A stretch of 64,000 nt of DNA from Streptomyces toxytricini (GTDB lineage Bacteria; Actinomycetota; Actinomycetes; Streptomycetales; Streptomycetaceae), in contig NZ_BMTY01000017.1 in assembly GCF_014649915.1 (NCBI RefSeq), positions 5,227-69,226 of the forward strand. Direction: 5' to 3'. Under the pieces are notes generated by a model. It was not told the DNA's origin. It ran no database searches and saw only the letters and a program-made list of their open reading frames with translations. Every line of letters begins with the position of its first letter. The stretch's first letter is position 1. Below, piece after piece: positions 1 through 64,000 of the stretch. Position numbers and translations under genes: made by a program.

Positions 1-3000
1 CTCAACACGATGGTCGACCAGCTGTCGAACTTCGCCGAGCAGGTGACCCGGGTGGCCCGCGAGGTGGGCACCGAGGGCATCCTCGGCGGGCAGGCGGAGG
101 TGAAGGGCGTCTCCGGCACCTGGAAGGACCTGACGCAGTCCGTCAACTTCATGGCGAACAACCTCACCTCGCAGGTGCGCAACATCGCCGAGGTGACGAC
201 GGCGGTGGCGACCGGAGACCTCTCCAAGAAGATCACGGTCGACGCCAAGGGCGAGATCCTGGAGCTGGTGACGACCGTCAACACGATGGTCGACCAGCTG
301 TCGTCGTTCGCGGAGCAGGTGACGCGGGTGGCCCGGGAGGTGGGCTCAGAGGGCATCCTCGGAGGCCAGGCGCGGGTGCGCGGCGTGACGGGCATCTGGA
401 AGGACCTGACCGACAACGTCAACCTGATGGCGAACAACCTGACCTCCCAGGTGCGCAACATCTCCCAGGTGTCGGCGGCCGTCGCCAACGGCGACCTGAC
501 CAAGAAGGTGACGGTGGAGGCGCGCGGCGAGGTCGCACAGCTCGCCGACACGGTCAACACGATGGTCAAGACGCTGTCCTCCTTCGCCGACGAGGTCACC
601 CGCGTGGCCCGCGAGGTGGGCACCGAGGGCCGCCTCGGCGGCCAGGCGCACGTCCCGGGGGTGTCGGGGACGTGGAAGGACCTCACCGACTCGGTGAACT
701 TCATGGCGTCGAACCTGACCGGTCAGGTGCGCCAGATCGCCATGGTCACGACGGCGATCGCCAAGGGCGACATGACCAAGAAGATCGACATCGATGCCCG
801 GGGCGAGATCCTGGAGCTGAAGAACACGATCAACACGATGGTCGACCAGCTGTCGTCGTTCGCGGAGCAGGTGACGCGGGTGGCCCGCGAGGTGGGCACC
901 GAGGGCATCCTCGGCGGTCAGGCCCGGGTGCGGGACGTCGACGGAACGTGGCGGGACCTGACCGAGTCCGTGAACGAGATGGCCGGCAACCTCACCCGGC
1001 AGGTCCGCGCGATCGCGGCCGTCGCCACGGCGGTGACCCGCGGCGACCTCAACCTGAAGATCGACGTGGACGCGGCGGGCGAGATCCAGGTCCTCCAGGA
1101 CAACATCAACACGATGATCGCCAACCTGCGCGACACGACGCTGGCGAACAAGGAGCAGGACTGGCTCAAGGGCAACCTCGCCCGGATCTCGGCCCTGATG
1201 CAGGGCCGCCGCGACCTGGACGACGTCGCCTCGCTGATCATGAGCGAGCTGACGCCGGTGGTCTCGGCGCAGCACGGGGCGTTCTTCCTGGCGTCGCCGG
1301 CCGGCGGGACCACCGAGATCGGCACCGAGGGCGGCCCGGACGGCTCGTACGAGCTGCGGATGCGCGGGAGCTACGCGTACGCGGGCGGGCAGATGCCGAC
1401 GGCGTTCAGGCCGGGGGAGGGGCTGATCGGGACGGTCGCGGAGGAGAAGCGGACGATCCTCGTCGAGAACACTCCGCCGGGCTACCTGAAGATCTCCTCG
1501 GGGCTCGGGGAGGCGCCCCCGGCGCACGTGATCGTGCTGCCGGTGCTCTTCGAGGGGAAGGTGCTGGGCGTGATCGAGCTGGCGTCGTTCCAGCCGTTCA
1601 CCCAGATCCAGAAGGACTTCCTGAGCCAGATCGCCGAGATGATCGGCACGAGCGTCAACACCATCAGCGTCAACTCCAAGACGGAGATGCTGCTCAAGCA
1701 GTCGCAGGAGATGACGGAGCAGCTGCGCGAGCGCTCCGACGAGCTGGAGAACCGGCAGAAGGCGCTCCAAGCGGCCAACGCGGAACTGGAGGAGAAGGCG
1801 GAGCTGCTGGCGCAGCAGAACCGGGACATCGAGGTGAAGAACACCGAGATCGAGGAGGCCCGGCAGGTCCTGGAGGAGCGCGCCGAGCAGCTCGCGGTCT
1901 CGATGCGCTACAAGTCGGAGTTCCTGGCGAACATGTCGCACGAGCTGCGGACGCCGCTGAACTCGCTGCTCATCCTGGCGAAGCTGCTCGCCGACAACGC
2001 GGACGAGAACCTCTCGCCCAAGCAGGTGGAGTTCGCGGAGACCATCCACGGGGCGGGCTCGGACCTGCTGCAGCTGATCAACGACATCCTGGACCTGTCG
2101 AAGGTCGAGGCGGGCAAGATGGACGTCTCGCCGACGCGGATCGCGCTCGTGCAGCTCGTCGACTACGTGGAGGCGACCTTCCGGCCCCTGACCGCGGAGA
2201 AGGGCCTGGACTTCTCGGTACGGGTCTCCCCGGAGCTGCCCGCCACCCTGCACACCGACGAGCAGCGGCTGCTGCAGGTGCTGCGGAACCTGTTGTCGAA
2301 CGCGGTGAAGTTCACCGACACCGGCGCGGTGGAGCTGGTGATCCGCCCGGCGGGGTCGGACGTGCCGCCGGCGATCCGCGAGCAGCTGCTGGAGGCGGGC
2401 TCGCTGCGCGAGGCGGACGCGGACCTGATCGCGTTCTCGGTGACGGACACCGGCATCGGGATCGCGGCGAGCAAGATGCTGGTGATCTTCGAGGCGTTCA
2501 AGCAGGCGGACGGGACCACGAGCCGCAAGTACGGCGGCACCGGCCTCGGGCTGTCGATCAGCCGGGAGATCGCCCGACTGCTGGGCGGCGAGATCCACGC
2601 GGCGAGCGAGCCCGGCCGCGGCTCCACCTTCACGCTGTACCTGCCGCTGCACCCGAGCGAGCTGCCGCCCCAGGGGTACGCCTCCCCGCAGCCCGGCGGC
2701 GGCCGGCCGGAGGGCCACCGGCTGCCGGGGGGCGGGGCGCGCGAGGTGCAGGCTCCGGCCGCCCAGGCGGCGCTCCCCGCGGCGCAGCCTGGGCCGGTCC
2801 CGCCGGCGGACGCACCCGGCGGGCAGGGCCGGGGCGGGGCGGCGCTGTTCCGCCGCCGCCGCAAGGCGCTGGGCGCCGAGCCGGAGCCGCGTACCGCCGG
2901 CGCGCCCGCCGCCCGGGCGGTCGGGGCGGCGCCGGAGGAGGAGGGCTGGACGGCCCCGCAGGAGGAGGCGGCGGCGACGCCGGCGTACGACTTCCACGGG

Positions 3001-3369
3001 GAGAAGGTGCTCATCGTCGACGACGACGTCCGGAACGTCTTCGCGCTCACCAGCGTGCTGGAGCAGCACGGGCTGGCGGTGCTGTACGCGGAGAACGGCC
3101 GGGAGGGCATCGAGGTGCTGGAGCAGCACGACGACGTGGCGGTCGTGCTGATGGACATCATGATGCCGGAGATGGACGGGTACGCGACGACGGCGGCGAT
3201 CCGGCGGATGCCGCAGTTCGCCGGGCTGCCGATCATCGCGCTCACCGCGAAGGCGATGAAGGGCGACAAGGAGAAGGCCATCGACTCCGGGGCTTCCGAC
3301 TACGTCACCAAGCCGGTCGACCCGGATTACCTGCTGTCGGTGATGGAGCAGTGGATGCGCGGGGAGTGA
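1..3369 (+). CDS. osaA: Hybrid sensor histidine kinase with tandem HAMP domains, OsaA-type (5' partial)
   Basis: The gene enters from the left edge, so its start and any upstream sensor part are missing. The visible protein has about four HAMP modules of 92 residues (nt 1-1130), a GAF domain (about 1200-1670), a coiled coil (1680-1900), a HisKA/HATPase core and a C-terminal receiver. The phospho-accepting His is encoded at 1939-1941 in [11 protein letters not shown]1 (DTGIGI) and G2 (GTGLGLSI) boxes follow, then an Ala/Pro/Gly-rich linker (about 2650-2990) and a receiver whose phospho-Asp is at 3154-3156 ([11 protein letters not shown]). The kinase, receiver and neighbouring response regulator match the Streptomyces OsaA-OsaB osmoadaptation pair. 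That name rests on domain order and synteny; the signal sensed cannot be read from sequence. Soluble HAMP arrays of this kind usually lack membrane segments, and none is visible here. Confidence 0.9.
4..1130 (+). repeat. 276-nt in-gene tandem repeat encoding HAMP modules
   Basis: The same AACACGATG-containing segment recurs at 4, 280, 556, 832 and, diverged, at 1108, which is an exact 276-nt period. Copies at 280 and 832 are nearly identical over more than 50 nt, including silent positions. This suggests recent duplication or gene conversion and not just protein-level selection. Confidence 0.85.
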
Positions 3370-3382
3370 CAGCCGCGGGCAG

Positions 3383-3411
3383 GGGACGCCCGGGGAACCC
3401 ACGGGCGTCCC
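3383..3411 (+). terminator. Hairpin after the hybrid kinase gene
   Basis: A perfect 9-bp stem (GGGACGCCC / GGGCGTCCC) with an 11-nt loop starts 13 nt after the stop codon. It is followed by a C/T-rich run, and no U-tract is needed in high-GC actinobacteria. It would separate the kinase transcript from the response regulator gene, though read-through is possible. Confidence 0.6.
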
Positions 3412-3595
3412 GCCCCGTTTCCCCTTCGTGCACAGTGACATCTTGGTGACAGGGTGTGGCGATCTCGGGACTGGGGCTACGATGACCGGCACAAGAACGG
3501 GCGGCGCAAGGATGCCGCCCTCTGGGGCGGGGCCCGGCGCGCGCGCCGGAGCCAGGAGCCGGGGAGGCCCCATGCCGGGGCGAGGAGGACAGGGC

Positions 3596-4273
3596 ATGGT
3601 GCAGAAGGCCAAGATCCTCCTGGTCGACGACCGGCCGGAGAATCTGCTGGCGCTGGAGGCCATCCTCTCCGCGCTCGATCAGACCCTGGTCAGGGCGTCG
3701 TCCGGGGAGGAAGCACTCAAGGCGCTGCTCACGGATGATTTCGCGGTCATCCTGCTGGACGTTCAGATGCCGGGGATGGACGGCTTCGAGACGGCCGCGC
3801 ACATCAAGCGGCGGGAGCGGACCCGGGACATCCCGATCATCTTCCTGACCGCGATCAACCACGGTCCGCACCACACCTTCCGCGGCTACGCGGCGGGTGC
3901 GGTGGACTACATCTCCAAGCCGTTCGACCCGTGGGTGCTGCGGGCGAAGGTCTCCGTGTTCGTCGAGCTGTACACGAAGAACTGCCGGCTCCGGGAGCAG
4001 GCGGCGCTGCTGCGGCTCCAGCTGGAGGGCGGCGGCACGGCCGACGGTGGCAAGGAGACCGCCGGGCTGCTCGCCGAGCTGTCGGCGCGGCTCGCGGCGG
4101 TGGAGGAGCAGGCCGAGGCTCTGACGAAGCAGCTCGGCGAGGAGGCCGCCGATCCGGCGGTCGTGGCGACCGCGGCCCACCTGGAGCGCAAGCTGACCGG
4201 GCTGCGGCGGGCGCTGGACGCGCTGGAGCCGGGCTCGGGCGGGGGAGCGCAGGTCATGCCCGCGCAGCACTGA
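3596..4273 (+). CDS. osaB: Response regulator with coiled-coil tail, OsaB-type
   Basis: This 225-residue protein has an N-terminal receiver (residues 5-125) with acidic pocket D11/D12, phospho-Asp D55 in LLDVQMPGMDG and conserved K108 in YISKPFDP. The C-terminal 80 residues are charged and Leu/Glu/Ala-rich and likely form a coiled coil. There is no recognisable DNA-binding domain, so it probably acts through protein contacts. I chose ATG 3596 because GAGGAGG lies 8 nt upstream and the receiver fold starts at once; the frame stays open further 5' but has no comparable site. It lies downstream of the hybrid kinase, as OsaB does relative to OsaA in Streptomyces coelicolor, where OsaB is required for osmoadaptation. 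Partnership with the kinase is inferred from position. Confidence 0.85.
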   Translation: MVQKAKILLVDDRPENLLALEAILSALDQTLVRASSGEEALKALLTDDFAVILLDVQMPGMDGFETAAHIKRRERTRDIPIIFLTAINHGPHHTFRGYAAGAVDYISKPFDPWVLRAKVSVFVELYTKNCRLREQAALLRLQLEGGGTADGGKETAGLLAELSARLAAVEEQAEALTKQLGEEAADPAVVATAAHLERKLTGLRRALDALEPGSGGGAQVMPAQH

Positions 4274-4386
4274 CCGGAAGCGGAAGGCCTGGCGGGTCGT
4301 CAAACCGACGCTCTCGTGGGCGACACGAAAGGGTGAAGGGGTGGGCACGCGTGTCCACCGGCGTGCGCACCGGTAACCTCGGGCCC

Positions 4387-7173
4387 ATGGCCTCACGTAC
4401 GTCCGGCAAGGGTTCCCAGAGCACGGCGGGCACCGCGAAGGGCCGCACCGGCCGTACGACGGCGCCGGCGAAGAAGGCGGCCCCCGCGCGCGGCGCGGCC
4501 CCGCGGAAGGCGCCCGCCAAGCGGGCCCCCGCGAAGAAGGCGCCGCCGAAGCCCGCCCCCTCCCCGACCGGGGGAGTGGTGCGGCTGGTGCGCGCCGTCT
4601 GGCTGGGCTGCGCGCACGCCGTCGGCGCGGTGTTCCGCGGAATCGGGCAGGGTGCGAAGAACCTCGACCCGGCGCACCGCAAGGACGGCGTCGCCCTGCT
4701 GCTCCTCGCCCTCGCCCTGATCGTCGCCGCCGGGACCTGGTCGAACCTGAGCGGCCCGGTCGGCGACCTGGTCACGATGCTGGTCACCGGCGCCTTCGGC
4801 CGGCTCGACCTGCTCGTGCCCGTCATCCTCGGCGTGATGGCCGTGCGCTTCATCCGCCACCCCGACCAGCCCGATGCCAACGGCCGGATCGGCGTCGGAA
4901 TGTCCGCACTGGCCGTCGGCGTCCTCGGCCTGGTCCACATCGCCTGCGGCGCGCCCGGCCGGGGCGAGGGCACCACCGCGATGCAGGACGCGGGCGGGCT
5001 GATCGGCTGGGCCGCGTCCAAGCCGCTGATCTTCACCATGGGTGCGCCGCTGGCCGTGCCGATGCTCGTCCTCCTCACGGTCTTCGGGCTGCTCGTCGTC
5101 ACCGCGACGCCCGTCAACGCCATCCCCGAGCGGCTGCGCCGGCTCGGCATCCGCCTCGGCGTGATCGCCCCGAACGAGTACGACGAGGAGTACGGGCTGG
5201 CCCCCGCCGCCCGGCGGGGCCGCCACGACCCCGGGCAGTGGCGGGCCCGCGGCGGCCCGGCCGACGCCGGCCCGGACCCGGTGGACGTGGAGGAGCAGGC
5301 CCTGGCGGCCCGCCGGCGCCGGCCGCGCCGGACCCCGGTCGACCCCGCCGTGGAGCGGGAGATGGACGCCGTCGACGTGGCCGCGGCGGCCGCGGCCGCC
5401 CTGGACGGGGTCGTCCTCGGCGGGATGCCCCCCTCGCCGGTGGTCGCCGACCTCACCCAGGGGATCACCCCCGGGCAGGACGGCGCGGAGCCCACGGCCC
5501 CGGTGCCCCCGGCCCGCGCCGGCGCGAAGCCCGGGGCACCCGCCGGGGTGCGCGGCGCCGCCGCGCCGGAGCCGGCCGGCGGGCTGCCGCACGACACCAC
5601 GGCAGCGGCGTCCGGCACGCTGTCCGTGCCGGACCTCACCAAGGCGCCGCCGGAGCCGCAGCCGCTGCCGCCCCGGGCGGAGCAGCTGCAGCTGCGCGGG
5701 GACATCACGTACGCCCTGCCCGCGCTGGACCTGCTGGAGCGCGGCGGGCCCGGCAAGACCCGCAGCGCGGCGAACGACGCCGTCGTCGCCTCCCTGCGCA
5801 ACGTCTTCTCCGAGTTCAAGGTCGACGCGGACGTCACGGGCTTCACCCGCGGCCCGACGGTCACCCGGTACGAGGTCACCCTCGGCGCGGCCGTCAAGGT
5901 GGAGCGGATCACCGCGCTGACCAAGAACATCGCGTACGCGGTCGCGAGCCCCGACGTCCGGATCATCAGCCCCATCCCGGGCAAGTCGGCCGTGGGCATC
6001 GAGATCCCGAACACCGACCGCGAGATGGTCAACTTGGGTGACGTGCTGCGCCTGGCGGACGCGGCCGAGGACGACCACCCGATGCTCGTGGCGCTCGGCA
6101 AGGACGTCGAGGGCGGCTACGTCATGGCCAACCTCGCGAAGATGCCGCACGTGCTGGTCGCCGGCGCCACCGGCTCCGGCAAGTCCTCCTGCATCAACTG
6201 CCTGATCACGTCGATCATGGTGCGGGCGACGCCGGAGGACGTCCGCATGGTGCTGATCGACCCCAAGCGGGTCGAGCTGACGGCCTACGAGGGCATCCCG
6301 CACCTGATCACGCCGATCATCACCAACCCCAAGCGGGCCGCGGAGGCGCTCCAGTGGGTCGTGCGCGAGATGGACTTGCGCTACGACGACCTGGCGGCCT
6401 TCGGCTACCGGCACATCGACGACTTCAACCAGGCCATCCGCGAGGGCAAGATCAAGCTGCCGCCCGGCAGCGAGCGGGAGCTCAGCCCGTACCCGTACCT
6501 CCTGGTGATCGTCGACGAGCTCGCCGACCTGATGATGGTCGCCCCGCGCGATGTGGAGGACTCCATCGTCCGCATCACCCAGCTGGCCCGCGCGGCCGGC
6601 ATCCACCTGGTGCTCGCCACGCAGCGCCCCTCGGTGGACGTGGTGACGGGCCTGATCAAGGCGAACGTGCCCTCGCGGCTCGCGTTCGCCACGTCCTCGC
6701 TCGCCGACAGCCGGGTGATCCTGGACCAGCCGGGCGCCGAGAAGCTGATCGGCAAGGGCGACGGGCTGTTCCTGCCGATGGGTGCGAACAAGCCGGTCCG
6801 CCTCCAGGGCGCCTTCGTCACGGAGGAGGAGGTCGGCAAGGTCGTCCGGCACTGCAAGGACCAGATGGCTCCGGTCTTCCGGGACGACGTCACCGTCGGG
6901 CAGCAGCAGAAGAAGGAGATCGACGAGGAGATCGGCGACGACCTCGACCTGCTCTGCCAGGCGGCCGAGCTGGTGGTCTCCACCCAGTTCGGCTCGACGT
7001 CGATGCTCCAGCGCAAGCTGCGCGTGGGCTTCGCGAAGGCGGGCCGGCTGATGGACCTCATGGAGTCGCGGGGGATCGTCGGTCCGAGCGAGGGCTCCAA
7101 GGCGCGCGACGTCCTGGTGAAAGCGGACGAACTGGACGGGGTCCTCGCGGTCATCCGCGGCGAGGCCCCGTAG
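4387..7173 (+). CDS. ftsK: DNA translocase FtsK
   Basis: A 928-residue DNA pump of the FtsK/SpoIIIE family, acting at sporulation septa to clear chromosomal DNA and help dimer resolution. The first 60 residues are Lys/Ala/Pro-rich. Four or five membrane segments follow (about residues 95-250), then a Pro/Ala-rich linker. The RecA-like motor has its P-loop GATGSGKS at residues 593-600, Walker B in LLVIVDELADLMM, and TQRPSVDVVTG. A C-terminal winged-helix gamma domain (from about residue 855) reads the KOPS-type polarity signal. ATG 4387 fits the usual MASRTSGKG start and sits 7 nt after the hexamer TAACCT (4374-4379) with no Shine-Dalgarno, so the transcript is probably leaderless. In-frame GTG codons upstream would add an implausible segment. 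Confidence 0.95.
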   Translation: MASRTSGKGSQSTAGTAKGRTGRTTAPAKKAAPARGAAPRKAPAKRAPAKKAPPKPAPSPTGGVVRLVRAVWLGCAHAVGAVFRGIGQGAKNLDPAHRKDGVALLLLALALIVAAGTWSNLSGPVGDLVTMLVTGAFGRLDLLVPVILGVMAVRFIRHPDQPDANGRIGVGMSALAVGVLGLVHIACGAPGRGEGTTAMQDAGGLIGWAASKPLIFTMGAPLAVPMLVLLTVFGLLVVTATPVNAIPERLRRLGIRLGVIAPNEYDEEYGLAPAARRGRHDPGQWRARGGPADAGPDPVDVEEQALAARRRRPRRTPVDPAVEREMDAVDVAAAAAAALDGVVLGGMPPSPVVADLTQGITPGQDGAEPTAPVPPARAGAKPGAPAGVRGAAAPEPAGGLPHDTTAAASGTLSVPDLTKAPPEPQPLPPRAEQLQLRGDITYALPALDLLERGGPGKTRSAANDAVVASLRNVFSEFKVDADVTGFTRGPTVTRYEVTLGAAVKVERITALTKNIAYAVASPDVRIISPIPGKSAVGIEIPNTDREMVNLGDVLRLADAAEDDHPMLVALGKDVEGGYVMANLAKMPHVLVAGATGSGKSSCINCLITSIMVRATPEDVRMVLIDPKRVELTAYEGIPHLITPIITNPKRAAEALQWVVREMDLRYDDLAAFGYRHIDDFNQAIREGKIKLPPGSERELSPYPYLLVIVDELADLMMVAPRDVEDSIVRITQLARAAGIHLVLATQRPSVDVVTGLIKANVPSRLAFATSSLADSRVILDQPGAEKLIGKGDGLFLPMGANKPVRLQGAFVTEEEVGKVVRHCKDQMAPVFRDDVTVGQQQKKEIDEEIGDDLDLLCQAAELVVSTQFGSTSMLQRKLRVGFAKAGRLMDLMESRGIVGPSEGSKARDVLVKADELDGVLAVIRGEAP

Positions 7174-7382
7174 GGGCGGCAACCCGGACCGGGAGCGGAT
7201 TTCGCGGGCAACCGTTTCCCTTGGGCCCACGTCTAGTTGAGGGGGGTGGCGGCACCGTCCGGTGCGGTACCCGGTGCGCGTGCGGGTCCGGGCGGCCGCC
7301 GGAACGGCACGGGCCCCGGCACGCCATTCGGATGGCGTACGGAGTCCACCCCTCCGGTTGCTCCTCCCTTTCGTCACCCCCC

Positions 7383-7388
7383 TAGACT
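7383..7388 (+). promoter_or_regulatory. Likely -10 element of the RodZ-like gene
   Basis: TAGACT lies 40 nt before the GTG start at 7429, with TTGCTC at 7358-7363 as a possible -35 at 19-nt spacing. The rest of the 255-nt gap after ftsK shows no gene. Confidence 0.45.
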
Positions 7389-7428
7389 GGACATCCAGCA
7401 GGTGGCTACACGCTCGAAAGGCGCCCTC

Positions 7429-8322
7429 GTGTCCATCGGCATCTCCAACTCCCCCGAAGATGAGCGTCCTTCGACCGGCGACCGGTCCGAGGACCGCCCC
7501 ACCGAACGCACTTCCGAAGGACCGTCCATCGGGACGGCCCTGAAGAAGGCCCGGATCGTTGCCGGGCTCACCGTCGACGAGGTCAGCTCCACGACGCGCG
7601 TGCGCATCCCGATCGTGCACGCGATCGAGGCCGACGACTTCACGCGGTGCGGCGGCGACGTGTACGCCCGCGGCCACATCCGCACCCTCGCCCGCGCCGT
7701 CGGACTCGACCCGGCCCCCCTGGTCGAGGCGTACGACGCGGCCCACGGCGGCCGGCCGGCGCCCACTCCGGCCGCGCCCATGTTCGACGCGGAGCGGATC
7801 CGCCCCGAGCGGCAGCGGCCCAACTGGACCGCCGCCATGGTCGCCGCCATCGTCGCCGTGATCGGCTTCGTCGGCTTCACCGCCTTCGGCGGCGGCGGGG
7901 CCGGGGAGAAGCGGCCCCAGGCCGAGGGCTCCCCCGCTCCCAAGGCCGCGCCCAAGCAGCCCGCAGGCAAGCCGGCGCAGCCCCAGCAGAGCCCGGCGGC
8001 TCCGAAGCCGGAGCCCTCCGACAGCGCCATCGCCGCCGCACCCAAGGACATGGTCACCGTCGTCCTGACCGCCAGCGACGGCGACAGCTGGATCTCCGCC
8101 AAGGACCACAGCGGCCGGCTGCTCTTCGACGGAACCCTGGACATCGGCGAGTCCAAGACCTTCACCGACAAGGAATCCGTCGACCTCGTGATCGGCGACG
8201 CCGGTGCCGTCACTCTCTTCGTGAACGGCAAGGAGATCAAGGACAAATTCCAGCCGGGCCAGGTGGAACGCCTCACATACACCAAGGACGATCCCGCACA
8301 GGGACCGGCCCAGGCGGGCTGA
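7429..8322 (+). CDS. RodZ-like helix-turn-helix membrane protein
   Basis: The 297-residue protein has an acidic N-terminus, then an HTH_25-type domain (about residues 30-100, containing LKKARIVAGLTVDEVSS and the YARGHIRTLARAVGLDP segment typical of RodZ). One membrane span (about 128-150) is followed by an Ala/Pro/Gln-rich linker and a C-terminal beta domain of the DUF4115 type (about 205-290). RodZ proteins anchor MreB and shape the cell wall; the DNA-binding fold is used for protein contact. Streptomyces grow at the tip without MreB in vegetative hyphae, so the partner here is open. I chose GTG 7429 because the conserved part follows it and CGAAAGG lies upstream. The gene sits between ftsK and rimO and ends in a strong terminator. 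Confidence 0.75.
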   Translation: MSIGISNSPEDERPSTGDRSEDRPTERTSEGPSIGTALKKARIVAGLTVDEVSSTTRVRIPIVHAIEADDFTRCGGDVYARGHIRTLARAVGLDPAPLVEAYDAAHGGRPAPTPAAPMFDAERIRPERQRPNWTAAMVAAIVAVIGFVGFTAFGGGGAGEKRPQAEGSPAPKAAPKQPAGKPAQPQQSPAAPKPEPSDSAIAAAPKDMVTVVLTASDGDSWISAKDHSGRLLFDGTLDIGESKTFTDKESVDLVIGDAGAVTLFVNGKEIKDKFQPGQVERLTYTKDDPAQGPAQAG

Positions 8323-8345
8323 GCTGCACTGAATGCAGAATTCCG

Positions 8346-8379
8346 GATCCCCGGGGTGTCGCACGGCACTCCGGGGATC
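8346..8379 (+). terminator. Terminator between the RodZ-like gene and rimO
   Basis: The arms 8346-8361 and 8364-8379 pair over 16 positions (GATCCCCGG core) with two G-U pairs, starting 23 nt after the stop codon and followed by a T-rich run. It insulates rimO, which has its own promoter. Confidence 0.8.
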
Positions 8380-8436
8380 TTGGTTTGCCCGGCCTTGGGG
8401 CGGGGGGCGCCGTTCGGACAAAGTAGTCTTGAGTCC

Positions 8437-9921
8437 ATGCCCGAACGCCGTACCGTCGCCCTTGTCACTCTTGGCTGCGCCCGTAACGAGGTGGACTCGG
8501 AGGAGCTCGCAGGCCGCTTGGCGGCGGATGGCTGGGAGCTCGTCGAGGACGCCGCCGAAGCGGACGTAGCCGTCGTCAACACCTGCGGCTTCGTCGAAGC
8601 CGCGAAGAAGGACTCCGTGGACGCCCTCCTCGAGGCCAACGACCTCAAGGACCACGGGCGCACCCAGGCCGTCGTCGCCGTCGGCTGCATGGCCGAGCGC
8701 TACGGCAAGGAGCTCGCCGACGCCCTCCCCGAGGCCGACGGCGTGCTCGGCTTCGACGACTACGCCGACATCTCCAACCGGCTCCAGACCATCCTCAGCG
8801 GCGGCAGCGTCGAGGCGCACACCCCGCGCGACCGCCGCAAGCTGCTGCCGATCAGCCCCGCCGAGCGCCAGCAGGCCGCCGACGTCGCCCTGCCCGGGCA
8901 CGCCCAGGAGCCCGTCCAGGCCCCTGCCGACCTCCCCGAGGGCGTCGCGCCCGCCTCCGGCCCGCGCGCCCCGCTGCGCCGCCGCCTGGCCACCAGCCCG
9001 GTCGCCTCGGTCAAGCTCGCCTCCGGCTGCGACCGCCGCTGCTCCTTCTGCGCCATCCCCTCCTTCCGCGGATCGTTCATCTCCCGCCGCCCCTCCGACG
9101 TGCTCGGCGAGACGCGCTGGCTCGCGGAGCAGGGCGTCAAGGAGGTCATGCTGGTCTCCGAGAACAACACCTCGTACGGCAAGGACCTGGGTGACATCCG
9201 CCTGCTGGAGACGCTGCTGCCCGAGCTGGCCGCCGTCGACGGCATCGAGCGGATCCGCGTCAGCTACCTGCAGCCCGCCGAGATGCGGCCCGGCCTGATC
9301 GACGTGCTGACCTCCACCCCGAAGGTCGCCCCCTACTTCGACCTGTCCTTCCAGCACTCCGCGCCCGACGTGCTGCGCGCCATGCGCCGCTTCGGCGACA
9401 CCGACCGCTTCCTGGAGCTGCTGGACACCATCCGGGGCAAGGCGCCGCAGGCCGGCGTCCGCTCCAACTTCATCGTGGGCTTCCCGGGCGAGACCGAAGC
9501 GGACTTCGCCGAGCTGGAGCGCTTCCTCACCCACGCGCGCCTCGACGCGATCGGCGTCTTCGGCTACTCCGACGAGGAGGGCACCGAGGCCGTCGGCTAC
9601 GAGAACAAGCTGGACGAGGACGCCATCGCCGAGCGGCTCGCCCACATGCAGCGCCTCGCCGAGGAGCTCACCTCCCAGCGCGCGGAGGAGCGGATCGGGG
9701 AGACCCTGGAGGTACTCGTCGAATCCGTCGAGGCGGTCGACGAGGACGGCGACGGCGCCTACGGGCGCGCCGCGCACCAGGCCCCCGAGACCGACGGCCA
9801 GGTCCTCTTCACCGACAGCACCGGCCTGGTGCCCGGCCGCATGGTGACCGCCAAGGTCGTCGGCACGCTGGGTGTGGACCTGGTGGCCGAGCCCCTGGAG
9901 CTGGAGGAGGCGGCCGGATGA
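8437..9921 (+). CDS. rimO: Ribosomal protein S12 methylthiotransferase RimO
   Basis: A 494-residue radical-SAM enzyme that adds a methylthio group to the conserved aspartate of ribosomal protein S12. The UPF0004 domain carries cluster cysteines C14 (LGCARNE), C50 (NTCGF) and C84 (VGCMAE). The radical-SAM triad CxxxCxxC is C198, C202 and C205, and a TRAM domain closes the protein. An Ala/Pro-rich insert of about 45 residues separates the first two domains. VDSEE after the first Cys and the family-typical SFRG after the triad separate RimO from the MiaB encoded at 39.4 kb. ATG 8437 lies 7 nt after TAGTCT (8424-8429) without a Shine-Dalgarno, so it is probably leaderless. The stop overlaps the pgsA start by 4 nt. 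Confidence 0.95.
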
Positions 9922-10595
9922 GCGGAGTCCCGGCATCTGCGGCGGGCGGGACCGGCCGCCGGCCCGTTCCCGGCGCGAAGCTGGGGGCCGCGGCGGTCGA
10001 TCAGGCCAGCCTGTGGAACATCGCCAACATCCTGACGATGATCCGGCTCGTCCTGGTGCCGGGATTCGTGCTGCTGCTCCTCGCCGACGGCGGGTACGAC
10101 CCGGTGTGGCGCGCGTTCGCCTGGGCCGCGTTCGCCGTCGCCATGATCACGGACATCTTCGACGGGCACCTGGCCCGTACGTACAACCTGGTCACGGACT
10201 TCGGGAAGATCGCCGACCCCATCGCCGACAAGGCGATCATGGGGTCGGCGCTGGTCTGCCTGTCCTGGCTGGGCGAGCTGCCCTGGTGGGTCACCGGGGT
10301 GATCCTCGGGCGGGAGCTCGGCATCACCCTCCTGCGCTTCTGGGTGATCCGCTACGGGGTGATCCCGGCCAGCCGGGGCGGGAAGCTCAAGACGCTGGCG
10401 CAGGGCACCGCGGTGGGCATGTACGTCCTCGCGCTGACCGGGGCGCTTGCCACGATGCGCTTCTGGGTGATGGCGGTGGCCGTCGTGCTGACCGTGGTCA
10501 CCGGTTTGGATTACGTCCGCCAGGCCGTCGTGCTCCGGCGCAGGGGCGTGGCGGCCGAGCGGGCGGCTGCGGCCGAGGGGGCGGCCGCGAGGTGA
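9918..10595 (+). CDS. pgsA: CDP-diacylglycerol-glycerol-3-phosphate 3-phosphatidyltransferase
   Basis: A 225-residue integral membrane enzyme that makes phosphatidylglycerol phosphate, the committed step to phosphatidylglycerol and cardiolipin. The CDP-alcohol phosphotransferase signature DxxDGxxARx8GxxxDxxxD runs from D79 to D104 (DIFDGHLAR ... [11 protein letters not shown]), with about five membrane segments around it. The first 30 residues and the last 20 are Ala/Gly-rich and probably cytosolic. ATG 9918 overlaps the rimO stop (ATGA), and the gene's own stop overlaps the next start (GTGA), so rimO-pgsA-cinA look translationally coupled. A related phosphatidylinositol-phosphate synthase is possible on the motif alone, but the rimO/cinA context favours PgsA. 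Confidence 0.9.
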
Positions 10596-11182
10596 CGGAC
10601 GCGGTGGGGGATTCCGCAGGGGCCGCAGCGGCCCCGCGGAAGGCGCCGGAGCCGGCGCCCGCGGGCCGGACGGCCGCGGAGGCGGCGGCGGAAGCGCTCC
10701 GGCTGCTTGCGGACGGTGACCAGACCCTCGCCGTCGCCGAGTCGCTGACGGGGGGCATGGTCGCCGCCGCGTTGACGTCCGTACCCGGTGCTTCCCGGTC
10801 GTTCCGCGGATCGGTCACGGCCTACGCGACCGACGTGAAGGCGCGGGTGCTCGGCGTCGACGCCGAGCTGCTGGCCGCCGAGGGCGCCGTGAACCCGCAG
10901 GTGGCGGTCGAGATGGCGGCCGGGGTGCGCCGCGTACTCGACGCCTCGTGGGGGATCGCGACCACCGGCGTGGCCGGCCCGGACCCGCAGGACGGGAAGC
11001 CCGTGGGAACGGTTTTCGTCGCGGTTTCCGGACCGCTGTTCGAGAAAAGCGCCGCGTTGAGGTTGAACGGCTCCCGGGAGGAAATCCGTAGGGAGAGTGC
11101 ACGCACAGTGCTCGAACTCCTCTTGAGCGAACTCCGCGAGAATGTGCGGGGGCAGGATACGGAACAGAACGGGGGGATTTGA
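10592..11182 (+). CDS. cinA: CinA C-terminal domain protein (NMN amidohydrolase type)
   Basis: A 196-residue protein made of only the CinA C-terminal domain (residues about 38-190), preceded by an Ala/Pro-rich leader. AVAESLTGG, the SVTAYATDVK segment and TTGVAGPDPQDGKPVG are the family motifs. The domain hydrolyses nicotinamide mononucleotide to nicotinate mononucleotide in pyridine-nucleotide salvage (PncC activity). The long CinA form with a molybdopterin-binding N-terminus is not present. GTG 10592 overlaps the pgsA stop, indicating coupling. Placement beside clgR and not far from recA is standard in actinobacteria. Confidence 0.88.
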   Translation: MTDAVGDSAGAAAAPRKAPEPAPAGRTAAEAAAEALRLLADGDQTLAVAESLTGGMVAAALTSVPGASRSFRGSVTAYATDVKARVLGVDAELLAAEGAVNPQVAVEMAAGVRRVLDASWGIATTGVAGPDPQDGKPVGTVFVAVSGPLFEKSAALRLNGSREEIRRESARTVLELLLSELRENVRGQDTEQNGGI

Positions 11183-11291
11183 TGTTTGCAGCCCTGAGTG
11201 AACACGACATCGCTCCCCGCACGGCCGCGGCGCGAGGCGGTACGGTGGGGCGTGAAGGATGCGGCTACACGGTCAGAGGAGGGAGCCACCG

Positions 11292-11672
11292 ATGATTCTG
11301 CTCCGTCGCCTGCTGGGTGACGTGCTGCGTCGGCAGCGCCAGCGCCAGGGCCGTACTCTGCGCGAAGTCTCCTCGTCCGCCCGAGTTTCTCTCGGCTATC
11401 TTTCCGAGGTGGAGCGGGGGCAGAAGGAGGCGTCCTCCGAACTGCTCTCCGCGATCTGCGACGCGTTGGACGTACGGATGTCCGAGCTGATGCGCGAGGT
11501 CAGTGACGAGCTGTCGCTGGCCGAGCTGGCACAGTCGGCCGCGGCAAGCGAACCCGTACCGGTGCCGGTACGCCCGATGCTCAACTCGGTCTCCGTGACG
11601 TCCGTCGCGGGCGGGCCGGAGCGGGTGACCATCAAGGCACCTGCGGAAGCGGTGAACGTCGTAGCCGCTTGA
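11292..11672 (+). CDS. clgR: Clp gene regulator ClgR (XRE family)
   Basis: A 126-residue transcription activator of clp protease genes. The XRE helix-turn-helix occupies residues about 10-65 ([20 protein letters not shown] then [17 protein letters not shown]). The tail ends in two alanines (NVVAA). In Streptomyces lividans a C-terminal Ala-Ala makes ClgR a substrate of the ClpP1P2 protease it induces, giving feedback. That function is known for the family; the motif is what I see here. ATG 11292 has GAGGAGGGAG 6-15 nt upstream. The 109-nt gap after cinA may hold its own promoter, but I could not identify a clear ClgR operator there. Confidence 0.9.
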
Positions 11673-11710
11673 GCGCGAGTGCGCGCGCCGTGAAGGCAAG
11701 AGCGTGGCCG

Positions 11711-11746
11711 GAGCCCCGGTCGGTGCGCAAGCGCCGGCCGGGGCTC
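11711..11746 (+). terminator. clgR terminator
   Basis: GAGCCCCGG (11711-11719) pairs with CCGGGGCTC (11738-11746), and an inner GCGC/GCGC stem (725-728 / 731-734) closes an AA loop. It begins 39 nt after the clgR stop. Confidence 0.75.
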
Positions 11747-11828
11747 CTCGCCGTTTCGGGTGCGGGTGTGCGGAGTGTACGGGAGGATGGACCGCGTCCG
11801 GTCGCGGCCCTGAACCCGGGAGGCAGCC

Positions 11829-12089
11829 GTGCGGCGGTTGGCCGTGCCCCTCGCAGTGGCGGCGGGCGTGCTCTGGTGCTGGGCCGTGTTGCGGCTGGTG
11901 CTGGAGCCGGAGGCCTCCGGGCCGCTGGAGAGCGCGGTGGCCGTGGGCGGCTGGGGGCTGGGCGTGCTGCCGGTCCACTGTGCGCCGAACCGCGGCCGGC
12001 GGAAGGGCCGGGCCCCCGGCGGCGGGGCCGCGGCGGGCGGGCGGCCGGATGCGGCGGAGGGGGTGCCGGGACCGTACGCCCGTGACTGA
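11829..12089 (+). CDS. Small hypothetical membrane protein
   Basis: An 86-residue product with two short hydrophobic stretches (residues about 4-26 and 36-50) and an Arg/Gly/Ala-rich hydrophilic tail. GTG 11829 has a strong GGGAGG at 11818-11823, which supports translation. I do not recognise a family or function. The stop lies 7 nt from the convergent stop of the glycosylase gene, and the two stops sit inside a short palindrome (12086-12100). Confidence 0.6.
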   Translation: MRRLAVPLAVAAGVLWCWAVLRLVLEPEASGPLESAVAVGGWGLGVLPVHCAPNRGRRKGRAPGGGAAAGGRPDAAEGVPGPYARD

Positions 12090-12100
12090 CGGACCGTCAG
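12086..12100. repeat. Palindrome spanning two convergent stop codons
   Basis: CTGACGG and CCGTCAG flank a single A, placing the TGA of the plus-strand gene and the TGA of the minus-strand gene in symmetric arms. It is probably a minimal bidirectional hairpin. Confidence 0.5.
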
Positions 12101-12897
12101 GCGGGGTGCGGGCCGGACTGGCAGCTCGGGCACCAGTACGTCGGGCGGTCGTCCTGGTCGGCCTTGCGCACGGGGGTGCCGCAGCGCAGGCAGGGCAGGC
12201 CCAGGCGCCCGTAGACGAACAGGGCGCGTCCGGGCCGGCGGCTGCCGGTGGTGTTGCGGCCCTCGCCCGGGCCGGTGTTGGCGGCGAGCAGGCGTTGCGC
12301 CGCCGCGGCCAGGCGGACGGCGGTCCTCGGCGCGTCGGGCAGGGCGCCGACCGGCGTCCAGGGGGTCGCCCCGGCCATGAAGCAGAGCTCGCACTTGTAC
12401 ACGTTGCCGATGCCGGCCAGGTTGCGCTGGTCGAGCAGGGCCTCGCCGAGCGGCCGCTCCGGGGCGGCGAGCAGGTTGGCGGCGGCCCGGTCCGCGTCCC
12501 AGTCCGGGCCGAGGAGGTCGGGGCCCAGGTGGCCGACGACGCGGTCCTCGTCGGCGGTGCGCAGCAGCTCCACGACGGGCAGGCGGTAGCCGACGGCCGT
12601 GCGGTCGGCGGTGCCCAGGACGGCGCGGACCTCGTACAGGGGGCCGCCGCGCCATTTCTGGCCGGGGGTGAAGACGTGCCAGGCGCCGTCCATGCGCAGG
12701 TGGGTGTGGAGGGTCAGGCCCCCCTCGAAGCGGGCGAGGAGGTGCTTGCCGCGGGGGACGACCTCCAGGGTGGTGCGTCCGGTCAGGTCGGTGGTGGCCA
12801 GGCGGGGGACGCGCATGTCCCAGACGGTCAGCTCGCGGCCGGCGAGGGCGGCGTGCAGCCGGGCCGCCGCACGCCAGACGCTGTCTCCTTCGGGCAT
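12097..12897 (-). CDS. nei: Fpg/Nei-family DNA glycosylase (endonuclease VIII type)
   Basis: A 266-residue base-excision repair enzyme that removes oxidised bases and nicks at the abasic site. The catalytic N-terminus after Met removal is P2-E3 (MPEGDSVWRAA). The conserved lysine is K51 in VPRGKHLL, and the helix-two-turn-helix region contains LDQRNLAGIGNVYKCE. The C-terminal zinc finger has CxxC pairs in CLRCGTPV and YWCPSC. The PEGD start resembles mycobacterial Nei2 more than Fpg/MutM. ATG 12897 follows CACAAT by 6 nt on the minus strand with no Shine-Dalgarno, so it is possibly leaderless. Lhr helicase lies on the same strand two genes upstream, a repair-related neighbourhood. Confidence 0.9.
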   Translation of the reverse strand: MPEGDSVWRAAARLHAALAGRELTVWDMRVPRLATTDLTGRTTLEVVPRGKHLLARFEGGLTLHTHLRMDGAWHVFTPGQKWRGGPLYEVRAVLGTADRTAVGYRLPVVELLRTADEDRVVGHLGPDLLGPDWDADRAAANLLAAPERPLGEALLDQRNLAGIGNVYKCELCFMAGATPWTPVGALPDAPRTAVRLAAAAQRLLAANTGPGEGRNTTGSRRPGRALFVYGRLGLPCLRCGTPVRKADQDDRPTYWCPSCQSGPHPA

Positions 12898-12936
12898 GGG
12901 CCCATTGTGGGCCCGGGGGGCCCGGAGACGGGCCGA

Positions 12937-12966
12937 GCCCCTGCGGCCGGGTGGCGCCGCAGGGGC
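12937..12966 (-). terminator. Terminator of the lipoprotein gene
   Basis: A perfect 11-bp stem GCCCCTGCGGC / GCCGCAGGGGC with an 8-nt loop lies 50 nt beyond the lipoprotein stop and just upstream of the nei start. Confidence 0.75.
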
Positions 12967-13015
12967 CCGTACGGGGATCGGGAGGGTTCACCGGGCCGCG
13001 GACGCGGCCTGCGGG

Positions 13016-13696
13016 TCACTTCCAGACGAGGCCCTTGCCGTCGCTGAGGGAGTTGTACGGGTTGCCCCAGTACTCGGCGCCGGAGACCTTGGTCTCGGCG
13101 GAGGGGGCCAGGGCGACGGCGCAGCCCGTGGCGGTCTGGCCGTTGGTGAAGCCCTTCGGCAGGGAGTCGTTCGGGCACTTGTCGAACTTGCCGATGACGG
13201 AGAGCTTGCCGGCCTCGCTGCCGTCGCCGAGGAGGCCCTTCATGTGGCCGACGGTGGTGAACGACAGGTCGACGGTGCCGACGTTCTTGACCGAGTAGCG
13301 GATGTAGTACGGAACCTTGCCCTTGACCTGGTCGCCGAGCTTGAAGACGTCGAGGTCGGAGGGGTTGCCCTGCTCGATCGCGGTGACGGTGAGGGCGATC
13401 GTGCCGCCCTTCGTCTTGCCGTAGTCGAACGGCACGGTGGCCGTTTCGCCGATCTTGAACGTCTGGCCGGGCTTGGCCATGCCGGCGGGCGTGCCGCCGG
13501 CCGGCGCCCCGCTGCTCTGGCCGGCGTCCGGGGTGGCCGGGGCGGCGCTCTGGTCACCGCCCGCGGGGGCGGAGGAGGCCGGGGCGGACGGCGCCGGGGC
13601 GAGCTCCTCGTTGCCGTTCTTGCAGCCGGTCAGCGTCAGGGTGCCGGCGACCGCCAGGCCGATGACGGCGGTGGTGGCTCGTCGCGTGTTGCTCAC
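13016..13696 (-). CDS. Secreted lipoprotein of unknown function
   Basis: The 226-residue protein starts with a signal peptide and a lipobox (LTLTGCKNG, Cys at about residue 24), so it should be lipid-anchored outside the membrane. A Pro/Ala/Ser/Gly-rich linker (to about residue 75) leads to a beta-rich domain with GETATVPFDYGKTKG and YYIRYSVKNVGTVDLSF, which resembles DUF4352-like immunoglobulin-type folds in actinobacterial lipoproteins. The DUF resemblance is a guess from pattern. GTG 13696 has GGGGGACG about 7 nt upstream and puts the signal peptide at the N-terminus; longer forms would bury it. It is probably monocistronic, with a terminator downstream. Confidence 0.82.
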   Translation of the reverse strand: MSNTRRATTAVIGLAVAGTLTLTGCKNGNEELAPAPSAPASSAPAGGDQSAAPATPDAGQSSGAPAGGTPAGMAKPGQTFKIGETATVPFDYGKTKGGTIALTVTAIEQGNPSDLDVFKLGDQVKGKVPYYIRYSVKNVGTVDLSFTTVGHMKGLLGDGSEAGKLSVIGKFDKCPNDSLPKGFTNGQTATGCAVALAPSAETKVSGAEYWGNPYNSLSDGKGLVWK

Positions 13697-13865
13697 AGTC
13701 TTCGTCCCCCATGTAGGTGCACTTTGGTGTGGCATCGTCACGAGCGATGCCTGCGGGAATCTTGATAGCCGAGGCGCGGGGCCAGATTCCAGCCATGACC
13801 GGGTCTGTGACATGCTCCGTACATAAGCGCGACGTAAGTGCAACGGCCGAGACCTGACCGCAGCC

Positions 13866-16800
13866 TTACGACCGCAGCCGCAGCCCCCGCGGACTCGCGT
13901 GGAAGCCGGCCGCCTCCAGCACCCCGCCCAGCGGCGACGTCAGCGCCGGCGCCGCATTGATCCGCTCCACCGTCAGTGCCGGGAGCGTCCCCGCCCGCGA
14001 CGCCTCCGCCAGCGCGGCCGCCGCCGCGGCCAGCCTCGGATCCCCGGCCTCCGGCCACGCCAGGAGCGTCTTCCCGCCCCGCTCCAGGTACAGCACCAGC
14101 TCCCCGTCCACCAGCACCACCAGCGAGCCCGCCTTGCGGCCCGGCTTGTGCGAGGCCCCCGCCGGAGGCTCCGGCCACGGCAGGGCCGCCCCGTACGCGT
14201 TCGCCGGGTCCGCGGCGGCCAGCACCACCGCCGCCAGCGGCGGCGGATTGCGCTCCGCCGACCGCAGCCGGTCCACCGCGCCGTCCATCGCGAACTGGGC
14301 GGCGCCCAGCCCCTCCACCACGTACCCGCGGCGGGCCTGCCCGCTGTCCTCGAACGCCGACAGCACCCGGTACACCGCGCTGAAGCCGCCCTCGACGCCC
14401 TCCGCGGCCACCGCCCCCCGCGTCACCACCCCGTGCCGGTCCAGGAGCGTCCGGGCCAGCGCGTGCGCCCGGTGCGTCGGATCCGGAGCCGGCTCCGGCA
14501 GCAGCGACCAGCGGCCCGAGACCGTGGGCGGCCCCTGCCGCACGGCCTGGGCCGCGCCCACCGACCCGTACCGCCCGCGCGGCACCGTACGGCGCGCCCG
14601 GTGGGCGGTGGCGCCGGCCGTGCGGCCCGACCCCAGCACCGCCCGAAGCGGCGCCAGCGTGTCGTTCGTCAGCCGCCCCGACCAGGCCAGGTCCCACAGC
14701 GCGTCCGCCATCTGCGGCTCGGAGGCCTCCGGATGGCGGGCCCGCACCGCCTGCGCCACCTGGCGGAAGAACAGCCCGTACCCGCCCGACAGCGCTTCCA
14801 GCAGCGCCTCGTGAAGCGGCGTCAGCTCCAGCGGGTGCGCGGGCGGCAGCAGCAGCGGCGCCGCGTCCGCCAAGTACAGCGACACCCACCCGTCCTTGCC
14901 GGGCAGCGCCCCGGCGCCCGCCCACACCACCTCCCCGGTGGTGGTCAGCTCGTCCAGCATGGCCGGCGAGTAGCCCGCCACCCGCGAGGGCAGGACCAGC
15001 CGCTCCAGCGCCGACGCCGGCACCGGGGCGCCCTGCAGCTGCTCGATCGCCCTGGCCAGGCCGTCGATGCCGCGCAGCCCCCCGCCCAGGTGCTGCCACT
15101 GCGGCAGGAACACCGCCAGCGAGGCCGGAGGCACCGGCTCCAGCTCCTCGCGGAGCGCGGCCAGCGAGCGCCGCCGCAGCCTGCGCAGCACCGCCGCGTC
15201 GCACCACTCCTGGCCGATGCCCGCCGGATGGAACTCCCCCTGCACGACCCGACCGGCCGCCGCCAGCCGGTGCAGGGCCCCCTCGGTGACCGCCGCCCCC
15301 AGTCCGAACCGGGCCGCCGCGGCGACCGTGGTGAACGGGCCGTGCGTCCGCGCGTACCGCGCCAGCAGGTCCCCCAGCGGATCCTTCACCGGCTCGGTGA
15401 ACGCCTCCGGCACCCCCACCGGCAGCGCCGTGCCCAGGGCGTCGCGCAGCCGCCCCGCGTCCTCGACGGCCGCCCAGTGCTCCCCGCCCGCGATGCGCAC
15501 CCGGATCACCCGCCGGGCCCGCTCCAGCGCCCGCGGCCACGCCTCCTCCGCCCCCCGCTGCACCAGCTCGCCGTCCGTCAGCGGCCCCAGCAGCCGCAGC
15601 AGATCGGCCACGGACTCCTCGTCCTTGGCCCGCCGGTCCGGCGTGAGCCACTGCAGCTCCTGCTCCAGCTCCGCCAGCACCCCGGCGTCCAGCAGCTCCC
15701 GCAGCTCCGCCTGGCCGAGCAGCTCCGCCAGCAGCCGCGAGTCCAGCGACAGCGCGGCCGCCCGCCGCTCCGCCAGCGGCGAGTCCCCCTCGTACAGGAA
15801 CTGGGCGACGTACCCGAACAGCAGCGAGCGGGCGAACGGCGAGGGCTCCGCCGTCGTCACCTCCACCAGCCGCACCCGCCGCGCCTCGATGTCCCCCATC
15901 AGCTCCGCCAGCCCCGGCACGTCGAAGACGTCCTGCAGGCACTCGCGGACGGCCTCCAGCACGATCGGGAACGACCCGAACTCCGAAGCCACCTGGAGCA
16001 GCTGGGACGCCCGCTGCCGCTGCTGCCACAGCGGCGTGCGCCGGCCCGGATTGCGCCGCGGCAGCAGCAGCGCCCGCGCCGCGCACTCCCGGAACCGCGA
16101 GGCGAACAGCGCGGAGCCGCCCACCTGGTCGGTGACGATCCCGGCGACCTCGCCGTGGTCGAAGGCCACGTCCGCCGCGCCCAGCGGCGCCTGCCCGTCG
16201 TCGAAGGCGAACGACTGCACGGACGCGGGATCGTGGTCGAGGAGGTCCGCCGACAGCAGGTCGGCGTCCGGCAGGCGCAGCACGATGCCGTCGTCCCCGT
16301 GCATCACCTGCGCGTCCATCCCGTACTTCTCCGCGAGCCGGGCGCTGAGCGCCAGCGCCCACGGCGCGTGCACCTGCGCACCGAACGGGGAGTGCACCAC
16401 GACCCGCCAGTCCCCGAGCTCGTCCCGGAACCGCTCGACCAGGATGGTCCGGTCGTCCGGCACGTGCCCGCAGGCCTCCCGCTGCTCCGCCAGGTACGCC
16501 AGCACGTTCTCCGCGGCCCGGCCGTCGAGTCCCGCAGCGAGGAGCCGCAGCCGGGCGTCCTCGGCGGTCATCGCGCCGACCTCGCGCAGGAACGCGCCGA
16601 CCGCCCGGCCCAGTTCCAGCGGGCGGCCCAGCTGGTCGCCCTTCCAGAACGGCAGCCGCCCCGGAACCCCGGGGGCCGGGGTGACGAGCACCCGGTCCCG
16701 GGTGATGTCCTCGATCCGCCACGACGTGGTGCCGAGGGTGAACACGTCCCCCACGCGGGACTCGTACACCATCTCCTCGTCGAGCTCGCCGACCCGCCCG

Positions 16801-18458
16801 CCGCCCTTCTTCGGGTCCGCCCCGGCCAGGAAGACGCCGAACAGCCCCCGGTCGGGAATGGTTCCGCCCGAGGTGACCGCCAGGCGCTGCGCCCCCGGCC
16901 TGCCCGTGACCGTCCCCGCGACCCGGTCCCACACCACCCGCGGCCGCAGCTCCGCGAACGCGTCCGACGGGTAGCGCCCCGCCAGCATGTCCAGCACCCC
17001 GGTGAACGCCGACTCCGGCAGCGCCGCGAACGGCGCGGCCCGCCGCACCAGCGCCAGCAGCTCGTCCAGCTGCCAGGTGTCCATCGAGGTCATCGCGACC
17101 ACCTGCTGCGCCAGCACGTCCAGCGGGTTCGACGGGATGCGCAGCGACTCGATGGCCCCCGCCCGCATCCGCTCCGTGACGACCGCCGCCTGCACCAGGT
17201 CGCCCCGGTACTTGGGGAAGACCACACCGGTCGAGACCGCACCCACCTGGTGCCCGGCCCGGCCCACCCGCTGGAGGCCCGACGCCACCGACGGCGGCGA
17301 CTCCACCTGCACCACCAGGTCCACCGCGCCCATGTCGATGCCCAGCTCCAGGCTGGAGGTGGCGACCACCGCGGGCAGCCGGCCCGCCTTCAGGTCCTCC
17401 TCCACCAGCGCCCGCTGCTCCTTGGACACCGAGCCGTGGTGCGCCCGCGCCAGCAGCGGCGGCGCGCCCAGCGCCGCCCCCGACTGCGCCATCACCTCCG
17501 CCGGAGGCGCGCCCTCCGGCAGCCGCTCGCCCATCGCGCGCTCGTACGCGATCTCGTTCAGCCGGTTGCACAGACGCTCCGCGAGCCGGCGCGAGTTGGC
17601 GAACACGATGGTGGAGCGGTGCGCCTGCACCAGGTCGGCGATCCGCTCCTCCACGTGCGGCCAGATCGACGGCCGGTCGCCGCCCTCCCGGCCCTCCGTG
17701 GCGGGGGAGCCGCCCAACTCGCCCAGGTCCTCGACCGGTACGACCACCGACAGGTCGAACTCCTTCTCCGACGGCGGCTGCACGATCTCCACCCGGCCGC
17801 GCGGCGAGAGGTACCGGGCCACCTCCTCCACCGGGCGCACCGTCGCCGACAGGCCGATCCGGCGGGCCGGGCGCGGCAGCAGCTCGTCCAGCCGCTCCAG
17901 GGACAGCGCCAGGTGCGCGCCGCGCTTGGTGCCCGCCACCGCGTGCACCTCGTCCAGGATGACCGTCTCCACCCCGGACAGCGCCTCGCGCGTCGCCGAC
18001 GTCAGCATCAGGAACAGCGACTCGGGCGTGGTGATCAGGATGTCCGGCGGCCGGTTCGCCAGCGCGCGCCGCTCGGCGGCCGGGGTGTCGCCCGAGCGGA
18101 TCCCGACCCTGATTTGCGGCTCCGGCAGCCCGAGCCGCACCGACTCCTGCCCGATGCCGGTCAGCGGGCTGCGCAGGTTCCGCTCGACGTCGACCGCGAG
18201 GGCCTTCAGCGGCGACACGTACAGCACGCGGCAGCGCTTCTTCGGCTCCGCGGGCGGCGGTTCGGAGGCCAGCCGGTCCAGGGCGGCGAGGAACGCGGCC
18301 AGCGTCTTGCCGGAGCCGGTCGGCGCGACGACCAGGACGTCGGACCCCTGCCCGATGGCCCGCCAGGCGCCCTCCTGGGCGGCGGTGGGAGCACGGAAAG
18401 CCCCCGTGAACCAGGAGCGGGTCGCGGGGGAGAACGCCTCGAGCGCAGAGCCGGCCAT
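13866..18458 (-). CDS. lhr: Lhr-type ATP-dependent superfamily 2 helicase
   Basis: A 1530-residue 3'-5' helicase, close to the length of E. coli Lhr. The SF2 core has Walker A APTGSGKT (residues 45-52), DEVH (169-172) and later helicase motifs including IVFANSRRLAERL and the QRVGRAGH motif VI. Winged-helix and Lhr-core domains follow, then a long C-terminal half of the AlkZ-like/Lhr-CTD type. In E. coli the Lhr C-terminal region has uracil-DNA glycosylase activity; that would fit the nearby Nei glycosylase, but the activity here is inferred. ATG 18458 is the first plausible start. The gene diverges from the AraC-type regulator across a 120-nt gap. No SOS box was seen in front of it. Confidence 0.92.
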   Translation of the reverse strand: MAGSALEAFSPATRSWFTGAFRAPTAAQEGAWRAIGQGSDVLVVAPTGSGKTLAAFLAALDRLASEPPPAEPKKRCRVLYVSPLKALAVDVERNLRSPLTGIGQESVRLGLPEPQIRVGIRSGDTPAAERRALANRPPDILITTPESLFLMLTSATREALSGVETVILDEVHAVAGTKRGAHLALSLERLDELLPRPARRIGLSATVRPVEEVARYLSPRGRVEIVQPPSEKEFDLSVVVPVEDLGELGGSPATEGREGGDRPSIWPHVEERIADLVQAHRSTIVFANSRRLAERLCNRLNEIAYERAMGERLPEGAPPAEVMAQSGAALGAPPLLARAHHGSVSKEQRALVEEDLKAGRLPAVVATSSLELGIDMGAVDLVVQVESPPSVASGLQRVGRAGHQVGAVSTGVVFPKYRGDLVQAAVVTERMRAGAIESLRIPSNPLDVLAQQVVAMTSMDTWQLDELLALVRRAAPFAALPESAFTGVLDMLAGRYPSDAFAELRPRVVWDRVAGTVTGRPGAQRLAVTSGGTIPDRGLFGVFLAGADPKKGGGRVGELDEEMVYESRVGDVFTLGTTSWRIEDITRDRVLVTPAPGVPGRLPFWKGDQLGRPLELGRAVGAFLREVGAMTAEDARLRLLAAGLDGRAAENVLAYLAEQREACGHVPDDRTILVERFRDELGDWRVVVHSPFGAQVHAPWALALSARLAEKYGMDAQVMHGDDGIVLRLPDADLLSADLLDHDPASVQSFAFDDGQAPLGAADVAFDHGEVAGIVTDQVGGSALFASRFRECAARALLLPRRNPGRRTPLWQQRQRASQLLQVASEFGSFPIVLEAVRECLQDVFDVPGLAELMGDIEARRVRLVEVTTAEPSPFARSLLFGYVAQFLYEGDSPLAERRAAALSLDSRLLAELLGQAELRELLDAGVLAELEQELQWLTPDRRAKDEESVADLLRLLGPLTDGELVQRGAEEAWPRALERARRVIRVRIAGGEHWAAVEDAGRLRDALGTALPVGVPEAFTEPVKDPLGDLLARYARTHGPFTTVAAAARFGLGAAVTEGALHRLAAAGRVVQGEFHPAGIGQEWCDAAVLRRLRRRSLAALREELEPVPPASLAVFLPQWQHLGGGLRGIDGLARAIEQLQGAPVPASALERLVLPSRVAGYSPAMLDELTTTGEVVWAGAGALPGKDGWVSLYLADAAPLLLPPAHPLELTPLHEALLEALSGGYGLFFRQVAQAVRARHPEASEPQMADALWDLAWSGRLTNDTLAPLRAVLGSGRTAGATAHRARRTVPRGRYGSVGAAQAVRQGPPTVSGRWSLLPEPAPDPTHRAHALARTLLDRHGVVTRGAVAAEGVEGGFSAVYRVLSAFEDSGQARRGYVVEGLGAAQFAMDGAVDRLRSAERNPPPLAAVVLAAADPANAYGAALPWPEPPAGASHKPGRKAGSLVVLVDGELVLYLERGGKTLLAWPEAGDPRLAAAAAALAEASRAGTLPALTVERINAAPALTSPLGGVLEAAGFHASPRGLRLRS

Positions 18459-18578
18459 GCCCCCATCCTGCACCTCGGCACCGACAACGGCCGTGACCTG
18501 CGCACCCGCCGCAGCCGCCGCGCCGGGCCGCCCGGCCCCGCCGCCTGCCGGGCTCCGGCCGGCGCGCAGAATGGAGGG

Positions 18579-19409
18579 GTGGCGCGAGCGGACGGCAGGG
18601 AGTGGGCGCGGCACTGGCGGTACGCGGAACTGCCGGGCCTGGACCTGCTGCGCGCCCGCTACGTGAGCCACTCCTTCCCCCGCCACGCCCACGACGGGTA
18701 CGTCATCGCGGCCGTCACCGGCGGCGTCGAGGAGGTCGGCCTGCCCGGCGGCGCCCTGCGCGCCGGCCCCGGCAGCATCGTCCTGATCAACCCCGAGGTC
18801 CCCCACACGGCGCGCGCCGGCGTCCCCGAGGGCTGGGCGTACGCCACCCTCTACCCCTCCCGCGAGCTGGTCGGCCGCGTCGCCGCCGAGATCGCCGGGC
18901 TGCGCGGCACCCCCGGCTTCACCGTCGACTCCGTATCCGATCCGCAGACCTCGCACACGATCACCGAGGTGCACCGGGCCGCCGAGGAGGGCAACGCCCT
19001 CGCCGCCGACACCCTTCTGCACACCGCCGTGGCCCGGATGCTGGCCCGGCACGCGGGACCGCTGCCGGCCGCGCCCGCCGCGAGTGCCGGGGCCGCGGGC
19101 GCGGTGCGGGCCCGGGCGGTGCTGCTGGAGCGGATGGCCGACCCGCCGTCGCTGGAGCAGCTCGCCGCGGAGCTCGGAACCAGCCCGTTCGCCCTGCTGC
19201 GGGCGTTCCGCGAGCGCTACGGGATGCCGCCGCACACCTGGCTGACCGACGCGCGGGTGCGGCGGGCGCGCCGCCTGCTGGACGCGGGCACCGCCCCGGC
19301 CGAGGCGGCCGTCGCCGTCGGCTTCACCGACCAGCCCCACCTCAACCGGCACTTCACCCGCATCGTGGGGGTCCCGCCGGGCGCCTACCGGCGGGAGCGG
19401 GCCGGATAG
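18579..19409 (+). CDS. AraC-family transcriptional regulator
   Basis: A 276-residue regulator with an N-terminal cupin ligand-binding domain (residues about 10-150, with HSFPRHAHDGYVIAAV and a PGSIVLINPEVPHTA strand) and a C-terminal pair of AraC helix-turn-helix motifs (about 175-275, ending in FTDQPHLNRHFTRIVGVPPG). It lies just upstream of azlCD on the same strand, so it probably controls that exporter. This arrangement, AraC plus AzlC plus AzlD, recurs in actinobacteria. GTG 18579 is 6 nt after CAGAAT (18567-18572) and may be leaderless; the nearby GGAGG is too close to serve as a ribosome site. Confidence 0.88.
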   Translation: MARADGREWARHWRYAELPGLDLLRARYVSHSFPRHAHDGYVIAAVTGGVEEVGLPGGALRAGPGSIVLINPEVPHTARAGVPEGWAYATLYPSRELVGRVAAEIAGLRGTPGFTVDSVSDPQTSHTITEVHRAAEEGNALAADTLLHTAVARMLARHAGPLPAAPAASAGAAGAVRARAVLLERMADPPSLEQLAAELGTSPFALLRAFRERYGMPPHTWLTDARVRRARRLLDAGTAPAEAAVAVGFTDQPHLNRHFTRIVGVPPGAYRRERAG

Positions 19410-19486
19410 CCGCGCCGCGCCCTCCGCCCGCCGGGCCTGCAAGAACGTACAAGACCGGCCCCGCCTGCCGTGCGTACCGTCGCGGC

Positions 19487-20245
19487 GTGCGAGAACGTCA
19501 GACGGTGACACGACAGGACCGGCCCGGCCCCGGGGACACCCCCGGCGGGACGGGCGCGGGCGGCGCCGCGGAGCCCGCCGGCCGGCCGCGCGCGCAGGTG
19601 GTGCGCGACGCCCTCGGCGTCGGGGTGGCCGTCGGCCTGTCCGGCTTCGCGTTCGGGGTGACCGCCGCCGGATCCGGGGTGAGCGCCCTCCAGGCGTGCC
19701 TCCTGAGCCTGCTCGTCTTCACCGGGGCGTCGCAGTTCGCGCTGGTCGGTGCGCTCGCCGCGGGCGGCAACCCGTTCACGGCCGCCGCCGGCGCCTTCTT
19801 CCTCGGCACCCGCAACGCCTTCTACGGGTTGCGCCTGTCGCAGCTGCTCGCCCTGCCGCGGGCCGTGCGGCCGCTCGCCGCGCACTGGGTGATCGACGAG
19901 ACCGCCGCCGTCGCGCTGGCCCAGCCCGACCGCCGCTCGGCGCGCCTCGGGTTCACCGTGACCGGCCTGACGCTGTACGTGCTGTGGAACCTGACCACCC
20001 TGCTCGGCGTGCTCGGCGCCGAGGCGATCGGGGACACGGCCGCCTGGGGGCTGGACGCCGCCGGGCCCGCCGTCTTCCTGGCCCTGCTCGCGCCGATGCT
20101 GCGGACCGGCACCGAGCGCGCCGTCGCCGTGCTCGCCGTCGTCCTCGGGCTGGGCCTGCTGCCCGTGCTGCCCGCCGGGCTGCCGGTGCTCGTCGCCGCG
20201 CTCGCCGCCCCCGCGATCCTCTGGCTGAAGGGACGCCGCAAGTGA
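19487..20245 (+). CDS. azlC: AzlC-family branched-chain amino acid exporter subunit
   Basis: A 252-residue membrane protein with about six spans. The AzlC signature VGLSGFAFGVTAAGSG and TGASQFALVGALAAGG (about residues 40-95) is followed by FFLGTRNAFYGLRL. AzlC and AzlD together export branched-chain amino acids or azaleucine, and some relatives export other amino acids. GTG 19487 sits 6 nt after TACCGT, suggesting a leaderless start; a second in-frame GTG at 19505 is the alternative. The stop overlaps the azlD start (GTGA). Confidence 0.85.
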   Translation: MRERQTVTRQDRPGPGDTPGGTGAGGAAEPAGRPRAQVVRDALGVGVAVGLSGFAFGVTAAGSGVSALQACLLSLLVFTGASQFALVGALAAGGNPFTAAAGAFFLGTRNAFYGLRLSQLLALPRAVRPLAAHWVIDETAAVALAQPDRRSARLGFTVTGLTLYVLWNLTTLLGVLGAEAIGDTAAWGLDAAGPAVFLALLAPMLRTGTERAVAVLAVVLGLGLLPVLPAGLPVLVAALAAPAILWLKGRRK

Positions 20246-20550
20246 ACGTGTGGCTCGCCATCGCGCTGACCGCCGCCGGCTGCTACGCCGTCAAGCTGGC
20301 CGGGCTCCTCGTGCCCGCCGGGGCGCTGGAGCGGCCCCTGGTGCGCCGGCTCGCCGGACTCCTGCCGGTCGCCCTGCTCGCAGCGCTCACCGCCCAGCAG
20401 ACCTTCGGTGCCGGGCAGCAGGTCGTCCTCGACGCCCGCGCCGCGGGCCTGGCCGCCGCCGGGATCGCGCTGCTGCTGCGGGCGCCGTTCCTGCTCGTGG
20501 TCGGGGCGGCCGTCGCCGTCACGGCGGGCGTGCGCGCCCTGGGCGGATAG
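20242..20550 (+). CDS. azlD: AzlD-family exporter subunit
   Basis: A 102-residue membrane protein with four hydrophobic segments, of the AzlD branched-chain amino acid transport family. The short length and the 4-nt overlap with azlC support it as the small partner of the exporter. The YAVKLAGLLVPAG and RRLAGLLPVALLAALTAQQT segments are typical. Confidence 0.85.
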   Translation: MNVWLAIALTAAGCYAVKLAGLLVPAGALERPLVRRLAGLLPVALLAALTAQQTFGAGQQVVLDARAAGLAAAGIALLLRAPFLLVVGAAVAVTAGVRALGG

Positions 20551-20581
20551 GGCCCGGGGACCGCCGCGGGATACTGGGGCC

Positions 20582-20776
20582 ATGCGGTTGACGATTTTCT
20601 GGGAGCGGATGGCCGAGCACTTCGGGGCCGGCTACGCCGACTCCTTCGCGCGGGACCACGTCATGTCCGAGCTCGGCGGGCGCACCGTCCACGAGGCGCT
20701 GGAAGCCGGCTGGGAGGCCAAGGACGTGTGGCGCGCGGTGTGCGCCGCCGTCGGCGTGCCCGATTCGCTGCGCTGA
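20582..20776 (+). CDS. DUF3046 protein
   Basis: A 64-residue protein matching the actinobacterial DUF3046 family: MRLTIFWERMAEHFG at the start, a central SFARDHVMSELGGRT and DVWRAVCAAVGVP near the end. Its function is unknown. The family is regularly found upstream of recA in actinobacteria, as here (2.3 kb away). ATG 20582 follows GATACT (20570-20575) by 6 nt, another leaderless pattern. Confidence 0.85.
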   Translation: MRLTIFWERMAEHFGAGYADSFARDHVMSELGGRTVHEALEAGWEAKDVWRAVCAAVGVPDSLR

Positions 20777-20827
20777 CGCCGGCTGCCGTTTGCCCGTACG
20801 CCCGGAGGGTGGGACAGACTGGGCGGC

Positions 20828-22093
20828 GTGGCAGCCACCGACGACACGACCGAGCGCACCGGGCCGCCGCCCGCGCGCACCGACGACGAGGCACGGCCCG
20901 CGGGCGGCGACCCTGCCCCGGGTCCGGCCGCCGGACCCGCGGCGGCGCCGGCCGCGACCGCGGCAGGGGCGGTCCGCGCGGCGGCCGCCGGCGAGCGCAT
21001 GCCCCGCTGGCTGCCGCGCGCCGTCGTCCTCGTCCTGGCCCTGATCGCCTGCTACCGCCTCGGCAGCTGGGCCTTCCACCAGCTGATCGGGCTGCTGGTC
21101 AACATCCTGATCGCGTTCTTCCTCGCCCTCGCGATCGAGCCCGCGGTGTCCCGGATGGCCGCCCGCGGCATGCGCCGGGGGCTCGCCACCTTCCTGGTGT
21201 TCCTCGGGGTGCTCGTCGCCTCCGCAGGGTTCGTCGTCCTGCTCGGCTCGATGCTCGCCGGGCAGATCGTCGAGATGGTCGGGAGCTTCCCCCGCTACCT
21301 CGACTCGGTGATCGGCTCGATCAACGCGACCTTCCACACCGAGCTGTCCCGGCTCGCGATCCAGGACAGCCTGCTGCACTCGGACTGGCTGCAGAAGTAC
21401 GTCCAGGACAGCGCGAGCGGCGTGCTCGACGTCTCCGCCACCGTCCTCGGAGGGCTGTTCCGCCTGCTGACGGTCGGCCTGTTCGCCTTCTACTTCGCCG
21501 CGGACGGGCCGCGCCTGCGGCGCGCCCTGTGCTCGGTGCTGCCGCCGGCGAAGCAGGCGGAGGTGCTGCGCGCCTGGGAGATCGCCGTCGCCAAGACGGG
21601 CGGCTACCTGTACTCGCGGGGTCTGATGGCCCTGGTGTCCGGGCTCGCGCACTACGTGCTGTTCGCGTTCCTGGGGGTGCCGTACGCGCCGGCGCTCGCG
21701 GTGTGGGTGGGGCTGGTCTCGCAGTTCATCCCCACCATCGGCACCTACCTGGCGGGCGCCCTGCCCATGCTGATCGCCTTCCCGGTCGATCCGCTGTACA
21801 CGCTGTACGTCCTCGGCTTCGTGGTGGTCTACCAGCAGTTCGAGAACTACGTCCTCCAGCCGAAGCTGACCTCGCGGACGGTGGACATCCACCCGGCCGT
21901 GGCCTTCGGCTCGGTGATCGCGGGGACGGCCCTGCTGGGCGCGGTCGGGGCGCTGATCGCGATCCCGGCCGTCGCCACGCTGCAGGCCTTCCTCGGCGCG
22001 TACGTCAAGCGGTACGAGCTCACCGCGGACGCCGACGCGGGCGCCCCTACGCCTGGTCCGCGCCGCCGAGTACGGCTGCCAGGGCTTCGCTGA
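20828..22093 (+). CDS. AI-2E family transporter (PerM/TqsA-like permease)
   Basis: A 421-residue protein with an Ala/Pro-rich cytosolic N-terminus (about 60 residues) and about seven or eight membrane spans of the AI-2E transporter family. The conserved PFIPT-type turn appears as QFIPTIGTYLAGALP, followed by QQFENYVLQPKLTSRTVDIHP. Substrates of the family vary (autoinducer-2, sodium/proton exchange), so none can be assigned. The gene overlaps the convergent Clp-N gene by 47 nt, an unusually deep tail-to-tail overlap. Confidence 0.88.
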   Translation: MAATDDTTERTGPPPARTDDEARPAGGDPAPGPAAGPAAAPAATAAGAVRAAAAGERMPRWLPRAVVLVLALIACYRLGSWAFHQLIGLLVNILIAFFLALAIEPAVSRMAARGMRRGLATFLVFLGVLVASAGFVVLLGSMLAGQIVEMVGSFPRYLDSVIGSINATFHTELSRLAIQDSLLHSDWLQKYVQDSASGVLDVSATVLGGLFRLLTVGLFAFYFAADGPRLRRALCSVLPPAKQAEVLRAWEIAVAKTGGYLYSRGLMALVSGLAHYVLFAFLGVPYAPALAVWVGLVSQFIPTIGTYLAGALPMLIAFPVDPLYTLYVLGFVVVYQQFENYVLQPKLTSRTVDIHPAVAFGSVIAGTALLGAVGALIAIPAVATLQAFLGAYVKRYELTADADAGAPTPGPRRRVRLPGLR

Positions 22094-22802
22094 CGGCCGC
22101 CTCGGTGGCGGCCTTGTCCAGGCCGGTGCCGGAGAGGACGCCCTCGCCGTGCTCGAGTTCGAGCAGGGCCAGCAGGACGTGCTCGGTGCCGACGTAGTCG
22201 TGACCGAGGCGCAGGGCCTCGCGGAACGTCAGTTCCAGGGCCTTCTTCGCGGAGGCGTCGAAGGGGATCAGCTCGGGCAGGGCGCCCTCGGCAGGCGCGG
22301 GCAGCGCGGCCTCGGCGGCGGAGCGGACGGCGTCCGGGGCGACGCCCTGGGCCTTCAGGGCGAGCATCGCGAGGCCCTCCTGGTCGGCGACCAGGCCGAG
22401 GACGAGGTGCTCGGTGCTGATCTCGGTGTTGCCGGCGGTGCGGGCCGCCTCCTGTGCGGCCACGACGACGTTGCGGGCGCGCGGGGTGAAGCGGCCGAAG
22501 CCCTGGGCGGTCTCGCCCGACCCGCCCTCCTTGTCGGCCTTGGGGACGAAGCGCTTCTGGGCGGCCTGGCGGGTGACGCCCATGCTGCGGCCGATGTCGG
22601 TCCAGGAGGCGCCGGAGCGGCGGGCCTGGTCCACGAAGTGGCCGATGAGGTGGTCGGCGACGTCGCCCAGGTGCTCGGCGGCGACGACCGCGTTGCTGAG
22701 CTGGTCGAGCGCGTCGGTGTGGGACTTCTTGATGACCTCGATCAGGTCGTCGAGGCGGACCGGGACGGTCGTGCGAACGGGTTCCTGAGAAGGGTTCGTC
22801 AT
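22047..22802 (-). CDS. Helix-turn-helix and double Clp-N domain protein
   Basis: A 251-residue protein without an ATPase domain. An N-terminal helical region leads to a helix-turn-helix (residues about 66-85, SWTDIGRSMGVTRQAAQKRF). Two Clp-N repeats follow (about 104-165 and 185-245), of the type that binds adaptor or substrate in ClpC/ClpA. The combination suggests a transcription factor whose Clp-N part senses degron-like ligands or ClpC partners; that is inference. ATG 22802 lies 7 nt after TAGGGT with TTGACA 17 nt further upstream, so translation is leaderless. A palindrome covers that promoter, suggesting autoregulation. It is transcribed away from recA. Confidence 0.85.
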   Translation of the reverse strand: MTNPSQEPVRTTVPVRLDDLIEVIKKSHTDALDQLSNAVVAAEHLGDVADHLIGHFVDQARRSGASWTDIGRSMGVTRQAAQKRFVPKADKEGGSGETAQGFGRFTPRARNVVVAAQEAARTAGNTEISTEHLVLGLVADQEGLAMLALKAQGVAPDAVRSAAEAALPAPAEGALPELIPFDASAKKALELTFREALRLGHDYVGTEHVLLALLELEHGEGVLSGTGLDKAATEAAVSEALAAVLGGADQA

Positions 22803-22809
22803 GGGCGCA

Positions 22810-22855
22810 ACCCTAGGTTGACAGTCGTTGAGTGTCAACCGTCGGTTGTCAGTCG
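22810..22855 (-). promoter_or_regulatory. Leaderless promoter with palindromic operator for the Clp-N/HTH gene
   Basis: On the minus strand TTGACA (22838-22833), a 17-nt spacer and TAGGGT (22815-22810) form a near-consensus promoter ending 7 nt before ATG. The inverted repeat GGTTGACA (22816-22823) / TGTCAACC (22833-22840) overlaps the -35 and spacer. A second copy of the half site occurs as GGTTGTCAGTCG (22844-22855), 28 nt from GGTTGACAGTCG (22816-22827). The layout is that of a repressor operator. Confidence 0.75.
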
Positions 22856-22907
22856 GGCGGGGGTGCGGCTGTCCGGGGGAGGTCGGCGGAGGCCTTGAGG
22901 GGTCGGC

Positions 22908-22937
22908 TTGACAGGGAAATCGAACATCCATTCTGAT
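22908..22937 (+). promoter_or_regulatory. recA promoter
   Basis: TTGACA (22908-22913) and TCTGAT (22932-22937) are spaced by 18 nt, about 100 nt before the recA start. The SOS box lies between them and touches the -10, which is where LexA would block RNA polymerase. Confidence 0.7.
22922..22933 (+). promoter_or_regulatory. SOS (LexA/Cheo) box of recA
   Basis: GAAC-ATCC-ATTC matches the actinobacterial LexA box GAACNNNNGTTC at 7 of 8 fixed positions. It lies in the recA promoter spacer. Confidence 0.75.
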
Positions 22938-22940
22938 GGG

Positions 22941-22949
22941 TTATCCACA
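22941..22949 (+). promoter_or_regulatory. DnaA box in the recA 5' region
   Basis: TTATCCACA is a perfect consensus DnaA box, placed 4 nt after the recA -10 hexamer, at or just after the expected transcription start. It may be fortuitous, but its location would let DnaA affect recA transcription. Confidence 0.5.
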
Positions 22950-23038
22950 GCCGAAACGGGCGTGGAAGCGGATTGTCAGTGGCACGCGTTAGCGTCAATG
23001 ACGTGAAGCGATCGACTCAAGCAAACCGGGTGGAACCC

Positions 23039-24163
23039 ATGGCAGGCACCGACCGCGAGAAGGCTCTCGACGCCGCCCTCGCGCAGATTGAACGGCAATT
23101 CGGCAAGGGTGCGGTCATGCGCCTGGGCGACCGGCCGAACGAGCCCATCGAGATCATCCCGACCGGGTCGACCGCTCTGGACATCGCCCTCGGCGTCGGC
23201 GGCCTGCCGCGCGGCCGCGTCGTCGAGATCTACGGCCCTGAGTCCTCCGGCAAGACGACCCTGACCCTGCACGCCGTGGCCAACGCGCAGAAGGCCGGCG
23301 GCACCGTCGCCTTCGTCGACGCGGAGCACGCCCTCGACCCCGAGTACGCCCGCGCCCTCGGCGTCGACACCGACAACCTGATCCTCTCCCAGCCGGACAC
23401 CGGCGAGCAGGCCCTCGAAATCGTGGACATGCTCGTCCGCTCGGGCGCCCTCGACCTCATCGTCATCGACTCCGTCGCCGCGCTCGTGCCGCGTGCGGAG
23501 ATCGAGGGCGAGATGGGCGACTCCCACGTGGGCCTCCAGGCCCGCCTGATGAGCCAGGCCCTCCGCAAGATCACCAGCGCGCTCAACCAGTCCAAGACGA
23601 CCGCGATCTTCATCAACCAGCTCCGCGAGAAGATCGGCGTCATGTTCGGCTCCCCCGAGACCACCACCGGTGGCCGGGCGCTGAAGTTCTACGCCTCCGT
23701 GCGCATCGACATCCGGCGCATCGAGACCCTCAAGGACGGCACCGAGGCGGTCGGCAACCGGACCCGCTGCAAGATCGTCAAGAACAAGGTCGCGCCGCCG
23801 TTCAAGCAGGCCGAGTTCGACATCCTCTACGGCCAGGGCATCAGCCGCGAGGGCGGTCTGATCGACATGGGCGTGGAGCACGGCTTCATCCGCAAGGCCG
23901 GCGCCTGGTACACGTACGAGGGCGACCAGCTCGGCCAGGGCAAGGAGAACGCCCGCAACTTCCTGAAGGACAACCCCGACCTCGCCAACGAGATCGAGCG
24001 GAAGATCAAGGAGAAGCTCGGCGTCGGCGTCCGCAAGGGGGCCCAGCCCGCCGCGGAGGGCACCGCCGAGGAGACCGCCGCCGCTGCCGACGGCGACGCC
24101 AAGAACGTTCCCGCCCCCGCGTCGAAGGCGAAGACGGCCAAGGCCGCCGCCGCCAAGAGCTGA
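23039..24163 (+). CDS. recA: Recombinase RecA
   Basis: A 374-residue strand-exchange protein and LexA co-protease, the usual Streptomyces length. The P-loop GPESSGKT is at residues 66-73. Walker B ([20 protein letters not shown]), the L1 region and the L2 loop ([21 protein letters not shown]) are intact, with an Ala/Lys-rich C-terminal tail after residue 330. ATG 23039 is chosen for the family start [14 protein letters not shown] and a GGGTGGAA ribosome site; 22 further codons are open upstream. Expression should be SOS-controlled through the promoter box. recX begins 4 nt after the recA stop. Confidence 0.98.
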
Positions 24164-24167
24164 CCCG

Positions 24168-24740
24168 GTGCGGGAACACGACGGGGACGGCGGCTCCGGC
24201 ACGACGAGGGCCGAGCGGGAGCTGCCGCCCCAGAGTCCCGAAGAGCAGGCGCGGGCGATCTGCCTGCGCCTGCTCACCGGGATGCCGCGCACTCGGCGCC
24301 AGCTCGCGGACGCCCTGGCCAAGCGCGGCATCCCCGACGAGGCAGCCGAGGAGGTCCTCTCCCGCTTCGAGGAGGTGGGCCTCATCGACGACGCCGCGTT
24401 CGCCGGTGCCTGGGTCGAGTCCCGCCACCGCGGGCGGGGCCTCGCCCGCCGGGCCCTCGCGCAGGAGCTGCGCACCAAGGGCGTCGGCGCCGCCCTCGTC
24501 CAGGAGGCCCTCGGGCGGCTGGACTCCGAGCAGGAGGAGCAGACCGCTCGGGAGCTCGTCGAGCGCAGACTCCGCTCCACGCGCGGCCTCGACCGCGACA
24601 AGCGGATCCGGCGCCTGGCCGGGATGCTCGCCCGCAAGGGCTACCCGGAGGGCATGGCCCTGCGGGTGGTCCGCCGCGCCCTCGAAGCCGAGGGCGAGGA
24701 CGGGGACCCCGGGCCCGGTGCGGGGTACCCGGAGGACTGA
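24168..24740 (+). CDS. recX: Regulatory protein RecX
   Basis: A 190-residue inhibitor of RecA filament extension. It has the three-repeat RecX fold (residues about 28-165), with RTRRQLADALAKRGIP, GLIDDAAFAGAWVESR and RGLARRALAQELRTKGV as conserved segments, flanked by acidic tails. GTG 24168 starts 4 nt after the recA stop, so it is co-transcribed and probably expressed at a lower level through coupling or read-through. Confidence 0.95.
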   Translation: MREHDGDGGSGTTRAERELPPQSPEEQARAICLRLLTGMPRTRRQLADALAKRGIPDEAAEEVLSRFEEVGLIDDAAFAGAWVESRHRGRGLARRALAQELRTKGVGAALVQEALGRLDSEQEEQTARELVERRLRSTRGLDRDKRIRRLAGMLARKGYPEGMALRVVRRALEAEGEDGDPGPGAGYPED

Positions 24741-24765
24741 CCGGGGCGCAGGGCCGGGGTGTCCG

Positions 24766-25200
24766 TCACGTGTCGGCGGGGCCGGTACCGGGGCCGGTGG
24801 TGGGATGGCCTTCGGAGCGCCAGGACTGGTAGCCGCCCGTCATGTCCGTGGCGCGGTGCAGGCCGAGGGCGTGCAGGGACGCCACCGCCAGGGACGAGGC
24901 GTAGCCCTCGTTGCAGAAGACGATCACCCGCAGGTCGTGGGAGACCGCCTCGGGGAGGCGGTGCGAGCCCTGCGGGTCCAGCCGCCACTCCAGCTCGTTC
25001 CGCTCGACGACGAGGGCGCCCGGGACCAGGCCGTCGCGTTCGCGCAGGGCCTGGTAGCGGATGTCCACCAGGACGGCGCCGCCCGCCGTGGACTCCTCGT
25101 ACGCCTGGGCAGGCGAGACCCGCTCGTAGGTGCCGCGGACCCGCTCCAGAAGGGCGTCGATGCCGGTCGGCCCCGACTCCGCGCCGCCGCTCACTGCCAT
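24766..25200 (-). CDS. Rhodanese-like sulfurtransferase
   Basis: A 144-residue single-domain rhodanese. The persulfide-forming cysteine is C96 in VIVFCNEGYASS, and the CH2-type motif AVLVDIRY lies near residue 45. The protein likely moves sulfane sulfur in the cytosol. It overlaps the upstream cysteine dioxygenase gene by 10 nt, so the two form a translationally coupled pair. The pairing suggests that the rhodanese handles sulfur released during cysteine catabolism; CDO-rhodanese partnerships are known in other bacteria. Confidence 0.88.
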   Translation of the reverse strand: MAVSGGAESGPTGIDALLERVRGTYERVSPAQAYEESTAGGAVLVDIRYQALRERDGLVPGALVVERNELEWRLDPQGSHRLPEAVSHDLRVIVFCNEGYASSLAVASLHALGLHRATDMTGGYQSWRSEGHPTTGPGTGPADT

Positions 25201-25745
25201 TCCTCGGGGCGCTCCACCTGCTCCAGCGCCAGGATCGGGCCGTTCCGGCTGAACCTGCGGATCAGTGGCAGTGGCGGGTGGTAGACGTGCACCGAGACCG
25301 CGTGCTCCTCCGCGGACGTGTTGAGCACCTCGTGGACGTGGTGCTTGCCGAAGGCGCGGCCCGTACCCGCCTCCAGGGTCCGGCTGCGGTCGACGCCCGG
25401 CGCGAGTTCCAGGCTGCGCCAGCCCTCGGAGGGGAGGCGGGCGGCGAGCGAGTGCTCGGTGAGGGAGCCCCGGGCGGTGGCGAACGCGCCCCGCGACTCG
25501 GCGTGGTCGTGCCAGCCGGTCCCCGAGCCGGGCGGCCAGCCGATCAGCCAGGCCTCACTGCCGCCCGGCCCGTCCAGCCGGATCCAGGTGCGTTCGTACG
25601 GATCGAGGGGCAGGGCGGCGACGGTGGCCGTGTCGGCGGTGGTGCGCAGGGCGAAGTCGAGGAGCTCGGCGGCCGTCACGGCCGGGGTGGCGGCGGGGGC
25701 GGGGCGTGCAGGGGCGTGCGCGGGCAGGGCCGCGGTGGCAGACAT
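25191..25745 (-). CDS. Cysteine dioxygenase (cupin family)
   Basis: A 184-residue cupin enzyme that oxidises cysteine to cysteine sulfinate with Fe(II) and O2. Metal ligands are H79 and H81 (GWHDHAESRG) and H136 or H138 (GKHHVHEVLN). The first 25 residues are Ala/Pro-rich and likely disordered. The family also includes other thiol dioxygenases, so the exact substrate is inferred from the CDO-like HxH...H pattern and from the cysteine-rich leader peptide upstream. ATG 25745 is the start of the conserved protein. It is transcribed with the rhodanese gene. Confidence 0.85.
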   Translation of the reverse strand: MSATAALPAHAPARPAPAATPAVTAAELLDFALRTTADTATVAALPLDPYERTWIRLDGPGGSEAWLIGWPPGSGTGWHDHAESRGAFATARGSLTEHSLAARLPSEGWRSLELAPGVDRSRTLEAGTGRAFGKHHVHEVLNTSAEEHAVSVHVYHPPLPLIRRFSRNGPILALEQVERPEEWQ

Positions 25746-25807
25746 GGGGATGACCGTCCTGGAGGTTCGCGGAAGGTCGCGCCGGAGCGCGCGGGAAGGA
25801 AGGCGAA

Positions 25808-25855
25808 TCAGCAGGAGCGGCGACACACGCAGCCCGCGTAGCGGACCAGGTCCAT
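25808..25855 (-). CDS. Cysteine-rich leader peptide
   Basis: A 15-codon open frame encodes MDLVRYAGCVCRRSC and stops. It has a clear GGAGG about 7 nt upstream on the minus strand and ends 62 nt before the cysteine dioxygenase start. Peptides of this type (Cys codons at the end, MDLVRYAG-like start) are a recognised actinobacterial class that sits upstream of sulfur genes and senses Cys-tRNA supply by ribosome stalling. A GC-rich hairpin can form between it and the dioxygenase gene. It was too short to be noticed as an ordinary gene. Confidence 0.8.
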   Translation of the reverse strand: MDLVRYAGCVCRRSC

Positions 25856-25930
25856 GTGGACCCTCCGCCACAGGCGTACGTCGTCGCTGCCGGTCATGGC
25901 GGCGAGTCAAGCACGGCGACCGCGCGGCGG

Positions 25931-27505
25931 TCAATCGATCACGGCGGAGGGCGTGGTGGACGGGGTGCGGTCCGGCGCGGCGGGGGCGCCCATGCGCACG
26001 GCGTCCGCCGCCTCGTACAGCTCGGCCGGCCGCACGCCCGCGAAGGTCGCGGCGAGGTGGCCGTCGGGCCGGACCAGCAGCACGGTGTGGGCCGGCGCCC
26101 CCGGGTAGCCGTCGGCGACGAGCAGGTCGGCCCGCACCGGAAGGGCGCTCACCGCCGCGGCGAGCCGCGGCATCAGCCCGGCGCCGAGCCAGTGCCGCCG
26201 GTCCCAGACACCCGTGCCGGGGGCGACGAGCACCACCAGCAGCCTGCCCCGGCCGAGCATGTCGCGCAGCGGGACGGTCGACCCGTCGGGGGCCGACACG
26301 GGGACGTTCGCGACGGCGCCGCCCGGCTCGGTCGCCGTGGGGACCTCGCGCACCGCCACCGGCGGGGCGTACGCGGGCAGCGCGCCGAGCGGGCCGCGGC
26401 CCAGGTGGCCGTCGGTGAGGAGGGCTTCGCCGCCGCGGGCGGAACCCGGCAGCAGCGTCCGCAGCCCGCCGCCCCCGCGCAGCGCGGGCACGGCCTGGTC
26501 GGCGGCCCGCAGCCGGGCGGCGACCGCGGTGCGCCGCTCGTCCTCGTAGCTGTCCAGCAGCGACTCCGACGCGCCGTGGTGCCAGGCCAGCGCCAGCTTC
26601 CAGGCGAGGTTCTCGGCGTCCCGGAGCCCTTCCTCGACGCCCTGCGTGCCGAGGGCGCCCAGCAGGTGCGCGGCGTCTCCCGCGAGGAAGGCGCGTCGCT
26701 CCCGCCAGCGGATGGCGAGCCGGTGGTGCAGCGTGTGCACGCCGGTGTCGAGGAGGTCGTACGGGGGAGTGGTGCCGTCGCACCAGGAGGCCATCGTGTC
26801 CCGGATCAGCGTCACCAGGGCGTCGGGGGTGACGAGTTCGCCGCGGGCCGGAAGCAGCCAGTCGAGGCGCCACACCCCGTCGGGCAGCGGCCGGGCCGTG
26901 GTCTCGTGGGGCGGGTCGCGGTGCAGGAGGGCCTCGCCCGGCCAGGGCAGCTCGGTGCGCAGCGCGGCCACGGCGTGCCGCTCGACGGCGGTGCGGCCCG
27001 GGAAGCGGATGCCGAGGAGCTTGCGGACGGTCGAGCGCGCCCCGTCGCAGCCGACGAGGTGGCTGCCCCGCCACCAGGTGGTCTCCGCGCCGCGGGTGTG
27101 CGCGGTGACGCCGCGGTCGTCCTGCTCCAGGGCGTCGAGCTTGCTCTCCATGACCAGGTTGACCAGCGGATGTGCCGCGGCGGCGCCGCGCAGCCCGCGG
27201 GTGAGGGCGTGCTGGGGCACGTGCAGCGGAGCCGGCTCGTCGTCGAAGGTGATCCGGCCGGTGTCGCGGCCGCGCCGCCGCGTGCGCCAGGCCGCGTACG
27301 ACGCGCCCTCGTCGCGCAGGGGCGTACAGCCCAGGCGGCGCACCATGGCGGCGGTGTCGGAGTGGAGTACGACCGTCCGGGCAGGGCGGGGGAGGTCCTT
27401 GCCGGGCCCCTCGTCGAGCACGACGGACGGCACGCCCTGGCCGGCCAGGGCGAGGGACAGGGCCAGCCCGACCGGCCCGGCACCGACGACGATCACCGGG
27501 TCCAC
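25931..27505 (-). CDS. FAD-dependent aromatic-type monooxygenase
   Basis: A 524-residue class A flavoprotein monooxygenase. The FAD-binding GxGxxG is at residues 8-13 (VVGAGPVGLAL). The DG motif is in LVGCDGARSTVRKLLGI, and the GD motif is in FLAGDAAHLLGALGTQG followed by GLRDAENLAWKLALA. The C-terminal 150 residues form the thioredoxin-like domain of the MhpA/phenol hydroxylase group. The LGALGTQG stretch deviates from the usual PPxGGQGMNTG-type sequence, so substrate and even activity are uncertain. GTG 27505 has GGGAG about 9 nt upstream; a longer 5' frame is open but carries the palindrome at 27529, which fits a promoter and not coding sequence. Confidence 0.85.
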   Translation of the reverse strand: MDPVIVVGAGPVGLALSLALAGQGVPSVVLDEGPGKDLPRPARTVVLHSDTAAMVRRLGCTPLRDEGASYAAWRTRRRGRDTGRITFDDEPAPLHVPQHALTRGLRGAAAAHPLVNLVMESKLDALEQDDRGVTAHTRGAETTWWRGSHLVGCDGARSTVRKLLGIRFPGRTAVERHAVAALRTELPWPGEALLHRDPPHETTARPLPDGVWRLDWLLPARGELVTPDALVTLIRDTMASWCDGTTPPYDLLDTGVHTLHHRLAIRWRERRAFLAGDAAHLLGALGTQGVEEGLRDAENLAWKLALAWHHGASESLLDSYEDERRTAVAARLRAADQAVPALRGGGGLRTLLPGSARGGEALLTDGHLGRGPLGALPAYAPPVAVREVPTATEPGGAVANVPVSAPDGSTVPLRDMLGRGRLLVVLVAPGTGVWDRRHWLGAGLMPRLAAAVSALPVRADLLVADGYPGAPAHTVLLVRPDGHLAATFAGVRPAELYEAADAVRMGAPAAPDRTPSTTPSAVID

Positions 27506-27528
27506 GAGGCGGCTCCCGATGTCCGGTA

Positions 27529-27538
27529 TGTGATCACA
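27529..27538. promoter_or_regulatory. Palindromic operator candidate before the monooxygenase
   Basis: The perfect 10-bp palindrome TGTGATCACA lies 24 nt upstream of the monooxygenase start in the only AT-leaning part of this gap. It resembles GntR/FadR-type half sites, but no regulator gene is adjacent. Confidence 0.45.
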
Positions 27539-27594
27539 CAACGTATGCAACCCACTGGAGGTGCCTGCGTCAAGTGACACCCTCCCCGGTCATG

Positions 27595-27631
27595 CGTGTG
27601 GTGCGGCGGATGGGATCCGCCGCACCACACG
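27595..27631 (-). terminator. Terminator of the gluABCD operon
   Basis: A perfect 16-bp stem (27596-27611 / 27615-27630) plus a closing C-G pair surrounds a GGG loop, 66 nt after the gluD stop. It is one of the strongest hairpins in the window. Confidence 0.88.
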
Positions 27632-27696
27632 TGCCACGCCTGTTCACTGACCGGGTGTCAGGAATCCGGCGCCGGGCCGGCGCCGTCCCTCCCGTG

Positions 27697-28590
27697 TCAG
27701 GGGGCCTTGCCCACGCCGGCCGCGCCGCCCGCGTCGACCTCGGCCACGTCGCCCTCGACGACCGCGCCGGTGCCCTTCTTCGACTGCCGCAGCCGGCGCT
27801 CGAGGAAGGAGGCGAGGGCGGTGAGCGCGAAGTTCACCGCGATGTAGATGAGGGCGATCACGACCATCGTCGCGATGGTGTTGCTGTAGTTGGCGGAGAT
27901 CTGCCGGTTCATCGACATCAGGTCCGCGAAACCGAGGACGGCGCCGCCGAGCGCGGTGTCCTTCAGGATCACGACCAGCTGGCTGACCAGCGCCGGCAGC
28001 ATCGCCGTGACGGCCTGCGGGACCAGGACGTAGAACATCATCTGGCCCTTGCGCATGCCGATCGCCTTGGCGGCGTCCGTCTGGCCGCGCGGCAGCGACA
28101 GGATGCCGGCCCGGACGATCTCGGCGATGACCGAGGCGTTGTACAGGACGAGGCCGGTGACCACCGCGTACAGCGGACGCAGGTCCGAGCTGACGGTGCC
28201 GAGCATGACGTACAGCGCCGAGCTGAAGATCATCAGCATCAGGACCGGGATGGCGCGGAAGAACTCCACGACCGTGCCGATCGGGACGCGCACCCACGCA
28301 TGGTCCGAGAGCCGGCCGATGCCCAGCAGCGCACCCAGCGGCAGGGCTATCACCATGGCGATCAGGCCGGCCTTCAGCGTCTCGCCGAGCCCGGGGAGGA
28401 GGAAGGTCGTCCAGATCTGGCTGTCGGTGACGAAGGGGAGCCACTTGTCGGCGTCGAGCTGGTTCTGCTGCGCCATGCGGTCGAGGATCCACCACAAGGC
28501 CAGGGCGACCACCACCGCGAAGACGCCCGTGTAGATCCAGTTGCGCACCTTGGCCTTGGGGCCCGGGGTGTCGTACAGAACGGAGCTCAT
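27697..28590 (-). CDS. gluD: Glutamate ABC transporter permease GluD
   Basis: A 297-residue inner-membrane permease of the polar amino acid uptake family (HisM/GlnP type), with five or six spans. The EAA loop that docks the ATPase appears around RGQTDAAKAIGMRKGQMMFYVLVPQA-like sequence (about residues 180-205). The C-terminal 40 residues are charged and acidic. The start ATG overlaps the gluC stop by 4 nt. It is the last gene of gluA-gluB-gluC-gluD, ended by the hairpin at 27595. Confidence 0.93.
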   Translation of the reverse strand: MSSVLYDTPGPKAKVRNWIYTGVFAVVVALALWWILDRMAQQNQLDADKWLPFVTDSQIWTTFLLPGLGETLKAGLIAMVIALPLGALLGIGRLSDHAWVRVPIGTVVEFFRAIPVLMLMIFSSALYVMLGTVSSDLRPLYAVVTGLVLYNASVIAEIVRAGILSLPRGQTDAAKAIGMRKGQMMFYVLVPQAVTAMLPALVSQLVVILKDTALGGAVLGFADLMSMNRQISANYSNTIATMVVIALIYIAVNFALTALASFLERRLRQSKKGTGAVVEGDVAEVDAGGAAGVGKAP

Positions 28591-29261
28591 CGCTTCACCG
28601 CCACTCGCTTGGCCACCCAGCCCAGCAGCAGGCCGGTGGGCAGGGTCAGCAGGACGAAGCCGAGAGCGAAGACCGCGAAGACCGCGAAGAGCGCGTCCGC
28701 CTCGTTCTCCAGCATTTCCTTCATCAGCAGGGCCGCTTCGGCCACACCGATGGTTGCCGCCACCGTCGTGTTCTTGGTGAGGGCGATCAGTACGTTGGTG
28801 AGCGGCGCGATGACCGCCCGGAAGGCCTGGGGGAGCACGATCAGGGTGAGCACCTGGAAGAAGTTCAGCCCCAGCGCACGCGCGGCCTCAGCCTGCCCCA
28901 CCGGCACCGTGTTGATACCGGAGCGCAGTGCCTCGCAGACGAACGTGCCGGTGTAGGCGATCAGACCCAGGACCGCGAGGCGGAAGCCGATCTCCTTGAA
29001 GTCCTCGCCGCCGAGCGTGATCTTCAGCGTCTGGTTGAGGCCCAGCGAGCATCCGATGATCAGCAGGGTCAGCGGCGTATTGCGCACGACGTTCACGTAC
29101 GCGGTGCCGAAGGACCGCATGATCGGAACCGGGCTGACCCGCATTCCGGCCAGCATGGTTCCCCAGACAAGGGATCCGACGGCTGAATAGAGGGTGAGCT
29201 GAACCGTCACCCAGAAGGCTCCGAGCACGTCGTATTGCCCGGAAGTAAGAAAGTCGAACAC
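28587..29261 (-). CDS. gluC: Glutamate ABC transporter permease GluC
   Basis: A 224-residue permease with about five spans. The His/Glu/Gln/Arg permease signature is at the start (GAFWVTVQLTLYSAVGSLVWG), and the EAA loop (VGQAEAARALGLNFFQVLTL) lies near residues 130-150. It pairs with GluD to form the transmembrane channel. A very stable hairpin separates it from gluB, which probably reduces its expression relative to the binding protein. Confidence 0.93.
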   Translation of the reverse strand: MFDFLTSGQYDVLGAFWVTVQLTLYSAVGSLVWGTMLAGMRVSPVPIMRSFGTAYVNVVRNTPLTLLIIGCSLGLNQTLKITLGGEDFKEIGFRLAVLGLIAYTGTFVCEALRSGINTVPVGQAEAARALGLNFFQVLTLIVLPQAFRAVIAPLTNVLIALTKNTTVAATIGVAEAALLMKEMLENEADALFAVFAVFALGFVLLTLPTGLLLGWVAKRVAVKR

Positions 29262-29289
29262 GTTGCCCTGCGCTCTCCCCAGGATGGCC

Positions 29290-29338
29290 GGTGAGCCGCG
29301 CCGCCGCCCGCGAGGAGCGGGCGGCGGCGCGCCTCACC
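29290..29338 (-). terminator. Intercistronic hairpin between gluB and gluC
   Basis: Arms 29290-29295 and 29297-29311 pair with 29333-29338 and 29317-29331, giving 6 plus 15 bp around one C-C mismatch, with a 5-nt GAGGA loop. It begins 6 nt after the gluB stop. Such structures after binding-protein genes give partial termination or protect the upstream mRNA. Confidence 0.8.
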
Positions 29339-29344
29339 GAAGAA

Positions 29345-30193
29345 TCAGCTGCCTTCGGTGATCTGCGGGGCCGGCTCGGCCTTGTAGCCGGCGGGGCCGA
29401 GGTTCGCGTCCACCGCCTTCTGCCAGGAGCCGTCCTCGACCATCTTCTTCAGCGCGGCGTTGACCTTGGTCTGGAGCTCCTTGTCGCCCTTCTTCAGACC
29501 GATGCCGTAGGGCTCGTCGCTGAGCTTCAGGCCGACCAGCTTGAACTTGCCCTTGTTCTTCTCCTGCGCGGCGAAGCCGGCGAGGATCGAGTTGTCCGTG
29601 GTCAGGGCATCGACGGTCTTGTTCTCCAGGCCCGTGAGGCACTCGGAGTAGCCGCCCTGCTCGAGCAGGTTCGCGTCAGGCGCCAGCTTGGTCTTGACGT
29701 TCTGCGCGGAGGTCGAACCGGTGACGGAGCAGAGGTTCTTCTTGTTGAGGTCCTCGGCCTTGGTGATCGAGGTGTCGTCCGCGCGGACCAGCAGGTCCTG
29801 GTGGGCCAGGAAGTAGGGGCCCGCGAAGTCGACCTTCGCCTTGCGCTTGTCGTTGATCGTGTACGTCGCGACCACGAGCTTGACGTCGCCGTTCGAGATC
29901 AGGTTCTCGCGCTCGGCGCTGACGGCCTGCTTGAACTCGATCTGGTCGGGCTGGTAGCCCAGCTCCTTGGCCACGTAGGTGGCGACGTCGACGTCGAAGC
30001 CCGTGAACTTGCCGTCGGGCGTCTTCAGGCCCAGACCCGGCTGGTCGAACTTGATGCCGATGACGATCTTGTCCTTGCCGCCGCCGGCGGTCCCGCCGTC
30101 GCCGGCCGAGCCGCTGCCGCCGCCGCACGCGGTCGCGGTCAGGGAGAGGACGACGGCCACGGCTGCGGCCGCGCCGGCCTTGAAGAGCTTCAT
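29345..30193 (-). CDS. gluB: Glutamate-binding lipoprotein GluB
   Basis: A 282-residue extracytoplasmic solute-binding protein (SBP family 3). Its signal peptide ends in a lipobox with Cys C23 (LTATACGGG). A Gly/Ser/Asp-rich linker leads to the two-lobed domain with IVIGIKFDQPGLGLKTPDG and GFDVDVATYVAKELGYQPDQ. It captures glutamate for the GluCD channel. ATG 30193 has GAGGGAAG upstream; longer starts would precede the signal peptide. The 89-nt gap from gluA includes only small hairpins. Confidence 0.93.
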   Translation of the reverse strand: MKLFKAGAAAAVAVVLSLTATACGGGSGSAGDGGTAGGGKDKIVIGIKFDQPGLGLKTPDGKFTGFDVDVATYVAKELGYQPDQIEFKQAVSAERENLISNGDVKLVVATYTINDKRKAKVDFAGPYFLAHQDLLVRADDTSITKAEDLNKKNLCSVTGSTSAQNVKTKLAPDANLLEQGGYSECLTGLENKTVDALTTDNSILAGFAAQEKNKGKFKLVGLKLSDEPYGIGLKKGDKELQTKVNAALKKMVEDGSWQKAVDANLGPAGYKAEPAPQITEGS

Positions 30194-30282
30194 GGTGAAC
30201 TTCCCTCGGATGAGACGTTGTTGGACGGCGAGCGGCGACGGGGGCCGCCGGGCCGCCACGGGATCAGTACCAGACGGAGCCG

Positions 30283-31068
<786 letters not shown>

Positions 31069-31119
31069 CGGCTTCTTGCTCCGTCCTCCTCGGTTGGGAG
31101 GACAGTAGTGATGCCGTCC

Positions 31120-31135
31120 TCACACCGTCACCACA
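31120..31135. promoter_or_regulatory. Direct repeat in the gluA-gluR control region
   Basis: TCACACCG is followed directly by TCACCACA, an 8-nt step, about 55 nt upstream of gluA. In S. coelicolor the response regulator GluR binds between gluR and gluA. This repeat is a candidate site; I have no binding data. Confidence 0.35.
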
Positions 31136-31259
31136 TCTGAGGGAGAATTGAGGATAACGATACGGCCTCGCCCCGATACGCTCCGTACGCGCCGCGGCGC
31201 CCTCCGCTCCGAGGCCCGTACCGGGTGCATAACGGAAGCCGCGCGGGACCGGAACCCCC

Positions 31260-31288
31260 TTGACGCGGGGGCGCTCATCAGCGTGGAT
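31260..31288 (+). promoter_or_regulatory. Likely gluR promoter
   Basis: TTGACG (31260-31265), 17 nt, then GTGGAT (31283-31288) resembles a housekeeping sigma promoter, 58 nt before the GTG start. Confidence 0.5.
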
Positions 31289-31346
31289 GCTCTGTGGCCC
31301 TGACCGCAGACCAAGATCGACAGGACGCCAGGAAAGGGGGACGCCC

Positions 31347-32057
31347 GTGAGGCTGCTGCTCGTGGAGGACGACGACCACGTCGCCGCCGCCCTGTCCGCG
31401 ATCCTCGCGCGGCACGGCTTCCAGGTGACGCACGCCCGCAACGGCGAGGAGGCCCTCCAGGCCCTGCTGCCCGCCGGGGCGCCGCCCTTCGGCGTGGTGC
31501 TCCTCGATCTCGGGCTGCCCGACCAGGACGGGTACGAGGTCTGCGGCAAGATCCGCAAGCGCACCTCGACCCCCGTGATCATGGTCACCGCCCGCTCCGA
31601 CGTGCGCTCCCGCATCCACGGCCTCAACATGGGCGCCGACGACTACGTCGTCAAGCCCTACGACACCGGCGAGCTCCTCGCCCGCATCCACGCCGTCGCC
31701 CGGCGTACCGGCGCGGCGGAGGAGGCCGCCGCCTCCCCGGCCGCGGCGGGAGTCCCGGGCGCCGTCCGCGTCGGGCCCGTCAGCATCGAGCTGCCGACCC
31801 GCCGCGTCAGCGTCGACGGCACCGATGTGCCGCTCACCCGCAAGGAGTTCGACCTGCTGGCCCTGCTCGCGCAGCGGCCCGGCGTCGTCTTCCGCCGCGA
31901 ACAGATCATCAGCGAGGTGTGGCGCACGAGCTGGGAGGGGACGGGGCGCACCCTGGAGGTGCACGTGGCGTCGCTGCGCTCCAAGCTGCGCATGCCCGCC
32001 CTGATCGAGACCGTCCGCGGGGTGGGCTACCGGCTCGTCCCCCCGGCCGCCCCCTAG
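31347..32057 (+). CDS. gluR: Response regulator GluR (OmpR/PhoB family)
   Basis: A 236-residue regulator with a receiver (phospho-Asp D54 in VVLLDLGLPDQDG, lysine in VVKPYD near residue 110) and a C-terminal winged helix (about 145-232, with LTRKEFDLLALLAQRPG and HVASLRSKL ... TVRGVGYRL). In S. coelicolor the orthologous pair GluR-GluK, next to gluABCD, senses glutamate and activates its uptake. The name here rests on synteny and domain match. GTG 31347 has AAAGGGGG 5-12 nt upstream. Confidence 0.88.
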   Translation: MRLLLVEDDDHVAAALSAILARHGFQVTHARNGEEALQALLPAGAPPFGVVLLDLGLPDQDGYEVCGKIRKRTSTPVIMVTARSDVRSRIHGLNMGADDYVVKPYDTGELLARIHAVARRTGAAEEAAASPAAAGVPGAVRVGPVSIELPTRRVSVDGTDVPLTRKEFDLLALLAQRPGVVFRREQIISEVWRTSWEGTGRTLEVHVASLRSKLRMPALIETVRGVGYRLVPPAAP

Positions 32058-32069
32058 GCGGGCCCCGGC

Positions 32070-33482
32070 GTGCGCGCCCGGCTGCTCCCGCTGCTCGTCG
32101 TCCTCATGGCGGGCGTCCTGCTCGCCCTCGGCTTCCCGCTGGCCGTGAGCCTGGCCGCCGGCCAGCAGCAGCGGGTCATCGTCGACCGGATCGACGACAG
32201 CGCCCGCTTCTCCGCGCTCGCCCAGTTCGTCTTCGACGCCGAGGCCTCCGGCAGCACGGGCGCGGCCGACCGCCGCGAGACCCTCCAGCAGGAACTGGCC
32301 CGCTACCAGGAGCTGTACGGCATCCGGGTGGGGATCTTCTACCGTGACGACAACGCCATGGTCCGGGCGCCCGGCTGGTGGCAGCTGCCGGAGGAGGGCG
32401 AGGGGCGGGAGGCCTTCACGGAGGCCCTCGCCGGGCGGCGCAGCCACGATCCGCCGCAGGTGTGGCCCTGGCAGACGCAGGCCAAACTCCTCGTCGCCTC
32501 GCCGGTCGTCCTCGACGGCGACGTCGTCGCGGTCGTCGTCACCGAGTCGCCGACCGACCAGCTGCGGGCCCGCATCCTCAGCGGCTGGCTGATCATCGCC
32601 GCGGGGCTCGCCGCGGCGATGCTCCTGGCGTTCGGCGCGGCGCTCCAGCTGACCCGCTGGGTGCTCAAGCCCGTCCGCACCCTCGACGCGGCCGCCCACG
32701 GCATCGCCACCGGGCGGATGAACTCGCGGGTGGCGGCCTCGGGCGGCCCGCCGGAACTCCGGCGGCTGGCCCGCTCGTTCAACGAGATGGCCGACAACGT
32801 CGAGGAGGTCCTGGAGCAGCAGCGGGCGTTCGTCGCCGACGCCTCCCACCAGCTGCGCAACCCGCTCGCGGCGCTGCTCCTGCGGATCGAGCTGCTCGCC
32901 CTCGAACTGCCCGAGGGCAACGAGGAGATCGCGTCCGTGCGCGCCGAGGGCAAGCGGCTGGCCCAGGTACTGGACGACCTGCTGGACCTGGCCCTCGCCG
33001 AGCACGCCTCGGCCGAGCTCAGCCTGACCGACATCGGTGCGCTGACGGGTGAGCGGGTCGCCGCCTGGAGGCCGTACGCCGAGGAGAAGGGCGTACGCCT
33101 CCGGGAGGCGGGGCGGTCCGCCGTCACCGGGTGGGCCGACCCCATCGCCCTGTCCAGCGCGCTCGACGCAGTGATCGACAACGCCCTGAAGTTCACCCCC
33201 GCCGGCGAGGAAGTGGAGGTCTCGGTCGCCGCGGACGGGGCGTTCGTCCACGTCGTCGTCGCCGACCGGGGGCCCGGCCTGACCGAGGAGGAACTGCTCC
33301 GCATCGGCGACCGGTTCTGGCGCAGCGGGCGCCACCAGAACGTCAAGGGCTCCGGGCTCGGCCTGTCGATCTCCCGGGCGCTGCTCACCGCGGGCGGCGG
33401 CTCCCTCTCCTACGAGACGAACCGGCCGCACGGCCTCCGCGTGACCGTCGCCGTGCCGCGCAGCGCCCCGCACGGCGGCTGA
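32070..33482 (+). CDS. gluK: Sensor histidine kinase GluK
   Basis: A 470-residue membrane kinase. The first span is residues 5-28, then an extracytoplasmic sensor of about 140 residues, the second span (about 172-195), HAMP, and HisKA with H260 in ASHQLRNPL. The HATPase domain has N box (DNALKFTP), G1 (DRGPGL) and G2 (GSGLGLSI). GTG 32070 is 12 nt after gluR, so they are co-transcribed. Sensing of external glutamate is known for the S. coelicolor ortholog and is inferred here. Confidence 0.88.
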   Translation: MRARLLPLLVVLMAGVLLALGFPLAVSLAAGQQQRVIVDRIDDSARFSALAQFVFDAEASGSTGAADRRETLQQELARYQELYGIRVGIFYRDDNAMVRAPGWWQLPEEGEGREAFTEALAGRRSHDPPQVWPWQTQAKLLVASPVVLDGDVVAVVVTESPTDQLRARILSGWLIIAAGLAAAMLLAFGAALQLTRWVLKPVRTLDAAAHGIATGRMNSRVAASGGPPELRRLARSFNEMADNVEEVLEQQRAFVADASHQLRNPLAALLLRIELLALELPEGNEEIASVRAEGKRLAQVLDDLLDLALAEHASAELSLTDIGALTGERVAAWRPYAEEKGVRLREAGRSAVTGWADPIALSSALDAVIDNALKFTPAGEEVEVSVAADGAFVHVVVADRGPGLTEEELLRIGDRFWRSGRHQNVKGSGLGLSISRALLTAGGGSLSYETNRPHGLRVTVAVPRSAPHGG

Positions 33483-33483
33483 C

Positions 33484-33514
33484 CCCGGCCGGGCGGCCTC
33501 CGCCCTGCCGGGGC
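33484..33514. terminator. Bidirectional terminator between gluK and the GH85 gene
   Basis: CCCCGGC (33484-33490) pairs with GCCGGGG (33508-33514), and inside it GGGCGG (492-497) pairs with CCGCCC (501-506) around a CCT loop. It fills the 39-nt gap between two convergent genes. Confidence 0.75.
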
Positions 33515-33521
33515 GGCCCGG

Positions 33522-35741
33522 TCAGCCGGGCCACGCGAGCGCCGTGCGCGCCGGGGCGGAGGCCGCGTACAGCTCGTCCACGGCCCGCACCTCGAAGGCC
33601 GCCGCCCGCTCCCGGCCCGCCCGGACGACCTCCGGCAGGTACAGCGCGGTGCCGCAGGTGCCGCCGAGGAAGGTGCGGCCGCCGCCCGGGAGCAGCCGGT
33701 GCAGCTCGTAGTGGCGGACCGGTCCGGCGGCCCGCCGCCACGACAGGCGCAGCCGGGCCGCGCCGTCGCGCACGGCCGCGGCGTCCACGCGCAGGGTGTG
33801 CGGGGCACCCGGGCGCCGGCCGGCCGTGTCGTCGCGCACCGATACGGCGCCGACCCGCCACGCCACCGCCGTGCGGCCGAGTGCCGTGACCCGTACGGCC
33901 AGCCCGTACGCGGTCCGGCCCGCCAGGCGCGACAGCCCCACCCGCGCCGTGCGCCACCCGGCCCCCGGCCGTGCCCCGCCCGCCGCGATCCAGGTGTACG
34001 GGACCGGCCCGCCCGGGGACCGCGGCTCGCGGACCGCGACGCCGACCTCGACCGACACCGGCGCCGAGCCGGGCTCGGCACGGTGCACCAGCTCCAGCAC
34101 GCCCACCGCCGGCAGCACGAACCGGGTGCCGTGCAGCCCGACGGCCGCGGGCGCGGTGAGCGGGCCCGCCACGAGGAGGCTGGAGCCGCCGCGCCAGGCC
34201 GCGGCGAAGTCCAAAACCACCTCGGGCCGCGGCCCGGCCGTGTCCACGACCCAGCGCCGGCCCGGCAGCCGGTCCTGGAGCCCGAGGTGGCTCCACGGCG
34301 CGTCGGACACGGCCCGCCCGGCCTCGTACCAGCGCTCGCCGTGGCCGGTGTTGAAGGAGCAGGCGAACGGCAGCGCACCGACCGTCGAGCGGTCCGCGAC
34401 GACCGTGGCGGGCGCCCGCCAGCCGCGCTCGGGCGCCGGGCGGGCCGGGTCCGCCGACTCGCCCGTCCAGAACCGGTCGTCGGCGCGGTGGAAGGCGCCG
34501 GGGGAGCGGTCCGCGAGGTGGTTGCGCGTCCACTCCGGCCGGTAGAAGCCGATGCCGGACACGTGCTCGCGGTCGCGCGGCACGATCGCGTCCCAGTCGA
34601 CCGGCGCGTCCCAGCCGCGGGCCTCCGTGTCGACCGCCGCCCACAGTTCGCGGCGGCTGCGGCCGAGCCGCTCCGCGAGCGCGCCCGACTCGGCGAGGCT
34701 GCGGCGGCTCCAGCGGAAGTCGACGAAGAAGCCGTCCGAGACGGGCCCCGCGCGGTCCTCGAAGAACTCCTGGTTCAGGTGGTTCAGCGCGCCCTGCCAG
34801 CCCACCCGCCCGGTGCCGTTCATCGCGTCGTACCAGGTGGTCCGCAGCCCGTGCGGGGCGCCGGCCGCGCGCAGGGCGCGCAGGAAGCGGCGCATCCGGC
34901 CGGCGAGCAGGCTGTCCCCGCCGTCGGTCTCGGCGTTGACGAACCAGCCGTCGAAGCCGTAGGCGGCGGCCACCTCGGCCAGCTTCTGCGCGAGCGGGAA
35001 GCGTCCCGCGGCGTCCTGCTGCACCAGGTCCCGCGTCCACTGCAGGTCGCCGCCGTACGCGACGGGCGGGAGGAAGACGTTCCCGAGGACGCGGACGCCG
35101 TTGCGGTGCGCGGCGTCGACGACGGGCGCGGTCGGGGCGAGGACGGTGCCCTCGCCGGCGGAGCCGCCCCAGAACACCAGCTCGTCGATGTAGGCCCAGT
35201 GCGTCAGGGCGTAGGTGTCGCAGGTCGGGGAGCCCTGCGCGGGGTTTCCGGCGGTCGGCCCGAAGGAGACGAGCGAGGCGATCCGGGCCTGCCCGGCGCG
35301 GGCGCCGGGGTGGACGGGCACCGGGGTGAAGCGCTCCGCGAGCGGCACGGAGGCGGTGTTGTACGCCAGGTCCGGATCGGACTCGGGGGTCCACTCCTTC
35401 AGCGAGCGCCACACGATGCCGGGGCCGGGGGAGCCCGGCGGGAGGGAGTCCGGGAACCAGTAGGAGGCGTACGGGGCGAGGTCCCCCGGGCCGCCGGACG
35501 CGGAGGCGGGCACCGGCGGGGGCGCGGCCGCGTGCGGGGTGGCTGCTCCCTGCGCCGCGTGCGCCGCGTGCGCCGCGTGCGCCCGGCCCGTCACGCCGAG
35601 CAGCGCGGCGGCCCCGGCCCCGGCGCCGGCGGCGATCAGCCAGCGCCGGGCGGGGCGCGGGCCGGCGGCACGGGCGGCCGGGGAGGGGAGCGGGGGCCGG
35701 GAGGGCGTACGAGGGTGGGCGCTGTCGTCGGCCTCGGACAT
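33522..35741 (-). CDS. GH85 endo-beta-N-acetylglucosaminidase, secreted
   Basis: A 739-residue enzyme that cleaves between the two core GlcNAc residues of N-glycans. The N-terminus has a twin-arginine-type signal (ARRWLIAAGAGAGAAALLG, residues 31-49), followed by an Ala/His repeat. The GH85 barrel (about 100-430) carries the catalytic Asn-x-Glu pair N269/E271 in FDGWFVNAETDGG. Beta-sandwich domains and a fibronectin-like segment fill the C-terminal half. ATG 35741 has GAGGAG about 6 nt upstream. It lies 20 nt downstream of the GH5 gene in one operon, which suggests stepwise N-glycan breakdown. Confidence 0.9.
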   Translation of the reverse strand: MSEADDSAHPRTPSRPPLPSPAARAAGPRPARRWLIAAGAGAGAAALLGVTGRAHAAHAAHAAQGAATPHAAAPPPVPASASGGPGDLAPYASYWFPDSLPPGSPGPGIVWRSLKEWTPESDPDLAYNTASVPLAERFTPVPVHPGARAGQARIASLVSFGPTAGNPAQGSPTCDTYALTHWAYIDELVFWGGSAGEGTVLAPTAPVVDAAHRNGVRVLGNVFLPPVAYGGDLQWTRDLVQQDAAGRFPLAQKLAEVAAAYGFDGWFVNAETDGGDSLLAGRMRRFLRALRAAGAPHGLRTTWYDAMNGTGRVGWQGALNHLNQEFFEDRAGPVSDGFFVDFRWSRRSLAESGALAERLGRSRRELWAAVDTEARGWDAPVDWDAIVPRDREHVSGIGFYRPEWTRNHLADRSPGAFHRADDRFWTGESADPARPAPERGWRAPATVVADRSTVGALPFACSFNTGHGERWYEAGRAVSDAPWSHLGLQDRLPGRRWVVDTAGPRPEVVLDFAAAWRGGSSLLVAGPLTAPAAVGLHGTRFVLPAVGVLELVHRAEPGSAPVSVEVGVAVREPRSPGGPVPYTWIAAGGARPGAGWRTARVGLSRLAGRTAYGLAVRVTALGRTAVAWRVGAVSVRDDTAGRRPGAPHTLRVDAAAVRDGAARLRLSWRRAAGPVRHYELHRLLPGGGRTFLGGTCGTALYLPEVVRAGRERAAAFEVRAVDELYAASAPARTALAWPG

Positions 35742-35761
35742 GCGGGCTCCTCGGAGTGGGG

Positions 35762-37084
35762 TCAGGTGTCGGATCTCGGACGCCGTACGACGTCCCGTAC
35801 GCGCAGCACCTCGGTGATGCCGCGCGCGGACAGGTGGGCGGGGTCCTCGGCCGCCTCCGCGAGGACCACCGCGGGGCGGACCCCGTCGGCGGCGAGCGCT
35901 GCCCAGGCCTCGAAGAACGCCCCGCCGGGCGCGCACGCCGCGCGGCCCGGCGCGGCCGGACCCCCGCCGGCGTCCAGGACCAGCGCGGTGAACCGCACGG
36001 GCGGGCGGTGCGGCCGGCCGCGCCACTGCGCGGCGATGCGGGCGACCTCCGCCGCGGCCGGCTTGGGGCGCCGGTCGTTGGCCAGCAGCCCGAGCCCGTA
36101 CTCCAGCTCGGGGAAGTCGGCGAGCTCCCGGGACACGTCGTGCGAGCACCACCAGGTGACGCCCCACAGGTCCGGGCAGTCCAGGACGGCGGAGAGCGTC
36201 GCCGCGGTGAAGGCGGCCGCGTGCTCCGGCGGGATCAGCGGCGTCGGCGCCCCGACCTCCTGGAGCCACACCGGGCGGTGCGGGTCCGCGGCCCACGCCT
36301 TGGACAGCTCGACCAGGTACGCGGCGTGCTGCTCGGTGGCTGCGCCGGTGCGGCCGTGCCGCTGCGCCGTCCCGTTGAACACCCAGGAGTGCACGGCGGT
36401 GGCCGCACCCAGGCGGGCCGCATGGGCCGGGATGAAGGGGTGCCCGTCCCGGAACCAGACGGCGTCGTACTCGGCGTGCAGGTGGAGCCGGCCCGGCGCG
36501 CCGCGCTCGCAGGCGGCGAGCATCCGCTCCAGCCAGCGGCCGGCCTCCCCGGGGGTGACCGGGTCCGGGTCGGGGTGCGGAGGGCCGGAGAACTGGTTGA
36601 CCTCGTTGCCGACCGTCATGCCGAGGAAATTGGGCCGGTCGGCGAGGGCGGCGGCGAGGGTGCGCAGGTACTCCTCCTGCCCGGCGACCACCTCCGGATC
36701 GCGGAAGATGTTCCTCCGGTGCCAGGTGGCGGTCCAGGACGGCAGGAAGTCGAAGCTCGACAGGTGCCCCTGCAGGCCGTCGACGTTGACGTCGAGGCCG
36801 CGCTCGGCGGCCGCGTCCACGAGGGCGGCGAGCTGCTCGACGGCGCGCGGCCGGATCAGCGTCCGGTTCGGCTGGAACACTGGCCACAGCGGGAAGACCC
36901 GTACGTGGTCCAGGCCCAGAGCGGCGATCGAGTCCAGGTCGGCCGCGACCTCGTCCTCGTCGAAGTCGAGCCAGTGGTGGAACCAGCCGCGCGACGGCGT
37001 GTAGTTGGCGCCGAACCGGAGGGTCCGGGCCGGTGCTCGGGCGGGCGGTGGCGGTGGCGGGGTGGCGGCGGTGCCGTCGTGCAT
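35762..37084 (-). CDS. GH5-family glycosidase, probable core beta-mannosidase (GH5_18-like)
   Basis: A 440-residue TIM-barrel hydrolase of clan GH-A. The acid/base E161 is in MTVGNEVNQFSG, and the nucleophile E276 is in VWLQEVGAP. There is no signal peptide, so it is probably cytosolic. A Pro-rich N-terminus precedes the conserved RFGANYTPSRGWFHHWLDFD. Subfamily GH5_18 contains beta-mannosidases that act on the Man-GlcNAc product left by endoglycosidases and alpha-mannosidases. The pairing with GH85 and a sugar kinase makes that the best guess, but the subfamily needs a database check. ATG 37084 begins the operon, divergent from the ROK gene. Confidence 0.8.
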   Translation of the reverse strand: MHDGTAATPPPPPPARAPARTLRFGANYTPSRGWFHHWLDFDEDEVAADLDSIAALGLDHVRVFPLWPVFQPNRTLIRPRAVEQLAALVDAAAERGLDVNVDGLQGHLSSFDFLPSWTATWHRRNIFRDPEVVAGQEEYLRTLAAALADRPNFLGMTVGNEVNQFSGPPHPDPDPVTPGEAGRWLERMLAACERGAPGRLHLHAEYDAVWFRDGHPFIPAHAARLGAATAVHSWVFNGTAQRHGRTGAATEQHAAYLVELSKAWAADPHRPVWLQEVGAPTPLIPPEHAAAFTAATLSAVLDCPDLWGVTWWCSHDVSRELADFPELEYGLGLLANDRRPKPAAAEVARIAAQWRGRPHRPPVRFTALVLDAGGGPAAPGRAACAPGGAFFEAWAALAADGVRPAVVLAEAAEDPAHLSARGITEVLRVRDVVRRPRSDT

Positions 37085-37101
37085 GAGGGGTCCCGAAGGC
37101 T

Positions 37102-37123
37102 CGGCGTCGTTCTCCGGACGCCG
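37102..37123. promoter_or_regulatory. Inverted repeat between the GH5 and ROK genes
   Basis: CGGCGTC (37102-37108) and GACGCCG (37117-37123) form a 7-bp repeat with an 8-nt spacer, 18 nt upstream of the GH5 start. The divergent gap is 166 nt. It could be an operator or part of the 5' leader of the GH5 transcript. Confidence 0.35.
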
Positions 37124-37250
37124 ACCAACGTGCCGCGCGGGGGAGCGGATGGCAACGACGCGGATTCCGCCACCGGCGCGGCTCCGACCCCGCGGGACCG
37201 CGGGTCCGGCGCCGGCCGCATACTGGGACCGACCCCGTCCAGGAGCCGCC

Positions 37251-38246
37251 GTGACGACTTCCCGCCCCGCCTTCCCCGCGCCCGGCACCGCCGACCCGGG
37301 CGACGGCGCCACCGTGGCGATCGACATCGGCGGAACGAAGATCGCCGGCGCGCTCGTCGGGCCCGATGGGACGATCGCGTGCGCCACCCGCCGCCCCACC
37401 CCGCGCGGCGCGGCCGGCGACGGCGACGCGGTGTTCGCGGCCGTCGCCGAGGTCGTCGCCGAGCTGGCCCGCTCCCCGCTGTGGCCGGGCGCCGTGCGCT
37501 GCGGCATCGGCAGCGCCGGCCCCGTCGACTCCTCGCGCGGCACGGTCAGCCCGGTCAACATCGGCGCCTGGCGCGACTTCCCCGTCCGCGCCCGGGTCGA
37601 GGCCGAACTGGCCCGCCACGGCGCGCCCCTGCCGACCGTGCTCGTCGGGGACGGCGTCGCGATGACCGCGGCCGAGCACTGGCTGGGCGCCGCGCGCGGG
37701 CGTGCCAACGCGCTGTGCATGGTCGTCTCCACCGGCGTCGGCGGCGGCCTGGTCCTCGACAACCGGCTCCACCCCGGTCCCACCGGCAACGCCGGCCACA
37801 TCGGGCACATCAGCGTCGCCTTCGACGGCGAGCGGTGCGTCTGCGGCGGCCGCGGCTGCGTGGAATCCCTCGCCTCCGGCACGGCCATCGCCCGGTGGGC
37901 CCTCGCCCAGGGCTGGGTGCCCGACCGCGACGCCTCGGCGGCCGGGGTCGCCGAGGCCGCCGCAGCCGGGGACCCCCTCGCCCTCGCCGCCTTCGACCGG
38001 GCGGGCCGCGCCCTGGCCGCCGCCATCGCCGCCTGCGCCACCCTCGCCGAGACCGACCTCGCCGTCATCGGCGGCGGTGTCGCGGCCGCCGGCGACGTCC
38101 TGTTCGGGCCGGTCCGGGCCCACCTCGCCGACTACGCCGCGCTGTCCTTCACCGGCGGCCTGGAGGTCGTACCGGCCGCCCTGGGCACGGACGCCGGGCT
38201 GATCGGCGCGGCCGCCGCCGCGATGATGCTGCTGCCGGCGGCCTGA
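37251..38246 (+). CDS. ROK-family sugar kinase
   Basis: A 331-residue kinase of the ROK family. The phosphate-binding motif DIGGTK is at residues 25-30. The ROK signature GHIGHISVAF and the zinc motif CVCGGRGCVESL place the sugar-site His and Cys ligands. No DNA-binding domain is attached, so it is an enzyme and not a ROK repressor. It could phosphorylate mannose, GlcNAc or glucose; its position opposite two N-glycan hydrolases favours mannose or GlcNAc. GTG 37251 has AGGAG 7 nt upstream. Confidence 0.85.
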   Translation: MTTSRPAFPAPGTADPGDGATVAIDIGGTKIAGALVGPDGTIACATRRPTPRGAAGDGDAVFAAVAEVVAELARSPLWPGAVRCGIGSAGPVDSSRGTVSPVNIGAWRDFPVRARVEAELARHGAPLPTVLVGDGVAMTAAEHWLGAARGRANALCMVVSTGVGGGLVLDNRLHPGPTGNAGHIGHISVAFDGERCVCGGRGCVESLASGTAIARWALAQGWVPDRDASAAGVAEAAAAGDPLALAAFDRAGRALAAAIAACATLAETDLAVIGGGVAAAGDVLFGPVRAHLADYAALSFTGGLEVVPAALGTDAGLIGAAAAAMMLLPAA

Positions 38247-38261
38247 CGCGCCGGACAGGCC

Positions 38262-39257
38262 CTACGGCTTCACGGAGCGGTAGTAGCGCTGCGCGCCCTC
38301 GTGCAGGTCCAGCGGGTCGGTGTAGATCGCCGTCCGCAGGTCCACCAGCTGCGCCGCATGCACCTGGCGTCCGATCCCGTCCCGGCTGTTGATCACGGTG
38401 CGGGTGAACTGCTCGGTCAGCTCCGGATCCGCCTCCTCCGTCGTGACCAGCAGGTTCGGCACGGCCAGCGTCGCCACCGCCGAGGTGTTGCGCGCCCGCG
38501 CGTACGCGTCCTGCGGCATCACCGCCGACCGGTAGTAGCGCGCCGGGCTCCCGCTGCCCTGGAGGTCCTCCACCAGGTCGCCGAGCTGCACGAGCCGGAT
38601 GTCGAAGCGCTCCGACAGCTCCTTCACGGCGTTCGTCGGCAGGCCGCCGGACCAGAAGAACGCGTCGATGCGCCCGGCCTCCAGCTCCGCCGGCATGGTG
38701 TCGATGCCGATCGACACCGCCTTGACGTCGCGCGCCGGGTCCAGCTTGGCCGCCGTCAGCAGCCGCTCCGAGATCAGCCGCACCCCGGAGCCCGGCTGCC
38801 CGATCGCGACCCGCTTGCCGCGCAGGTCCCGCGCCGACTGCACCGGCGACCCGGCCGGCACCACGAGCTGCACGTAGTCGTCGTAGAGCCGCGCGCACCC
38901 GCGCAGCTCGTCCGCGCCGCGCTTGCCGTCCGCCCGGTACTTGGCGACCGCGTCCGCCGTCGCGATGGTGAAGTCCGCCTCCCCGGACGCCAGCCGCTGC
39001 AGGTTCTCCTGCGAGCCCTCGCTGGTCTCCAGCCGGACCTCCACGCCGGGCATGTCCTGGGCCAGCGCCCCGTCGAGCAGCTGCCCGTACCGGTGGTAGA
39101 CGCCGGTGTGGACGCCCGTGCTCAAGGTCAGGTCGCCCTTCAGCTCCGGCTCGGAGAACGGCCGCAGCCACCACAGCAGCGTCCCGAGCACGGTGAGCAC
39201 GGCCACCGCCCCCCACAGGACGGTGCGCCTGCCGAAACGGGGCGGAACGAGAACCAT
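38262..39257 (-). CDS. TAXI-family TRAP-type solute-binding protein
   Basis: A 331-residue binding protein. An N-terminal anchor or uncleaved signal (residues about 10-32, [20 protein letters not shown]) precedes a TAXI domain with [17 protein letters not shown] and [19 protein letters not shown] proteins bind glutamate/glutamine-like or dicarboxylate ligands for TRAP transporters. No DctM/DctQ membrane genes are nearby, so the partner permease is absent or elsewhere. ATG 39257 is divergent from miaB (94-nt gap); the stop is 15 nt from the convergent ROK gene. Confidence 0.85.
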
Positions 39258-39351
39258 GGCCGCGATCCTGCCACCGACGCGCCGAGCTGTCACGGCCCGG
39301 CCCCCTCCCCGGGCGGGCGGAGGCCGCCCCGGCACCGCCTACCCTTGTTGC

Positions 39352-40872
39352 ATGACCAGCAGCAGCGACCGGAGCACGGCAGTGGACGTCAAGGGAACAT
39401 ACGAGGTGCGCACCTACGGGTGCCAGATGAACGTGCACGACTCCGAGCGGCTCTCCGGTCTGCTGGAGGAAGCCGGCTACACCCGGGCCCCCGAGGGCTC
39501 CGACGGTGACGCCGACGTCGTCGTGTTCAACACCTGCGCCGTCCGAGAGAACGCCGACAACAAGCTGTACGGCAACCTCGGCCGGCTCGCCCCGATGAAG
39601 ACGCGGCGCCCCGGCATGCAGATCGCCGTCGGCGGCTGCCTCGCGCAGAAGGACCGCGACACCATCGTCAAGAAGGCGCCCTGGGTCGACGTGGTCTTCG
39701 GCACCCACAACATCGGCAAGCTGCCCGTCCTGCTGGAGCGCGCCCGCGTGCAGGAGGAGGCGCAGATCGAGATCGCCGAGTCCCTGGAGGCCTTCCCCTC
39801 CACGCTGCCGACCCGCCGCGAGTCCGCGTACGCCGCGTGGGTCTCCATCTCCGTCGGCTGCAACAACACCTGCACCTTCTGCATCGTTCCGGCGCTGCGC
39901 GGCAAGGAGGAGGACCGCCGCCCGGGCGACATCCTCGCCGAAGTCGAGGCGCTCGTCGCCGAGGGCGTCAGCGAGATCACCCTCCTCGGCCAGAACGTCA
40001 ACGCCTACGGCTCCGACCTCGGCGACCGCGAGGCCTTCAGCAAGCTGCTGCGGGCCTGCGGGCAGATCGAGGGCCTGGAGCGGGTCCGCTTCACCTCGCC
40101 GCACCCGCGCGACTTCACCGACGACGTGATCGCCGCGATGGCCGAGACGCCGAACGTGATGCCGCAGCTGCACATGCCGCTCCAGTCCGGCTCGGACCCG
40201 ATCCTGAAGGCGATGCGCCGCTCGTACCGCCAGGAGCGCTTCCTCGGCATCATCGAGAAGGTCCGCGCGGCCATCCCGCACGCCGCGATCTCCACCGACA
40301 TCATCGTCGGCTTCCCCGGCGAGACCGAGGAGGACTTCCAGCAGACGATGCACGTCGTCCGCGAGGCCCGCTTCGCCAGCGCCTTCACCTTCCAGTACTC
40401 CAAGCGGCCCGGCACCCCGGCGGCCGACATGGACGGCCAGATCCCCAAGGAGGTCGTCCAGGACCGGTACATGCGCCTGGTGGCCCTCCAGGAGGAGATC
40501 TCCTGGGAGGAGAACAAGAAGCAGGTCGGCCGCACCCTGGAGGTCATGGTCGCGGAGGGCGAGGGCCGCAAGGACGGCGCCACGCATCGCCTCTCCGGCC
40601 GCGCCCCCGACAACCGCCTGGTCCACTTCACCAAGCCGGACGAGGAGGTCCGCCCCGGCGACGTGGTCACCGTCGAGATCACCTACGCCGCCCCGCACCA
40701 CCTGCTCGCCGAAGGCGCGGCGAAGGGCGTTCGGCGCACCCGCGCCGGCGACGCCTGGGAGAAGCGCAACGCCGCCCCGGCGCAGCCGCAGGGCGTCATG
40801 CTCGGCATCCCGACGCTGGGGGTGCCGGCTCCGCTTCCCGCGTCCGCCCCGGGCTGCGGCATCAGCGGCTGA
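39352..40872 (+). CDS. miaB: tRNA-2-methylthio-N6-dimethylallyladenosine synthase MiaB
   Basis: A 506-residue radical-SAM methylthiotransferase acting on i6A37 of tRNAs. Cluster cysteines of the UPF0004 domain are C24 (YGCQMN), C62 (NTCAV) and C96 (GGCLAQ). The radical-SAM triad is C170, C174 and C177 ([12 protein letters not shown]), and a TRAM domain follows (about 400-465) with a short extra tail. It follows MiaA in the same pathway; miaA lies 1.7 kb downstream. ATG 39352 is 6 nt after TACCCT (39340-39345) with no ribosome site, so it is probably leaderless. Confidence 0.96.
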
Positions 40873-40975
40873 CCGGCCCGCGGTACCCCCGGGCCGCCCG
40901 CGGCCGCCGCGCGGAGCCGGGCCGGGGCCGGGCCCTGGCGGTCCGGGCGACGGCCCGGCGCCGTGCCGGGGCCGT

Positions 40976-41006
40976 GCCGGGGCCGGGCCGGCTGCCCGGC
41001 CCCGGC
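40976..41006 (+). terminator. miaB terminator within a GC-rich spacer
   Basis: A perfect 13-bp stem GCCGGGGCCGGGC / GCCCGGCCCCGGC with a 5-nt loop. The 221-nt gap from 40873 is otherwise made of imperfect GCCGGGGCCG-type repeats with no gene. Confidence 0.7.
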
Positions 41007-41093
41007 TTCGGGCCCGGCGGCGTCGGCGGTCCTGGTACCGGGCCGTGGCCGCGCCCGGTGAATCTTCTCCGCCGCGGCACTAGGCTGCGGATC

Positions 41094-41816
41094 ATGCTCG
41101 TAGCCGCCGCCGTCTGCCCCGCCCCGCCCCTCCTCGTGCCCGAGGTCGCCGCCGGGGCCGCTGCCGAACTCGGGGCCGCCCGTACCGCCTGCTCCGACGC
41201 CCTCGCGGTGCTCGCCGCCTCCCGGCCCGACCTGCTCGTCGTCGTGGGAGCCGCCGCCGAGGACGCCGCCGGGACCTACCCCGAGGGCAGCCCGGGCAGC
41301 TTCCGCCCGTTCGGCGTCGCCGCCGACGTACGGCTCGGCTCCGGCGGGGAACCGGAGGCGGCCGTGCCGGGGCAGCCGCTGCCCGCCCCGCTCGCCGTCG
41401 GGGCGTGGCTGCTCGCCCGTGCCCGCTGGGGCGCCGCTCCCCTCGAAGGCCTCGCCGTCGCCGAGACGCTGGAGACCGCCGACTGCCTCGCCGCCGGCCG
41501 CGGGCTCGCCGCCCGCGCCGACCGCGTCGCCCTCCTCGTCATGGGCGACGGCAGCGCCTGCCGGACGCTGAAGGCGCCCGGCTACCTCGACGAACGCGCC
41601 GCCGGCTTCGACGCCGCCGCGGCCCGCGCGCTCGCCGACGCCGACCCGGCCGCCCTCGCCGCCCTCGACGCGGGCCTCGCCCGCGAGCTCCTCGCCGCCG
41701 GCCGCGCCCCCTGGCAGGTCCTGGCGGGCGCCGCCGAGGGCGCCGGCCTGGCCGGGCGGCTGCTGTACGAGGACGCCCCGTACGGGGTCGGCTACTTCGT
41801 CGCCGCCTGGTCCTGA
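41094..41816 (+). CDS. Class III extradiol dioxygenase-like protein without histidines
   Basis: A 240-residue, Ala-rich protein resembling the catalytic B-subunit fold of class III extradiol dioxygenases: VAAAVCPAPPLLVPEV at the start, DLLVVVGAAAED in the middle, then LLVMGDGSACRTLKAPGYLD. True members bind Fe(II) with two His and one Glu. This protein contains no histidine at all, so ring cleavage through that site is very unlikely. It is common next to miaB/miaA in Streptomyces; its role is unknown. ATG 41094 is 7 nt after TAGGCT (41081-41086), probably leaderless. Confidence 0.8.
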   Translation: MLVAAAVCPAPPLLVPEVAAGAAAELGAARTACSDALAVLAASRPDLLVVVGAAAEDAAGTYPEGSPGSFRPFGVAADVRLGSGGEPEAAVPGQPLPAPLAVGAWLLARARWGAAPLEGLAVAETLETADCLAAGRGLAARADRVALLVMGDGSACRTLKAPGYLDERAAGFDAAAARALADADPAALAALDAGLARELLAAGRAPWQVLAGAAEGAGLAGRLLYEDAPYGVGYFVAAWS

Positions 41817-41860
41817 CAGGACGGCCCCCGCGCCCGTACGCGCCCGGTGCCGGACGCGGC

Positions 41861-41898
41861 GAAGGGGCGCGGGCCCGCAACCGGGCCCGCGCCCCTTC
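41861..41898. terminator. Bidirectional terminator
   Basis: A perfect 17-bp stem (41861-41877 / 41882-41898) with a 4-nt loop lies between convergent genes, 45 nt after the dioxygenase-like gene and 10 nt from the minus-strand stop. Confidence 0.88.
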
Positions 41899-41908
41899 CG
41901 CGACCGCC

Positions 41909-42160
41909 TCAGGAGGAGGCGGGCGGCACTGTCGGCCCGCCGCCCGGCTCCTCCCGGTGCGCGATCCTGCCCAGGGCTTCCTTCGCCCTGCCCGTTCCGG
42001 ACGTGATCCTGTCGCTGTACTTGCCGTGGGTCTTCGCGTCCACCACTTCGGCGACCTTCTCCAGGCCCGCGCCGATCCTGCCCTCGTGCTGCTGCACGAG
42101 GCCGCCGGCCTTCTCCTTCGCCGGAGCGAGCCTGGCCTTCAGATTGTCCAACAGGCCCAT
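41909..42160 (-). CDS. MT0933-type 'antitoxin' small protein
   Basis: An 83-residue, mostly helical protein of the Rv0909/MT0933 antitoxin-like family (MGLLDNLKARLAPAKEKAG, then KVAEVVDAKTHGKYSDRI). The mycobacterial founder is paired with a toxin, but no toxin-like gene lies nearby. The antitoxin label is therefore doubtful, and the protein may have another role, for example in stress or envelope. ATG 42160 has GGAAGG just upstream. Confidence 0.75.
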   Translation of the reverse strand: MGLLDNLKARLAPAKEKAGGLVQQHEGRIGAGLEKVAEVVDAKTHGKYSDRITSGTGRAKEALGRIAHREEPGGGPTVPPASS

Positions 42161-42182
42161 GGTGACCTTCCTGTCGCCGTGC

Positions 42183-42407
42183 CTACTTCAGGGCGCCCTC
42201 ACCGGCCCCGCTGTCCGCGGCCTCCCGGGCCGACTGCTGCTTCGGGATGTCGGCGGCCTCCGCCTCCGGAGCCTCCGCCGACTCCGCCTCGCCGCCGGAA
42301 CCGGCGGCCGCAGCGGCCGCCTCGGACTCCGCCGTCACGTCCGCCGCTGCGGCCGGCTCGGCCGCGGCTTCGCCCTTCCGGCGGAAAAACCGACTGAAAA
42401 CGCCCAT
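42183..42407 (-). CDS. Small Ala/Glu-rich protein with basic N-terminus
   Basis: A 74-residue protein starting MGVFSRFFRRKGEA, followed by a low-complexity Ala/Glu/Ser tail. Homologs in Streptomyces are often mislabelled as gliding motility protein. The short amphipathic basic start could bind membranes. ATG 42407 has AAGGGAG about 6 nt upstream, which supports translation. It lies 22 nt upstream of the antitoxin-like gene on the same strand, so the two probably form a small operon. Function unknown. Confidence 0.7.
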   Translation of the reverse strand: MGVFSRFFRRKGEAAAEPAAAADVTAESEAAAAAAGSGGEAESAEAPEAEAADIPKQQSAREAADSGAGEGALK

Positions 42408-42570
42408 GTCTACTCCCTTAACGCTACTCGTGCGAGTGAAGTTCCCCCCGGCCCCGCCGCGCCTGCGCCGGGCGCGCGCCCGGCGGAACCACGACAGGGC
42501 AACGACCCCGCCCGCCCGCCGTCACGTAACTCGATCGGGTACGCGCCGGAGGGTTTGCGAGACTGGGGCA

Positions 42571-43509
42571 GTGAGTAATGCAGCCCCCGCCCCGCGGGTC
42601 ATCGCCGTCGTCGGCCCCACCGCGGCCGGAAAGTCCGACCTGGGCGTGGCCCTCGCCCGCCACTTCGACGGCGAGGTCGTCAACGCCGACTCCATGCAGC
42701 TGTACCGGGGGATGGACATCGGCACCGCCAAGCTGACGACCGGCGAGCGCGGCGGCGTCCCCCACCACCTCCTCGACGTCTGGGACGTCACCGAGACGGC
42801 CAGCGTCGCCGAGTACCAACGCCTGGCCCGCGCCGAGATCGACGCCCTGCTCGCCCGCGGCCGCACGCCCGTCGTCGTCGGCGGATCCGGCCTGTACGTG
42901 CGCGGCGCCCTCGACGTCATGGAGTTCCCCGGCACCGACCCCGAGGTGCGCGCCCGGCTGGAGGAGGAGCTGGAGCGCAGCGGCCCCGGCGCCCTGCACG
43001 CCCGCCTCGCCGCCGCCGACCCCGAGGCCGCGCAGGCGATCCTGCCCGGCAACGGCCGCCGCATCGTCCGCGCCCTGGAGGTCATCGAGATCACCGGGAA
43101 GCCCTTCACCGCGAACCTGCCCGGCCACGAGTCCTTCTACGAGACCGTGCAGATCGGCGTCGACGTGGCCCGGCCGGAGCTCGACGAGCGGATCACGCAG
43201 CGCGTCGACCGCATGTGGGAGGCCGGACTCGTCGACGAGGTCCGCGCGCTGGAGGCCCGCGGCCTGCGCGAGGGCGTCACCGCCTCCCGCGCCCTGGGCT
43301 ACCAGCAGGTCCTCGCGGCCCTCGCCGGCGAGTGCACCGAGGACGAGGCCCGCGCCGAGACGGTCCGCGCCACCAAGCGGTTCGCCCGCCGGCAGGACTC
43401 CTGGTTCCGCCGCGACCCGCGGGTCCACTGGCTCAGCGGCGCCGCCGCCGACCGGCGGGAACTCCCCCGACTCGCGCAGTCGTTGGTCGAACGGGCGATT
43501 ACAGCCTGA
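42571..43509 (+). CDS. miaA: tRNA dimethylallyltransferase MiaA
   Basis: A 312-residue enzyme that prenylates A37 of tRNAs reading UNN codons, giving the substrate for MiaB. The P-loop GPTAAGKSDL is near residue 15, then NADSMQLYRGMDIGTAK and the GGSGLYVRGALD motif. The C-terminal part has the TKRFARRQDSWFRRD signature. GTG 42571 lies 6 nt after GAGACT, suggesting a leaderless start. It is followed by a palindrome over the stop codon and a weak hairpin. Confidence 0.96.
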   Translation: MSNAAPAPRVIAVVGPTAAGKSDLGVALARHFDGEVVNADSMQLYRGMDIGTAKLTTGERGGVPHHLLDVWDVTETASVAEYQRLARAEIDALLARGRTPVVVGGSGLYVRGALDVMEFPGTDPEVRARLEEELERSGPGALHARLAAADPEAAQAILPGNGRRIVRALEVIEITGKPFTANLPGHESFYETVQIGVDVARPELDERITQRVDRMWEAGLVDEVRALEARGLREGVTASRALGYQQVLAALAGECTEDEARAETVRATKRFARRQDSWFRRDPRVHWLSGAAADRRELPRLAQSLVERAITA

Positions 43510-43568
43510 TCACGTGATGGCATCGGGACGCCCCGCGCGTCCGTTCGGGGCCCCCGGCCGTGCCATCA
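43509..43568 (+). terminator. Hairpins after miaA
   Basis: The palindrome ATCACGTGAT (43509-43518) overlaps the miaA stop. A wider inverted repeat TGATGGCA (43515-43522) / TGCCATCA (43561-43568) encloses 38 nt of pairable GC sequence. Either may end the transcript. Confidence 0.45.
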
Positions 43569-43634
43569 TCAAATTCCGCGGGTGTGGTCACCGGCGGTGA
43601 ACGGCAGCGTGCGAAGTCCGAGTGGGGAGGGCGC

Positions 43635-44153
43635 GTGGCAATGGAGGCCGGCCCTCGCGACACCGGGCGCGACGGGACCCGAGGCGAAGCGGACCCGACG
43701 CTCCTCGGCGAGCCCGCCGACGCCGACGGCCTCGGGCTGCCCGCGGACCCCCAGCGGCTCACCACCGACGGGCCCGACGCCTCGGAGGCGGCCGACGGCG
43801 AGGACGCCTCGGGGCCCGCGTACGAGGTCGAGCTCCGCCCGCAGCGCAAGCTCCGCATCTGGCAGATCGCCCCGATCGTGATGCTGGCGGCCGCCGGCTC
43901 CCTGATGTTCGCCTTCCCGCTGGCGTTCGAGTTCGGCGACGGCGGCGCCGTCGTCGCCATGCTCGGCTTCCTGATCAGCTCCTGCGCCGCCGGCTGGGGC
44001 ATGATGGCCGCCCGCCGCGTCGGCTACACCTGGCCCGGGCTCCCGCCCCGCGGCAGCGGCCGCCGGCCCGACTGGCGCTTCGCCGCGCTGTACGCGCTCG
44101 TCGCGCTGGCCGTCGTCGCCCTCGCCGTCTACCGGGTGGCCCGGCTCCGGTAG
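43635..44153 (+). CDS. Hypothetical membrane protein
   Basis: The 172-residue product has an acidic Asp/Gly/Pro-rich cytosolic N-terminus (about 75 residues) and three hydrophobic segments (about residues 85-105, 110-130 and 148-166). I do not recognise a family. It sits between miaA and dapF, a conserved place in Streptomyces. GGGGAGG at 43624-43630 could serve GTG 43635 (spacing 4) or ATG 43641 (spacing 10), so the start may be two codons later. Confidence 0.75.
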   Translation: MAMEAGPRDTGRDGTRGEADPTLLGEPADADGLGLPADPQRLTTDGPDASEAADGEDASGPAYEVELRPQRKLRIWQIAPIVMLAAAGSLMFAFPLAFEFGDGGAVVAMLGFLISSCAAGWGMMAARRVGYTWPGLPPRGSGRRPDWRFAALYALVALAVVALAVYRVARLR

Positions 44154-44212
44154 CAGGCCCCGCCCGCCCCCGCCTGCGACCTGCGCGGAAACCGGGTCGG
44201 TACCATGGTCCC

Positions 44213-45088
44213 GTGACGCAGACCAGCCTCTCCTTCCTCAAGGGCCACGGCACCGAGAACGACTTCGTGATCGTCCCGGACCCGGACAACGCGGTCGACC
44301 TGACCCCGGCCGCCGTCGCGAGGCTCTGCGACCGCCGCGCCGGCATCGGCGCCGACGGCGTGCTCCACGTCGTCCGCTCCGCCGCCCACCCCGAGGCCGC
44401 GCACATGGCCGGCGAGGCCGAGTGGTTCATGGACTACCGCAACAGCGACGGCTCCGTCGCCGAGATGTGCGGCAACGGCGTCCGCGTCTTCGCCCGCTAC
44501 CTCGAACACGCCGGCCACGCCGAGCCCGGCGACCTCGCCGTCGCCACCCGCGGCGGCGTCAAGCACGTCCACCTCGACAAGAGCGGCGACGTCACCGTCT
44601 CCATGGGAAGCGCCGCGCTCCCCGAGGAGCAGGTCACCGTCGTCGTCGGCGACCGCGCCTGGCCCGCCCGCAACGTCAACATGGGCAACCCGCACGCCGT
44701 CGCGTTCGTCGACAGCCTCGACCACGCCGGCAAGCTGCTGGAGGCACCCCGCTGCAGCCCCGCCGAGGTCTACCCGGACGGGGTGAACGTCGAGTTCGTC
44801 GTCGACCGCGGCCCCCGCCACGTCGCCATGCGCGTCCACGAGCGCGGCTCCGGCGAGACCCGCTCCTGCGGGACCGGCGCCTGCGCCGTCGCCGTGGCCG
44901 CCATCCGCCGCGACGGACTCGACCCCGCGGCCACCGGAGCACCCGCCACGTACACGGTCGACCTGCCCGGCGGTACCCTCTACATCACCGAACACCCCGA
45001 CGGCCGGATCGACATGACCGGACCGGCCGTGATCGTGGCGGCGGGGGAGTTCGACCCCTCCTGGCTCAAGGAAACGGCCTTCGCCTGA
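44213..45088 (+). CDS. dapF: Diaminopimelate epimerase
   Basis: A 291-residue racemase converting LL- to meso-diaminopimelate. Streptomyces peptidoglycan contains LL-DAP, so here its main use is lysine synthesis. The catalytic thiol pair is C86 (EMCGNGVR) and C219 (RSCGTGAC). FLKGHGTENDF and NVNMGNPHAV are conserved. GTG 44213 is 6 nt after TACCAT (44201-44206), with no ribosome site, so it is probably leaderless. Confidence 0.96.
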   Translation: MTQTSLSFLKGHGTENDFVIVPDPDNAVDLTPAAVARLCDRRAGIGADGVLHVVRSAAHPEAAHMAGEAEWFMDYRNSDGSVAEMCGNGVRVFARYLEHAGHAEPGDLAVATRGGVKHVHLDKSGDVTVSMGSAALPEEQVTVVVGDRAWPARNVNMGNPHAVAFVDSLDHAGKLLEAPRCSPAEVYPDGVNVEFVVDRGPRHVAMRVHERGSGETRSCGTGACAVAVAAIRRDGLDPAATGAPATYTVDLPGGTLYITEHPDGRIDMTGPAVIVAAGEFDPSWLKETAFA

Positions 45089-45228
45089 AGGTTCCCTCTC
45101 ACGGGTGATCCGTTTCACGCTCAGCGAGAGGCGGACTGCGCCACGTGGTGGGGTCGGTAGCATCAGACACCGGCCCCGAGGGCTCACCCCATGCCCGCCA
45201 CAGCCGGTCGAAGCCGCCGGAGGTGCCC

Positions 45229-47298
45229 ATGAGTGCAGAGGCCACGAACCCCGAAGCACGACCCGAAGCGCGCCCCGAACTCCGCAGACGGGGCCGGACC
45301 CGCATCGACCTGCGCCGACTCGGGCGGGCGGCCCTCCTCGGGCCCGCCCCCCGGGACCGGCTGCCCGACGCCATCGGCCACGTCGCCGAGGCGCACCGCG
45401 CCCACCACCCGGACGCCGACCTCTCCGTCCTGCACCGCGCGTACCTCCTCGCGGAGTCCTCCCACCGCGGCCAGATGCGCAAGAGCGGTGAGCCGTACAT
45501 CACACACCCGCTCGCCGTCACCCTCATCCTCGCCGAACTCGGCGCGGAGACCACGACCTTGACGGCCTCCCTGCTCCACGACACCGTCGAGGACACCGAG
45601 GTGACCCTCGATCAGGTCCGCGCCGAGTTCGGCGAGGAGGTCGGCTTCATCGTCGACGGCGTCACCAAGGTCGAGAAGATCGACTACGGGGCCGCGGCCG
45701 AGCCGGAGACCTTCCGCAAGATGCTCGTCGCCACCGGCAACGACGTCCGCGTCATGTCCATCAAACTCGCCGACCGGCTCCACAACATGCGCACCCTCGG
45801 CGTGATGCGCCCCGAGAAACAGGCCCGCATCGCCAAGGTCACCCGCGACGTCCTCATCCCGCTCGCCGAACGGCTCGGCGTCCAGGCCCTCAAGACCGAG
45901 CTCGAAGACCTCGTCTTCGCGATCCTCCACCCCGAGGAGTACGAGCGCACCCGCGCCCTCATCGCCGCCCAGGCCGGCAGCGACCCGCTGCCCGGCATCG
46001 CCGACTCCGTGCGCTCCGTCCTGCGCGACGCCGGCATCGCCGCCGAAGTGCAGGTCCGTCCGCGGCACTTCGTCTCCGTCCACCGCGTCTCCCTCAAACG
46101 CGGCGAGCTACGCGGCTCCGACTTCGGCCGCATCCTCGTCCTCGTCGGCGAGAACGCCGACTGCTACGCCGTGCTGGGCGAGCTCCACACCTGCTTCACC
46201 CCGGTCGTCTCCGAGTTCAAGGACTTCATCGCCGCCCCCAAGTTCAACCTCTACCAGTCGCTGCACACCGCCGTCGCCACCCCCGACGGGTACGTCGCCG
46301 AGGTCATCGTCCGCACCCGCCAGATGCACCGCGTCGCCGAGGCCGGCGTCATCGCCCTCGGCAACCCGTACGCCACCGGCGACCACGCCGACGGCGACGA
46401 GGAGCGCGCCGACCCCACCCGGCCCGGCTGGCTCGCCCGCCTCCTCGACTGGCAGCGCTCCGCACCCGACCCCGACACCTTCTGGAGCGGATTGCGGGCC
46501 GAACTCGCGCAGGACCGGGAGATCACCGTCTTCCGCGCCGACGGCGGCACCCTCGGCCTCCCCGCCGGCGCCACCTGCATCGACGCCGCCTACGCGCAGT
46601 ACGGCGAGGCCGCCCACGGCTGTATCGGCGCCCGGGTCAACGGGCGCCTCACCTCGCTGGGCTCGCGGCTCTCCGACGGCGACACCGTCCAGCTGCTGCT
46701 CTCCCACGACTCCTCCTCCGGCCCCGGCGCCGACTGGCTCGACCACGCCCGCACCACCGCCGCCCGGATCGCCATCACCGGCTGGCTCCGCCAGCACCCC
46801 GACGGGGCCACCCCCACCACCACCCCCGCCCGCGCCCCCCTGTCCGTCGTCGGGGCCCGCGGCGGAGGCGGCAACGCCGTCGCCGACCTGCCCGACGCCA
46901 CCGTGCGCCTGGCCGGGTGCTGCACGCCGGTCCCGCCGGACGCCGTCGCCGGGTTCGTCGTCCGCGGCGGGGCCGTCACCGTCCACCGCGTCGGCTGCGA
47001 GGCCGTCGCCCGGATGCGCGCGCTCGGCCGCACCACCGTCGCCGTGCACTGGCGGGCCACCGCCGACTGCCGCGTCACCCTCGTCGCCGAATCGTTCGGC
47101 CGCCCCCACCTGCTGGCCGACCTGACCGAAGCGATCGCCCGCCAAGGCGTCGAAGTCGTCTCCGCCACCGTCGAACCGCCCGTCGAGCAGCGCGTGCGGC
47201 ACACCTACACCCTCCTGCTGCCCGACGCCGCCGGGCTCCCGGCGCTCATGCGGGCCATGCGGAACGTGCCCGGCGTCTACGACGTCGGCCGCGCCTGA
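45229..47298 (+). CDS. rshA: RelA/SpoT homolog with HD, synthetase-like, TGS and ACT domains (RshA type)
   Basis: A 689-residue RSH protein. The HD hydrolase has H117/D118 (LLHDTVEDTE) and YITHPLAVTLILAEL before it, suggesting active (p)ppGpp hydrolase. The synthetase region reads PKFNLYQSLHTAV in place of the usual PKxNGYxSLHT, and its 5' part lacks the common HIYSIxRKM pattern, so synthesis may be weak. A TGS domain (about 410-470), the CCTPVPPD cysteine motif (about 564) and an ACT domain follow. S. coelicolor has a second RSH, RshA, at this position that conditionally makes ppGpp. ATG 45229 has GGAGG 6 nt upstream. Confidence 0.88.
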   Translation: MSAEATNPEARPEARPELRRRGRTRIDLRRLGRAALLGPAPRDRLPDAIGHVAEAHRAHHPDADLSVLHRAYLLAESSHRGQMRKSGEPYITHPLAVTLILAELGAETTTLTASLLHDTVEDTEVTLDQVRAEFGEEVGFIVDGVTKVEKIDYGAAAEPETFRKMLVATGNDVRVMSIKLADRLHNMRTLGVMRPEKQARIAKVTRDVLIPLAERLGVQALKTELEDLVFAILHPEEYERTRALIAAQAGSDPLPGIADSVRSVLRDAGIAAEVQVRPRHFVSVHRVSLKRGELRGSDFGRILVLVGENADCYAVLGELHTCFTPVVSEFKDFIAAPKFNLYQSLHTAVATPDGYVAEVIVRTRQMHRVAEAGVIALGNPYATGDHADGDEERADPTRPGWLARLLDWQRSAPDPDTFWSGLRAELAQDREITVFRADGGTLGLPAGATCIDAAYAQYGEAAHGCIGARVNGRLTSLGSRLSDGDTVQLLLSHDSSSGPGADWLDHARTTAARIAITGWLRQHPDGATPTTTPARAPLSVVGARGGGGNAVADLPDATVRLAGCCTPVPPDAVAGFVVRGGAVTVHRVGCEAVARMRALGRTTVAVHWRATADCRVTLVAESFGRPHLLADLTEAIARQGVEVVSATVEPPVEQRVRHTYTLLLPDAAGLPALMRAMRNVPGVYDVGRA

Positions 47299-47454
47299 CC
47301 GGCGGGCCGCCGCCGCGGACCGCGCCCCCCGGCCGCCGGGCCGGGGCGGGCCGTCAGCCGCACGGCGGCCCTTCCCGCGCCCGGAGATCCCGTTCGGGTG
47401 GAACCGTCGCGCGCCGTACCCGGCCGCGCGGCGGGCGCTGGTAAGCGGTGGGGG

Positions 47455-48900
47455 ATGCAGCTCACCTCCCCGCGCCTGCGCGCCTCCCTGCTCGCCGCGG
47501 CCTCCCTCGGCCTGGTCGCCGCCGCGCTGCCCCCGCCGACGCCGCTGGGCATCGGAGACCCGCTGTTCCCGCACCTGGGCAACCCCGGCTACGACGTCCT
47601 CTCGTACGACCTCTCCCTCACCTACAAGGACAACAAGACCCCCCTCGACGCCGTCACCCGGATCGACGCCCGCGCCGTCACCGCCCTGGACCGCATCAAC
47701 CTCGACTTCACCCACGGAACGGTCGCCTCCGTCGAGGTGAACGGGCAGCCCGCCGCCTTCGAGAGCGTCGGCGAGGACCTCGTCCTCACCCCTGCGAGCC
47801 CCGTCGCCCCCCACACCCCGCTCCGCATCGCCGTCCGCCACACCAGCGACCCGCGCGGCGCCGCCGACGGCGGCTGGGTCCCCACCGCGGACGGCCTCGC
47901 CATGGCCAACCAGGCCGACGCCGCCCACCGCGTCTTCCCCTGCAACGACCACCCCGCCGACAAGGCCTACTTCACCTTCCGTATCACCGCCCCCCAGGGG
48001 CTCACCGCCGTCGCCAACGGCGTCTCCGGCGCCCTGCCCGTCCGCAGCGCCGCCGGCCCCACCACCTGGACGTACCGGACCCTGCACCCCATGGCCACCG
48101 AGCTCGCCCAGGTCTCCATCGGCGACTCGGCCGTCCTGCACCGCACCGGCCCGCACGGCCTTCCCCTGCGCGACGTCGTCCCCGCCGCCGACCGGGCCCG
48201 CCTCGAACCCTGGCTGGAGAAGACCCACGGCCACATCGAGTGGATGGAGAAGCGCGTCGGCCGCTACCCCTTCGAGAACTACGGCGTGCTCATCGCCCAG
48301 GCGCAGACCGGCTTCGAGCTCGAAACGCAGACCCTCTCCCTCTTCGAGAGCGGCCTCTTCGCCGGCGACGGCTACCCCGAGTGGTACGTCGAGGCCGTCA
48401 TGGTCCACGAGCTCGCCCACCAGTGGTTCGGCGACAGCGTCACCCCCCGCACCTGGTCCGACCTGTGGCTCAACGAAGGGCACGCCACCTGGTACGAGGC
48501 CCTCTACGCCGACCACCTCGGCAAGTACTCCCTGGAGCGGCGCATGCGCGAGGCGTACGAGCGCTCCGACCAGTGGCGGGCCTCCGGAGGCCCCCCGGCC
48601 GCACCCAAGCCCGCCGCCCCCGGCCAGAAGATCGGGCTGTTCCGGCCCGTCGTCTACGACGGCGCCGCGGTCGTCCTGTACGCCCTGCGCCAGGAGATCG
48701 GCACGGCCGCCTTCGACCGCATCCAGCGCCGCTGGGTCACCGAGCACCGCGACGGCGTCGCCGGCACCGCAGACTTCGTCCGCCTCGCCTCCCAGGAGGC
48801 CGGACGCGACATGGAGCCCTTCCTGAAGCCCTGGCTGTACGGCAAGACGACACCCCCGATGCCCGGACACCCGGAATGGGGCGGCGCGAAAAGCGTGTGA
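47455..48900 (+). CDS. M1-family zinc metallopeptidase, secreted
   Basis: A 481-residue aminopeptidase-type enzyme. A signal peptide (residues about 8-27, ASLLAAASLGLVAAALPPP) is followed by the N-terminal beta domain and a thermolysin-like domain with zinc ligands H318, H322 (HELAHQWFG) and E341 (NEGHATW). The usual exopeptidase GAMEN segment is replaced by GFELETQ. It lacks the long C-terminal ERAP1-like domain of PepN, as do other short secreted members. ATG 47455 follows GGTGGGGG. Confidence 0.88.
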   Translation: MQLTSPRLRASLLAAASLGLVAAALPPPTPLGIGDPLFPHLGNPGYDVLSYDLSLTYKDNKTPLDAVTRIDARAVTALDRINLDFTHGTVASVEVNGQPAAFESVGEDLVLTPASPVAPHTPLRIAVRHTSDPRGAADGGWVPTADGLAMANQADAAHRVFPCNDHPADKAYFTFRITAPQGLTAVANGVSGALPVRSAAGPTTWTYRTLHPMATELAQVSIGDSAVLHRTGPHGLPLRDVVPAADRARLEPWLEKTHGHIEWMEKRVGRYPFENYGVLIAQAQTGFELETQTLSLFESGLFAGDGYPEWYVEAVMVHELAHQWFGDSVTPRTWSDLWLNEGHATWYEALYADHLGKYSLERRMREAYERSDQWRASGGPPAAPKPAAPGQKIGLFRPVVYDGAAVVLYALRQEIGTAAFDRIQRRWVTEHRDGVAGTADFVRLASQEAGRDMEPFLKPWLYGKTTPPMPGHPEWGGAKSV

Positions 48901-48942
48901 CCCGGCAGGAAGGGGCATGTCACCATCGACGGGGCCGCACGG

Positions 48943-48961
48943 CGCCGGGAATCTCCCGGCG
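48943..48961 (+). terminator. Hairpin after the M1 peptidase gene
   Basis: An 8-bp stem CGCCGGGA / TCCCGGCG with an ATC loop, 42 nt after the stop codon. The remaining gap to hflX contains a possible extended -10 (TAAGGT, 48985-48990). Confidence 0.55.
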
Positions 48962-49108
48962 GCAGGCGACGTTGCACACGTCAGTAAGGTGTCGCACGTG
49001 CTTCCGGCGGCCGCGGCCGCCGGAAACGGCCCCGACCGCCCACCGCGGCCGGGCACCCGCCGAGGCGGGCCCCTTCCGACACCGCCCACACACCGACGTA
49101 AGGATCCA

Positions 49109-50617
49109 ATGACCTCCTCTTCTTCCGCTTCCCAGGACGCGCGGGCCGCACAGGACGACGTGCGCGAACCGCAGAGCTTCACCGAGAGCCTCCGGGCCGA
49201 CGCCCTGATGGAAGAGGACGTCGCCTGGAGCCACGAGATCGACGGAGACCGGGACGGCGACCAGTTCGACCGCTCCGAGCGCGCCGCGCTCCGGCGCGTC
49301 GCCGGCCTCTCCACCGAGCTCGAAGACGTCACCGAGGTCGAGTACCGACAGCTCCGCCTGGAGCGCGTCGTCCTCGTCGGCGTGTGGACGTCCGGCACCG
49401 TGCAGGACGCCGAGAACTCCCTCGCGGAGCTCGCCGCCCTCGCCGAGACCGCCGGCGCCCTCGTCCTCGACGGCGTGATCCAGCGCCGCGACAAGCCCGA
49501 CCCGGCCACCTTCATCGGCTCCGGCAAGGCGCGCGAACTGCGCGACATCGTGCTGGAGAGCGGCGCCGACACCGTCGTCTGCGACGGCGAGCTCAGCCCC
49601 GGCCAGCTCATCGCCCTCGAAGACGTCGTCAAGGTCAAGGTGGTCGACCGGACCGCCCTAATCCTCGACATCTTCGCCCAGCACGCCAAGTCCCGAGAGG
49701 GCAAGGCGCAGGTCGCCCTCGCGCAGATGCAGTACATGCTTCCGCGCCTGCGCGGCTGGGGCCAGTCGCTGTCCCGGCAGATGGGCGGCGGCGGAGGCGG
49801 CGGCATGGCCACCCGCGGCCCCGGTGAGACCAAGATCGAGACGGACCGGCGCCGGATCCGCGAGAAGATGGCGAAGATGCGCCGGGAGATCGCGGAGATG
49901 AAGACCGGCCGCGACATCAAGCGCCAGGAGCGCCGCCGCAACAAGGTGCCCTCCGTCGCCATCGCCGGCTACACCAACGCCGGCAAGTCCTCGCTGCTCA
50001 ACCGCCTCACCGGCGCGGGCGTCCTCGTCGAGAACGCCCTGTTCGCCACCCTCGACCCGACCGTGCGCCGGGCCGAGACGCCCAGCGGCCGGGTCTACAC
50101 CCTGGCCGACACCGTCGGCTTCGTCCGGCACCTGCCCCACCACCTGGTCGAGGCGTTCCGCTCCACGATGGAGGAGGTCGGGGACGCCGACCTCATCCTG
50201 CACATCGTGGACGGCTCGCACCCCGCCCCGGACGAGCAGCTCGCCGCCGTCCGCGAGGTCATCCGGGAGGTCGGCGCGGCCGACGTGCCCGAGATCGTCG
50301 TGGTCAACAAGGCGGACGCCGCGGACCCGCTGGTCCTCCAGCGGCTCCTGCGGATCGAGCGGCACTCCATCGCCGTCTCCGCGCGCACCGGACAGGGCAT
50401 CGAGGAGCTCCTGCGGCTCATCGACGCCGAACTGCCCCGGCCGTCCGTCGAGGTGGAGGCCCTCGTGCCGTACACCCACGGCTCGCTGGTCGCCCGGGCG
50501 CACGCCGAGGGCGAGGTGGTCTCCGAGGAGCACACCCCGGAGGGCACCCTGCTCAAGGTGCTCGTCCACCCGGAACTGGCCGCCGAACTGGCGCCGTTCG
50601 TTCCGGCCAAGCAGTAG
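49109..50617 (+). CDS. hflX: GTPase HflX
   Basis: A 502-residue ribosome-associated GTPase that splits stalled or heat-stressed 70S ribosomes. The N-terminal HflX domain ends in a Gly-rich loop (GGGGGGMATRGPGE). The G domain has G1 GYTNAGKSSL, G3 DTVGFVRHLP and G4 NKAD. A charged N-terminal extension of about 75 residues is typical of actinobacteria. ATG 49109 has AAGGA 6 nt upstream. Confidence 0.94.
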   Translation: MTSSSSASQDARAAQDDVREPQSFTESLRADALMEEDVAWSHEIDGDRDGDQFDRSERAALRRVAGLSTELEDVTEVEYRQLRLERVVLVGVWTSGTVQDAENSLAELAALAETAGALVLDGVIQRRDKPDPATFIGSGKARELRDIVLESGADTVVCDGELSPGQLIALEDVVKVKVVDRTALILDIFAQHAKSREGKAQVALAQMQYMLPRLRGWGQSLSRQMGGGGGGGMATRGPGETKIETDRRRIREKMAKMRREIAEMKTGRDIKRQERRRNKVPSVAIAGYTNAGKSSLLNRLTGAGVLVENALFATLDPTVRRAETPSGRVYTLADTVGFVRHLPHHLVEAFRSTMEEVGDADLILHIVDGSHPAPDEQLAAVREVIREVGAADVPEIVVVNKADAADPLVLQRLLRIERHSIAVSARTGQGIEELLRLIDAELPRPSVEVEALVPYTHGSLVARAHAEGEVVSEEHTPEGTLLKVLVHPELAAELAPFVPAKQ

Positions 50618-50651
50618 CCGCGCCGCCCGGACCACCGCCGGGCGCGCGAAA

Positions 50652-50687
50652 GCCGAGGGCCCCCTGCCCGTGCAGGGGGCCCTCGGC
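50652..50687. terminator. Bidirectional terminator between hflX and the protease gene
   Basis: A perfect 16-bp stem (50652-50667 / 50672-50687) with a 4-nt loop, 35 nt after hflX and 18 nt from the stop of the minus-strand protease gene. Confidence 0.9.
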
Positions 50688-50704
50688 CGTGTCCGGCTGC
50701 CGGA

Positions 50705-51877
50705 CTACTTGAACTTCCTGCTCACCGCGTCGAAGATCCCCTTGGCCTCCGGGCCCAGCCGCGGACCCGCCAGCCAGCCCGCCTTCGCCGGGCCGATCGA
50801 CGTGTTCGACACCAGCGCCGGCTTGCCGTCACTGCCCGCGGCGATCCAGCCGCCGCCCGACGAACCGCCCGTCATCGTGCAGCCGATGCGGTACATCACC
50901 GGATCGTTCGCCTTCAGCGTGAGCCGCCCCGGCTTGTCCGTGCACTGGTACGCCTTCTGCCCGTCGAACGGCGCCGACGCCGGGTAGCCCGTCGCCGTCA
51001 TCCCGGACACCTTCGGCACCGCCGGCGCGTTGAACTCCACCGGGAGCGCCGCACCGACCGTCTCCTCCAGCGACTTGCCGGTGCTCTTCTCCGGCACCAC
51101 GTGCAGCACCGCGAAGTCGTACGGGGCACCCGCACCGCCCGTCGGGCCGCCGGTGGCGATCCACTGGTCGGAGGTCTGCGCCCAGTCGCTCCACCACACG
51201 CCGTACGGGGCCACCTCCTGCCGCGGCGCGCCCTTGAGCTGCGCCGCCGACTTGCCCGCGTTGTTGTACGACGGGACGAAGGCGATGTTCCGGTACCAGC
51301 CGCCGGCCTTGCCGGCGTGCACGCAGTGCCCGGCCGTCCAGACCATGTTCGACTTGCCCGGGTGCGCGGGGTCCTTCACGACGGTCGCCGAGCACACCAT
51401 GGAGCCCTCGGGGCCGTCGAAGAAGACCTTGCCCGACGCGGGGATCGCCGAGTGGTACGGCGTGGCCGCCGGCTTCGCCGGCACCGCCGCCGGAGCCGGG
51501 TCGGTGACGCCCTGGTCCTTGCCCGCGTCCGGGTCGACCGCCGGGGGCTGCGGCGTCTTCGCCGCCTCCCGCATCCGGTCCGGGTCCCACAGGCCCTCGA
51601 TGACCGGGTTGATGTAGTCGCCCGCCTCGCGGAGCCAGTCGTCCTTGTTCCAGTTCTTCCACTCACCTCCCCGCCACTTCTCCAGGTCGATGCCGTGCTG
51701 CTTCAGCTTGTCCTTCAGCTGGTCCGGGATCTTGATCCCGTCGCCTCCGGGCGGAAGGCTCGCCGCCACGGTGGGCTTGGCGTCGCCGCCGGCCTCCCCG
51801 TCGCCCGGGCCGCAGGCGGCGGTCATCGCGAGTGCCGCCGCGCACAGGATCGCGGTGACCGGTCGGTTCGGTCGCAT
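50705..51877 (-). CDS. Trypsin-like serine protease lipoprotein
   Basis: A 390-residue secreted protease. The lipobox Cys is C22 (LAMTAACGPG), so it should be anchored on the outer face of the membrane. A charged region (about residues 50-110) and a Pro/Ala linker precede the S1/V8-type domain with H184 (WTAGHCVHAG), D254 (YDFAVLHV) and S340 (TGGSSGGGW). Four Cys could form two disulfides. ATG 51877 has AGGGGGA upstream. It is divergent from the siderophore aminotransferase across 298 nt with no other gene. Confidence 0.88.
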   Translation of the reverse strand: MRPNRPVTAILCAAALAMTAACGPGDGEAGGDAKPTVAASLPPGGDGIKIPDQLKDKLKQHGIDLEKWRGGEWKNWNKDDWLREAGDYINPVIEGLWDPDRMREAAKTPQPPAVDPDAGKDQGVTDPAPAAVPAKPAATPYHSAIPASGKVFFDGPEGSMVCSATVVKDPAHPGKSNMVWTAGHCVHAGKAGGWYRNIAFVPSYNNAGKSAAQLKGAPRQEVAPYGVWWSDWAQTSDQWIATGGPTGGAGAPYDFAVLHVVPEKSTGKSLEETVGAALPVEFNAPAVPKVSGMTATGYPASAPFDGQKAYQCTDKPGRLTLKANDPVMYRIGCTMTGGSSGGGWIAAGSDGKPALVSNTSIGPAKAGWLAGPRLGPEAKGIFDAVSRKFK

Positions 51878-52175
51878 GTCGTGAGTCCCCCTGGTGTTTC
51901 CGGGCATGGGCTGCGGACGCCGTGAGGTGCGGCCGCGGATGCAGCACCCCACTATGCCGTCGCAGTCGGGGACGGCGAAGCCCGCCCCCTCGGTTCCCGT
52001 CCGGCCCCCTCCGTCGGCCCGCGCTTCCCGCCGCGCCGGCCCAAGGTTCTTGCGCCCGCCCCGTGTTCCGGCGCCGCCGCCGTCGTTGGTACGTACGGGA
52101 GAGCGGGGCGGGGGAGCGGCATCCGGGTCAGAAACGATCCGGCAGGGCGATTTCAGTGCGGGAGGTCCGACACTC

Positions 52176-53549
52176 GTGGCATTGACGGAGCAGGACACGG
52201 CCCCGGCCCAGGTACCGCCCCAAGGGGGCCGGGCGCCCGCAGCGGGCGGAGCGGCCGCGGCGGAGGGCATCCTGCGGCGGCAGGCTATGCGGGAGTCCGC
52301 GGCGCGCACGTACGCCCGCTCCCTGCCGATCGTGCCCGTGCGGGCCCGCGGCCTCACCATCGAGGGCGCGGACGGCCGCCGCTACCTCGACTGCCTGTCC
52401 GGCGCGGGCACCCTCGCGCTCGGTCACAACCACCCCGTGGTGCTTGAGGCCGTACGCGCCGTCCTCGACTCCGGGGCCCCGCTGCACGTCCTCGACCTCG
52501 CGACGCCGGTCAAGGACGCCTTCACCACCGAGCTGTTCGCGACCCTGCCCGGCGAACTGGCCGCCGACGCCCGGATCCAGTTCTGCGGGCCCGCCGGCAC
52601 CGACGCGGTGGAGGCTGCGCTCACCCTGGTCCGCACCGCGACCGGACGCTCCGGGCTCCTCGCCTTCACCGGCGCCTACCACGGCATGACCGCCGGCTCC
52701 CTCGGCGCGTCGGGCGGCGCCCCGGACGTGCGGGTGACGCGGCTGCCGTACCCGCAGGACCACCGCTGCCCGTTCGGCGTGGGCGGCGCCGAGGGGGCGC
52801 GGCTCGGCGCCCGCTGGACCCGGAGCCTGCTCGACGACCCCAAAGGCGGGGTGCCGACGCCCGCCGGGATGCTCGTCGAGCCCGTGCAGGGCGAGGGAGG
52901 GGTCCTGCCCGCCCCGGACGCCTGGCTGCGCAGCATGCGCGAGATCACCGCGGCCCGGGACATCCCGCTCATCGCGGACGAGGTGCAGACGGGCGTCGGC
53001 CGGACCGGCGCCTTCTGGGGCGTCGACCACGCCGGGGTCGTCCCCGACGTGATGGTCATGTCGAAGGCCATCGGCGGCAGCCTGCCGCTGGCGGTGATCG
53101 TGTACCGGTCCGCGCTGGACGTGTGGGCGCCCGGAGCCCACGCCGGCACGTTCCGCGGCAACCAGCTCGCGATGGCGGCCGGCGCCGCGACCCTCGCCCA
53201 CGTACGGGAGAACCGCCTCGCCGAACGCGCCGCGGAACTCGGCGCACGCATGCTCACCGCCCTGCGCGGGCTGGCCGCGCAGCAGCCGTGCGTCGCGGAC
53301 GTACGGGGCCGCGGCCTGATGATCGGCGTCGAACTCGCCGACCCGGCGACCGGCGCCGCCGCGAGCGACCTCGCCGCCGCCGTCCGCCGGGAATGCCTCC
53401 GACGCGGCCTGATCGTGGAACTCGGCGGCCGCCACTCCAGCGTCGTACGCCTCCTGCCGCCGCTCACCATCACCGACGAACAGGCCTCGGCGGTCCTGGA
53501 CCGCCTGGCAGACGCCCTCACCACCGCAACGCGCCACCACCCCCTCTGA
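52176..53549 (+). CDS. Class III aminotransferase, diaminobutyrate/2-oxoglutarate type (siderophore locus)
   Basis: A 457-residue PLP enzyme of the class III (ornithine/DABA) group. It carries GTDAVEAALTLVRTATGR, IADEVQTGVGRTG and the PLP-lysine in VMSKAIGGSLPLAV. In schizokinen and related NIS pathways a homolog makes 2,4-diaminobutyrate, which is then decarboxylated to diaminopropane. Here it heads a locus with an IucA/IucC synthetase and an acyltransferase. GTG 52176 has GGGAGG 10 nt upstream. I see no DmdR/IdeR-type iron box in the 298-nt promoter region. Confidence 0.85.
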   Translation: MALTEQDTAPAQVPPQGGRAPAAGGAAAAEGILRRQAMRESAARTYARSLPIVPVRARGLTIEGADGRRYLDCLSGAGTLALGHNHPVVLEAVRAVLDSGAPLHVLDLATPVKDAFTTELFATLPGELAADARIQFCGPAGTDAVEAALTLVRTATGRSGLLAFTGAYHGMTAGSLGASGGAPDVRVTRLPYPQDHRCPFGVGGAEGARLGARWTRSLLDDPKGGVPTPAGMLVEPVQGEGGVLPAPDAWLRSMREITAARDIPLIADEVQTGVGRTGAFWGVDHAGVVPDVMVMSKAIGGSLPLAVIVYRSALDVWAPGAHAGTFRGNQLAMAAGAATLAHVRENRLAERAAELGARMLTALRGLAAQQPCVADVRGRGLMIGVELADPATGAAASDLAAAVRRECLRRGLIVELGGRHSSVVRLLPPLTITDEQASAVLDRLADALTTATRHHPL

Positions 53550-54398
53550 CCTGCCCCCGCGGCCCGACGAAACCGTGCCGCGGCCCGTATCCCACCCGGA
53601 ACCACTCCCGCCAGGGGCGGCCACCCCACGAGGACCGCAGCCCCATCGTGGCGGACGCCCCCCGGAGCCCTCACCGGCCCGGGAGCGAACTCCCCAAGGC
53701 GCCGCCGCTCCCACCAGGGCGGAAGCTCCCAAGGCACCGCCGCTCCCACCGGGGCGGAAGCTCCGCAGGCACCGCCGCTCCTACCGGGGCGGAAGCCCCG
53801 AAGGCACCGCAGTCCCACCGGGGCGGGCGCCCCCGGACCCCGCACGGCCCCGGAGCGAAGCACCCCGAGGGACAGCAGCCCCACCGGGCGGGCGTCCCTC
53901 CCGGAGCCCCGGCCGTTCCAGGGGCGGACGCCCCGAGGGACCGCAGCCCCACCGGGCGGGCGCCCCCAAGGGACTGCCACCCCGCCCCACCGGGGCGGAC
54001 GCCCCCGGAGCCCTCACCGGCCCGGGAGCGGACTCCCCAAGGCACCGCCGCCCCTACCAGGGCGGAAGCCCGAAGGCACCGCAGTCCACCGGGGCGGCGC
54101 CCCCGGACCCCGCACGGCCCCGGAGTGAACACCCCGGGGGAGTGCAGCCCCACCGGGGCACCGCAGTCCCACCGGGGCGGGCGTCCCTCCCGGAGCCCTC
54201 ACCGCCCCGGGAGCGGGTACCCCAGGGGCCGCACTCACCAGAGGGCGGGCGCCCTGTGGGGAGCGGCGCCCGTCCGCCGGCACCGCCCCGACCGCCGCCG
54301 ACGGGCCCGCGGAGCCGCAGTCCGCCCACCGCACGGCGGCGGCCCCCCGACCGAACCACCACAGCCACCCCTCCCACGAAAACGGAGACATCTCGGCG
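53550..54398 (+). repeat. Non-coding 35-nt repeat block inside the siderophore locus
   Basis: This 849-nt stretch is C-rich on the plus strand and made of imperfect repeats. Units of the form GGCACCGCNG-(T/C)CC-(C/T)ACCGGGGCGG-(A/G)NGC-CCC alternate with a CCCTCACCGGCCCGGGAGCG-type module. The block from about 53651 recurs at about 53996, a 345-nt higher-order repeat. Frames through it shift from unit to unit, so it is not coding. A weak 7-bp hairpin at 53557-53583 may end the aminotransferase transcript. The last 100 nt before the next gene hold no repeats. Confidence 0.8.
53698..53837 (+). repeat. Four exact-length 35-nt tandem units
   Basis: Units start at 53698, 53733, 53768 and 53803, each 35 nt, with a few substitutions between neighbours. 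There are no spacers, which excludes a CRISPR array. Confidence 0.85.
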
Positions 54399-56513
54399 AT
54401 GAGCAGGCCCCCCGTCACCCCCGAGCCCCGCCTCCCGCACACCGACCGGCACTCCGCCTGCCTGCCGCCGGCAGCCACCCCGGCCCTGCGGGCCGGCGGT
54501 GACCCGGCCGCGGACGGGCAGGCCGCGGCGTCGGGCCGGCCCGCCCCGGCTGCCTCGCCGGCCCGGCCGGCCGCAGCCGCCGCGCCGACACGGTCTGCGC
54601 CGGCCGCGCGGCCGGCGCAGGCGGCAGAGCCCCTCGGCGCGGCGGGCGGGCCGCAGGGCGAGGAGGCGGAGAGCCGGGTGCCGCGGCAGCAGAGCCGGGT
54701 GCCGCGGCAGCACGGCGGGCTCCGCGGGCACGGCGAGGCGGGCGGTGGAGAGCCCGAACCACTGCCCGAGTCGCCCGACCACCCCGACCCCGACCCCGAC
54801 CCCGCCGCCGCGGCCGAAGCCGCGGCGGTGGAGAACCTCCTGCGGTGCTGGGTCCGGGAGCGGGGCATCGGCCGCCCCGACGGGCCCGTCGGGACGATGC
54901 TGCGCATCCCCCTTCCCGCATCCGGCACCGCGGTGACCGCCGACGTGCGCCACTGGTCTGCGGTCGGGTGCCACCGGTTCGGCTCCGCCCGGATCGAAGG
55001 CGCCCCTGACGGTGCCCCCGCCCTCGACGCGGTGTCCCTCGCCGCGCTGCTCGCCCGCGAGGCCGGGCACGGCGGACCCCGCGCCACCGATCTCGTCGCC
55101 CGAGTCGCGGACTCGGTCCGCCGCACCGCCGAGTTCATCGCCCACCGGCGCGAACACCCTCGGCCGCCCGCGCCCGTCGACGGTGATCCCTTCCTGACCG
55201 CCGAGCAGTCCCTGCTCCTCGGCCACCCCCTCCAGCCCGATCCGAAGAGCCGCGAGGGACTCTCCGACACCGAAGCCCGCCGCTTCTCACCCGAACTCCA
55301 CGGCTCCTTCCCCCTGCACTGGTTCGCCGTCGCACCCGGCGCCCTCGCCACGGACTCAGCCTGGACCGAACGCGGCCGCCCCGTCTCCGCCGCCCGGCTC
55401 CTGGCCCGCCTCGCGCCCGGCCTCCCGGCGCCCGAGGGCACCACCCCCCTTCCCCTTCACCCCTGGCAGGCCCGCGACCTGCTGCACCGCCCCGCCGTCG
55501 CCGCCCTCCTCGACGACGGGCTCCTGTACGACCTCGGCCCGCACGGCGAGCCCTGGCACCCCACCTCCTCCGTCCGCACCGTGGCCCGCCCCCGCACTTC
55601 CGTGATGCTCAAGCTCTCCCTCGGCCTGCGCATCACCAACTCCCGCCGCGAGAACCTCCGCAAGGAGCTCCACCGCGGCGTCGAGGTGCACCGGCTGCTC
55701 CGGACCGGCCTCGCGGAGCAGTGGCAGGCCGCCCACCCCGGCTTCGACATCGTCCGGGACCCCGCCTGGGTCGCCGTCGACGCCCCGGACGGCAGCGCCG
55801 TCCCCGGACTCGACGCCGTCCTCCGCCACAACCCCTTCCTCCCCGGCGACGACGCCCTGTGCATCGCCGCCCTGACCTCGCCCCGCCCCCGGCCGGGCCG
55901 GACCGGCATGCGGTCACGGCTCGCCGACACCGTCCACCGGCTCGCCGCCACCACCGGGCGCCCCCCGTCCGCCGTGTCCGCCGAGTGGTTCCTGCGCTAC
56001 CTCGACCACGTCGTCAGGCCCGTCCTCGCCTTCGACGCGCTCGCGGGCATCGCCCTCGAAGCCCACCAGCAGAACACCCTCGTCGTGCTCGACACCGACG
56101 GCTGGCCCGCCGGCGGCCGCTACCGCGACAACCAGGGCTACTACTTCCGTACCTCCCGGCGCGCCGAGCTGGAGCACCGGCTCCCCGGCATCGGCGCGGC
56201 CAGCGACACCTTCGTCTCCGACGCCGTCGCCGACGAACGCTTCGCCTACTACCTCGGCATCAACAACGTGCTCGGCCTCATCGGGGCCTTCGGCTCCGAG
56301 CAGCTCGCCGACGAGCGCGTCCTCCTCGCCGCCTTCCGCCGGTTCCTCGGCCGGGCCCGCGACCTCGGGCCGCTGCCCGCGCTGCTGCTCGACTCGCCCA
56401 CCCTGCGCTGCAAGGCGAACCTGCTGACCCGCCTGGGCGGCCTCGACGAGCTCACCGGCCCCGTCGACGCGCAGTCCGTCTACGTCACCCTCCCCAACCC
56501 CCTCCACGATTGA
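54399..56513 (+). CDS. NIS siderophore synthetase (IucA/IucC family)
   Basis: A 704-residue NRPS-independent siderophore synthetase that joins a carboxylate to an amine or alcohol after ATP activation. The IucA/IucC domain has HPWQ, PTSSVRTV, KLSLGLRITNSRRENLRKEL and a FhuF-like C-terminal part with EAHQQNTLV. The first 143 residues are low-complexity (Ala/Pro/Gly) and include a 21-nt tandem duplication (54668-54709). The conserved fold begins near GTG 54828, which is a possible alternative start; ATG 54399 has GGAG 11 nt upstream. The acyltransferase gene starts 7 nt after its stop. Confidence 0.85.
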   Translation: MSRPPVTPEPRLPHTDRHSACLPPAATPALRAGGDPAADGQAAASGRPAPAASPARPAAAAAPTRSAPAARPAQAAEPLGAAGGPQGEEAESRVPRQQSRVPRQHGGLRGHGEAGGGEPEPLPESPDHPDPDPDPAAAAEAAAVENLLRCWVRERGIGRPDGPVGTMLRIPLPASGTAVTADVRHWSAVGCHRFGSARIEGAPDGAPALDAVSLAALLAREAGHGGPRATDLVARVADSVRRTAEFIAHRREHPRPPAPVDGDPFLTAEQSLLLGHPLQPDPKSREGLSDTEARRFSPELHGSFPLHWFAVAPGALATDSAWTERGRPVSAARLLARLAPGLPAPEGTTPLPLHPWQARDLLHRPAVAALLDDGLLYDLGPHGEPWHPTSSVRTVARPRTSVMLKLSLGLRITNSRRENLRKELHRGVEVHRLLRTGLAEQWQAAHPGFDIVRDPAWVAVDAPDGSAVPGLDAVLRHNPFLPGDDALCIAALTSPRPRPGRTGMRSRLADTVHRLAATTGRPPSAVSAEWFLRYLDHVVRPVLAFDALAGIALEAHQQNTLVVLDTDGWPAGGRYRDNQGYYFRTSRRAELEHRLPGIGAASDTFVSDAVADERFAYYLGINNVLGLIGAFGSEQLADERVLLAAFRRFLGRARDLGPLPALLLDSPTLRCKANLLTRLGGLDELTGPVDAQSVYVTLPNPLHD
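54668..54709 (+). repeat. 21-nt perfect tandem duplication in the NIS synthetase N-terminus
   Basis: Two identical 21-nt copies (54668-54688 and 54689-54709) encode the repeated SRVPRQQ/SRVPRQH segment, in the poorly conserved N-terminal extension. Confidence 0.9.
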
Positions 56514-56520
56514 GCGACCG

Positions 56521-57216
56521 ATGCCCTCCACCGACACCCAGGCCCCGCCCTGCGTCCCCGCCCCCGCGCGCGCCGCCGGCCCCACCACCGCGCACCCCGC
56601 CCAGCTGCGGCTCAGGGCCGGCCTGCTGCCCCTGCTCGCAGAGGCCGACCTGCTCGACTCGCCCAGCAGCTGGGGCAGCACCCGCACCGCCGCCGGCGCC
56701 TTCCGCCTGGAACCCGTCCGCCTCGACCGCGACCTGGACCTGATCACCCGCTGGATGAACGACCCCGAGGTGGCCGCCTACTGGGACCTCGCCGGGCCCC
56801 CCACGCTCACGGCCGCACACCTGCGGGCCCAGATCGACGGCGACGGAGGCAGCATCCCCTGCCTCGGCCTCCTCGACGGCACCCCCGTCAGCTACTGGGA
56901 GGTCTACCGGGCCGACCTCGACCCGCTCGCCCGCCACTACCCGGCACGCCCCCACGACACCGGTATCCACCTGCTGATCGGGGACGGCAGGAACCGCGGC
57001 CGCGGCCTCGGGACCGCGCTTCTGCGCGCCGTCGCCAACCTCGTGCTCGACAACCGCCCGCGCTGCACCCGCGTCATCGCCGAACCGGACATCCGCAACA
57101 CCCCCTCCCTCTCCGCCTTCCTCGGCTCCGGCTTCCGCTGGACCGGGAACATCGACCTGCCCGGCAAGAGCGCGGCCCTGATGGTCCGCGAGCGGGCGCT
57201 CCGCAGCCTCATCTGA
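56521..57216 (+). CDS. Siderophore acyltransferase (GNAT, IucB/AlcB type)
   Basis: A 231-residue GNAT acyltransferase similar to IucB, AlcB and RhbD, which acylate a hydroxylamine during siderophore assembly. It has WMNDPEVAAYWDL, YWEVYRADLDPLARHY and the CoA-binding GRGLGTALLRAV, then VIAEPDIRNTPSLSAFL. It starts 7 nt after the NIS synthetase stop and is probably coupled to it. The locus has no visible amine monooxygenase, which normally makes the hydroxylamine substrate. Confidence 0.85.
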   Translation: MPSTDTQAPPCVPAPARAAGPTTAHPAQLRLRAGLLPLLAEADLLDSPSSWGSTRTAAGAFRLEPVRLDRDLDLITRWMNDPEVAAYWDLAGPPTLTAAHLRAQIDGDGGSIPCLGLLDGTPVSYWEVYRADLDPLARHYPARPHDTGIHLLIGDGRNRGRGLGTALLRAVANLVLDNRPRCTRVIAEPDIRNTPSLSAFLGSGFRWTGNIDLPGKSAALMVRERALRSLI

Positions 57217-57386
57217 GCCCGGCTCCCGCAGCGCGCCCCCGCCCTGCCGGGCCGCCTGCCGTCCTTCCCCCCGAAAACGGCCGGCGCGTGCCGCGGGGTT
57301 CCCGCCTCCCCGTCGCCCTTTCCGGTGATCGGCCATCCCGGTGATGGCCGTCACCGTCGGTGGCGCCCCGTAGGCTGGGGGGTGCT

Positions 57387-59357
57387 ATGACGAAGCCCTC
57401 CCTCCCCGACCTGCTGCACGCCGCCGTCTCCGCCGTCGGCGGCACGGAGCGGCCCGGCCAGGTCGCCATGGCCGAAGCGGTCGCCGAAGCGATCGACGAC
57501 AGCACGCACCGGCTGATCCAGGCCGGCACCGGCACCGGCAAGTCCCTCGGCTACCTGGTCCCCGCCCTCGCGCACGGCGAGCGCGTCGTCGTGGCCACGG
57601 CGACCCTCGCCCTGCAGCGGCAGCTCGTCGAGCGCGACCTGCCCCGGACGGTCGAGGCACTGCACCCGCAGCTGCGCCGCCGGCCGCAGTTCGCCATGCT
57701 CAAGGGCCGGTCGAACTACCTGTGCCTGCACCGGCTGCACGAGGGGGCCCCGCAGGACGAGGAGGAGGGCCTCTTCGACCAGTTCGAGGCCGCCGCCCCC
57801 ACCAGCAAGCTCGGGCAGGACCTGCTGCGGCTGCGCGACTGGGCCGACGAGACGGACACCGGCGACCGGGACGACCTCACGCCCGGCGTCTCCGACCGCG
57901 CCTGGAGCCAGGTCTCCGTCTCCTCCCGCGAATGCCTCGGCGCGACGAAGTGCCCGTACGGCGCCGAATGCTTCGCGGAGGCGGCCCGCGAGCGGGCCAA
58001 GCTGGCCGACGTGGTCGTCACCAACCACGCCCTGCTCGCCATCGACGCCATCGAGGGCGCGCCCGTCCTCCCGCAGCACGAGGTGCTGATCGTGGACGAG
58101 GCCCACGAGCTGGTGTCCCGCGTGACCGGCGTCGCCACCGGCGAGCTCACCCCCGGGCAGGTCAACCGGGCGGTGAAGCGGGCCGCGAAGCTGGTCGACG
58201 AGAAGACGGCCGACTCCCTCCAGACCGCCTCCGAGTCCTTCGAGCGCGTGATGGAGCTGGCGCTCCCCGGCCGGCTGGAGGAGGTCCCCGAGGAGCTCGG
58301 GTACGCGCTGGCGGCGCTCCGCGACGCCGCACGCGACGTGATCTCCGCGATCGGGTCCACCAGGGACAAGTCCGTCGCCGACGAGGACGCCGTCCGCAAG
58401 CAGGCCCTGGCCTCCGTGGAGAACGTGCACGCGGTGGCCGAGCGGATCATCGCAGGCTCCGAGTACGACGTCGTCTGGTACGAGCGCCACGACCGGTTCG
58501 GGGCGACGCTGCGGGTCGCCCCGCTGTCGGTGTCCGGGCTGCTGCGGGAGAAGCTGTTCGAGGACCGCTCGGTCGTCCTCACCTCGGCAACCCTCAAGCT
58601 CGGAGGCGACTTCAACGGGGTCGCGGCCTCGCTCGGCCTGTCCCCGGAAGGCGTCGAGGCGGACGACGCGCCGGTCTGGCGGGGCCTGGACGTCGGCTCC
58701 CCGTTCGACTACCCGAAGCAGGGCATCCTCTACGTCGCCAAGCACCTGGCGACGCCCGGCCGCGAGGGCACCCGCGGCGACATGATGGACGAGCTCGCCG
58801 AGCTGATCGAGGCGGCCGGCGGCCGCACCCTCGGCCTGTTCTCCTCCATGCGCGGCGCCAAGGCGGCCGCCGAGGAGCTGCGCGGCCGGCTCGACCACCC
58901 GATCCTGCTCCAGGGGGAGGAGACCCTCGGCGAGCTGATCAAGAACTTCGCCGCGGATCCGCGGACCTGCCTGTTCGGGACGCTGTCCCTGTGGCAGGGC
59001 GTGGACGTCCCGGGTCCCAGCTGCCAGCTCGTGATCATGGACCGCATCCCCTTCCCCCGGCCCGACGACCCGCTGATGAGCGCCCGCCAGAAGTCGGTCG
59101 AGGAACACGGCGGCAACGGCTTCATGGCCGTCGCCGCGACGCACGCGGCGCTGCTGATGGCCCAGGGGGCGGGCCGCCTCGTCCGCGCCGCGGGCGACCG
59201 CGGCGTCGTCGCGGTCCTGGACCCGCGGCTCGCGACGGCCCGGTACGGCAGCTTCCTGAAGGCGACGCTGCCGAACTTCTGGTACACCACGGACCGCAAC
59301 CAGGTCCGCCGCTCCCTCGCCGCGATCGACACGGCGGCCAAGGCCGACGGCAAGTAG
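57387..59357 (+). CDS. dinG: DinG-family ATP-dependent DNA helicase
   Basis: A 656-residue XPD-like SF2 helicase. Walker A AGTGTGKS is at residues 46-53. Iron-sulfur cysteines occur in NYLCLHRL and ECLGATKCPYGAECF, DEAH is in IVDEAHELV, and the C-terminal helicase half ends with QGAGRLVRAAGDRG. DinG unwinds R-loops and blocked forks. It converges with lexA, though no SOS box was seen before it. ATG 57387 follows GGGGGG and a TAGGCT hexamer (57371-57376). The 170-nt gap upstream has a short inverted repeat (57330-57350). Confidence 0.92.
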   Translation: MTKPSLPDLLHAAVSAVGGTERPGQVAMAEAVAEAIDDSTHRLIQAGTGTGKSLGYLVPALAHGERVVVATATLALQRQLVERDLPRTVEALHPQLRRRPQFAMLKGRSNYLCLHRLHEGAPQDEEEGLFDQFEAAAPTSKLGQDLLRLRDWADETDTGDRDDLTPGVSDRAWSQVSVSSRECLGATKCPYGAECFAEAARERAKLADVVVTNHALLAIDAIEGAPVLPQHEVLIVDEAHELVSRVTGVATGELTPGQVNRAVKRAAKLVDEKTADSLQTASESFERVMELALPGRLEEVPEELGYALAALRDAARDVISAIGSTRDKSVADEDAVRKQALASVENVHAVAERIIAGSEYDVVWYERHDRFGATLRVAPLSVSGLLREKLFEDRSVVLTSATLKLGGDFNGVAASLGLSPEGVEADDAPVWRGLDVGSPFDYPKQGILYVAKHLATPGREGTRGDMMDELAELIEAAGGRTLGLFSSMRGAKAAAEELRGRLDHPILLQGEETLGELIKNFAADPRTCLFGTLSLWQGVDVPGPSCQLVIMDRIPFPRPDDPLMSARQKSVEEHGGNGFMAVAATHAALLMAQGAGRLVRAAGDRGVVAVLDPRLATARYGSFLKATLPNFWYTTDRNQVRRSLAAIDTAAKADGK

Positions 59358-59384
59358 CCCGGGTTCCGGGCCCGGGCATGGAAC

Positions 59385-59419
59385 AGCTCCGGGACCGGCG
59401 CAGTGGGTCCCGGAGCTGG
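59385..59419. terminator. Bidirectional terminator between dinG and lexA
   Basis: A perfect 13-bp stem CAGCTCCGGGACC / GGTCCCGGAGCTG with a 9-nt loop, 27 nt after dinG and 16 nt from the lexA stop. Confidence 0.85.
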
Positions 59420-59435
59420 CTGGCGGTCGCCGGGT

Positions 59436-60233
59436 TCAGACCCGGCGCAGGACGGCGACGACCTTGCCGAGGATGGTGGCCTCGTCACCGGGGATCGGCT
59501 GGTACGCCGCGTTGTGGGGGAGCAGCCAGACGTGGCCGTCCTCGCGCTTGAAGCGCTTGACGGTGGCCTCGCCGTCGAGCATGGCGGCGACGATGTCGCC
59601 GTTCTCGGCGACGGGCTGGCGGCGGACCGTGACCCAGTCGCCGTCGCAGATCGCGGCCTCGATCATGGAGTCGCCGACGACCTTGAGGACGAAGAGCTCA
59701 CCGTCGCCGACGAGCTGCCGGGGGAGCGGGAAGACGTCCTCCACGGACTCCTCGGCGAGGATCGGGCCGCCGGCCGCGATCCGGCCGACCAGGGGAACGT
59801 ACGAGGCGGCGGGCTTGCCGGTGGTGTCCGTGGGCTGGGAGCTGGGCTGGTCCGAGCCGCGCACCTCGTACGCCCGGGGCCGGTGCGGGTCGCGGCGGAG
59901 GAAGCCCTTGCGCTCCAGGGCCATGAGCTGGTGGGCGACGGACGAGGTGCTGGACAGGCCGACCGCCTGGCCGATCTCCCGCATGGACGGCGGGTAGCCC
60001 CGGCGCTGTACGGAGTCCCGGATGACCTCGATGACCCGCCGCTGCCGGTCGGTGAGCCCGGAGCTGTCGGCGCGGATGCCTGGGGGGCGTCCTGGAAGGG
60101 AGCGAGCGGGGCGGATGGCGTCCGCCTCCTGGGTCAGGCTTGCGGTTGCGTCGTTCATGGCATGCACCGGCTCGAGTCGGCTTTGGGAGCGGTTCTGGGC
60201 AGTGATGGCGGCACTGTCTGCGGTGGTGGTCAC
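59436..60233 (-). CDS. lexA: SOS repressor LexA
   Basis: A 265-residue repressor. The winged helix-turn-helix (residues about 60-125) includes [20 protein letters not shown]. Self-cleavage occurs at A154-G155, with catalytic S189 ([10 protein letters not shown]) and K226 (EATVKRF). A 50-residue N-terminal extension precedes the conserved domain. GTG 60233 has GAGAGGGG about 9 nt upstream, so I prefer it over ATG 60158, which gives 240 residues but has no ribosome site. Two LexA boxes lie upstream, indicating autoregulation. Confidence 0.93.
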
Positions 60234-60300
60234 GTCGGCGGCCCCTCTCGAAATGTTCTCCCTAGCTGGACAACGGTAATTGCTTTCGAAAGGTTGCGCC

Positions 60301-60312
60301 AAACACACGTTC
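60301..60312 (-). promoter_or_regulatory. LexA box near lexA
   Basis: On the minus strand GAAC-GTGT-GTTT matches GAACNNNNGTTC except for the last base, 68 nt before the lexA start. It suggests autorepression. Confidence 0.65.
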
Positions 60313-60373
60313 GAGTGAAAAATCGCAGATCGCCCTGCGTGATCACCGTGGCAGGTGTATTGGGTTGTGTAAT

Positions 60374-60391
60374 TCCGAACGGAGGTTCGGA
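60374..60391. promoter_or_regulatory. Perfect LexA box between lexA and nrdR
   Basis: TCCGAACGGAGGTTCGGA contains an exact GAAC-N4-GTTC core (60377-60388) inside a 14-of-18 symmetric site. It is 141 nt before lexA and 317 nt before nrdR, so it may serve either promoter. Confidence 0.75.
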
Positions 60392-60523
60392 CGGTTCTCC
60401 GGTGCCTACGCTACCCTTCCCGGTCGGGTCGCGGCCCTCCGGTCCGGCCCCAGTGTGGCACCGCGCGCGGCCCCGTCCCGCACCGCGCTCCGCGACACGC
60501 GGTAGCGGACCCAATCCGCGGCG

Positions 60524-60570
60524 CCACAAGATCTAGTGGTTGTATGGGCGGCGCAACCCATACCTAGTGG
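60524..60570 (+). promoter_or_regulatory. Paired NrdR boxes
   Basis: Two sites ending in CTAGTGG lie at 60524-60539 (CCACAAGATCTAGTGG) and 60555-60570 (AACCCATACCTAGTGG), spaced by 31 bp, three helical turns. Paired boxes with this spacing are the usual NrdR operator. The remaining 137 nt to nrdR hold a possible -10 (TATGCT, 60612-60617). Confidence 0.75.
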
Positions 60571-60707
60571 TGCGGGGGAGCGCAGGGGTCTCACAGGCCC
60601 CATGGATCGCATATGCTTGGGCCTGCTCCACGGACCCCGGCAGAGTGACTCCGCCGCACAGGGCCCGGAGGGGTGATTCAGTCGTGCCTAGAGGAGGGTG
60701 AGGGACC

Positions 60708-61220
60708 ATGCACTGCCCCTTCTGCAGGCACCCCGACAGCCGCGTCGTCGACAGCCGCACCACGGACGACGGCACGTCGATCCGCAGACGCCGCCAGTGC
60801 CCGGACTGCTCCCGTCGCTTCACGACGGTCGAGACGGCCTCGCTCATGGTGATCAAGCGCAGCGGTGTCACCGAGCCCTTCAGCCGCACCAAGGTCATCT
60901 CCGGCGTCCGCAAGGCGTGCCAGGGCCGGCCCGTCACCGAGGACGCCCTGGCCAAGCTCGGCCAGCGGGTCGAGGAGGCGGTGCGCGCCACCGGGAGCGC
61001 CGAGCTGACCACCCACGACGTGGGTCTGGCCATACTCGGTCCGCTCCAGGAGCTCGACCTCGTCGCGTACCTGCGCTTCGCGTCCGTGTACAAGGCGTTC
61101 GACACCCTTGAAGACTTCGAGGCCGCCATCGCGGAACTGCGCGAGCGGCGGCCCCGCCCCGAGGAGTGCGGGCCCGCCGGGACCCCCCAGGTCCCCGTGC
61201 CCGCCTCCGCCTCCGACTGA
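60708..61220 (+). CDS. nrdR: Transcriptional repressor NrdR
   Basis: A 170-residue ATP/dATP-binding repressor of ribonucleotide reductase genes. The zinc ribbon uses C3, C6, C31 and C34 (MHCPFC ... RQCPDC). The ATP-cone domain (about residues 46-136) has [16 protein letters not shown]. The C-terminal 20 residues are Pro/Ala-rich. ATG 60708 has GAGGGTGAGGG upstream. It lies before nrdJ, which it controls, and the boxes upstream indicate autoregulation of the pair. Confidence 0.96.
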
Positions 61221-61226
61221 CCGGAC

Positions 61227-61248
61227 GGCCGCGCGCTCCGGCGCGGCC
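61227..61248 (+). terminator. Hairpin between nrdR and nrdJ
   Basis: An 8-bp stem GGCCGCGC / GCGCGGCC with a 6-nt loop starts 7 nt after nrdR. It may partly end the nrdR transcript. The rest of the 153-nt gap has a CACAG-CA-CTGTG palindrome (61304-61315) and an AT-leaning segment near 61335-61360 that could hold a promoter. Confidence 0.5.
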
Positions 61249-61373
61249 CGCCCGCTCGGCCCGGAGGCCGCCCGGCCCTGCCGGGAGAAGGAACGTAAAA
61301 AGACACAGCACTGTGCCTCGGAATAGCGCTGGCACTTTAGGGCGTTTTTGCCCGTATATGGGAGGCAGGCGGC

Positions 61374-64000
61374 ATGACAGAGACGGCGAGCAGCTCGGCA
61401 CGCGGTTCCCGCGCCAAGGGGACCAAGGGCGCCAAGGGCGGCCTGCGGATCGAGCGCATCCACACCACCCCGGGCGTGCACCCGTACGACGAGGTGAGCT
61501 GGGAGCTCCGTGACGTCGTCATGACGAACTGGCGCGACGGCTCGGTCAACTTCGAGCAGCGCGGCGTCGAGTTCCCCGACTTCTGGTCGGTGAACGCGGT
61601 CAACATCGTCACCAGCAAGTACTTCCGCGGCGCCGTCGGCACGCCGCAGCGCGAGACCGGTCTGAAGCAGCTCATCGACCGCATCGTGAAGACGTACACG
61701 AAGGCCGGTGAGGACTACGGCTACTTCGCGTCCCCCGCCGACGCGGAGATCTTCGAGCACGAGCTGACCTACGCCCTCCTGCACCAGATCTTCAGCTTCA
61801 ACTCCCCGGTGTGGTTCAACGTCGGCACGCCGCAGCCGCAGCAGGTCTCCGCCTGCTTCATCCTGTCCGTCGACGACTCCATGGAGTCGATCCTCGACTG
61901 GTACAAGGAAGAGGGCATGATCTTCAAGGGCGGCTCCGGCGCCGGCCTGAACCTCTCCCGCATCCGCTCCTCCAAGGAACTGCTCTCCTCCGGCGGCAAC
62001 GCCTCCGGCCCCGTCTCCTTCATGCGCGGCGCCGACGCGTCCGCCGGAACCATCAAGTCGGGCGGCGCCACCCGCCGCGCCGCCAAGATGGTCGTCCTCG
62101 ACGTGGACCACCCGGACGTCGAGGACTTCATCGAGACCAAGGTGAAGGAAGAGGAGAAGATCCGCGCCCTGCGCGACGCGGGCTTCGACATGGACCTGGG
62201 CGGCGACGACATCACGTCCGTCCAGTACCAGAACGCCAACAACTCCGTCCGCGTGAACGACGAGTTCATGACGGCCGTCGAGAACGGCACCTCCTTCGGC
62301 CTGCGCGCCCGCATGACCGGCGAGGTCATCGAGCAGGTCGACGCCAAGGCGCTCTTCCGCAAGATGGCGGAGGCCGCCTGGGCGTGCGCCGACCCCGGCA
62401 TCCAGTACGACGGCGTCATCAACCACTGGCACACCTGCCCCGAGTCCGGCCGCATCACCGCGTCGAACCCGTGCAGCGAGTACATGCACCTGGACAACAC
62501 GTCCTGCAACCTCGCCTCCCTGAACCTGATGAAGTTCCTCGACGACGACGGCAAGGGCGACCAGTCCTTCGACGCCGAGCGCTTCGCCAAGGTCGTCGAG
62601 CTCGTCATCACCGCCATGGACATCTCCATCTGCTTCGCGGACTTCCCGACGCAGAAGATCGGCGAGAACACCCGCGCCTACCGCCAGCTCGGCATCGGCT
62701 ACGCCAACCTCGGCGCCCTGCTGATGGCGACCGGCCACGCCTACGACTCCGACGGCGGCCGCACCCTCGCCGCGTCCATCACCTCCCTGATGACCGGTAC
62801 GGCCTACCGGCGCTCCGCCGAGCTCGCCGCCATCGTCGGCCCGTACGACGGCTACGCCCGCAACGCCACGGCCCACAAGCGCGTCATGAAGCAGCACGCC
62901 GACGCCAACGCCGCCGCGCCGCGCACCGACGACCTCGACAACGCCATCTGGGCGGCGGCCACCGAGGCCTGGCAGGACGTCCTGCGCCTCGGCGAGAAGA
63001 ACGGCTTCCGCAACTCGCAGGCCTCCGTCCTGGCCCCCACCGGCACCATCGGCCTCGCCATGTCCTGCGACACCACCGGTGTCGAGCCGGACCTGGCGCT
63101 GGTGAAGTTCAAGAAGCTCGTCGGCGGCGGCTCGATGCAGATCGTCAACGGCACCGTCCCGCAGGCCCTGCGCCGCCTGGGCTACCAGGAGGAGCAGATC
63201 GAGGCGATCGTCGCCCACATCGCCGAGCACGGCAACGTGATCGACGCCCCCGGCCTGAAGACCGAGCACTACGAGGTCTTCGACTGCGCCATGGGCGAGC
63301 GCTCCATCTCGCCGATGGGCCACGTCCGCATGATGGCCGCGATCCAGCCCTGGATCTCCGGCGCGATCTCGAAGACGGTCAACATGCCGGAGTCGGCGAC
63401 CGTCGAGGAGATCGAGGAGATCTACTTCGAGGCGTGGAAGCTGGGCGTCAAGGCGCTCGCGATCTACCGCGACAACTGCAAGGTCGGCCAGCCGCTCTCC
63501 GCCAAGAAGAAGGAGGAGGAGAAGGCCGAGGTCACCGAGAAGACCGAGGAGACGATCCGCGCGGCCGTCGAGAAGGTCATCGAGTACCGGCCCGTCCGCA
63601 AGCGCCTCCCCAAGGGCCGCCCGGGGATCACCACCTCCTTCACCGTCGGCGGCGCCGAGGGCTACATGACGGCCAACTCCTACCCGGACGACGGCCTCGG
63701 CGAGGTCTTCCTGAAGATGTCGAAGCAGGGCTCGACCCTCGCCGGCATGATGGACGCCTTCTCGATCGCCGTGTCGGTCGGCCTCCAGTACGGCGTGCCG
63801 CTGGAGACCTACGTCTCGAAGTTCACGAACATGCGCTTCGAGCCCGCCGGCATGACGGACGACGCGGACGTGCGGATGGCGCAGTCGATCGTCGACTACA
63901 TCTTCCGCCGCCTCGCCCTGGACTTCCTGCCGTTCGAGACCCGCTCGGCGCTCGGCATCCACACCGCCGAGGAGCGCCAGCGCCACCTGGAGACCGGCTC
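61374..64000 (+). CDS. nrdJ: Vitamin B12-dependent ribonucleotide reductase NrdJ (3' partial)
   Basis: The first 875 codons of a class II ribonucleotide reductase, which makes deoxyribonucleotides with adenosylcobalamin and needs no oxygen. The redox Cys C161 (QVSACFILS) and the active-site motif N365-P-C367-S-E369 (NPCSEYMHLDNTSCNL) are present, along with the GGSGAGLNLSRIR loop. The C-terminal zinc/redox tail lies past the window edge. ATG 61374 has GGAGG 8 nt upstream. I found no cobalamin riboswitch in the 153-nt leader, which fits S. coelicolor, where the riboswitch controls the class I genes instead. Confidence 0.96.
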   Translation, partial: MTETASSSARGSRAKGTKGAKGGLRIERIHTTPGVHPYDEVSWELRDVVMTNWRDGSVNFEQRGVEFPDFWSVNAVNIVTSKYFRGAVGTPQRETGLKQLIDRIVKTYTKAGEDYGYFASPADAEIFEHELTYALLHQIFSFNSPVWFNVGTPQPQQVSACFILSVDDSMESILDWYKEEGMIFKGGSGAGLNLSRIRSSKELLSSGGNASGPVSFMRGADASAGTIKSGGATRRAAKMVVLDVDHPDVEDFIETKVKEEEKIRALRDAGFDMDLGGDDITSVQYQNANNSVRVNDEFMTAVENGTSFGLRARMTGEVIEQVDAKALFRKMAEAAWACADPGIQYDGVINHWHTCPESGRITASNPCSEYMHLDNTSCNLASLNLMKFLDDDGKGDQSFDAERFAKVVELVITAMDISICFADFPTQKIGENTRAYRQLGIGYANLGALLMATGHAYDSDGGRTLAASITSLMTGTAYRRSAELAAIVGPYDGYARNATAHKRVMKQHADANAAAPRTDDLDNAIWAAATEAWQDVLRLGEKNGFRNSQASVLAPTGTIGLAMSCDTTGVEPDLALVKFKKLVGGGSMQIVNGTVPQALRRLGYQEEQIEAIVAHIAEHGNVIDAPGLKTEHYEVFDCAMGERSISPMGHVRMMAAIQPWISGAISKTVNMPESATVEEIEEIYFEAWKLGVKALAIYRDNCKVGQPLSAKKKEEEKAEVTEKTEETIRAAVEKVIEYRPVRKRLPKGRPGITTSFTVGGAEGYMTANSYPDDGLGEVFLKMSKQGSTLAGMMDAFSIAVSVGLQYGVPLETYVSKFTNMRFEPAGMTDDADVRMAQSIVDYIFRRLALDFLPFETRSALGIHTAEERQRHLETG

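Follow-up and report, generated by a model that had tools for sequence, protein, structure and literature searches.

A ~35-nt tandem repeat array at a length-variable junction between two siderophore genes of Streptomyces toxytricini

In Streptomyces toxytricini, the genes for a class-III aminotransferase and an IucA/IucC siderophore synthetase, which would be expected to be co-expressed, are separated by 849 nt of repetitive DNA. What are these repeats, and do they matter to the operon? We addressed this question within a 64-kb stretch of DNA around the locus (hereafter, the window; Table 1), starting from an earlier note, made from the sequence alone, which had suggested that the repeats might reduce downstream expression, form G-rich structures, bind a protein in phase, or belong to a mobile minisatellite family.

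Table 1. Coordinates in the window of the repeat array, its parts and the genes of the operon
Feature	Position	Strand	Evidence
Class-III aminotransferase, diaminobutyrate-2-oxoglutarate transaminase family, upstream operon gene	51894–53549	+	PF00202, E 7.8e-86 from residue 143; TIGR00709, 464 bits (cut-off 401.6)
Spacer containing the array, predicted non-coding	53550–54398		Codon-phase GC flat; codon use not coding-like in any frame; synthetase frame broken by TGA at 54126
~35-nt periodicity, whole extent, ~20 degenerate units	53602–54297		Wrap-around alignment to the unit: 580 vs at most 138 in shuffles
Higher-order block, copy 1, order A'-B-A-A-A-A'-B'	53626–53840		Local alignment to the 53971–54123 region
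Best-preserved run, 3.9 copies of 35 nt	53693–53826		TRF, 90% matches, score 205
Higher-order block, copy 2, two units fewer	53971–54173		Offset 343 nt at start, ~270–273 nt at end
Candidate ribosome-binding site GGAGA, ~10–11 nt upstream of the start codon	54383–54398	+	Sequence read directly
IucA/IucC-family (NRPS-independent) siderophore synthetase, FhuF-like C-terminal domain	54399–56513	+	PF04183, E 6.7e-64; PF06276, E 1.6e-32; coding codon use starts here
GNAT acetyltransferase, operon gene 3, 7 nt past the synthetase	56521–57216	+	PF13523, E 2.1e-47

The array consists of ~18–20 imperfect units of ~35 nt that extend over ~0.7–0.85 kb, most clearly at 53664–54173, and its units, lying head to tail, fall within the ~10–100-nt unit length of minisatellites and recur beyond chance. 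The spacer contains 134 repeated 12-mers, whereas none of 200 shuffles had more than 8, and by this measure it is the most densely repeated 849-nt stretch of the window. Apart from the best-preserved run, TRF reported a second period-35 row at 53692–54105 (12.1 copies, 67% matches) and a double period of 68 nt at 53786–54157 (score 231). The earlier note was right about the period but not about the exactness of the units: neighbours are identical at 31/35 and 32/35 positions (89–91%), and the fourth unit is 32 nt long. Its second interleaved module is borne out by two unit types, A (GGCACCGCCGCTCCCACCGGGGCGGAAGC...) and B (CCGGAGCCCTCACCGGCCCGGGAGCGAACTCC...), that alternate in blocks. The higher-order duplication that it put at 345 nt is likewise real, but the offset between the two copies is not constant, copy 2 being shorter, and because the copies differ by two whole units, they carry the signature of slippage or unequal exchange. 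As had also been noted, spacers are lacking; a CRISPR array is not supported, as the units are contiguous and degenerate, with no unique spacers between near-identical repeats. At the start of the window, positions 2–1120 hold a strong 276-nt tandem repeat of ~4 copies that resembles repeated protein domains (HAMP-like, by eye).

The assembly is a draft of 53 contigs, so the copy number of the array is not certain, and the contigs of several relatives end at this junction (locus L198 at 12 nt and L204 at 47 nt past the aminotransferase stop), as if junction repeats break assemblies. That the array is itself a collapsed or mis-assembled repeat nevertheless seems very unlikely: it is internal to its contig, with sensible flanks and both adjacent genes intact, and its units have diverged enough for unique assembly.

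Is the array translated? GC content by codon position, which is strongly phased in both flanking genes, is flat from 53550 to ~54250. (In the aminotransferase ORF this signal is present only from ~52300, so the true start of that gene probably lies well downstream of 51894.) We scored 180-nt windows with a codon model built from the N-terminal tails of 15 orthologous synthetases. In frame, windows of those tails averaged +0.30 (sd 0.12), whereas the best of the three frames across the array never exceeded 0.08 and was mostly negative; only 0–3% of the tail windows score that low. No piecewise frame pattern was found within the array, and coding-like scores return at the annotated synthetase start. 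The synthetase frame is interrupted by the TGA at 54126 and restarts at 54399 behind GGAGA. The description of the spacer as non-coding, frame-shifting DNA is thus confirmed, and the outcome likewise favours the non-coding reading over the alternative that the earlier note had raised, a single open frame conserved across strains. A Pro/Arg-rich protein translated from the array, for example from the 275-aa ORF at 53575–54402, is hardly credible. Frames 1 and 2 are open throughout, and the end of this ORF overlaps the first codon of the synthetase in an ATGA, an arrangement that resembles translational coupling, but open frames are expected here because the spacer, at 80% GC with only 4.7% T, has few stops; a period of 35 shifts the frame with every unit, the codon use is unlike that of coding tails in all frames, and there is neither a ribosome-binding site upstream of 53575 nor a Pfam match. 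A coding amino-acid-repeat satellite, as in the synthetase tails, was also rejected given the in-frame TGA and the periods of 35, 35 and 68, none divisible by 3. Judged by its sequence, the array encodes no protein.

We then asked whether the unit occurs elsewhere. Used as a DNA query against its own genome, the array retrieved no second array: besides itself it matched only low-complexity sequence, weakly, at scattered places and mostly through its last 100 nt. When up to 3 mismatches were allowed, the unit pattern hit the array locus and chance sites only, and a shorter unit pattern stayed at control level (71/55 vs 71/58 for the reversed control). Unit-like matches clustered on one other contig of this genome (C3), but these lie in a Pro-rich ORF of 1406 aa (291–4511), coding, kinase-like by eye and unrelated to the array, with repeats of 84, 168, 72, 57 and 36 nt. 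Across 393 Streptomyces genomes the unit pattern occurred at the background rate of ~1 per strand, and no array-like match was found at the examined orthologous junctions or in 20 relatives. These searches covered one genome per species, no second strain of the species of the window being found, and the closest genome shares only ~85% DNA identity with the window across the aminotransferase. The search proposed in the earlier note therefore speaks against a mobile minisatellite family spread through the genome, the unit forming an array at a single locus; a dispersed repeat family (MIRU, REP or transposed satellite) was rejected, as unit matches at other loci stayed at chance level. A literature search found no description of the array or of the synthetase tails.

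The history of the locus becomes clearer from the orthologous junctions, which we compared across 80 plus ~25 Streptomyces loci. In the clade to which the window belongs in the tree, the synthetase starts 8–26 nt past the aminotransferase stop, behind AAGGA-like ribosome sites, and where relatives carry additional DNA at the junction, that DNA encodes an in-frame N-terminal extension, or tail, of the synthetase that is Pro/Ala-rich and 56 to ~912 aa long. One exception is S. sp. NBC_00249 (L024), where start codon and tail are not in the same frame. Tandem arrays in orthologous tails (TRF score of at least 80) have periods divisible by 3 in 33 of 33 cases, compared with 0 of the 3 TRF rows of the window. 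Closest to the window in the tree (support 91) are S. flavotricini and S. roseus, whose junctions measure just 190 and 185 nt up to the synthetase core and whose tails are 56–58 aa long; because these junctions are short, the array is probably a derived state. In a distant Streptomyces group (e.g., L085, L076 and L079), the two genes are separated by 0.3–0.65 kb of other sequence, so that an uncoupled arrangement is not unique to the window, whereas the array is. The excess of C over G on the plus strand is real (GC skew −0.17) but not particular to the array, the orthologous junctions ranging from −0.06 to −0.31.

Several junctions and tails have features of their own. The synthetase N-terminal tail is hypervariable in one Streptomyces clade (window 54399–54794; L023, L029, L030, L035, L037, L150–L157, L197 and L200), the variable part preceding a short motif near VPRQK(D/A)G and then the conserved core VENLLRCWV. 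In the window, residues 1–132 of the synthetase form its own Pro/Ala-rich tail, in which an exact 21-nt direct repeat (RVPRQQSRVPRQHG, 54670–54711) doubles the conserved VPRQ motif. In one genome (G012), the aminotransferase and synthetase matches (L160 and L161) lie ~561 kb apart on one contig; the first codons of the tail are retained right after the aminotransferase and are followed by unrelated sequence, so that this junction resembles a rearrangement point or a mis-join. Another junction (L045) holds a 448-nt stretch of 58% GC, unlike its neighbours, with a perfect 46-nt repeat that is palindromic at its ends (GGTTCTCGTCCGCCGC...GCGGCGGACGAGAACC).

These comparisons suggest two histories. 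In the one that we favour and consider probable, the array is a single-locus, non-coding, GC-rich minisatellite that arose by slippage in a short operon spacer, at a junction of variable length. The spacer from the aminotransferase stop to the synthetase ribosome-binding site, at first very short, would have grown by replication slippage and unequal exchange, at a junction whose length changes readily across this Streptomyces clade. Growth in the relatives takes place inside the reading frame and lengthens the synthetase tail; in the window, it would have taken place outside the frame, with the synthetase initiating anew at 54399, and a period of 35 would be tolerated because the array lies outside the reading frame. 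Alternatively, the array could be the wreck of a former in-frame tail, broken by an expansion that was not a multiple of 3, with the synthetase now using an internal ATG. The long in-frame tails of relatives occupy exactly this position, the start of the S. sp. NBC_00249 tail is out of frame with the remainder, and the stretch just upstream of the present start (54264–54398) shows codon use that is weakly coding-like when read in the synthetase frame (+0.12), which would fit repeats that expanded within a former tail and counts against the history that we favour. However, downstream of the TGA at 54126 the synthetase frame offers no ATG, GTG or TTG before 54399, a good ribosome-binding sequence stands directly at 54399, the array lacks a frame pattern even piecewise, and the nearest relatives have short tails, all of which makes a wrecked tail rather unlikely, if the more serious competitor.

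The remaining suggestions of the earlier note concern structure and binding. G-rich structures are not indicated, as G4 motifs number 0 on the plus strand and 1 on the minus strand, compared with 0.31 and 3.26 expected, and a protein bound in phase is disfavoured because 35 bp correspond to 3.33 helical turns, so that neighbouring units face different directions. The array does fold more stably than shuffles on both strands (z −4.0 and −3.2), an excess that is open to reading as selected structure and in that respect counts against a minisatellite born of slippage, but for which the repeats alone can account. Untranslated stretches inside operons are targets of Rho, and the array RNA is richer in C than in G; together with the folding, these properties would suit a functional cis-acting leader or attenuator that tunes the synthetase, for example through Rho-dependent polarity, with two mutually exclusive hairpins per unit sharing a GGGGC arm. 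This we regard as improbable. Across the 16 units compared within the array, neither candidate hairpin showed covariation above shuffles, so that conserved hairpins were rejected, and a structured RNA leader was rejected likewise, compensatory helix changes being absent and Rfam returning no family, only a weak chance match to HOTTIP_1 below threshold. The excess of hairpins in the array is not significant (15 vs 11.7, sd 2.2). No intrinsic terminator (GC stem plus T run) was found in 51800–54800 by a scan that does not cover the U-less terminators of GC-rich genomes, no sigma-70 promoter was found, and the window contains no DmdR/IdeR-type iron box. The array is, moreover, missing from all relatives examined, leaving nothing to show conservation, and we found no evidence for selection on the array itself. 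Less probable still is a recently gained, expression-dampening rheostat, in which copy number would set the amount of synthetase and the variation in tail length would have moved out of frame.

A minisatellite without a selected role could still affect the operon. As an untranslated, strongly folded stretch of ~850 nt in the operon mRNA, it would end translational coupling; from this we infer that the spacer probably uncouples translation of the synthetase, and, in line with the reduced downstream expression proposed earlier, it may lower expression of the synthetase and the acetyltransferase by polarity. Polarity at the array is plausible because termination sites without U-tracts, possibly Rho-dependent, have been reported in Streptomyces clavuligerus (PMC8269248).

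Among known systems, the array is most readily compared with the non-coding satellites and minisatellites of prokaryotes (PMC6749651), with which it shares tandem units of more than 30 nt, an intergenic position and an origin attributed to replication errors. The same survey counted 38 satellites in S. coelicolor and found long-unit satellites to be mostly multiples of 3 and coding (PMC6749651); the array is neither. Nor is it part of a dispersed family, as the satellites of Leptospira interrogans are. The orthologous synthetase tails resemble the array in operon position, GC-rich and C-biased composition and growth by tandem repetition, but they are translated and their repeat periods are divisible by 3. 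The MIRU-VNTR loci of mycobacteria are, like the array, actinobacterial intergenic tandem repeats with units of tens of bases, but MIRUs form a dispersed family at many loci, whereas the unit of the array is confined to one.

The array is therefore an ordinary kind of minisatellite and, as such, a local curiosity. More useful than the array is the observation that the start of the siderophore synthetase is a hot spot of repeat growth in one Streptomyces clade, where growth usually stays in frame, adding up to ~900 Pro/Ala-rich residues, and in the window took place out of frame. Together, the tails and the array offer a natural series for the effect of tail length, or of an untranslated spacer, on a siderophore operon.
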